From: a virus
IMG/VR virus record: IMGVR_UViG_3300020178_000071
Coordinates: 1 to 25,201 of that record
Reading direction: 5' to 3' (one strand)
Length of the DNA stretch: 25,201 bases
How positions within the stretch are numbered: position 1 is the stretch's first letter; every line of letters starts with the position of its first letter. The position numbers were made by a program, and so were the translations under genes. Positions 1-25,201 of this stretch are shown piece after piece. The notes beneath the pieces were generated by a model that saw only the letters and a program-made list of their open reading frames with translations, did no database searches and was not told where the DNA came from.

Positions 1-8
1 AAAGAGAA

Positions 9-620
9 ATGGCGATTGCGGCTAAACTGTCCGCAGACGAGGCAAATGATATGGAAAACGAAGAGATAATTTCTGAGAACCCTATAATTGCCGGGGCTGC
101 CAGAGCCATTGGTTCACGGTACGCGGCAAAAAAAGGCGCGGGTAAGGTTGGACAAGCCGTTGCTGGTCAGGCTGCAAGTAAAGCCGCTTCTTCCTTGACG
201 AGCAAAAAAGTTAACGAAGGCATTGATAAAACTATTGCCCGCCACGAGTCAGGTATTCGTCAGGCAAATGCGGCGATGAAAACTGCTTCATCCAATCAAC
301 AAATGGTGAAGCATATGAATGCCTTAACTCATCATAAAAAGGCTCTGAAGACTGCCATGATGAGACAGTCAATGCAAGAAGAAGGCATTAAATCTGGGCA
401 CAAGAGACCCACAGAAGATGGTGCAGGACTAACACAAAAAGGTGTCGATGCTCACAGACGAGAAAACCCAGGCAGTAAACTACAAACAGCAGTAACTACT
501 CCACCTAGTAAATTAAAGGCTGGAAGCAAGGCAGCGAAAAGACGTAAATCATTCTGCGCTAGATCCGGAAGTTGGACAGGCGAAAGAGGTAAAGCTGCTC
601 GTAAAAGATGGAATTGCTAG
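9..620 (+). CDS. DUF6321-like protein (basic, Ala/Lys-rich)
   Basis: Unknown function. The protein is Ala-, Lys- and Gly-rich, with no membrane segment or signal peptide visible. Its last ~60 residues contain LTQKGVDAHRRENPG, then SKAAKRRKSFCARSGSW and the terminal RKRWNC. That arrangement matches a C-terminal module I recall as DUF6321 in marine tailed phages, where it is common near structural genes. The start is uncertain: the frame is open to the window edge, so the gene may begin upstream, while ATG at 51 has a GAGG eight bases before it and would give a 189-aa protein. It ends one base before the spanin gene, which puts it in the lysis/virion operon. A DNA- or capsid-associated role is only inferred from the basic composition. 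Confidence 0.6.
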   Translation: MAIAAKLSADEANDMENEEIISENPIIAGAARAIGSRYAAKKGAGKVGQAVAGQAASKAASSLTSKKVNEGIDKTIARHESGIRQANAAMKTASSNQQMVKHMNALTHHKKALKTAMMRQSMQEEGIKSGHKRPTEDGAGLTQKGVDAHRRENPGSKLQTAVTTPPSKLKAGSKAAKRRKSFCARSGSWTGERGKAARKRWNC

Positions 621-621
621 T

Positions 622-990
622 ATGTGGAGACTATTGCCATTTATACTAATCGCTGGAATGTTTGGTGGTGCTTATATGTACTACAAAGATACCCAGAACA
701 GATTACAAGTCGCCGCAGAAAATCTAGCTAAAGCAGAAACAGCAGCCAGATCAAATCAAATCGCATTAGATGAATTGGTTGCTGCTAACATACAAAACGA
801 ACTTAGAATACAAGAACTGAATGTAGAGTTAAGTTCTGCGAATGAATATAAAAACGAATTGATTGGAAAATTGAGACGTCATAATTTAACCGCCCTGACA
901 ATGCAAAAGCCAGGGCTTATTGAAACGAGAGTGAATAATGCAAGTAAAGCTATATTGGAAGAGCTTGAAGCTACCACTTCTAATAGGTAG
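622..990 (+). CDS. Rz: Rz-like i-spanin (inner-membrane spanin subunit)
   Basis: This 122-aa protein has an N-terminal membrane segment at about residues 3-21 (LLPFILIAGMFGGAYMYY) followed by a charged, heptad-like helix at about 28-90. That is the type II membrane topology of i-spanins, which span the periplasm and pair with an outer-membrane lipoprotein to fuse the two membranes at lysis. The assignment rests mainly on context: the downstream ORF starts inside this gene in another frame (938) and encodes a lipoprotein, the classic Rz/Rz1 arrangement. It starts one base after the previous stop codon. I see no enzymatic motif. A tail- or core-associated membrane protein is possible but less likely given its partner. 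Confidence 0.7.
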   Translation: MWRLLPFILIAGMFGGAYMYYKDTQNRLQVAAENLAKAETAARSNQIALDELVAANIQNELRIQELNVELSSANEYKNELIGKLRRHNLTALTMQKPGLIETRVNNASKAILEELEATTSNR

Positions 991-1330
991 TATTGTAGCT
1001 TTAAGCGGGTGCTCTATATTACAGGGCCCAGAAAGAATCGTTACACAGATTCAGACTGTTGAAAGAATGGTGCCAATACAGCCTCGCCCTGAAGGACTAG
1101 AGCTTTTTGAAACACAATTTTATGCAGTAACTTCTGAAAACTATGAAGAGTTCGCAGAACGATTTGAGAAAGAAAACGGAGATCTTGTTTACTTCGCAAT
1201 AAGTGTTCCTGGATATGAGAACTTATCTCTGTCCTTAGCAGATATCAAAAGATATATAGAACAACAAAAGGCGATTATTGTTTACTATGAAGAGCAACTA
1301 AAGCCTAAAGAAGAGACTGAAGAAGAATGA
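938..1330 (+). CDS. Rz1: Rz1-like o-spanin lipoprotein
   Basis: The first 25 residues form a lipoprotein signal: KLYWKSLK, a hydrophobic core LPLLIGSIVA and a lipobox LSGC with Cys25 as the predicted acylated residue. The gene starts 53 bases inside the preceding i-spanin gene in another frame, as Rz1 genes often do. It would be the outer-membrane half of a spanin complex, acting after endolysin and holin. At 130 aa, about 106 after processing, it is much longer than the short Pro-rich lambda Rz1. The mature part has only a small Pro motif (IQPRPEG), then an acidic helical C-terminus ending EETEEE. Its stop codon overlaps the next start (ATGA). GAGAGTG before the ATG is a plausible ribosome site. 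Confidence 0.7.
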   Translation: MQVKLYWKSLKLPLLIGSIVALSGCSILQGPERIVTQIQTVERMVPIQPRPEGLELFETQFYAVTSENYEEFAERFEKENGDLVYFAISVPGYENLSLSLADIKRYIEQQKAIIVYYEEQLKPKEETEEE

Positions 1331-2766
1331 TAACAGAAGGTGTCAATGATCCTGGAATTTTCAAAGCAATTTTCCTAGCAGGAGGTCCTGGTTCTGGCAA
1401 GTCATTTGTTGTCGGTAGAACCTCATTAACGACACTAGGTTTTAAAGTAGTAAACTCTGATCTTATTTTTGAGAAAGAGTTGGCTAAGGCAGGATTAGAA
1501 GCCACACAAAAGAACATTATGTCCACCAAAGGGCAAGGTATTAGAGACAATTCTAAAAGACTAACCAGTAATAGAATGCGTGGTTGGATTAATGGAAGGC
1601 TCGGACTAGTAATTGACGGTACAGGAAAAGATTACACCAAGATACAAAAACAAAAACAACAACTAGAATCCTTAGGTTACGAGACAGCTTTAATACTAGT
1701 TAACACCGACGAAGAAACAGCAGCAAATAGAAACATTCAAAGAGGTGAACGCGGCGGAAGAGCATTACCCACAAAAACTGTAAAAACAATGTGGTCCCAA
1801 GTACAAAATAACATTGGTAAGTTTCAACACGCATTTGGAAACAACTTTATTGTCGTAGATAACAGTGAAAGTTCTGATATAAATAAAGGAACACTTAGCG
1901 CATATCGTAAAATGTGGCAATGGGCAAGAAAGGCCCCACAGGATAGACGAGCAGTTGCGTGGATTAATAAGGAACGTAAAAAGAACATGAGAGAAGACGC
2001 AGAATACGATGCTAAGCCAGGCGGGCACGAGTGGGGTACTGATAAAGGTACTGAATACTTTAAGAAGTTGACGCCGGGTGAAGAGCCTAAAAAGTTTAAA
2101 GAGTTCGTAAAAGAGTCTGGTCCTGCCCACGAAACAAAAGCGCAGTATAAAAAGGACAATGCCATACTACAAACAATCCATTGGGACTTAACTAAAGAAG
2201 ATATTCAAGAACTAGAATCAGAAGCAGAACAATTTGATTGGCAACAGGCTTTGGATTTAGGATTGTATGATGAAGATGAGTTGGAAATTTTAGACAATAC
2301 AGAATACCCTGATGAAGAAGAACACGGTGACGAATTAAAAATCCACGAAGTATTATCAGTCACAGGCAGAATGAAAAGACGTTTCGCTGCTAGACGTAAC
2401 AGACAAAAATTAAAAGTCGCTAGAGGTATTGCACTCAGACGAGGTTCCTCTCCTGATAGACTAAAACGTAGAGCGACCCGTGGTGCTCGTGGAATGGTAT
2501 ACAAAAGATTGTTGAGGGGTCGTGATAGATCCAAGCTACCACCTGCAGAGCGTTCACGTTTGGAAACAATGGTACAAAGATTCCAGCCACTAGTATCTAG
2601 GTTAGCAGTTAAGATGTTGCCTAATATGAGAAAAATGGAAATCAATAGAATGAAATCTAGAGGAGGCAAGAAGGCAGCAACTAGTAAAAAGTATAAGCCA
2701 GCTAAGCCTATCGCAAAGAAAGCAAAGACAAAAAAGACTAAGGCACCTAAGCCTAAAAAACGATAA
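1327..2766 (+). CDS. P-loop kinase fused to basic virion-type C-terminal domain
   Basis: Residues 1-200 are a P-loop NTPase/kinase. Walker A is GGPGSGKS at 19-26, followed by SDLIFEK, VIDGTGKDY and an ALILVNTDEE strand followed by an Arg-rich segment (NRNIQRGERGG). This resembles the zeta-toxin/AAA_33 type of small-molecule kinase. Residues ~200-340 are acidic with no recognised fold. Residues ~343-479 are very Arg/Lys-rich (TGRMKRRFAARRNRQKLKVA, RRATRGARGMVYKRLLRG, a Lys tail). They resemble a basic domain I recall from separate virion-associated proteins of marine myoviruses. The start codon overlaps the o-spanin stop (ATGA). The substrate is unknown. The fusion suggests a kinase carried in the particle or tethered to DNA, which is an inference. 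Confidence 0.65.
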   Translation: MITEGVNDPGIFKAIFLAGGPGSGKSFVVGRTSLTTLGFKVVNSDLIFEKELAKAGLEATQKNIMSTKGQGIRDNSKRLTSNRMRGWINGRLGLVIDGTGKDYTKIQKQKQQLESLGYETALILVNTDEETAANRNIQRGERGGRALPTKTVKTMWSQVQNNIGKFQHAFGNNFIVVDNSESSDINKGTLSAYRKMWQWARKAPQDRRAVAWINKERKKNMREDAEYDAKPGGHEWGTDKGTEYFKKLTPGEEPKKFKEFVKESGPAHETKAQYKKDNAILQTIHWDLTKEDIQELESEAEQFDWQQALDLGLYDEDELEILDNTEYPDEEEHGDELKIHEVLSVTGRMKRRFAARRNRQKLKVARGIALRRGSSPDRLKRRATRGARGMVYKRLLRGRDRSKLPPAERSRLETMVQRFQPLVSRLAVKMLPNMRKMEINRMKSRGGKKAATSKKYKPAKPIAKKAKTKKTKAPKPKKR

Positions 2767-2786
2767 CTATATAATGGAGATATATT

Positions 2787-2972
2787 ATGCCGATGAAATT
2801 TAAACAATCACAAACAACTCGCGACAAAGCAACGGGCAAAACTAAGAACGTTCATTATTATATGCGTTCTACTTCCACCGAAGAACTTTTAAAGTATTTA
2901 GAAGGAAGTAATGCACAGCCCAAAATCAAACAAAAAGTTAGAAACGAATTAGTACGTAGAAAAGTACTCTAA
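2787..2972 (+). CDS. Small conserved basic protein, unknown function
   Basis: This 61-aa basic protein has the features TGKTKNVHYYMRSTSTEELL and KQKVRNELVRRKVL. I recall a closely patterned small protein in many marine T4-like phages (a start near MKFKQ, a Tyr-Tyr strand, a STEELxKY helix, an ending in NELVRR), but no function is known. TGGAGA lies about ten bases before the ATG. A second in-frame ATG at 2793 (MKFKQ) is equally good. It sits between the kinase and radical SAM genes with no room for a separate promoter, so it is probably co-transcribed with them. Confidence 0.7.
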   Translation: MPMKFKQSQTTRDKATGKTKNVHYYMRSTSTEELLKYLEGSNAQPKIKQKVRNELVRRKVL

Positions 2973-2974
2973 TT

Positions 2975-4534
2975 ATGCACGCCATGATCTTCGGTGGGGT
3001 TGTAGACTATTACTACGACTCTGTAAAAAGAGCACCTGGCGCTCATAGGATAGCGTCCCACCTTCGTAAGGAAGGTATGGATGTTGAGGTAGTAGACTTT
3101 GTACAAAGTTGGACTACTGAAGAGCTGAAAGATTACTTTAAACTTCGAGTTCGTAAAGATACCGTCTTTATAGGTGTTAGTGCTACATTTACAGTTGACT
3201 TTGATTCACTTAAAGAATTTTTAGAGTGGACTAAAATTGAATACCCGCACATTCCTATTGTAGCTGGGACACAATCCTATTACAACGCATCCTATGTTCC
3301 TATTGATTGGCTTATTGTTGGCTACGGTGAGCTTGCAATATCAGCACTTGTAAGACATCTCACAAACATAGGAACAGACTTAAAGTATGAGACACACGGT
3401 AGCTACAACTATATAGATGCTACTCATAACTATGATGCTACGAGAATAAAAGACTTTACAATCTCATATGAAGAACGTGACTTCATACAACCACAAGAAA
3501 TTTTAACAGTAGAACTAGGCAGAGGTTGCATATTTAATTGCCACTTCTGTACTCTCGTGCACAGAAACATTAAAGGCGACCACAGCCGAGACGAGGATAA
3601 TTTATATGACGAATTTTTACGAAATTATGAGCAATGGGGTACGACTAGCTACACATTATCAGATGAAACTGTTAATGACTATTCCGAGAAGTTACATAGA
3701 TATGCTCGTGTTGTACGAAAGTTACCTTTTCGTCCCAATCTTGGTGGCTATATCCGCGGTGACTTATTAGTAAGTAGGCAAGACGATTGGGATATGTTGT
3801 GGGATTTGGGATTAGACTCTCATTTCTATGGCATAGAATCATTTAATAATAAATCGGGTAGGGCAGTCGGTAAAGGCATGGAGACTGTAAGACTGCAAGA
3901 TGGGTTGTTGGAGTTTAAAGAACACTTCAACAAAAAAGGACATTACCGTGGGCATATTAATTTAATCGCAGGACTACCTCACGAAACATTAGACACACTT
4001 AGAGATACAAAGAAGTGGCTTGATGAATACTGGTTGCCCGACGACTCAGCACACATAAATCCTTTATGGATTCCTACAGGGGCAGCTAGAAAATATGATG
4101 AAGTTAACCGATATGCTGAAGACCCTGCAAAGTTTGGATACCATACAACTACAATTAGAGCTAGCAATCCTAATGACGAACCTTGGGTTGATGGTGTATT
4201 TCCAAGGTTTAGAGGATTGTATGAGGGATTAAAAGCGAGAGACGGACTTAACCAACTACCAGAGCCTAAAGGTGGTGGCATGGCTGGCATGACTTTTATG
4301 AACTGGGAAAATGATGAAACAAACATATACGAAATGCTAAAGTTTATCGAACTAGAGTTTTACAAGGGTCCTACAAACGATCAGCCACCTACTGTATTCT
4401 CATTCCATAACTGGTTGATTGATCCTAAGTACACATGGCGCGATATGAAAAAACCACAAAGACTGCTTGAATTACCTAAGGATTTAGCAGCAAAATTCAT
4501 CTCAGACTATAAAACCAAAAAGTTTAGTGTCTAA
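2975..4534 (+). CDS. Cobalamin-binding-type radical SAM protein
   Basis: This 519-aa Fe-S enzyme probably has a B12-binding-like N-terminal Rossmann domain at about 1-135 (GAHRIASHLRKEGMDVEVVDF, then IPIVAGTQ and LIVGYGELA). A radical SAM core follows, with the [4Fe-4S]-binding CxxxCxxC at Cys185, Cys189 and Cys192 (GRGCIFNCHFC). Later strands fit the TIM barrel (GIESFNNKSGRAVGKG, HINLIAGLPHET). The classic B12-ligand motif DxHxxG is absent, as in many members of this class, so cobalamin binding is unproven. It would cleave SAM to a 5'-deoxyadenosyl radical, but the substrate is unknown. It lies among virion and lysis genes, two bases after the previous stop. Host- or virion-protein modification is possible, but the sequence does not decide. 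Confidence 0.8.
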   Translation: MHAMIFGGVVDYYYDSVKRAPGAHRIASHLRKEGMDVEVVDFVQSWTTEELKDYFKLRVRKDTVFIGVSATFTVDFDSLKEFLEWTKIEYPHIPIVAGTQSYYNASYVPIDWLIVGYGELAISALVRHLTNIGTDLKYETHGSYNYIDATHNYDATRIKDFTISYEERDFIQPQEILTVELGRGCIFNCHFCTLVHRNIKGDHSRDEDNLYDEFLRNYEQWGTTSYTLSDETVNDYSEKLHRYARVVRKLPFRPNLGGYIRGDLLVSRQDDWDMLWDLGLDSHFYGIESFNNKSGRAVGKGMETVRLQDGLLEFKEHFNKKGHYRGHINLIAGLPHETLDTLRDTKKWLDEYWLPDDSAHINPLWIPTGAARKYDEVNRYAEDPAKFGYHTTTIRASNPNDEPWVDGVFPRFRGLYEGLKARDGLNQLPEPKGGGMAGMTFMNWENDETNIYEMLKFIELEFYKGPTNDQPPTVFSFHNWLIDPKYTWRDMKKPQRLLELPKDLAAKFISDYKTKKFSV

Positions 4535-4545
4535 CATAAATTTCT

Positions 4546-4553
4546 TATAAATA
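4546..4553 (+). promoter_or_regulatory. T4-type late promoter octamer
   Basis: This is an exact TATAAATA in the 51-base gap between the radical SAM gene and the next gene, 32 bases before its ATG. TATAAATA is the -10 element of T4 late promoters, which are read by RNA polymerase carrying the gp55 sigma factor with the sliding clamp. The match is exact and intergenic, and the gene downstream looks structural. By base composition a few matches are expected by chance in a window of this size, so position matters. Confidence 0.6.
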
Positions 4554-4585
4554 CATTTACAAGATTACATATAAAGGGTAAATTG

Positions 4586-5803
4586 ATGGATCAGAGTAAA
4601 CGATTGGATATGCTAGTTCGACAAGGTATGATGCCTGCACAGAACTTGCCTATTCTTAAACGAGCAATTGCACGTGTTCAAATGGGAGCAAACTTGTTGC
4701 CAAATGAAAGAGCAGTCATTAAAACGTTTATGGATGAAATGATGTACATTGTATTTGGCGATGATACAGTATTCCAACGTGCCAAGCAACATACTCAGAA
4801 AAATCGATACCATACAGAGGAGCAAATCGTGGAACAACTAGATGAGAAATTAGTTGACGGTGTAGAGATCGTCGACGGTGAAGAAGACAGGCAAAAGGCT
4901 GAGAAGGATGGCGCCAAATTGGGGCGAAAGGGTAAAATAGAAAAACTTAAAACCTTTTCTAAAGCGTTGCGTAAAGAAAAAGAAAGAGCCGGCGTATCGG
5001 AAGAAGTAGCTAAAATGAATGAAGACTACAAAGCCAAGTTCGAAGAAGCCCTTAAAGAATTCGGTGTTTCTTCTATCAGAGATTTGCCCGAAGATAAAAA
5101 GAAAAAATTCTTTAACACGGTTGACGGAATGCAAACATCTGATACTGAAGAAAAAGGCAAGGACGAAGGTAAAGAAATGAAGAAAGACGAATGTCCTAAA
5201 TGTAAAGGCGAAGGTTGTGAGCATTGTGATAATAAAGGAACTCACGAGGAAGCATACACACCTAAAGAAGTTAGAATGGGTAAAGGTATTGCCAACGACA
5301 AACGATACAAAGGTGGTAACTACTCAGGTGCCTTTAAAACTATTAATAAAGTTAAGAAAGGCCTAGCGTCACACAAACCTGTTGCAGACGCTCTTAGGAA
5401 AGCTAATGAAGAAACAGAAGTTGAAGAAGGCGCAATGAAGCGTTTAGCAACTCAACAACAAACTGGCGAAAAAGGATCAGGCCTTGATACATTCAAGAGT
5501 AAGCCTAAAGACACTAGCCAAGGTAAGAAAAACTTACAAGATGAAATGAGTCCTGAAGCTAAAGCAAACAGACTTCAAATGATTAAGAATGCAGCTCGTA
5601 AGCAAGCAGCAAAAAATGACGCAGCCGCAGTAGCAGCCGCGAAAAGAGATTACGCCAAATCCAGCAAGCGTGGATTGGCACCCGTTAAAATGGACGAGTC
5701 CTTCGATGTGTACTCAATGACAGACGAGCAAATTGCTCTACTCACTAAGACGGAAGCTTACAAACTTATAGATCATATAAATAATATTTTAACAGGAGAA
5801 TAA
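4586..5803 (+). CDS. Large charged virion-associated protein with Cys4 knuckle
   Basis: This is a 405-aa, Lys/Glu-rich protein of unknown function. The helical N-terminus (residues 1-80) resembles a conserved start I recall from pelagiphage and cyanophage proteins. Further on come a FGVSSIRDLPEDKKKKFF segment, a zinc-knuckle-like CPKCKGEGCEHC (Cys203, 206, 211, 214) of the DnaJ central type, and a MGKGIANDKRYKGGNYSGAF block. The last two types of segment also occur in marine myovirus head or scaffold-like proteins. A TTG three bases upstream extends the frame, but ATG 4586 with AAAGGG nearby is the better start. A late promoter octamer lies directly upstream. The low-complexity, proteolysis-prone composition would suit a prohead core component, which is an inference. 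Confidence 0.6.
   Translation: MDQSKRLDMLVRQGMMPAQNLPILKRAIARVQMGANLLPNERAVIKTFMDEMMYIVFGDDTVFQRAKQHTQKNRYHTEEQIVEQLDEKLVDGVEIVDGEEDRQKAEKDGAKLGRKGKIEKLKTFSKALRKEKERAGVSEEVAKMNEDYKAKFEEALKEFGVSSIRDLPEDKKKKFFNTVDGMQTSDTEEKGKDEGKEMKKDECPKCKGEGCEHCDNKGTHEEAYTPKEVRMGKGIANDKRYKGGNYSGAFKTINKVKKGLASHKPVADALRKANEETEVEEGAMKRLATQQQTGEKGSGLDTFKSKPKDTSQGKKNLQDEMSPEAKANRLQMIKNAARKQAAKNDAAAVAAAKRDYAKSSKRGLAPVKMDESFDVYSMTDEQIALLTKTEAYKLIDHINNILTGE
5776..5783 (+). promoter_or_regulatory. Candidate T4-type late promoter inside gene end
   Basis: This is an exact TATAAATA within the last codons of the preceding gene, ending 23 bases before the next ATG. An initiation site about six bases downstream would leave a short leader with AGGAG at 5794-5798. 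The AT-rich setting raises the risk of a chance match. Confidence 0.45.
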
Positions 5804-5806
5804 AAA

Positions 5807-6052
5807 ATGTCCGCATGGTCAAAATCAGTTAAGCCAGTAATCACTGGTGTACCCGCAAATGAAATCTTTATGGTAGATGAGGCAGAATGTGCCGCAACTC
5901 CAGGGATTGCACAACCAGGTTGGGTACGTAGAACTACAGTTGGTTCTAGAGTAAAATACGAGACACTCGTAGCTATGGCAGCTGCCTTTACTGACGCTGA
6001 ATATGAAGCAGCCGGTGGCGCCGATGATGACGCCGAATTCCCAGACGCCTAA
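5807..6052 (+). CDS. Small acidic virion-associated protein, unknown
   Basis: This 81-aa protein opens with AWSKSVKPV, carries FMVDEAE and GWVRRTTVGSRVKYETLVAM, and ends in an acidic tail (GADDDAEFPDA). I recall proteins of this layout next to tail or fibre genes in marine myoviruses, usually annotated as hypothetical. AGGAG lies nine bases before the ATG and the previous stop is only three bases upstream. No enzyme motif is seen. A small particle component is the most likely role, judged only from its neighbours. Confidence 0.65.
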   Translation: MSAWSKSVKPVITGVPANEIFMVDEAECAATPGIAQPGWVRRTTVGSRVKYETLVAMAAAFTDAEYEAAGGADDDAEFPDA

Positions 6053-6067
6053 TAAGGAGTCCTGGTA

Positions 6068-6514
6068 ATGGCAGATTCAAAAGTATCAGAGCTACAGTCG
6101 GCTGGTTCCCTAACAGGGACAGATCAGTTTTACTTAGTTCAAGGCTCAGCCAGTAAGAAGTTATCCTACTCCAATTTATTTCTTGGGGTAAATACTCCTG
6201 CGTCATTTAACGACAAAGTAGCTATAGCCGATCACGGTACGATAACAGCCCGTGGTGAAATTAACACCACAAACAATCTCACATTCATTAGCAATGTAGA
6301 CTCAGCTGGTTCTATATCTATAGCAACTGGCATAGAAGGTCAAATACAAATAATCATTATGAGTTCCAATACAGGTGGTCATACAGTTAATTTAACTGGT
6401 GCCAATGTACAAGGTACAGTTTCCTTTGCGTCAGCAGGTGACTCTGCGACACTAATATATAGTAGCACAAACAGTAAGTGGTATTTCATTGGAGGCACCG
6501 CTACTGTATCATAG
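6068..6514 (+). CDS. Tail-fibre-like or decoration protein
   Basis: This 148-aa protein begins with SKVSELQSAGSLTGTDQFYL VQ. That is the N-terminal pattern ("S.VSEL..A..L.G.D..YLVQ...SKK.....L") I recall from many phage fibre and appendage proteins. The remainder is rich in Thr, Ser, Gly, Asn and Val, with short alternating strands (GQIQIIIMSSNTGGHTVNLT, SATLIYSSTNSKWYFIGG). This suggests a beta-rich, possibly trimeric shaft or decoration domain. AAGGAGT precedes the ATG. It is too short for a full receptor-binding fibre, so it is probably a small appendage or cap protein. Confidence 0.6.
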   Translation: MADSKVSELQSAGSLTGTDQFYLVQGSASKKLSYSNLFLGVNTPASFNDKVAIADHGTITARGEINTTNNLTFISNVDSAGSISIATGIEGQIQIIIMSSNTGGHTVNLTGANVQGTVSFASAGDSATLIYSSTNSKWYFIGGTATVS

Positions 6515-6528
6515 GAAACTAAAATATA

Positions 6529-6906
6529 ATGATTACTTTGAATGAGGATAACTTTTTAATATATGCAATAAAGCACTATCACAACCCAGGTTGTATGGGG
6601 CTCACAGAATTAGAAGACGATTTAAAGCGTTTTAAATATATTAAAAGGTTGTTGAACAGGTACAAAAAAACAGGTGAAATAAGTGAGCGGTTAATTATAA
6701 ACCACATTGTAGTTTTATACAATGTTTTTGGAAACGCCGCAACCGACTTACTATTTTATAAATTAGAGGAAAAATATTGGTCGGACCTAAAAACCTACCT
6801 AGTATTTTTAAACAGGATGCCATTAGAAACAGTAGTCTCTAAAGGTGTAAAAGAAACGAATATCCCGTTAAACCGGGAACTGATAGATGTTTTGAGGAAA
6901 ATATAA
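6529..6906 (+). CDS. DUF7207-like conserved myovirus protein
   Basis: This 125-aa, mostly helical protein starts ITLNEDNFLIYAIKHYHNPGC and has a central FKYIKRLLNRYKKTGEISER and an LIINHIVVLYNVFGNAATDL block. It ends in RELIDVLRKI. The pattern fits a family I recall as DUF7207 in T4-like marine phages, whose function is not known to me. The stop TAA overlaps the next start (TAATG), so the two products are probably translationally coupled. The following protein also appears beside this family in related phages, again from memory. Confidence 0.65.
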   Translation: MITLNEDNFLIYAIKHYHNPGCMGLTELEDDLKRFKYIKRLLNRYKKTGEISERLIINHIVVLYNVFGNAATDLLFYKLEEKYWSDLKTYLVFLNRMPLETVVSKGVKETNIPLNRELIDVLRKI

Positions 6907-7430
6907 TGTCTAGGTTTGTCGATACATTAGTTGCATACAGGATCTTAAGGATGCTGTCAACACCCATCGAAAACTCTGACGCATACAGGTTGGGTATCAT
7001 TGATAAAGATGGTAAAAAACTTAGATCTCCACAAGGCACTTCAGAGCTAGACGCTTATTCTTTTCTCAATAGGTTTGTATTTAAGATACAAAGGGCGCTT
7101 ACAAAGTCGCCTGATAGACAGGCAAAAAGACTTTTATCTTTTGCCGCAGCTATGGCAATACTTAGAGAGTACAACGAACAAGAAGACGATGTTGATACAC
7201 TCTTAGAACTTTTTATGAATGACGAAGAAATAATACAGGAAGCAAAAAATTTAGAAAAAAACAATTTAGTATCTTTCCGATCTTTTATGTACAGCGAAGA
7301 TGTAGCAGCAAATGCCGTCGGTGGTGGTAACGTACATGGAATAGGTGTAGGCCCTAAAGGGGAACCAGGAAGGGATCCCGTAATGATGCCCATGGTACGT
7401 AGACGGAAAAAGAAAAATGGCAGAAAATAA
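6906..7430 (+). CDS. Conserved myovirus protein, unknown function
   Basis: This 174-aa protein starts SRFVDTLVAYRILRMLSTPIE, with AYRLGIIDKDGKK after it. It has a helical middle (RLLSFAAAMAILREYNEQED) and a flexible C-terminus: VAANAVGGGNVHGIG, PKGEPGRDP and a basic MVRRRKKKNGRK tail. This layout of a helical body with an "AANxVGGG" segment and a disordered basic tail recurs in marine T4-like phages. It is coupled to the preceding gene by TAATG and overlaps the next by 14 bases. The conserved AANAVGGG stretch might be a processing or assembly site, but that is speculation. Confidence 0.6.
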   Translation: MSRFVDTLVAYRILRMLSTPIENSDAYRLGIIDKDGKKLRSPQGTSELDAYSFLNRFVFKIQRALTKSPDRQAKRLLSFAAAMAILREYNEQEDDVDTLLELFMNDEEIIQEAKNLEKNNLVSFRSFMYSEDVAANAVGGGNVHGIGVGPKGEPGRDPVMMPMVRRRKKKNGRK

Positions 7431-7887
7431 ATCCTTAGAAACCGAAGTCGCTCTGTTAAAGAACGACGTGAATCAGATAGGTTCTCTTTTTGTTAAACTG
7501 GAAACAGCACTAGAAAAAATTGGTGACGTTTCACAAAATATTGGACAGATGTTAGCAGTCCATGAGTCCAGGCTCAATTATGCCGACGAAAAACAAGAAG
7601 AGGTCTTAACAACATTGGACACACGTAAGAAAGAAACAGACAATGATATTAAAGAACTTCATTCTAGGATGACAACCACCACCCGGGAGCTTAAGCAAGA
7701 GATGTCTAAAGATATCGATAAAGTATTAGATAGTATAAAAGATTTAAAAGCTCACGTGGTTACCAAAACCGAGCGATTAGAGACCCGTATTTCCGCGCTT
7801 GAGCGCTGGAGATATATCCTATTAGGAGCCATTACATTGGCAGCATTTGTAGTACCTGCAATCCTATCTTTCCTAAAAATCTCCTAA
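7417..7887 (+). CDS. Coiled-coil protein with C-terminal membrane anchor (DUF7201-like, holin/XhlA-like?)
   Basis: Residues ~5-125 are a long heptad-rich helix (ETEVALLKNDVNQIGSLFVK, TRELKQEMSKDIDKVLDSIK). A short WRY boundary is followed by one hydrophobic segment at about 131-153 (ILLGAITLAAFVVPAILSFL). This tail-anchored arrangement is shared by the hemolysin XhlA group and by a marine phage family I recall as DUF7201. No holin is otherwise recognisable near the spanin genes, so a membrane-lesion role is possible, but the evidence is topology only. The gene overlaps the preceding one by 14 bases. Its stop lies inside a tandem 11-base repeat (7871-7892), just before a strong promoter. Confidence 0.6.
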   Translation: MAENKSLETEVALLKNDVNQIGSLFVKLETALEKIGDVSQNIGQMLAVHESRLNYADEKQEEVLTTLDTRKKETDNDIKELHSRMTTTTRELKQEMSKDIDKVLDSIKDLKAHVVTKTERLETRISALERWRYILLGAITLAAFVVPAILSFLKIS

Positions 7888-7892
7888 AAATC
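7871..7892. repeat. Tandem 11-bp direct repeat across a stop codon
   Basis: TCCTAAAAATC occurs twice back to back, at 7871-7881 and 7882-7892. The first copy is read as the last sense codons of the preceding gene. The second copy, shifted in frame by the 11-base unit, supplies its TAA stop at 7885-7887. Confidence 0.85.
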
Positions 7893-7910
7893 TAGCATAC
7901 CAAAACCAAA

Positions 7911-7936
7911 AATAGTGCTTGACATATAGCACTATT
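7911..7936. promoter_or_regulatory. Inverted repeat over the -35 box (operator-like)
   Basis: AATAGTGCT (7911-7919) and AGCACTATT (7928-7936) are perfect complements separated by eight bases. The loop holds most of the -35 hexamer. Placed here it looks like a binding site for a dimeric repressor or activator, though no regulator can be named. Confidence 0.6.
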
Positions 7937-7947
7937 ACTCGTATAAT
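7919..7947 (+). promoter_or_regulatory. Perfect sigma70-type promoter for the replication module
   Basis: TTGACA at 7919-7924 and TATAAT at 7942-7947 are separated by exactly 17 bases, the full bacterial housekeeping consensus. Initiation near 7954 would leave a leader of about 17 bases with GAGG before the primase ATG at 7971. The -35 is extended upstream as TGCTTGACA, shared with other promoters in this window. It lies in an 83-base gap between the structural and replication modules, which fits an early or middle promoter read by host polymerase. Confidence 0.85.
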
Positions 7948-7963
7948 AAGCACATTATACGAG
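7938..7963. promoter_or_regulatory. Inverted repeat over -10 box and start site (operator-like)
   Basis: CTCGTATAAT (7938-7947) and ATTATACGAG (7954-7963) are perfect 10-base complements around a six-base loop, AAGCAC. The left arm contains the whole -10 box and the right arm ends in the GAG of the ribosome site. A protein bound here would block initiation. Confidence 0.6.
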
Positions 7964-7970
7964 GTTCCTT

Positions 7971-8987
7971 ATGTCATTATACATCGATCTAAAATACATA
8001 CAAATGATTAGCTTTCGTTTGGAGAGATACAAGCGAAAGGACGACTACCTATTTAACTTCAGATGTCCTATCTGTGGAGACTCCGCTAAAAAGAATAAAG
8101 CACGTGGGTACTTGTACAAAGTTAAGAACGATATGTTCTACAAATGCCACAACTGTCAAGCAGGTAAAACATTTGGTGGGTTACTGGAAATTGTAGATAG
8201 TTTACTACACAAAGAATATGTCTTAGAAAGATACTCAGAAGGCATTGCAGGTAACAGGGCAAACAAAACTCCTGAATTTCAATTTGAATTTAAAGAGCCT
8301 AAGGCACGTCCTAAAACTCTAATAGATGAGATGATGGATAGTCTAGATGGTTTGCCTGAAGAGCATGAATCAGTGCAGTATGCTCTAAAAAGAATGATAC
8401 CTAAAGAACAGTTCAATAGGCTATACTACTTAGACGACATAAGAAAAGCCTCTACTCTCAATTCTAAATATACTAAAAGCTTAACTACTGAACAGCCTAG
8501 ACTAGTGCTGCCTTTTGTAGATGAGCAAGGCAAACTTACTGGCATGGCTATGCGCGGCATGAGAGGTGAAACACTGCGGTATATCATGTTGAAGATTGAT
8601 GAAGACGCTCCTACGATATTTGGATTAGAAAATATGGATCGTTCTAAGAATGTTAAAGTTGTGGAAGGACCCATTGATAGTTTGTTTATTCCTAATGCTA
8701 TTGCCTGTGCTGGTAGTGCCTTTAATAGAATCAGTGAGTTGAACTTAACTGATTATACCATTGTGTTTGATAATCAGCCAAGAAACTCAGAGATAGTTCG
8801 TTTGGTTAATAAGTATATAAACGAGGGAGCAAATGTTGTAATTTGGCCCGAGACTGTTGAAGCAAAAGATATCAATGATATGGTACTACAGGGTTTGACA
8901 CCTGGAGAGATTAACAGTATAATAGAGAAAAATACATACACGGGCCTACGTGCTCAAATGAAATTAACGACATGGAGAAAATGTTGA
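7971..8987 (+). CDS. 61: T4 gp61-like DNA primase
   Basis: This 338-aa primase makes RNA primers for lagging-strand synthesis alongside the replicative helicase. The N-terminal zinc module has Cys32-xx-Cys35 (CPICGDS) and Cys59-xx-Cys62 (CHNC). A TOPRIM domain follows, with the acidic VVEGPIDSLF (Glu232) and a second acidic site at YTIVFDNQPRN (Asp267), then a conserved AKDINDM. Order, spacing and length fit T4 gp61 (342 aa). It is the first gene after a perfect sigma70 promoter carrying two palindromes, so it heads the replication and nucleotide operon. Its end overlaps the thyX start. No helicase domain is fused, so a separate helicase gene is expected elsewhere in the genome. Confidence 0.88.
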   Translation: MSLYIDLKYIQMISFRLERYKRKDDYLFNFRCPICGDSAKKNKARGYLYKVKNDMFYKCHNCQAGKTFGGLLEIVDSLLHKEYVLERYSEGIAGNRANKTPEFQFEFKEPKARPKTLIDEMMDSLDGLPEEHESVQYALKRMIPKEQFNRLYYLDDIRKASTLNSKYTKSLTTEQPRLVLPFVDEQGKLTGMAMRGMRGETLRYIMLKIDEDAPTIFGLENMDRSKNVKVVEGPIDSLFIPNAIACAGSAFNRISELNLTDYTIVFDNQPRNSEIVRLVNKYINEGANVVIWPETVEAKDINDMVLQGLTPGEINSIIEKNTYTGLRAQMKLTTWRKC

Positions 8988-9652
8988 ACACAGTAAGACT
9001 AATCGGAATCACAAAACCCTCAGCGAATATTTGCCACACACCAGACGATCTCATTGCTTACACTGCTCGAGTAAGTAACCCCGGCAATCAAAACAACCCT
9101 GAAACAGCACCTAAATTGCTAAAATATCTAATAGAAAACGATCATTGGAGCCCTTTTGAGATGGTTTCTGCGACTCTTGAGATTACCACAACCCGAGATA
9201 TATCTAGACAAATTATACGTCATAGATCCTTTTCTTTTCAGGAATTTAGTCAACGATATGCCGTAGCTTCAGAGTTTGAAAAGAGGGAAGCACGTTTACA
9301 AGATCCTAAGAATCGACAGAACAGTATCGCACTTGATATGTCTGATGAATACGAAGGTGGCTTACAAGATCGTTGGTATCAAATGCAAGAACGAGTTATA
9401 AGAGAATCGAAGTTAGCATATAATTGGGCTATAGAAAACGGTATTGCTAAAGAACAAGCAAGGGTAGTTCTACCAGAGGGTAATACATTAACTACCCTTT
9501 ATATGGCAGGCAACTTAAGGAGTTGGATTCACTATTGTGGACTCCGACGAGGTAATGGTACACAGCTAGAGCACCAGCAAATTGCAGACAAATGTTGGAA
9601 TATTTTATCAGAACATTTTCGAAGCATTAAGCTAGCTGTCGAGGACATCTGA
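8981..9652 (+). CDS. thyX: Flavin-dependent thymidylate synthase ThyX
   Basis: This enzyme converts dUMP to dTMP using methylenetetrahydrofolate, NADPH and FAD. The ThyX signature RHRxxSxxxxSxR is complete (RHRSFSFQEFSQR, residues 80-92), and HWSPFEM and the C-terminal NLRSWIHYCGLR are also typical. The length of ~223 aa matches the family. ATG 8981 is preferred because GGAG lies just before it. ATG 8972, also in frame, adds three residues but has no ribosome site. It overlaps the primase end and precedes the ribonucleotide reductase genes, so the operon couples deoxynucleotide supply with replication. Use of ThyX instead of the T4-type ThyA is common in marine phages. Confidence 0.93.
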   Translation: MLNTVRLIGITKPSANICHTPDDLIAYTARVSNPGNQNNPETAPKLLKYLIENDHWSPFEMVSATLEITTTRDISRQIIRHRSFSFQEFSQRYAVASEFEKREARLQDPKNRQNSIALDMSDEYEGGLQDRWYQMQERVIRESKLAYNWAIENGIAKEQARVVLPEGNTLTTLYMAGNLRSWIHYCGLRRGNGTQLEHQQIADKCWNILSEHFRSIKLAVEDI

Positions 9653-9702
9653 TTTATATATACAGTACCCTCAGAACATAACACATTAAAGGATAAGAAT
9701 AA

Positions 9703-11499
9703 GTGGCAAAACAAGATTATAACGGCATTCAAATTGATCTCAGTAGGGATTCATTATTTGACAAATTAGGAATACAAAGACTACAAGAGTCTTACATGAG
9801 GGAGGATGAAACTAGCCCTCAACAGCGTTTTGCACACGTAAGTAAAGCATTTGGATCAAATCCAGAACACGCACAACGGCTTTATGAGTACAGCAGTAAG
9901 CACTGGTTATCATATTCTACGCCTATCTTGTCTTTTGGTCGATCTAAGAAGGGTATGCCAATCTCTTGTTTCCTTAATTACATTAACGACACAGCGGAGG
10001 GTTTAGTTGAAAATCTCTCAGAAACAAATTGGCTTAGTATGCTCGGTGGTGGCGTTGGGATTGGGTTTGGGATTCGCTCTAGTGATGACAAATCTGTGGG
10101 CGTCATGCCTCATCTTAAAACCTACGACGCAAGTTCACTTGCATACAGACAAGGTAGAACAAGGCGCGGAAGTTACGCAGCCTACCTCGACATCAGTCAT
10201 CCAGACATTACCATGTTTCTTGAAATGCGTAAGCCTACAGGAGACCAAAATGTGCGATGCTTGAACCTGCATCACGGTATTAATATTAGTGATAGGTTCA
10301 TGGAAATTATTGAAAGATGTATGGTAGACCCAGATACAGATGATGGTTGGAATCTAATTGATCCACACTCTGGAGAAATCCGAGACACTGTATCAGCTAA
10401 ATCATTGTGGCAAAAGATACTAGAGCTTCGTATGGAAACAGGCGAGCCGTATATCCATTACGTAGACACCAGTAATAAAAACTTACCTGAGTTTCAAAAG
10501 AAACTTGGATTAAAAATTCATCAAAGTAATTTGTGTTCAGAGATTATCCTGCCAACAAATGAAGATAGAACAGCAGTGTGCTGTTTGTCATCTGTTAACT
10601 TAGAACACTATGATGCTTGGAGTAAACAACCTTTATTCCTGAAAGACATGGCAGAAATGTTGGACAATGTACTACAATACTTTATTGAAAACGCTCCGGA
10701 CTCAGTATCTAGAGCAAAGTTTTCAGCACAACGTGAAAGGAGTATTGGTATCGGCGCCCTAGGGTTCCATGCGTATCTGCAAAAGAATAGTATTGCATGG
10801 GAAACACCTCAGGCGAAGGGTACTAATATTCGTATGTTTAGACATATCAAAGGTAAACTAGATGAAGCAAATTTGGAACTCGGTAAAGAACGAGGTGAGG
10901 CTCCTGATGCAAAGGGCACGGGACGAAGATTTAGTCATGTTATGGCTATCGCTCCCAATGCTAGTAGCAGTATTATTATGGGAAACACTAGTCCGAGCAT
11001 TGAACCTTTTAGGGCGAATGCTTACAGGCAAGACACACTCAGTGGATCTTATCTTAATAAGAATAAGCATTTGGATGGTCTTATTAAAAATATGGTTGAA
11101 GAAAATAAGAAACTGGATTATGATGAAACTTGGTCTTCGATAATTGCCAACGACGGATCGGTACAACATCTCACATTCTTATCAGATCATGAGAAAGCAG
11201 TATACAAAACAGCAATGGAAATAGATCAGCGTTGGGTAATTGAACACGCAGCAGACAGACAAACTTTTATTGATCAGGCACAATCACTTAACTTATTCTT
11301 CCGTCCAGATGTTAATAAGAAATATCTTCACGCAGTACATTTCTTGGCATGGAAGTATGAACTTAAAACATTGTACTATTGCCGCTCAGAGAAACTGGGT
11401 AAGGCAGATAAAGTGTCTCGACGTATTGAGAGAGATATTATACAGGAATTAGATATGACAGCAATTGCAGATGGGGAGTGTTTAGCCTGTGAAGGATAG
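9703..11499 (+). CDS. nrdA: Class I ribonucleotide reductase alpha subunit, no ATP cone
   Basis: This is the catalytic subunit reducing NDPs to dNDPs. Visible features are Cys89 (PISCF) and a partner Cys in AVCCLSS (293/294) for the redox-active pair, the catalytic NLCSE (Asn276, Cys278, Glu280), the radical-relay tyrosines in TLYYCRS, and a C-terminal CLAC that would re-reduce the active site. At 598 aa it is far shorter than E. coli NrdA (761) because the N-terminal ATP-cone is missing, so overall activity should not be shut off by dATP. Translation starts at GTG with AAAGGA upstream. The gene sits after thyX, and its end overlaps the queC-like gene that separates it from nrdB. Confidence 0.95.
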   Translation: MAKQDYNGIQIDLSRDSLFDKLGIQRLQESYMREDETSPQQRFAHVSKAFGSNPEHAQRLYEYSSKHWLSYSTPILSFGRSKKGMPISCFLNYINDTAEGLVENLSETNWLSMLGGGVGIGFGIRSSDDKSVGVMPHLKTYDASSLAYRQGRTRRGSYAAYLDISHPDITMFLEMRKPTGDQNVRCLNLHHGINISDRFMEIIERCMVDPDTDDGWNLIDPHSGEIRDTVSAKSLWQKILELRMETGEPYIHYVDTSNKNLPEFQKKLGLKIHQSNLCSEIILPTNEDRTAVCCLSSVNLEHYDAWSKQPLFLKDMAEMLDNVLQYFIENAPDSVSRAKFSAQRERSIGIGALGFHAYLQKNSIAWETPQAKGTNIRMFRHIKGKLDEANLELGKERGEAPDAKGTGRRFSHVMAIAPNASSSIIMGNTSPSIEPFRANAYRQDTLSGSYLNKNKHLDGLIKNMVEENKKLDYDETWSSIIANDGSVQHLTFLSDHEKAVYKTAMEIDQRWVIEHAADRQTFIDQAQSLNLFFRPDVNKKYLHAVHFLAWKYELKTLYYCRSEKLGKADKVSRRIERDIIQELDMTAIADGECLACEG

Positions 11500-12142
11500 C
11501 GTGTTGACTTTGAGAAATCGCTGGCTACATATTGATCCTTATATTCCAACAGATAAAAGAATCGGTGTAGTTGTATCGGGAGGCTGGGACTCAGCTTGCC
11601 TTTGGTACATGACAAAAACTATCTGTAACAAGAGAGGACAAGAGTGTATAGCTTACACCGTGCCTAAACTTGACGGAGCAGAACATTATGCTAACCTGGT
11701 ACTAAAAGAGTTAGCGGACTATATGGAAATAGAGTTTGTACCAACAAGAATTGTAGGGAAAATTAACAGTGAAAATCCTTCAGACTATGTTACTAGTGGC
11801 GTGATGGAGGTATTGGAAAACGGATATTCAGAGTTTATAATGGTTGGGATGAATAAATATCCTCCCCGTCAACGTGAACTGTTACCCGAAGGCTATCCTA
11901 TGCCTAACGAAAGGTATGAGGTTAACGAACACGAAAAACAGTACGTCTCGCATCCTTTTGCAGATTGGACAAAAGATGAGACAATACAATTAGGATTTGA
12001 CTTGGGTATTGAAGAAATTATTATGCCTATTACCCATAGTTGTACAGAACAAAATAGAGGTAGATGTAATAAGTGTTGGTGGTGTGCTGAAAGAGCATGG
12101 GGATTTGAAGAAATAAACAAAATAGACAAAGGAAAAGAATAA
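11489..12142 (+). CDS. queC: QueC-like PP-loop ATPase (7-cyano-7-deazaguanine synthase family)
   Basis: This 217-aa protein has the PP-loop SGGWDSAC at 30-37, which binds ATP and activates a carboxylate or similar group. It also has a C-terminal zinc site made of Cys185, Cys193, Cys196 and Cys199 in SCTEQNRGRCNKCWWCAERAWGF, the arrangement found in QueC. QueC makes preQ0, the precursor of queuosine and of deazaguanine bases in some phage DNAs. The usual partners folE, queD and queE and a DNA transglycosylase are not in this window, so the real substrate is uncertain. It starts at GTG, overlaps nrdA by 11 bases and directly abuts nrdB, an insertion into the reductase operon. Confidence 0.8.
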   Translation: MKDSVLTLRNRWLHIDPYIPTDKRIGVVVSGGWDSACLWYMTKTICNKRGQECIAYTVPKLDGAEHYANLVLKELADYMEIEFVPTRIVGKINSENPSDYVTSGVMEVLENGYSEFIMVGMNKYPPRQRELLPEGYPMPNERYEVNEHEKQYVSHPFADWTKDETIQLGFDLGIEEIIMPITHSCTEQNRGRCNKCWWCAERAWGFEEINKIDKGKE

Positions 12143-13138
12143 ATGGCATTAGCAATAAAAAAGAAACTAACACTACAAGATCCTCGATCTTATTTCAAAC
12201 CTTTCAACTATCCATGGGCATATGATGCCTGGTTGAAGCATGAACAGTCCCATTGGTTACATACAGAAGTGCCAATGAATGAAGACGTTAAGGATTGGGC
12301 GTCCAAACTAACAGACAGCGAGAAGGCTTTCCTTACAAACATTTTTAGATTCTTCGTACAAGGTGACGTTGATGTAGCAGGTGGCTATGTAACAAACTAT
12401 CTACCTCACTTCCCACAACCAGAAGTTCGTATGATGTTGTCTGGGTTTGCAGCTCGAGAAGCATTGCACGTAGCTGCCTATGCTCACTTAATCGAAACAC
12501 TAGGTATGCCTGAGAGTACATATAACGAGTTCCTAGAGTATAATGCTATGTCCGACAAGCACGAATACTTTATGGATATGTCTAACAATAACGGCACACC
12601 TGAATCTATTGCTACAAACATCGCGGCATTCTCAGCATTTACTGAGGGTATGCAGTTGTTCAGTTCTTTTATTATGCTACTTAATTTCCCACGTCACGGT
12701 AAGATGAAAGGTATGGGACAAATTATTACTTGGTCAATCGTTGATGAAACAATGCACGCCGAGTCTATGATTAAGTTGTTTAGAACTTACATTGAAGAAA
12801 ACAAATCATTGTGGAATGATAAACTAAAAGGACAGATTTATACTATTGCTGAAAAGATGACAGAGTTAGAAGATAAGTTCATCGACTTAGCCTTTGCATC
12901 AGGTGATATGGAAAACCTAACACCAGTTGAAGTTAAGAAATACATTAGATATATCTGTGATAGACGTCTAATTAGTTTGGGCATGAAAGGCATTTACAAA
13001 GTTAAAAAGAATCCACTACCCTGGGTAGAGGAAATGGTTAATGCTCCTACACATACAAACTTCTTTGAGAATAGGGCTACTGACTATGCACGTGGTGCAT
13101 TGACAGGGGATTGGGGTGATGTGTGGGGATCAAACTAA
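12143..13138 (+). CDS. nrdB: Class I ribonucleotide reductase beta subunit
   Basis: This is the radical-generating subunit partnering NrdA. The di-iron ligands can be placed: Asp75 (QGDVD), Glu106 and His109 (REALH), Glu168 (TEGMQ), Glu202 and His205 (DETMH). The radical tyrosine is Tyr113, four residues after His109 as in E. coli. Spacing of Asp75 to Glu106 is 31 residues, the same as E. coli 84 to 115. The C-terminus (DYARGALTGDWGDVW) would dock on NrdA. Length is 331 aa. AAGGA precedes the ATG, which begins directly after the queC-like stop. All catalytic residues are present, so it should be functional as an Fe or Mn/Fe enzyme with tyrosyl radical. Confidence 0.95.
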   Translation: MALAIKKKLTLQDPRSYFKPFNYPWAYDAWLKHEQSHWLHTEVPMNEDVKDWASKLTDSEKAFLTNIFRFFVQGDVDVAGGYVTNYLPHFPQPEVRMMLSGFAAREALHVAAYAHLIETLGMPESTYNEFLEYNAMSDKHEYFMDMSNNNGTPESIATNIAAFSAFTEGMQLFSSFIMLLNFPRHGKMKGMGQIITWSIVDETMHAESMIKLFRTYIEENKSLWNDKLKGQIYTIAEKMTELEDKFIDLAFASGDMENLTPVEVKKYIRYICDRRLISLGMKGIYKVKKNPLPWVEEMVNAPTHTNFFENRATDYARGALTGDWGDVWGSN

Positions 13139-13575
13139 AATACATTAAATATTTTGCTAAAATAGCAGAAGAGACAGCGCGGCTATCCTCAGCATTAAAG
13201 CTACAGGTAGGTTGTGTTATTGTAAAGGATAATAGGATATTATCCGTAGGTTATAATGGTACACCCTCTGGTTGGGACAACACTTGTGAACACGAAGGAC
13301 AAACAAAACCTGAAGTAATCCACGCTGAAGCTAATGCGTTAATGAAAATATGCACATCGACTGAATCTAGTAAAGGTGCCAGTCTTTTTGTTACACACTT
13401 TCCATGTGTGCATTGTGCTAAACTAATATATCAAGCAGGCATTTCAGAAGTCTACTATATAAATGATTATAATGCAACAATTGGAAGCGGACACGAGTTC
13501 CTTTCTAAAACAGATATAAAAGTTACGCACATATTCGGATCCGACCCGGCATGGCTCTGGGGAGAAGGACTTTAA
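13123..13575 (+). CDS. dCMP/cytidine deaminase-family enzyme (dCMP deaminase)
   Basis: This is a zinc-dependent deaminase, most likely converting dCMP to dUMP, the substrate of ThyX. The catalytic HAE is at His67-Glu69 and the zinc-binding PCVHC at Pro94-Cys98. Upstream segments ALKLQVGCVIVKDNRILSVG and YNGTPSGWDN are typical of deoxycytidylate deaminases. At 150 aa it is shorter than T4 Cd (193) but normal for the bacterial ComEB type. It starts at GTG inside the end of nrdB, a 16-base overlap in another frame. Feedback regulation by dCTP/dTTP, known in T4, cannot be judged here. Confidence 0.9.
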   Translation: MGIKLKYIKYFAKIAEETARLSSALKLQVGCVIVKDNRILSVGYNGTPSGWDNTCEHEGQTKPEVIHAEANALMKICTSTESSKGASLFVTHFPCVHCAKLIYQAGISEVYYINDYNATIGSGHEFLSKTDIKVTHIFGSDPAWLWGEGL

Positions 13576-13584
13576 GGAAAATAT

Positions 13585-13746
13585 ATGGGAAGATCAAAGA
13601 TATTAGAATGTATTAAATGTGAGGCAGTGTTCAAAGTACAACACGACATGGACGAACATTTTTACACTCCAGAGTTTTGCACATTTTGTGGAGAAGAGTT
13701 GGAGTTTGAGGAAGAGTTAGAATTAGAAGAACCTGAGGAAGAATAA
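13585..13746 (+). CDS. Small zinc-ribbon-like protein
   Basis: This is a 53-aa protein. Two Cys pairs, CIKC (residues 9-12) and CTFC (32-35), could bind one zinc in a ribbon, and the tail is very acidic (EELEFEEELELEEPEEE). I recall similar short CxxC...CPFCGEE proteins throughout marine T4-like phages, with unknown function. AAGGAAA before the ATG and a position in the nucleotide operon support a real gene. It may bind nucleic acid or act as an adaptor to host proteins. Confidence 0.7.
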   Translation: MGRSKILECIKCEAVFKVQHDMDEHFYTPEFCTFCGEELEFEEELELEEPEEE

Positions 13747-13752
13747 TTTGAT

Positions 13753-14499
13753 ATGAGAATAGGCGTAGTAAGTGGTGGGTTTGATCCTTTACATACAGGA
13801 CATATCCGTTTAATTAATGAAGCAGCCGTAGAGTGTGATAAGGTAGTTGTAGCTCTCAACAGCGACGAATGGTTAACTCGTAAGAAGGGCAAACCTTTTA
13901 TGGAGTTTGATGACCGTGCCACAATATTAGAAAACTTAGCAAATGTCTATTTGGTTGTTGGTTTCGATGACGATGATGATACTTGCATAGACGCCTTAGA
14001 GACTCTCAAGAAAACCTTTCCTAAAGACGAGATTTGTTTTTGTAATGGTGGAGACAGAGATCACCATTCTATCCCAGAAATATTTGTACCAGACATCACC
14101 TTTAGATTCGGCGTAGGTGGGCATTATAAATTAGATAGCAGTAGTCGAATACTAGAAGAATGGAAATACGATAAGTCTGTCCATAGAGGGTGGGGAAGTT
14201 ACAAAGTCTTATTTGAAAAGACTGGAATGAAATTAAAAGAATTGGTAATTGAACCTGGGGAACGCCTCAGCTACCAAAAACACTATTTCCGTAGCGAGAT
14301 ATGGTTTGTTCAAAGTGGAGTATGTGAGATAAGACTTGCAGACTACAAGGAAGTACAGTTAAAAACTGAAGACGTGTATCATGTTCCAAGAGGGACATGG
14401 CACCAAATTATTAATACATCTAATATACCATGCCACATCATTGAGATACAGTATGGAGAAAAATGTGAAGAAGAGGATATAGAACGTGCAAAATATTGA
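13753..14499 (+). CDS. Nucleotidyltransferase-cupin fusion
   Basis: The N-terminal ~135 residues form a cytidylyltransferase-type fold. SGGFDPLHTGHIRL carries the HxGH nucleotide-binding motif (His14, His17), RKKGKPFMEF follows, and NGGDR corresponds to a later family motif. The C-terminal ~95 residues are a cupin resembling the end of type II mannose-6-phosphate isomerase/GDP-mannose pyrophosphorylase (IEPGERLSYQKHYFRSEIWF, VPRGTWHQIIN). The pair points to activation of a sugar or polyol phosphate with CTP or a similar nucleotide, for surface glycan or cofactor chemistry. The substrate is unknown. The gene lies between the zinc-ribbon protein and mazG and overlaps mazG by 14 bases. Both domains look intact. 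Confidence 0.8.
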   Translation: MRIGVVSGGFDPLHTGHIRLINEAAVECDKVVVALNSDEWLTRKKGKPFMEFDDRATILENLANVYLVVGFDDDDDTCIDALETLKKTFPKDEICFCNGGDRDHHSIPEIFVPDITFRFGVGGHYKLDSSSRILEEWKYDKSVHRGWGSYKVLFEKTGMKLKELVIEPGERLSYQKHYFRSEIWFVQSGVCEIRLADYKEVQLKTEDVYHVPRGTWHQIINTSNIPCHIIEIQYGEKCEEEDIERAKY

Positions 14500-14785
14500 G
14501 GATTACATTAAAGCCATTGAGAACTGGCATGAGGACCGTAACCTAATTGACGGAGCTAGCGACAAAGATCAGGTATGTAAACTGATCCAAGAAGTCGGCG
14601 AGTTGTCAGATAACGTATGCAAACAAAGAGACGTGGCTGACGATATTGGTGACTGTATTGTTGTTCTTATAAACATTGCCAAACGAAACCAATTAACAAT
14701 CAAGGACTGTTTAGCTATTGCTTACGACGACATTAAAGATCGTAAAGGCAAGATGGTAGACGGCGTGTTTATTAAAGAGGAATAG
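14486..14785 (+). CDS. mazG: MazG-like NTP pyrophosphohydrolase
   Basis: This is a single-domain, 99-aa all-alpha pyrophosphohydrolase. The metal-binding pattern is EVGE at Glu36 to Glu39 and DDIGD at Asp53 to Asp56, so the second half is DxxD in place of the usual ExxD. Family members hydrolyse (d)NTPs to monophosphates. Phage MazG has been proposed to adjust host alarmone levels or to clear nucleotides from degraded host DNA. Translation starts at GTG within the preceding gene. Placement after the dNTP genes fits a role in nucleotide housekeeping. Confidence 0.8.
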   Translation: MQNIEDYIKAIENWHEDRNLIDGASDKDQVCKLIQEVGELSDNVCKQRDVADDIGDCIVVLINIAKRNQLTIKDCLAIAYDDIKDRKGKMVDGVFIKEE

Positions 14786-14788
14786 CAC

Positions 14789-14980
14789 TTGACTCAATGG
14801 CATGGTGGGAAAGGCTCAGGGCGCCGTAAAGGCACAGATGATAACAAGTTCCGAGATAATTGGGACTTAATCTTTGGTAAAAATAAGGACATAAATAGTA
14901 CACAAGATAATGATGAAGGTGTACTAGATGACAGTCAAGAAGAGAAAGCCAAGGAAGAAGAAGGAACCGCAAGTTCATAG
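14789..14980 (+). CDS. Small conserved phage protein (HGGKGS...NWDxIFGK)
   Basis: This is a 63-aa protein. The core TQWHGGKGSGRRKGTDDNKF ending in NWDLIFGK matches a short protein found widely in T4-like marine phages, from memory, whose function is unknown. The start is TTG with AAAGAGGAAT about eight bases upstream, three bases after the mazG stop. The acidic C-terminus (DSQEEKAKEEEGTASS) overlaps the next gene by 53 bases and may be under weak selection. Confidence 0.7.
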   Translation: MTQWHGGKGSGRRKGTDDNKFRDNWDLIFGKNKDINSTQDNDEGVLDDSQEEKAKEEEGTASS

Positions 14981-15281
14981 AGTGTACTGCACATACTTCC
15001 CGGACGGCACATATTATATAGGATACTCTGGTAAAACACAGAGACTATATGAGAAATACTATGGGAGTAGCAAGTATGTACTTGCCTTCGAAGGTGAATT
15101 AGAAAAAGAAACTATTGCTGAATTTAAAATGAAATCATGGGCGAAGATGCAAGAGTTTCTATTGCAGTGGCAACAGCGCCACGACCCCAAATGTTTAAAC
15201 TCTATGTTGAACATTAGATTGAACAAAGAACCCTTAGCAGAGTTCGAGCCCATACAATGGAGACCTAAATGCCATTTATAA
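14928..15281 (+). CDS. GIY-YIG-like small protein
   Basis: This is a 117-aa basic protein. After a Lys/Arg-rich start, VYCTYFPDGTYYIGYSGKTQ and YEKYYGSSKYV recall the first two strands and the helix of GIY-YIG nucleases. A conserved-looking MQEFLLQWQQRHDPKCLN and FEPIQW follow. The catalytic arginine and glutamate of true nucleases are not clearly placed, so it may be inactive or may be a non-nuclease relative. It begins inside the previous small gene and overlaps the next by 13 bases. Because it is embedded in an operon with no flanking repeats, it does not look like a recent homing endonuclease. Confidence 0.6.
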   Translation: MTVKKRKPRKKKEPQVHRVYCTYFPDGTYYIGYSGKTQRLYEKYYGSSKYVLAFEGELEKETIAEFKMKSWAKMQEFLLQWQQRHDPKCLNSMLNIRLNKEPLAEFEPIQWRPKCHL

Positions 15282-16207
15282 TTTTACTTTTATTTTCAGC
15301 CTTAGCAGTATCTTCTGTGGCGGCTTATTTTTCTATTGTCGGACTGATAACAATATTCCCGGCGGCTTCAACAGAAATTATGACAATGGGTATTGCCCTT
15401 GAGATAGCTAAGTTGGTTACGGCTGCGTGGCTATATAGGTATTGGTCTACATCTAACACACTCATCAAGACGTATTTTACAGCAGCGGTTGTAGTTCTAA
15501 GCATCATCACCTCCCTTGGCATCTTTGGCTTTTTATCCAGAGCTCACATAGATCAGACAGCAACCAATCAAGACTACACATTAAACATGGAAGTCATAGA
15601 GTTTAGATTAGATGCGGAAGTAAGTAAGTTACAACAGGCTAGACAACGTATCGAGGGTTTAGATGACACTCTAAGAACGTCTAGAGGACAAGATAAGAAC
15701 TATGTAAACAGGCAACAACGTGAGGAACGTGGAGAATTAAACGCGCAAATGGACGCTGCTGTTGCTAGGATTGACGAACTTAACCTAGAGCTTCTTCCTA
15801 TGAAACAAGAAGTAGCCAATATGAATGCTGAACTAGGTCCTATTAAATACATCGCAGAACTAATATATCAAGATTCGGTCGCCGCGAACGTTGACAAATC
15901 CGTCAGAATCATTATAATGTTACTTATATTTGTATTTGATCCTTTAGCGATCTTACTAGTGATAGCAGCTAATATGAGTCTAATGCAAAGACGAGGCGAG
16001 TCCATTACGTTTATAGGTGAAAAGGATTTAGAAAAACCTGAACAAGATTTTGGTGTTAAGGCAGAGGAACAGCCAACAACACCTGAGCCATTTGACGAGG
16101 AATCAGATAATTGGGTATCGGAAAAGTATGGCAAAGAATCTAAAATGGACAGCGTAAAGGAGAGCCGTTTGAAATGGCTCATTGATAACAAAACTCAATC
16201 GGAGTAA
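15269..16207 (+). CDS. Polytopic membrane protein with long coiled coil
   Basis: This 312-aa inner-membrane protein has three hydrophobic segments at about 2-30, 38-58 and 66-90. A helical heptad-rich stretch at ~105-205 comes next (ARQRIEGLDDTLRTSRGQDK, QMDAAVARIDELNLELLPMK), then a fourth segment at ~212-238 (IIIMLLIFVFDPLAILLVIA) and an acidic soluble tail. I recall the same architecture with an AAYFSIVGL start in many marine myoviruses, with unknown function. Plausible roles are a membrane tether for replication or superinfection exclusion, both guesses. It overlaps the gene before it by 13 bases, and a strong promoter-like sequence lies inside it at 15891. Confidence 0.75.
   Translation: MPFIILLLFSALAVSSVAAYFSIVGLITIFPAASTEIMTMGIALEIAKLVTAAWLYRYWSTSNTLIKTYFTAAVVVLSIITSLGIFGFLSRAHIDQTATNQDYTLNMEVIEFRLDAEVSKLQQARQRIEGLDDTLRTSRGQDKNYVNRQQREERGELNAQMDAAVARIDELNLELLPMKQEVANMNAELGPIKYIAELIYQDSVAANVDKSVRIIIMLLIFVFDPLAILLVIAANMSLMQRRGESITFIGEKDLEKPEQDFGVKAEEQPTTPEPFDEESDNWVSEKYGKESKMDSVKESRLKWLIDNKTQSE
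15891..15918 (+). promoter_or_regulatory. Candidate internal sigma70-type promoter
   Basis: TTGACA (15891-15896) and TATAAT (15913-15918) are exact but 16 bases apart, and they lie within the membrane protein gene about 300 bases before the DUF2693-like gene. It lacks the TGC upstream of the -35 seen in the intergenic promoters. It may be real or a product of codons for a hydrophobic segment. Confidence 0.35.
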
Positions 16208-16211
16208 TATT

Positions 16212-16499
16212 ATGCCAAATGTAACACAATATCTAGAAACACGCAACGACGCAGAATGGCAAGGACAGGTTCACACCCTACTTGAAAAGACAAACTGTAA
16301 GTTCGTATTCCACAAAGCCAATGGCGAGATTCGACACATGGAATGTACTCTCATGCCACAAGCTATCCCAGAGGTAACAACACCTCGCACACCCAACCCA
16401 AATATCATTACGGTATTCGACACTCAAATCAGACAGTGGCGTACCATTAATTGGGACAGGATCATCGGATTTAAGGTACTTTCCCCGCTAGACTCCTAA
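16212..16499 (+). CDS. DUF2693-like small SH3-type beta protein
   Basis: This is a 95-aa protein. VFHKANGEIRHMECTLMPQA, then ITVFDTQIRQWRTINWDRII, fits the family I know as DUF2693, a small SH3-like beta-barrel common in phages ("F.K.dG..R.M.cTl......" then "VfD....gWR....d.I"). Its role is unknown; a protein- or nucleic-acid-binding helper is likely. The frame extends upstream to 16182, but ATG 16212 with GGAG a few bases before is the better start. It is the last gene before a sigma70 promoter. Confidence 0.75.
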   Translation: MPNVTQYLETRNDAEWQGQVHTLLEKTNCKFVFHKANGEIRHMECTLMPQAIPEVTTPRTPNPNIITVFDTQIRQWRTINWDRIIGFKVLSPLDS

Positions 16500-16518
16500 A
16501 AAGATTTTCTATTTTGGT

Positions 16519-16546
16519 TAAAAAGTGCTTGACAAATGACTTTTTA
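16519..16546. promoter_or_regulatory. Inverted repeat around the -35 box
   Basis: TAAAAAGT (16519-16526) and ACTTTTTA (16539-16546) are perfect complements, 12 bases apart, centred on the -35 hexamer. The layout resembles the palindrome at 7911-7936 although the arm sequence differs. The AT content makes a chance origin more likely here. Confidence 0.4.
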
Positions 16547-16557
16547 TGTCTTATAAT
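16529..16557 (+). promoter_or_regulatory. Perfect sigma70-type promoter
   Basis: TTGACA at 16529-16534 and TATAAT at 16552-16557 are 17 bases apart, in a 91-base gap. The context AAAGTGCTTGACA matches the promoter at 7919. Initiation near 16564 leaves a leader with AAAGGAG at 16577-16583 for the next gene. It should drive the unknown gene, RNase H, the DUF6433-like gene and the methyltransferase. Confidence 0.85.
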
Positions 16558-16590
16558 TATTATTATGAATTACACTAAAGGAGTCCTTTT

Positions 16591-17715
16591 ATGGCACAAG
16601 CTAAGAAAAAACGTAGCATGTATTTGCTCACAGAACCAGACTGGAAAAAGATCCAGACTCTCACTAACCCTGATGAACTAGACAAGGCATACAAAGATGC
16701 CATGTATTTCATTCACTATGAAATCGGCGACAAGCAATGTATTGTCGCATTCAAAGCATGGATGAAGGATGCCTCAGGCTGGGACGCTGAGACACAGCGT
16801 CAGCTAAATAAACTCCCCGACTATAACTTTAGGTCCTCAGGACAAAGTTGTTATGTCTGGAAAAAGACTGGGTACTTACCTGCTAATGTAGAAAAGTACA
16901 TTCGGGATAAGATGCCAGAGCAACTCGAGAAAGCTAAGAAACTAGTTGAAATAAAAGAAGAGATTGCAGCTAAGCCTAAGGTGGTTAAAATTAGGCAGAA
17001 CTTACCTGACGCTTTAGAGTATGTTGAGATTGGTGTTGAACATATCCTAGATGGTAAGAAAACACCTAGCCTCAATCAACTGGAATCGTTTAAACTTAAT
17101 CAAGCTGAGATTAATGAGTTCTTTGAGATACTAGACAAAGAGCGAGGCGAGTTTGAAGAACTTACCCGTGTTCGTTTAATGAAGAACCGTAGCGATTGGG
17201 ACGAACAGCTAGTCGAAGGCTATTCTAACATTAAGAAGTCAACGACTAAGGACTTGATTGCTTGGTACAATGACGTAGCATCGTTCATTATGAACATTAA
17301 ACAGACTAAGAAGATAACACGCATTAGACGTAAGAAGCCTACTGATAAAGCTAAGGTTGTAAAACGTCTAAGGTACTTACAAGAGTTTAAGGACTTGGAT
17401 ATCAAGTCTGAGAACCCCGTAGATATTATCGGAGCTAGTGAAGTATGGTACTACGATGTTAAACGTAAGCGCCTAGGTGTTTACAAGTCAGAGTTCTCGG
17501 GTGGTTTAGGTGTTAAGGGTACGTCAATAGATAACTATGATGTCGACTCTTCCTATGAGAAGACTGTGCGTAAGCCTGATGAAGTGTTGGCAATGTTTAA
17601 GAAAGCTAGGGCTAATGGTTTACATAAGTTTATGAATGACGGTATTAGAGGCAAGAAGATGATAGTCCGTACAAGGCTACAACCTAATTCCGTATTGTTG
17701 AGGATCCTGACATGA
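16591..17715 (+). CDS. Conserved T4-like phage protein, unknown function
   Basis: This is a 374-aa basic protein. An N-terminal TEPDWKKIQTLTN region is followed by a Lys-rich linker at ~115-140, a helical middle, and a C-terminal part from ~260 on (IRRKKPTDKAKVVKRLRYLQ, NPVDIIGASEVWYYDVKRKR, LGVYKSEFSGGLGVKGTSID, RKPDEVLAMFKKA). I recall homologues with "IDP..IIGA..L..YN.K.R.L..Y" in marine myoviruses, always unannotated. The C-terminal strands look like a compact beta domain. It is the first gene after a perfect promoter with a strong ribosome site and overlaps the RNase H gene by four bases (ATGA), so a replication-associated role is plausible. Confidence 0.7.
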   Translation: MAQAKKKRSMYLLTEPDWKKIQTLTNPDELDKAYKDAMYFIHYEIGDKQCIVAFKAWMKDASGWDAETQRQLNKLPDYNFRSSGQSCYVWKKTGYLPANVEKYIRDKMPEQLEKAKKLVEIKEEIAAKPKVVKIRQNLPDALEYVEIGVEHILDGKKTPSLNQLESFKLNQAEINEFFEILDKERGEFEELTRVRLMKNRSDWDEQLVEGYSNIKKSTTKDLIAWYNDVASFIMNIKQTKKITRIRRKKPTDKAKVVKRLRYLQEFKDLDIKSENPVDIIGASEVWYYDVKRKRLGVYKSEFSGGLGVKGTSIDNYDVDSSYEKTVRKPDEVLAMFKKARANGLHKFMNDGIRGKKMIVRTRLQPNSVLLRILT

Positions 17716-18608
17716 TAGTAGTTGACTTTAACCAAACAGCAATTGCGAATTTCATGGCAGAGATTGGAGGACGCAATAATAATAACATAGAGGTAGACTT
17801 GCCATTGTTACGGCACATGATTATCAATACAATCCGTTCCTATAAGGTTAGGTTCGGTTCAGAGTATGGTGAGATGGTGCTGGCAATGGACAACCGTAGG
17901 TACTGGAGACGAGATGTGTTTCCTCATTACAAAGCACATCGTAAGAAAGGCCGCGATGACAGTCCACTAGATTGGCCCGCAATCTTTGGTGCTCTTAATA
18001 TTATCAGAGACGACTTATCAGAGTTCTTTCCTTACCCTTGTATTGACGTAGAGGGTGCTGAGGCTGATGATGTTATAGGCACACTTGCTGAGTATTCGCA
18101 GACTAAGGGTGAGCCACAGGGTTTGTTTGATGAGATAGAACCTGAGCCTTTCCTAATTATCAGTGGTGACCATGACTTTAATCAATTGCAGAAGTACAAG
18201 AATGTCAAACAGTACGCACCCGCATTTAAGAAGTGGGTTAAGATTAAAGAGTCAGCAGATCAAGTTCTAATGGAACATATCATTACAGGCGACAAAGGAG
18301 ACGGTGTACCTAATATGCTATCACCTGATGATTGCTTTGTAACAGGCACACGCCAACGTCCCATTAAAAAGAAACTGTTAGCTGAATGGAAAACTAAGCC
18401 GCCTGAAGAATGGGTTGTCAACTCTGAAATGGCACACGGTTTCAATCGCAATCAGTTGTTAGTTGATTTGTCCAAAACGCCACAGGAGATAAAAGATAGC
18501 ATTATAAATAGTTACGAAGCTCAACAAGGCGGAGATAGAAGTCAGTTATTAAACTACTTCATAAAAAATAAAATGCGTGGTATGATGGATGTCGTTACAG
18601 ACTTCTAG
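17712..18608 (+). CDS. rnh: T4-type RNase H (FEN-like 5' nuclease)
   Basis: This 298-aa 5'-to-3' exonuclease/flap nuclease removes RNA primers from Okazaki fragments. The metal-binding residues of the FEN/T4 RNase H family are in place: Asp5 (VVDFNQ), the AMDNRRYWRRDVFPHYKAHR arch segment, Glu117-Asp119-Asp120 (GAEADDVIG), Asp153-Asp155 (SGDHDFNQL) and Asp194-Asp197 (TGDKGDGVPN). Length is close to T4 Rnh (305 aa). Its start overlaps the previous stop. With the primase at 7971 it supplies lagging-strand functions. The bacterial RNase HI fold is excluded by these motifs. Confidence 0.92.
   Translation: MIVVDFNQTAIANFMAEIGGRNNNNIEVDLPLLRHMIINTIRSYKVRFGSEYGEMVLAMDNRRYWRRDVFPHYKAHRKKGRDDSPLDWPAIFGALNIIRDDLSEFFPYPCIDVEGAEADDVIGTLAEYSQTKGEPQGLFDEIEPEPFLIISGDHDFNQLQKYKNVKQYAPAFKKWVKIKESADQVLMEHIITGDKGDGVPNMLSPDDCFVTGTRQRPIKKKLLAEWKTKPPEEWVVNSEMAHGFNRNQLLVDLSKTPQEIKDSIINSYEAQQGGDRSQLLNYFIKNKMRGMMDVVTDF
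18503..18510 (+). promoter_or_regulatory. Weak candidate late promoter inside rnh
   Basis: This is an exact TATAAATA, but it lies inside the rnh coding region, 113 bases before the next gene. Chance matches are expected at this base composition, so the support is poor. Confidence 0.2.
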
Positions 18609-18622
18609 ACAATGGAGACAAC

Positions 18623-19123
18623 ATGAAAAAATTTAGACAAATTAATGAAGCCTTTGAATATGTTATTAAAGGCGCAGACAAAGCAGAGAAGTTAGCAAGG
18701 CTCAAAGAGTGTGGAGCAGGCAATCAATTGATTGTTCCTATATTTAGAATGGGCGTCGGTGCTGAGAAATATGACTTTGGAGTACCCGAAGGTGTGCCTG
18801 AGACAGTGAAGTTTGACAAGGACATTCCAGAGGGAATGGGACAAACTACAATGACACTGGAGTGGCGTAGAATTAGACAATTCTTTACACCTGGTTCTAA
18901 CCTTAAGAACCTCCCACCCTGGAAACAAGAAGCGAACTGGCTACAAATCTTAGAAGGGCTACACATGAGCGAGGCGAAGATCCTTACTCACATTAAAGAC
19001 GGAACACTTCTAAAGGACTGGCCTGAATTCGAACCTTTGCTAAAAGACTTAGGTATTACAGAATACAACAAACCGGTTACTAAGAAAAAAACAATTCGTA
19101 AAAAGAAAGCAGCATCTAAGTAA
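18623..19123 (+). CDS. DUF6433-like conserved protein
   Basis: This 166-aa protein begins KKFRQINEAFEYVIKGADKA and then has ECGAGNQLIVPIFRMGVGAE, PEGMGQTTMTLEWRRIRQF, NLPPWKQEANWLQILEGLH and a Lys-rich tail (KKKTIRKKKAASK). The order of these blocks matches a family I recall as DUF6433 in T4-like marine phages. The basic tail and the position after RNase H fit a DNA-associated role. It is too dissimilar from T4 replication accessory proteins for me to name it. The stop overlaps the methyltransferase start (TAATG). Confidence 0.75.
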   Translation: MKKFRQINEAFEYVIKGADKAEKLARLKECGAGNQLIVPIFRMGVGAEKYDFGVPEGVPETVKFDKDIPEGMGQTTMTLEWRRIRQFFTPGSNLKNLPPWKQEANWLQILEGLHMSEAKILTHIKDGTLLKDWPEFEPLLKDLGITEYNKPVTKKKTIRKKKAASK

Positions 19124-19752
19124 TGATAGGCTTCTGGTATGAGGATGACAGACTAGCTGCCTACGAGACTGCTAACAGGCTGCCTAAAAGCGGACTAATG
19201 GTAGAAGTGGGTTCCTTCCAAGGCAAAAGCACTTGCGACTTTGCTAAGGCTCTAGGTCCTGGATGGAGAATCCATTGTATTGATAAGTTCGAAGGCATAC
19301 CTCAAGCTATACCACTTGGTGTAACAATGAAACAGGCTAAAGAGCACCTAGAAAAAACAGGACAGGATGCTGATTATCTGTTATCACCTGAAAGACTGGA
19401 ACACATTAAACAATTTGTATGTACCGGCGAAGAGCAATTAGAAAACTTCTTTAAGAACGTATCCGACTATCCCAACATAAGCGTAGAGATCACTACCTTT
19501 GATAAGAATTACATCTGGCGAGAGATGGTTGATTTTGTGTTTTGGGATGCTAATCACGAGTACTGGGCAGTTAAAGAAGGATTAGAATACTGGCATGCTA
19601 GATTGAAGCCTGGTGGGCTAGTAGCTGTTCATGACTACTCGGACAATTGGCCTGGAACTAAGAAAGCCGTAGAAGAATATTGTGAGAAATATAATAAAGA
19701 GTTTTCAGTGTGGAGTGGTGCAGGATACGCTTTAATCGTCGATAGGGAGTAA
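19123..19752 (+). CDS. Class I SAM-dependent methyltransferase (Methyltransf_24-like)
   Basis: This 209-aa Rossmann-fold methyltransferase has motif I at GLMVEVGSFQGKSTCDFAKA (SAM-binding Gly-rich loop, here EVGSFQGKS), motif II at RIHCIDKFEG, motif IV at VDFVFWDANHEYWAVKEGLE and motif V/VI at LKPGGLVAVHDYSDNW. The FWDANHEY...D pattern and the HDY end resemble Methyltransf_24 enzymes, which act on small molecules or glycans rather than on DNA. The DNA methylase motif (D/N)PPY is absent. The target is unknown. The gene starts in the stop of the preceding gene, and its 3' end overlaps the convergent minus-strand gene by 21 bases. Confidence 0.8.
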   Translation: MIGFWYEDDRLAAYETANRLPKSGLMVEVGSFQGKSTCDFAKALGPGWRIHCIDKFEGIPQAIPLGVTMKQAKEHLEKTGQDADYLLSPERLEHIKQFVCTGEEQLENFFKNVSDYPNISVEITTFDKNYIWREMVDFVFWDANHEYWAVKEGLEYWHARLKPGGLVAVHDYSDNWPGTKKAVEEYCEKYNKEFSVWSGAGYALIVDRE

Positions 19753-20265
19753 AACGTCTGGCTTGTAAGGATCATAATAAACCCCAGGTTGCCAACCTTC
19801 TGGTATAGGTTTACTTACAGGTATTCTAGTTCTCTGATTGTCAGGACCACACACCCATTTAGTTTTCTCTCTTGCATGAAACAGCTCTGACATTGTTTCC
19901 CTAGTCTTTACAGAGTGACGTCTGTTGTACATTGGATTGTTCTCACCACGTCTAGTACCTCTCATAGTTTTAGATACCTTATCTCTAAACTCTTTGGATC
20001 GTCCGTGCTTACGAGCAGGATGATTGTCGCCCATTTTTGCTTGTCTTATTCTTTCAATACCTTCAGGGGTGTGAATCTTAGTCCTTTCCCTAGCAGTATC
20101 AGAAGCAATTACCATGTTCATACTCTCGGCAATTTGACGACACTGCTCGACTGTAGATACTCGTCGGATTAGTTCTCGAGGTTTAGGGACGTCCTGAACG
20201 TGGGCGTTATCTACAATATAAAGTTCCTGCTTGTGCTGGAACAGAAAGAAAAGGTTAGCTCTCAT
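19732..20265 (-). CDS. NUMOD3-repeat DNA-binding protein (homing-endonuclease-like)
   Basis: This is a 177-aa protein. Residues ~65-130 carry NUMOD3-type helices (IERIRQAKMGDNHPARKHGR, RRGENNPMYNRRHSVKTRET), the DNA-binding module attached to GIY-YIG and HNH homing endonucleases. The C-terminus (TKWVCGPDNQRTRIPVSKPI, PEGWQPG) has the "...G...R.....P.GW..G" pattern often seen after such modules in phages. No GIY-YIG or HNH catalytic motif is visible in the N-terminal 65 residues, so it may be a cut-down homing protein or a regulator. It is the last gene of the only minus-strand block. Its start overlaps the gene upstream and its end overlaps the convergent methyltransferase gene. Confidence 0.7.
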   Translation of the reverse strand: MRANLFFLFQHKQELYIVDNAHVQDVPKPRELIRRVSTVEQCRQIAESMNMVIASDTARERTKIHTPEGIERIRQAKMGDNHPARKHGRSKEFRDKVSKTMRGTRRGENNPMYNRRHSVKTRETMSELFHAREKTKWVCGPDNQRTRIPVSKPIPEGWQPGVYYDPYKPDVLLPIDD

Positions 20266-20443
20266 CTACCAAACTCAATGTTGTATTGCCATTAGGTTCT
20301 AGATCGCCGGCTTCCAACTTACAATGGATAAAGGATGTGCTGTCTATTACCTTTCTAAGCTCTGCGTCTAACTTGGCGCCAGAGTTTAGCAGCTCGTTAC
20401 TGTATGGAACTTCTACTTGTATTGTTGCTCTAATCTTTTTCAT
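20255..20443 (-). CDS. Small protein of minus-strand block, unknown
   Basis: This is a protein of about 62 aa starting KKIRATIQVEVPYSN, with an acidic middle and an ending NTTLSLVDES. No known motif is seen. Three in-frame ATGs are possible (20461, 20449, 20443). The innermost is chosen because GGGTGAAG lies just upstream of it and it overlaps the preceding gene by only 14 bases. Its end overlaps the NUMOD3 gene by 11 bases, so the three minus-strand genes are packed as one operon. Confidence 0.5.
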   Translation of the reverse strand: MKKIRATIQVEVPYSNELLNSGAKLDAELRKVIDSTSFIHCKLEAGDLEPNGNTTLSLVDES

Positions 20444-21776
20444 CTTCATCTTCACCCGCATATTGTGCTATCAAATCACCTAAGCCTGATAGTTTCTCAA
20501 AGATGTTTCTAAAGTACAGAGCGCCATCAGGCCTAGTCTCAGTTTTAGCTCTTATCCTAAGTATCGAAGCATTAATACCGTCAGCATATACATCAATTTG
20601 AGGAAGACCACTGGATCCTACTTTAACATCTGCCTTCAGTGTAACCTCAGACCGAATCTTGCCAATCTTTTCGAACGCCATCTCTAAGTTGTCGAACGTA
20701 TATACTTTTGCCTTACCTGAGGTCAACTGTACTAACTGAACATTCTCCTCATTCCGTGTTGCGTGATATCTAATAGCATTAGCAAATGCCTTAAGAGTTG
20801 CATCATTATCTGAGGAGAGTCTCTTTTCTAACTCTTTAGATACATAAGTGTAGACGTGCTGGAGAGCCTTTTGAGTCTCTGTCTTTTTAAGGTAATCGTT
20901 ATAAACTCTCTTCTGGCTCGACACATCAATATCAAACACCTGCTTCCATAGCTTAATCTGTACATCAAAGCCAGAGCCACTGATTTGTCCAAACTGTTTA
21001 ACATCGCCTGCCTTTAAAGATACATTAATATCTACCTTTTTAAGTTCCTTGGTGTGTGTTGATATGAAGACCGCTACGTCTACTTTTGTCTCAGTCTGAT
21101 TGGCAGTGCCGTCAGCCACTACAGCGATCTTATTGTAGACGTTATTATTATAGACAGTTTCTGCCCATTTCATTACATTACCTGAGTTGGCATACTTAAC
21201 AGACGCCGCGGTGATCTTTTGTACATCAGGTAGTTGCCTAATAGATACATCACACAGAGCCTCAATGTTATTCTTAGCGAGTCCTAGTGTAAGTTCAACG
21301 TCATCTTTAATATCTGGATTGTCGTTCGGCGATTGAAAACTTAACTTCTGTTTAGGTGATTTACCTAGTTGCCTCATGTAAGTTTCAACGTCGGCTGCTG
21401 TTATATTTCGGTTCTTGTTCATAAACCTAGCTAGAATAGCACAACCAAATATACCCTCAGCAATATCTCCGTTGTTATAGCTCTTACCTGTCTTGTAATC
21501 TTGTGTCTTTTCTAAGTGTCCTAATGGTCTCTCTACACCGTTAGCATTTACCATTACTAGTTTATTATGTTTACTGATAGCATCTACTAGCTGTGTAGGT
21601 TGGCACCTACTTACGACATACTCCTTCCCATCAATAATGAACTTGGTGGGTATAAATTTACCACCACCGAACTTACTCAACACAGGATGCCCTGTGCCTT
21701 TCTTTGTGATAGACACGAAAATAGGCACTCTAGAATACCTTTCATTTAATAAATTGGCCTTACTTAGGTCTGCCAT
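20430..21776 (-). CDS. Conserved phage protein with PD-(D/E)XK-like core
   Basis: This is a 448-aa soluble protein. Residues that could form a PD-(D/E)XK nuclease core are Glu107 in GDIAEGIFG, Asp233 in KVDVAVF, and Ser253-Leu254-Lys255 in DINVSLKAGDVKQFGQISG. The helix after the lysine carries QFGQ. The order (acidic helix, D on a strand, SLK on the next strand) is that of restriction-type folds. I recall related unannotated proteins in pelagiphages. The C-terminus is acidic (AGEDEDEKD). A minus-strand late promoter octamer lies 36 bases before the start, which suggests late expression, for example in genome processing or packaging. Activity is not established. Confidence 0.6.
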   Translation of the reverse strand: MADLSKANLLNERYSRVPIFVSITKKGTGHPVLSKFGGGKFIPTKFIIDGKEYVVSRCQPTQLVDAISKHNKLVMVNANGVERPLGHLEKTQDYKTGKSYNNGDIAEGIFGCAILARFMNKNRNITAADVETYMRQLGKSPKQKLSFQSPNDNPDIKDDVELTLGLAKNNIEALCDVSIRQLPDVQKITAASVKYANSGNVMKWAETVYNNNVYNKIAVVADGTANQTETKVDVAVFISTHTKELKKVDINVSLKAGDVKQFGQISGSGFDVQIKLWKQVFDIDVSSQKRVYNDYLKKTETQKALQHVYTYVSKELEKRLSSDNDATLKAFANAIRYHATRNEENVQLVQLTSGKAKVYTFDNLEMAFEKIGKIRSEVTLKADVKVGSSGLPQIDVYADGINASILRIRAKTETRPDGALYFRNIFEKLSGLGDLIAQYAGEDEDEKD

Positions 21777-21787
21777 ATTTCGATCCT

Positions 21788-21795
21788 TATAAATA
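21788..21795 (+). promoter_or_regulatory. T4-type late promoter octamer (plus strand)
   Basis: This exact TATAAATA lies in the 62-base gap between divergent genes, 43 bases before the plus-strand ATG at 21839. Initiation is expected about six bases downstream, near 21801. It faces the minus-strand octamer at 21812. Confidence 0.65.
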
Positions 21796-21811
21796 AACGT
21801 GAACTTTACTA

Positions 21812-21819
21812 TATTTATA
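21812..21819 (-). promoter_or_regulatory. T4-type late promoter octamer (minus strand)
   Basis: On the minus strand this reads TATAAATA exactly. It is 35 bases before the minus-strand start at 21776, with expected initiation near 21806. It faces the plus-strand octamer, so the two initiation sites lie only a few bases apart. Confidence 0.65.
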
Positions 21820-21838
21820 TACCTAGGAGGTTAGTATA

Positions 21839-22303
21839 ATGGGATCATTCAACAAACTATTAGACGGCACATTTCAAGCACCGAGGACTTGGACGCTAAA
21901 CTCAACCCTCTCCTTTGATTGTGACTTGGTTAATGAAAAGGAAATTGCAGCACTTAGAGCAGTCGGTGTTAAAGTATCGGCTAAAGGAAGAATTGGTGTA
22001 TCTAAAGGATTCAAGAGCGACTTGGCATCATGCCCTAGAGCATTGTGGGCAATCCTAGCACCATTTGATGTGGCAAGAGCAGCTGTCATCCACGATTACA
22101 TTTATTATTGCATTCGACAGTATCGAGCATCCGAGACTGCGGACAAAGCAACATGGAAGGAAGCCAAAGCAATTGGCGATAAGGTATTCAAGGCAGGCAT
22201 GGAAAGTGCTAAGCCAGAAGTCCCTGGTTGGAAGATCCAAAGTGCTTATCTAGCGGTCAAAATGTTTGGACGTTGGTCAATCGTACCTCGAGAAGAGCTC
22301 TAA
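21839..22303 (+). CDS. DUF1353-like protein
   Basis: This is a 154-aa protein. GFKSDLASCPRALWAILAPF followed by ARAAVIHDYIYY fits DUF1353, whose hallmark is "GF.(T/S)D.AS.P...w......y..Aa..HD.LY". DUF1353 proteins are common in tailed phages, often near tail or lysis genes, and have no established activity. The paired Asp and the HD suggest metal binding. A consensus AGGAGG at 21825-21830 gives a strong ribosome site, and a late promoter octamer lies upstream. Late expression would fit a structural or lysis-related job. Confidence 0.78.
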   Translation: MGSFNKLLDGTFQAPRTWTLNSTLSFDCDLVNEKEIAALRAVGVKVSAKGRIGVSKGFKSDLASCPRALWAILAPFDVARAAVIHDYIYYCIRQYRASETADKATWKEAKAIGDKVFKAGMESAKPEVPGWKIQSAYLAVKMFGRWSIVPREEL

Positions 22304-22385
22304 AACCCTAATATCTACCATAAAGATTACTAATAATTGGTAAGTGCTTGATTTCTATGAGCGAAAGATTGCCCTATTAGGTGAG
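22304..22385. other. Non-coding spacer with a partial promoter-like motif
   Basis: This is the left part of the longest gene-free stretch (22304-22454). It contains AAGTGCTTGATT at 22342-22353, like the upstream half of the window's sigma70 promoters, but no -10 box at the right spacing. No ORF with a ribosome site and no convincing terminator hairpin is seen. Confidence 0.4.
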
Positions 22386-22419
22386 AAATGTCTTGACATT
22401 TTGGTATAAAGGCTTTATA
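22386..22419. promoter_or_regulatory. Two adjacent palindromes over a promoter
   Basis: AAATGTC-TT-GACATTT (22386-22401) covers the -35 box, and TATAAAG-G-CTTTATA (22405-22419) reaches into the -10 box. Both are perfect. They would suit two regulator dimers on one face region of the promoter, as at 7911-7963. Confidence 0.55.
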
Positions 22420-22421
22420 AT
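22393..22421 (+). promoter_or_regulatory. Perfect sigma70-type promoter
   Basis: TTGACA at 22393-22398 and TATAAT at 22416-22421 are 17 bases apart. Initiation near 22428 precedes AAGGAACGGA and the ATG at 22455. It opens the small-gene region at the right of the window. Confidence 0.85.
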
Positions 22422-22454
22422 ATACACATATTAAACAATAAAGGAACGGATAAT

Positions 22455-22610
22455 ATGTTAGAATTAATTGGAATTTGCGTAGTTATATTTTTGGCATTCA
22501 AGTATTTACCAGATATCATCGGTTTTGCTGCCAAACTAGTTACTTTATTGTTCCTAGTTTGGATGCTAAGTTTGCTCATTTTCAGCTCAGTTAATGTCGT
22601 TTTTCTTTAA
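22455..22610 (+). CDS. Very small membrane protein
   Basis: This is a 51-aa, almost entirely hydrophobic protein: LELIGICVVIFLAFKYL, a short DIIGFAAK turn, then LVTLLFLVWMLSLLIF. Two membrane segments are likely. It is not recognised. A perfect promoter with palindromes and an AAGGAACGGA ribosome site directly upstream argue for a real, early gene of its own. Small early membrane proteins in T4-like phages often alter host envelope or exclusion functions, but nothing here shows which. Confidence 0.65.
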   Translation: MLELIGICVVIFLAFKYLPDIIGFAAKLVTLLFLVWMLSLLIFSSVNVVFL

Positions 22611-22628
22611 GAAAAGTGCGTTTTTTGC

Positions 22629-22657
22629 TTGACTTTTGAATAAAACGAGTTTATAAT
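22629..22657 (+). promoter_or_regulatory. Near-perfect sigma70-type promoter
   Basis: TTGACT (22629-22634) and TATAAT (22652-22657) are 17 bases apart, with TTTGCTTGAC context. A second TATAAT lies at 22663-22668. AAAGGAT precedes the ATG at 22691. It fills the 80-base gap after the small membrane protein gene. Confidence 0.75.
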
Positions 22658-22690
22658 AGTTGTATAATAAAAATTAAGAAAGGATATATT

Positions 22691-22870
22691 ATGGCGAATA
22701 ATTTAAAAACAGCGAGTCTAGAAGACATATTCCTAGGCAAAGTATCAGAAGATACAATCAGAAGTTGGGCCGGCGCTCCGTCTAAAGAAGAAGAAGAGAC
22801 TTGTCTTTGTGGCAGAAACCTAGCCGACCAACATCCAGAGTGTTACTCACATATGACGCAGGGCTATTAA
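22691..22870 (+). CDS. Small Cys/His protein (possible zinc knuckle)
   Basis: This 59-aa protein has an acidic middle (SKEEEETC) and a C-terminal CLCGRNLADQHPECYSHM. Cys38, Cys40, Cys51 and nearby His residues could bind zinc, in a compact arrangement similar to short "CxCG...H..C" phage or CxxC-type proteins. No family is recognised. It has its own promoter and an AAAGGAT ribosome site, and the next gene starts two bases after its stop. It is probably an early host-interaction or adaptor protein. Confidence 0.6.
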   Translation: MANNLKTASLEDIFLGKVSEDTIRSWAGAPSKEEEETCLCGRNLADQHPECYSHMTQGY

Positions 22871-22871
22871 T

Positions 22872-23144
22872 ATGAGCGTAGACAAAGACATGAAGAACTA
22901 CGGTATGAACTCTAGAACTGGTAGGATCCAAGAGGAATATTATAACAGGCCTAAAGGCTACACCGGCGGTACGGGCATTCTCCGTATCATGTTCGGCTTT
23001 ATGATTGTTCTTGGCTCAGTCGGTAGTATTGAACAAGATACTATGGGCCTACTCGAAGGCTTCCTCTGGTCTCTCGGTGGTTTAGGGTTAGCTTGGTGGG
23101 GTGTGATGGTAGCTCAGAAGTATGAAGAGAGTCAAAAGAATTGA
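22872..23144 (+). CDS. Small membrane protein, two predicted helices
   Basis: This 90-aa protein has a hydrophilic, Tyr/Gly-rich N-terminus (NRPKGYTGGTG) and hydrophobic segments at about 36-52 (ILRIMFGFMIVLGSVGS) and 62-81 (LLEGFLWSLGGLGLAWWGVM), followed by a charged tail. A helical-hairpin inner-membrane topology is likely. It is not recognised. It shares the transcript of the Cys/His protein and ends just before another sigma70 promoter. Confidence 0.65.
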   Translation: MSVDKDMKNYGMNSRTGRIQEEYYNRPKGYTGGTGILRIMFGFMIVLGSVGSIEQDTMGLLEGFLWSLGGLGLAWWGVMVAQKYEESQKN

Positions 23145-23153
23145 GTAAAATGC

Positions 23154-23182
23154 TTGACAAACAGGTATTTAGAGTGTATAAT
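23154..23182 (+). promoter_or_regulatory. Perfect sigma70-type promoter
   Basis: TTGACA (23154-23159) and TATAAT (23177-23182) are 17 bases apart with AATGCTTGACA context. ACAGGTATT (23161-23169) and AATACTTGT (23180-23188) form an inverted repeat with one mismatch flanking the -10. It drives the HAD gene, whose ribosome site (GAAAGAAAA) is weak. Confidence 0.82.
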
Positions 23183-23219
23183 ACTTGTATAAATTAAATT
23201 AACTAACGAAAGAAAACTT

Positions 23220-23825
23220 ATGAAATCTAAACACAATCAATATAACAGAGTAATACTCACAGACTGTGATGGAGCTTGCCTTGATTGGGAGTTTAGCTTT
23301 AAGACTTGGATGGACCTTCACGGGCACAAGATTGTAGACAATTCTGTTTACGACGTGGCTAAGATGTACGGACTAGAAAAAATGACATCTAGGGCTCTCG
23401 TCAAAACATTTAACGAATCGGCAGCTGTCGGTTTCCTTCCTCCACTCCGAGACGCTCAATGGTACATCAAGATGCTAGCAGAAAAGCATCAGTTCAAATT
23501 TGTAGCGATTACGAGTTTAAGTCTCGATCCATACGCTAAGAAACTACGTGAACAGAACCTAGCTAAGTTGTTTGGTCCTGAGACATTCATTGATGTCGTT
23601 TGTTTAGACTGTGGTGCAGACAAAGACGAAGCATTAGCCGAGGCTGCTGATCTATATCCTGGTGCGATATGGATTGAAGACAAGCCAGAAAATGCGGACA
23701 TAGGTGCAAGCGTAGGTTTAGATTCAGTTCTTGTTGAACACGGACACAATATGTTCTACGAGGGCGATGCCAAAGTCGTTAAAGACTGGGCAGAAATTTA
23801 CGACTACGCGGTTAGCAAAATCTAG
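23220..23825 (+). CDS. HAD-superfamily phosphatase (possible 5'-nucleotidase)
   Basis: This is a 201-aa protein. HAD motif I is ILTDCDGACLDW with nucleophile Asp15 and acid/base Asp17, motif II is the Thr/Ser in FVAITSLS, and motif IV is IWIEDKPENADIG. A small helical cap appears to be inserted after motif I. Dephosphorylation of a nucleotide or sugar phosphate is likely. The motif IV and cap layout is reminiscent of phage and bacterial deoxyribonucleotidase-like HADs. The substrate cannot be fixed from sequence. It has its own perfect promoter. Confidence 0.75.
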   Translation: MKSKHNQYNRVILTDCDGACLDWEFSFKTWMDLHGHKIVDNSVYDVAKMYGLEKMTSRALVKTFNESAAVGFLPPLRDAQWYIKMLAEKHQFKFVAITSLSLDPYAKKLREQNLAKLFGPETFIDVVCLDCGADKDEALAEAADLYPGAIWIEDKPENADIGASVGLDSVLVEHGHNMFYEGDAKVVKDWAEIYDYAVSKI

Positions 23826-23835
23826 AGGTAAAAGT

Positions 23836-24099
23836 ATGACAGAACATTATGACAAGGTCAATCAAAGGCAGTTAGAAATAGAAGCCGAGAAGTGGGGCGA
23901 GACGGTCACAATGATAGAAGCCGCTAAAGGCAGGACTGATACTTGGTGTAATTCAGGACTCCGTGTCCGAGTCTATCATCGAGACTTCGATGAACACAAG
24001 AAAGGTGATGTCATTGTATTAGAAAAAGGTATGTCTTTATCCGAGATGGTAGAAGAGATGGATCGCCCCAAAGACGGTTTCACTACTCACTATAAATAG
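23836..24099 (+). CDS. Small hypothetical protein
   Basis: This is an 87-aa charged protein with no recognised family. Features are a Glu/Lys-rich N-terminal helix (QLEIEAEKWGETVTMIEAAK), RVRVYHRDFDEHKKGDVIVL, and an ending DGFTTHYK. The frame is open further upstream, but ATG 23836 is chosen because AGAGG lies 7-12 bases before it and 10 bases separate it from the HAD stop. The last three codons form a T4 late octamer. Confidence 0.6.
   Translation: MTEHYDKVNQRQLEIEAEKWGETVTMIEAAKGRTDTWCNSGLRVRVYHRDFDEHKKGDVIVLEKGMSLSEMVEEMDRPKDGFTTHYK
24091..24098 (+). promoter_or_regulatory. Candidate T4-type late promoter at a gene end
   Basis: This exact TATAAATA lies at the stop codon of the preceding ORF and ends 16 bases before the next ATG. 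Such a short leader, with GAAAGGAAAG inside it, is tight but possible. The surrounding genes look early, so it may be a chance match. Confidence 0.3.
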
Positions 24100-24114
24100 A
24101 AGAAAGGAAAGATT

Positions 24115-24291
24115 ATGTACGATAGAAGTATTGAGTTTGCTTCAGCAGACGATGCCGCAAAGGCTCGAATACAGGAACTAGAGGCTTTTGTCAAAAGATT
24201 GTTAGATCCAGAAGGCTTTGGACACGCTGTTACAGGCGAAGTCCGAGACGAGGTACGAAGACTCTTCGGTATGAAGAGGGTAGAATCTTGA
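24115..24291 (+). CDS. Small hypothetical helical protein
   Basis: This 58-aa protein has a helical pattern throughout (SADDAAKARIQELEAFVKRL, TGEVRDEVRRLFGMKRVES). No family is recognised. AGAAAGGAAAG precedes the ATG, and the stop TGA overlaps the TTG start of the next gene, so translational coupling is likely. The size and lack of membrane or Cys motifs set it apart from its neighbours. Confidence 0.6.
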   Translation: MYDRSIEFASADDAAKARIQELEAFVKRLLDPEGFGHAVTGEVRDEVRRLFGMKRVES

Positions 24292-24485
24292 TAGAGATCC
24301 ATTTCCTCGAGGCATTAGGAATAATGATTGTATGTCTAGTCGGACTGGGTTACACCTCCTACAAAAGCGGTAGACGAGACGGCACTGCTGAAACCTTTCA
24401 AATGTTAGAGACCGCCGCGCATGAAGGAAGATTAACCATTGATTTTGACGGAGAGAACGTATACTTCAACAAAGATGTTCGATAG
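24288..24485 (+). CDS. Small single-pass membrane protein
   Basis: This 65-aa protein has one membrane segment near residues 8-24 (ALGIMIVCLVGLGYTSY). A basic SGRRDGTAET and a soluble C-terminus (IDFDGENVYFNKDVR) follow. The start codon is TTG, overlapping the previous stop (TTGA), with GAAGAGGG about eight bases upstream. I recall short phage proteins with "Y..G...G...T...L" after a membrane anchor, with no known function. The end overlaps the following gene by 11 bases. Confidence 0.6.
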   Translation: MIEIHFLEALGIMIVCLVGLGYTSYKSGRRDGTAETFQMLETAAHEGRLTIDFDGENVYFNKDVR

Positions 24486-24987
24486 ACAGCCGAACTCTAT
24501 TGAAGGCAAGGACTTTACGATATTCTGTATGGCACCCTGCGGTGTCACAGATGTTCACAAGTTTCTTAATAAGTCAGGTATCTCTAACACCATGGGATAC
24601 ATCTCACCTTATAGATGGGCACTCGTAACCAAAGAGCGTCCGGACTATAATCACATAGCCATTGTCCATGATCCTGAACTCAGACAGCGACACGGCCAAG
24701 CATTACGAAATCTATACGCTAAGCAGCGAGGCACTCTCAGAGTAGCAGACTTTTATCGGTTTTACCTACACCCTTACCTAGCTCAATTATCGTACGGGGA
24801 TTTCTCATATATACTGTTCGAAGAATTAGAAGAATTCATAGGACCTACGGGATTTAAATACAGAGACGGTGGTTTGCTATTTCCCTTAAATCAAGAGACC
24901 GTCAATTATAACAGGATGAAAGAATGTCAGAAGAAACTAAGTATACAAGACTGGAAAGAGCAAGTTTTAAAACTCTCATTGTTCTAG
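24475..24987 (+). CDS. Sulfotransferase-like (degenerate) protein, uncertain
   Basis: This is a 170-aa protein. DFTIFCMAPCGVTDVHKFLN resembles the 5'-PSB loop region of sulfotransferases, and IAIVHDPELRQRHGQALRNL resembles the 3'-PB segment ("vR.P..R..S"), with the first Arg replaced by His and the Ser by a nearby residue. A C-terminal FSYILFEELEEFIG fits the following helix. If related, the PAPS-binding residues are altered and activity is doubtful. ATG 24475 is chosen over the longer open frame from 24439 because the extra residues duplicate the neighbouring gene. The ribosome site is weak, so coupling to the upstream gene is likely. Confidence 0.5.
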   Translation: MFDRQPNSIEGKDFTIFCMAPCGVTDVHKFLNKSGISNTMGYISPYRWALVTKERPDYNHIAIVHDPELRQRHGQALRNLYAKQRGTLRVADFYRFYLHPYLAQLSYGDFSYILFEELEEFIGPTGFKYRDGGLLFPLNQETVNYNRMKECQKKLSIQDWKEQVLKLSLF

Positions 24988-25067
24988 CTCTCCTCGCTCT
25001 ATTACACAAACCTTTATACGCCATAGCCTTAGAACTATGGTGCGTTGCCTACGGGATAGTCTTGTGA
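24924..25067 (+). CDS. Very small membrane protein overlapping upstream gene
   Basis: This 47-aa protein has a charged N-terminus (SEETKYTRLERASFK) and one hydrophobic segment (TLIVLALLALLHKPLYAIAL). It begins 64 bases inside the preceding gene in another frame, with AGGATGAAAG upstream of its ATG. Its TGA overlaps a GTG that starts the next gene. The clean amphipathic-to-hydrophobic layout and the chained starts support it, but the large overlap calls for caution. Confidence 0.5.
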   Translation: MSEETKYTRLERASFKTLIVLALLALLHKPLYAIALELWCVAYGIVL

Positions 25068-25201
25068 AAGATTACAGCCCTAAAAAGAAAAAGTACGCAA
25101 GTCTCACGCAGTTCAAGCAAGAACTAGAAGAAGCCGGCATCAAAGTTCTAGACTTCACGGGCTACAGCCTAGAGACAAAAACCCACACATACGGCCTATA
25201 C
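25064..25201 (+). CDS. Partial hypothetical protein, cut by window end
   Basis: The frame is open from GTG 25064 to the last base (46 codons). It starts KDYSPKKKKYASLTQFKQEL and continues through GIKVLDFTGYSLETKTHTYG. The GTG overlaps the preceding stop (GTGA), suggesting coupling. It is basic at the start, with no recognisable domain in the visible part. Confidence 0.55.
   Translation, partial: MKDYSPKKKKYASLTQFKQELEEAGIKVLDFTGYSLETKTHTYGLY

Follow-up and report, generated by a model that had tools for sequence, protein, structure and literature searches.

Facing late octamers between two divergent viral genes are probably a pair of ordinary late promoters rather than a switch

Can two late promoters that point at each other across a few bases decide which of two viral genes is expressed? 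The question arises in the window, a 25,201-nt stretch of viral DNA, where a 62-bp AT-rich gap (21777-21838, start codon to start codon) separates a phrog_3560 gene on the minus strand from a DUF1353 gene on the plus strand. An earlier note on this DNA had described TATAAATA on both strands of the gap, mutually facing, and had proposed that they might act as an either/or switch, choosing between the minus-strand block and the DUF1353-like gene. Both octamers are exact matches where it had placed them, at 21788-21795 (+, ahead of the DUF1353 gene) and 21812-21819 (-, ahead of the phrog_3560 gene). By the T4 convention, in which the late promoter octamer occupies -13 to -6 (PMC1524935), transcription is expected to start at 21801 (+) and 21806 (-), about five bases apart as the note had estimated. 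Both fall within the 16-bp spacer that separates the octamers (21796-21811).

Ribosome-binding sites occupy much of the remaining space. AGGAGG precedes the DUF1353 gene (21825-21830, +), and AAGGAT precedes the phrog_3560 gene (21783-21788, -), abutting the plus-strand octamer such that base 21788 is common to both. The octamers lie 43 and 35 bp from their start codons, shortly upstream of the gene starts as in T4-type late promoters, and the predicted leaders measure about 38 nt (+) and 30 nt (-). A predicted transcript from either start runs across the opposite octamer, which agrees with the prior view that each polymerase must pass the other promoter. A conserved -35 element is absent, in keeping with T4-type late promoters, and the DNA upstream of each octamer is the neighbour's coding sequence. 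A promoter-site search listed no sigma-70-like site within the 62 bp, and a sigma-70 reading was rejected for that reason. Both octamers very probably mark real late promoters of the T4 type, the footprints of which overlap.

The plus-strand neighbour, previously called DUF1353-like, indeed belongs to PF07087 (21839-22303, 154 aa; Pfam E=6.9e-14) and matches phrog_1158, labelled tail assembly chaperone (PHROGs E=1.7e-18). The minus-strand gene (20430-21776, 448 aa) matches phrog_3560 (E=1.7e-62). Its sequence profile found no match in the PDB. The predicted fold (built with 36 sequences, pLDDT 90; pLDDT 69 with 4 sequences) gave the restriction enzyme MspI (1sa3) as its best PDB match, with E=0.011 and probability 0.94 but a query TM-score of only 0.24. 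Together with four residues invariant among 36 homologues (E107, D233, S253, and K255), this weak fold match points to a possible nuclease of the PD-(D/E)XK type. No regulator family was matched in either gene, a negative result that falls short of proof.

The surroundings are T4-like. The window encodes RNase H, primase, thymidylate synthase, and ribonucleotide reductase, and its RNase H carries the T4 RNase H C-terminal domain and, within phage records, most resembles proteins of cyanophage and Methylophilales phage (~46% identity). A megablast search of phage records with the window returned no match. A NUMOD3-bearing, homing-endonuclease-like gene (19732-20265, -) lies where the minus-strand block ends. 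On the plus strand, two perfect TTGACA-17-TATAAT sites (22393-22421 and 23154-23182) and a near-perfect one (22629) precede small genes, which from these sites are likely an early-gene block adjoining the late pair.

The earlier note had suggested comparing the gap among relatives, with absence of the second octamer from all close relatives as the outcome against it. Instead, octamers on both strands were retained in every relative found with the phrog_3560/DUF1353 pair divergent, one branch carrying them as a merged palindrome. In an alignment of five junctions (the window and four relatives) neither octamer varies, whereas the spacer differs in sequence and in length (16, 16, 15, 14, and 14). 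Identity of the minus-strand protein to that of the window is 96, 65, 49, and 34% in these relatives. Window-like and L007-like relatives were found through protein alone and retain both octamers. The L035 and L061 rows first came from a pattern scan demanding both octamers and are thus not independent evidence of conservation; the L035 contig was later also recovered by protein search, using an alignment in which its relatives were already present. L061 and L043 have almost the same DUF1353 start and gap but strongly diverged phrog_3560 proteins, a pattern suggestive of a recombination joint at the promoter gap.

In the palindrome branch (L110, L122, L151, and L155, with L153 sharing the layout of L151), the DUF1353 partner is the same and the two octamers are fused into TATTTATAAATA. 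The gap here is wider (97-148 bp), and the octamers still overlap although there is room to separate. Some of the first four loci also have a TTGACA box, lying between palindrome and phrog_3560 gene, which perhaps adds an early promoter to that gene. The fused form is that of T4 genes 26/51, where TATTTATAAATA constitutes overlapping divergent late promoters. In T4 26/51 the octamers overlap back to back, whereas those in the window are separate and face each other.

Counterparts of the facing form also occur in T4. The junction of genes 4 and 53 reads TATAAATA-7-TATTTATA, and that of inh and segE reads TATAAATA-6-TATTTATT, the second octamer of the latter being AATAAATA. Both share with the window TATAAATA-type octamers placed face to face in a short divergent gap, each within the leader of the other gene; they differ in the genes involved and in spacer length (7 and 6, compared with 16). 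Gene 4 encodes a head closure protein and gene 53 a baseplate wedge protein, both of them virion assembly genes. Not every listed T4 late promoter has been demonstrated to be active in vivo (PMC2988020).

To see how far the layout extends, we relied on a blind scan for facing octamers plus ribosome-binding sites and on a survey of gp4 homologues sampled by protein only. With short spacers, all 10 scan matches were gp4/gp53. Longer spacers retrieved the gene pair of the window, gp4 opposite either gp53 or a tube-cap protein, and a baseplate-hub gene opposite one of 851 aa, along with some matches that were not between divergent genes. The survey comprised 69 non-redundant junctions, 33 of which were face to face; this and the following counts are approximate because the motif N[AC]TAAATA was used and gene starts were called by a simple rule. 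A further 26 had the partner-side octamer only, so that with this motif two exact octamers are not obligatory, and five had only the gp4-side octamer. Three had neither, one overlapped back to back, and one was without a divergent partner. Background was 0.019 motifs per strand per 50 bp. Spacers ranged from 1 to 31, and a fixed helical phase between octamers was rejected on this range.

The machinery for such promoters is encoded by a 162-kb relative (G001), which has gp55, gp33, and gp45 homologues; these genes are not seen on the window, itself a fragment. G001 also contains a second face-to-face late pair (126195-126233, or L071:6195-6233; spacer 23), flanked on one side by a baseplate tube-cap-like gene and on the other by a gene of 534 aa that matched no PHROGs family.

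Taken with the octamer sequences, their conservation, and their recurrence at other divergent pairs including T4 4/53, these homologues lead us to a reading that we hold with fair confidence: two ordinary late promoters lie face to face and drive late co-expression of both genes, with a mildly competing shared output and no switch. Both promoters, each situated in the untranslated leader of the opposite gene, would be used by host RNA polymerase carrying a gp55-type sigma, together with gp33 and the sliding clamp gp45. When the gp55 holoenzyme initiates, it melts the DNA from -12 to +2 (PMC7892883), which would place the two bubbles side by side at 21789-21802 and 21805-21818. A polymerase at one promoter would cover the other; as the footprints overlap, only one polymerase should bind at once, and one DNA molecule would fire in one direction at a time. 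With many replicating templates late in infection and the same promoter class for both genes, both should nevertheless be expressed. Exclusion on a single template imposes no choice on a whole population of replicating genomes. The simplest account of the arrangement is compact wiring, with two octamers and two ribosome-binding leaders fitted into 62 bp.

Bacterial bidirectional promoters offer a further comparison (Warman et al., PMC12825309). They likewise have close divergent starts, and a bound polymerase excludes the other, as the overlap of footprints predicts for the window. However, those promoters work with the housekeeping sigma, and their starts flank or lie within a symmetric -10 element common to both directions, while the window has two complete, separate octamers of phage late type, 16 bp apart. 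A shared promoter element was seen only in the L110-type relatives. At such promoters in E. coli, competition was seen only once one direction was substantially activated (PMC12825309). By analogy, competition may tune the output ratio of the two genes in the window.

Competition might also be the reason for the overlap, retained because it sets a product ratio or damps noise, and this regulatory coupling, a weak form of the switch proposed earlier, is unlikely in our estimation. It would explain why the same gene pair keeps its octamers overlapped in two geometries, even across the wide gaps of the palindrome branch, and at E. coli bidirectional promoters activation in one direction is able to repress transcription the opposite way and to reduce noise (PMC12825309). 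Yet the same layout is found at unrelated gene pairs and is thus not tied to these two products. The spread of spacers in the gp4 set also counts against it, as does the lack of a matched regulator family in the two flanking genes.

Less probable still is that one octamer alone is a promoter and the other a chance match in an A/T-rich leader or ribosome-binding context. The plus-strand octamer does abut the AAGGAT of the minus-strand gene, within a conserved block TATTTATAAGG, and single octamers arose in 3-6% of shuffles of the A/T-rich gap. A face-to-face pair with a spacer of 0-30 was much rarer, in excess of chance: 12 of 20,000 shuffles of the gap alone contained one, as did one of 1,000 when the whole window was dinucleotide-shuffled. 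TATAAATA occurs seven times in the window against 2.0 expected. Further exact plus-strand copies include those at 4546 and 5776 (23-29 bp ahead of genes), one at 24091 just ahead of an ORF starting at 24115, and an intragenic one at 1878. Among the best 80 phrog_3560 loci, the reverse octamer was present only where a divergent ORF of 146-254 aa sits upstream and is lacking in homologues that have no divergent neighbour, which argues against the octamers as mere A/T-rich ribosome-binding context. In the Synechococcus phage relatives ACG-2014f and Syn19, the phrog_3560 homologue belongs to a same-strand run without a divergent partner and is therefore uninformative about the gap. The recurrence of exact octamers on both strands at unrelated gene pairs also counts against a chance match.

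From the geometry, it is implausible that both promoters of a single template are bound at once, and conservation together with published T4 biochemistry supports opposed late promoters with a predicted exclusive occupancy, but the bistable either/or switch built upon them is hardly credible, since the layout is routine between T4-like virion and assembly genes, the same wiring joins T4 genes 4 and 53, and neither a repressor nor feedback nor a second signal was found.

If the two facing promoters are ordinary ones, what selects the direction on a given template? In T4, an interrupted DNA strand sets the orientation of the clamp and thereby the transcription polarity that is activated (PMC2988020). 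A passing clamp could therefore fire only one gene of an interlocked pair. By extension from T4, face-to-face late pairs might read the direction of replication, with clamp orientation picking which gene fires; we offer this as a tentative idea that is possible but rather improbable. If true, the ratio of the two outputs would be coupled to local fork direction and lagging-strand activity.

Our interest in the arrangement is moderate: it seems general, and we found no description of face-to-face late pairs as a class in the open-access literature searched, outside which most subscription papers lie. The layout looks like a usual T4-like wiring of divergent late genes, and the window adds a further case of an arrangement known in T4. 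Interlocked pairs of this kind would provide a natural test bed for clamp-orientation choice, and T4 4/53 puts it in a standard laboratory phage.
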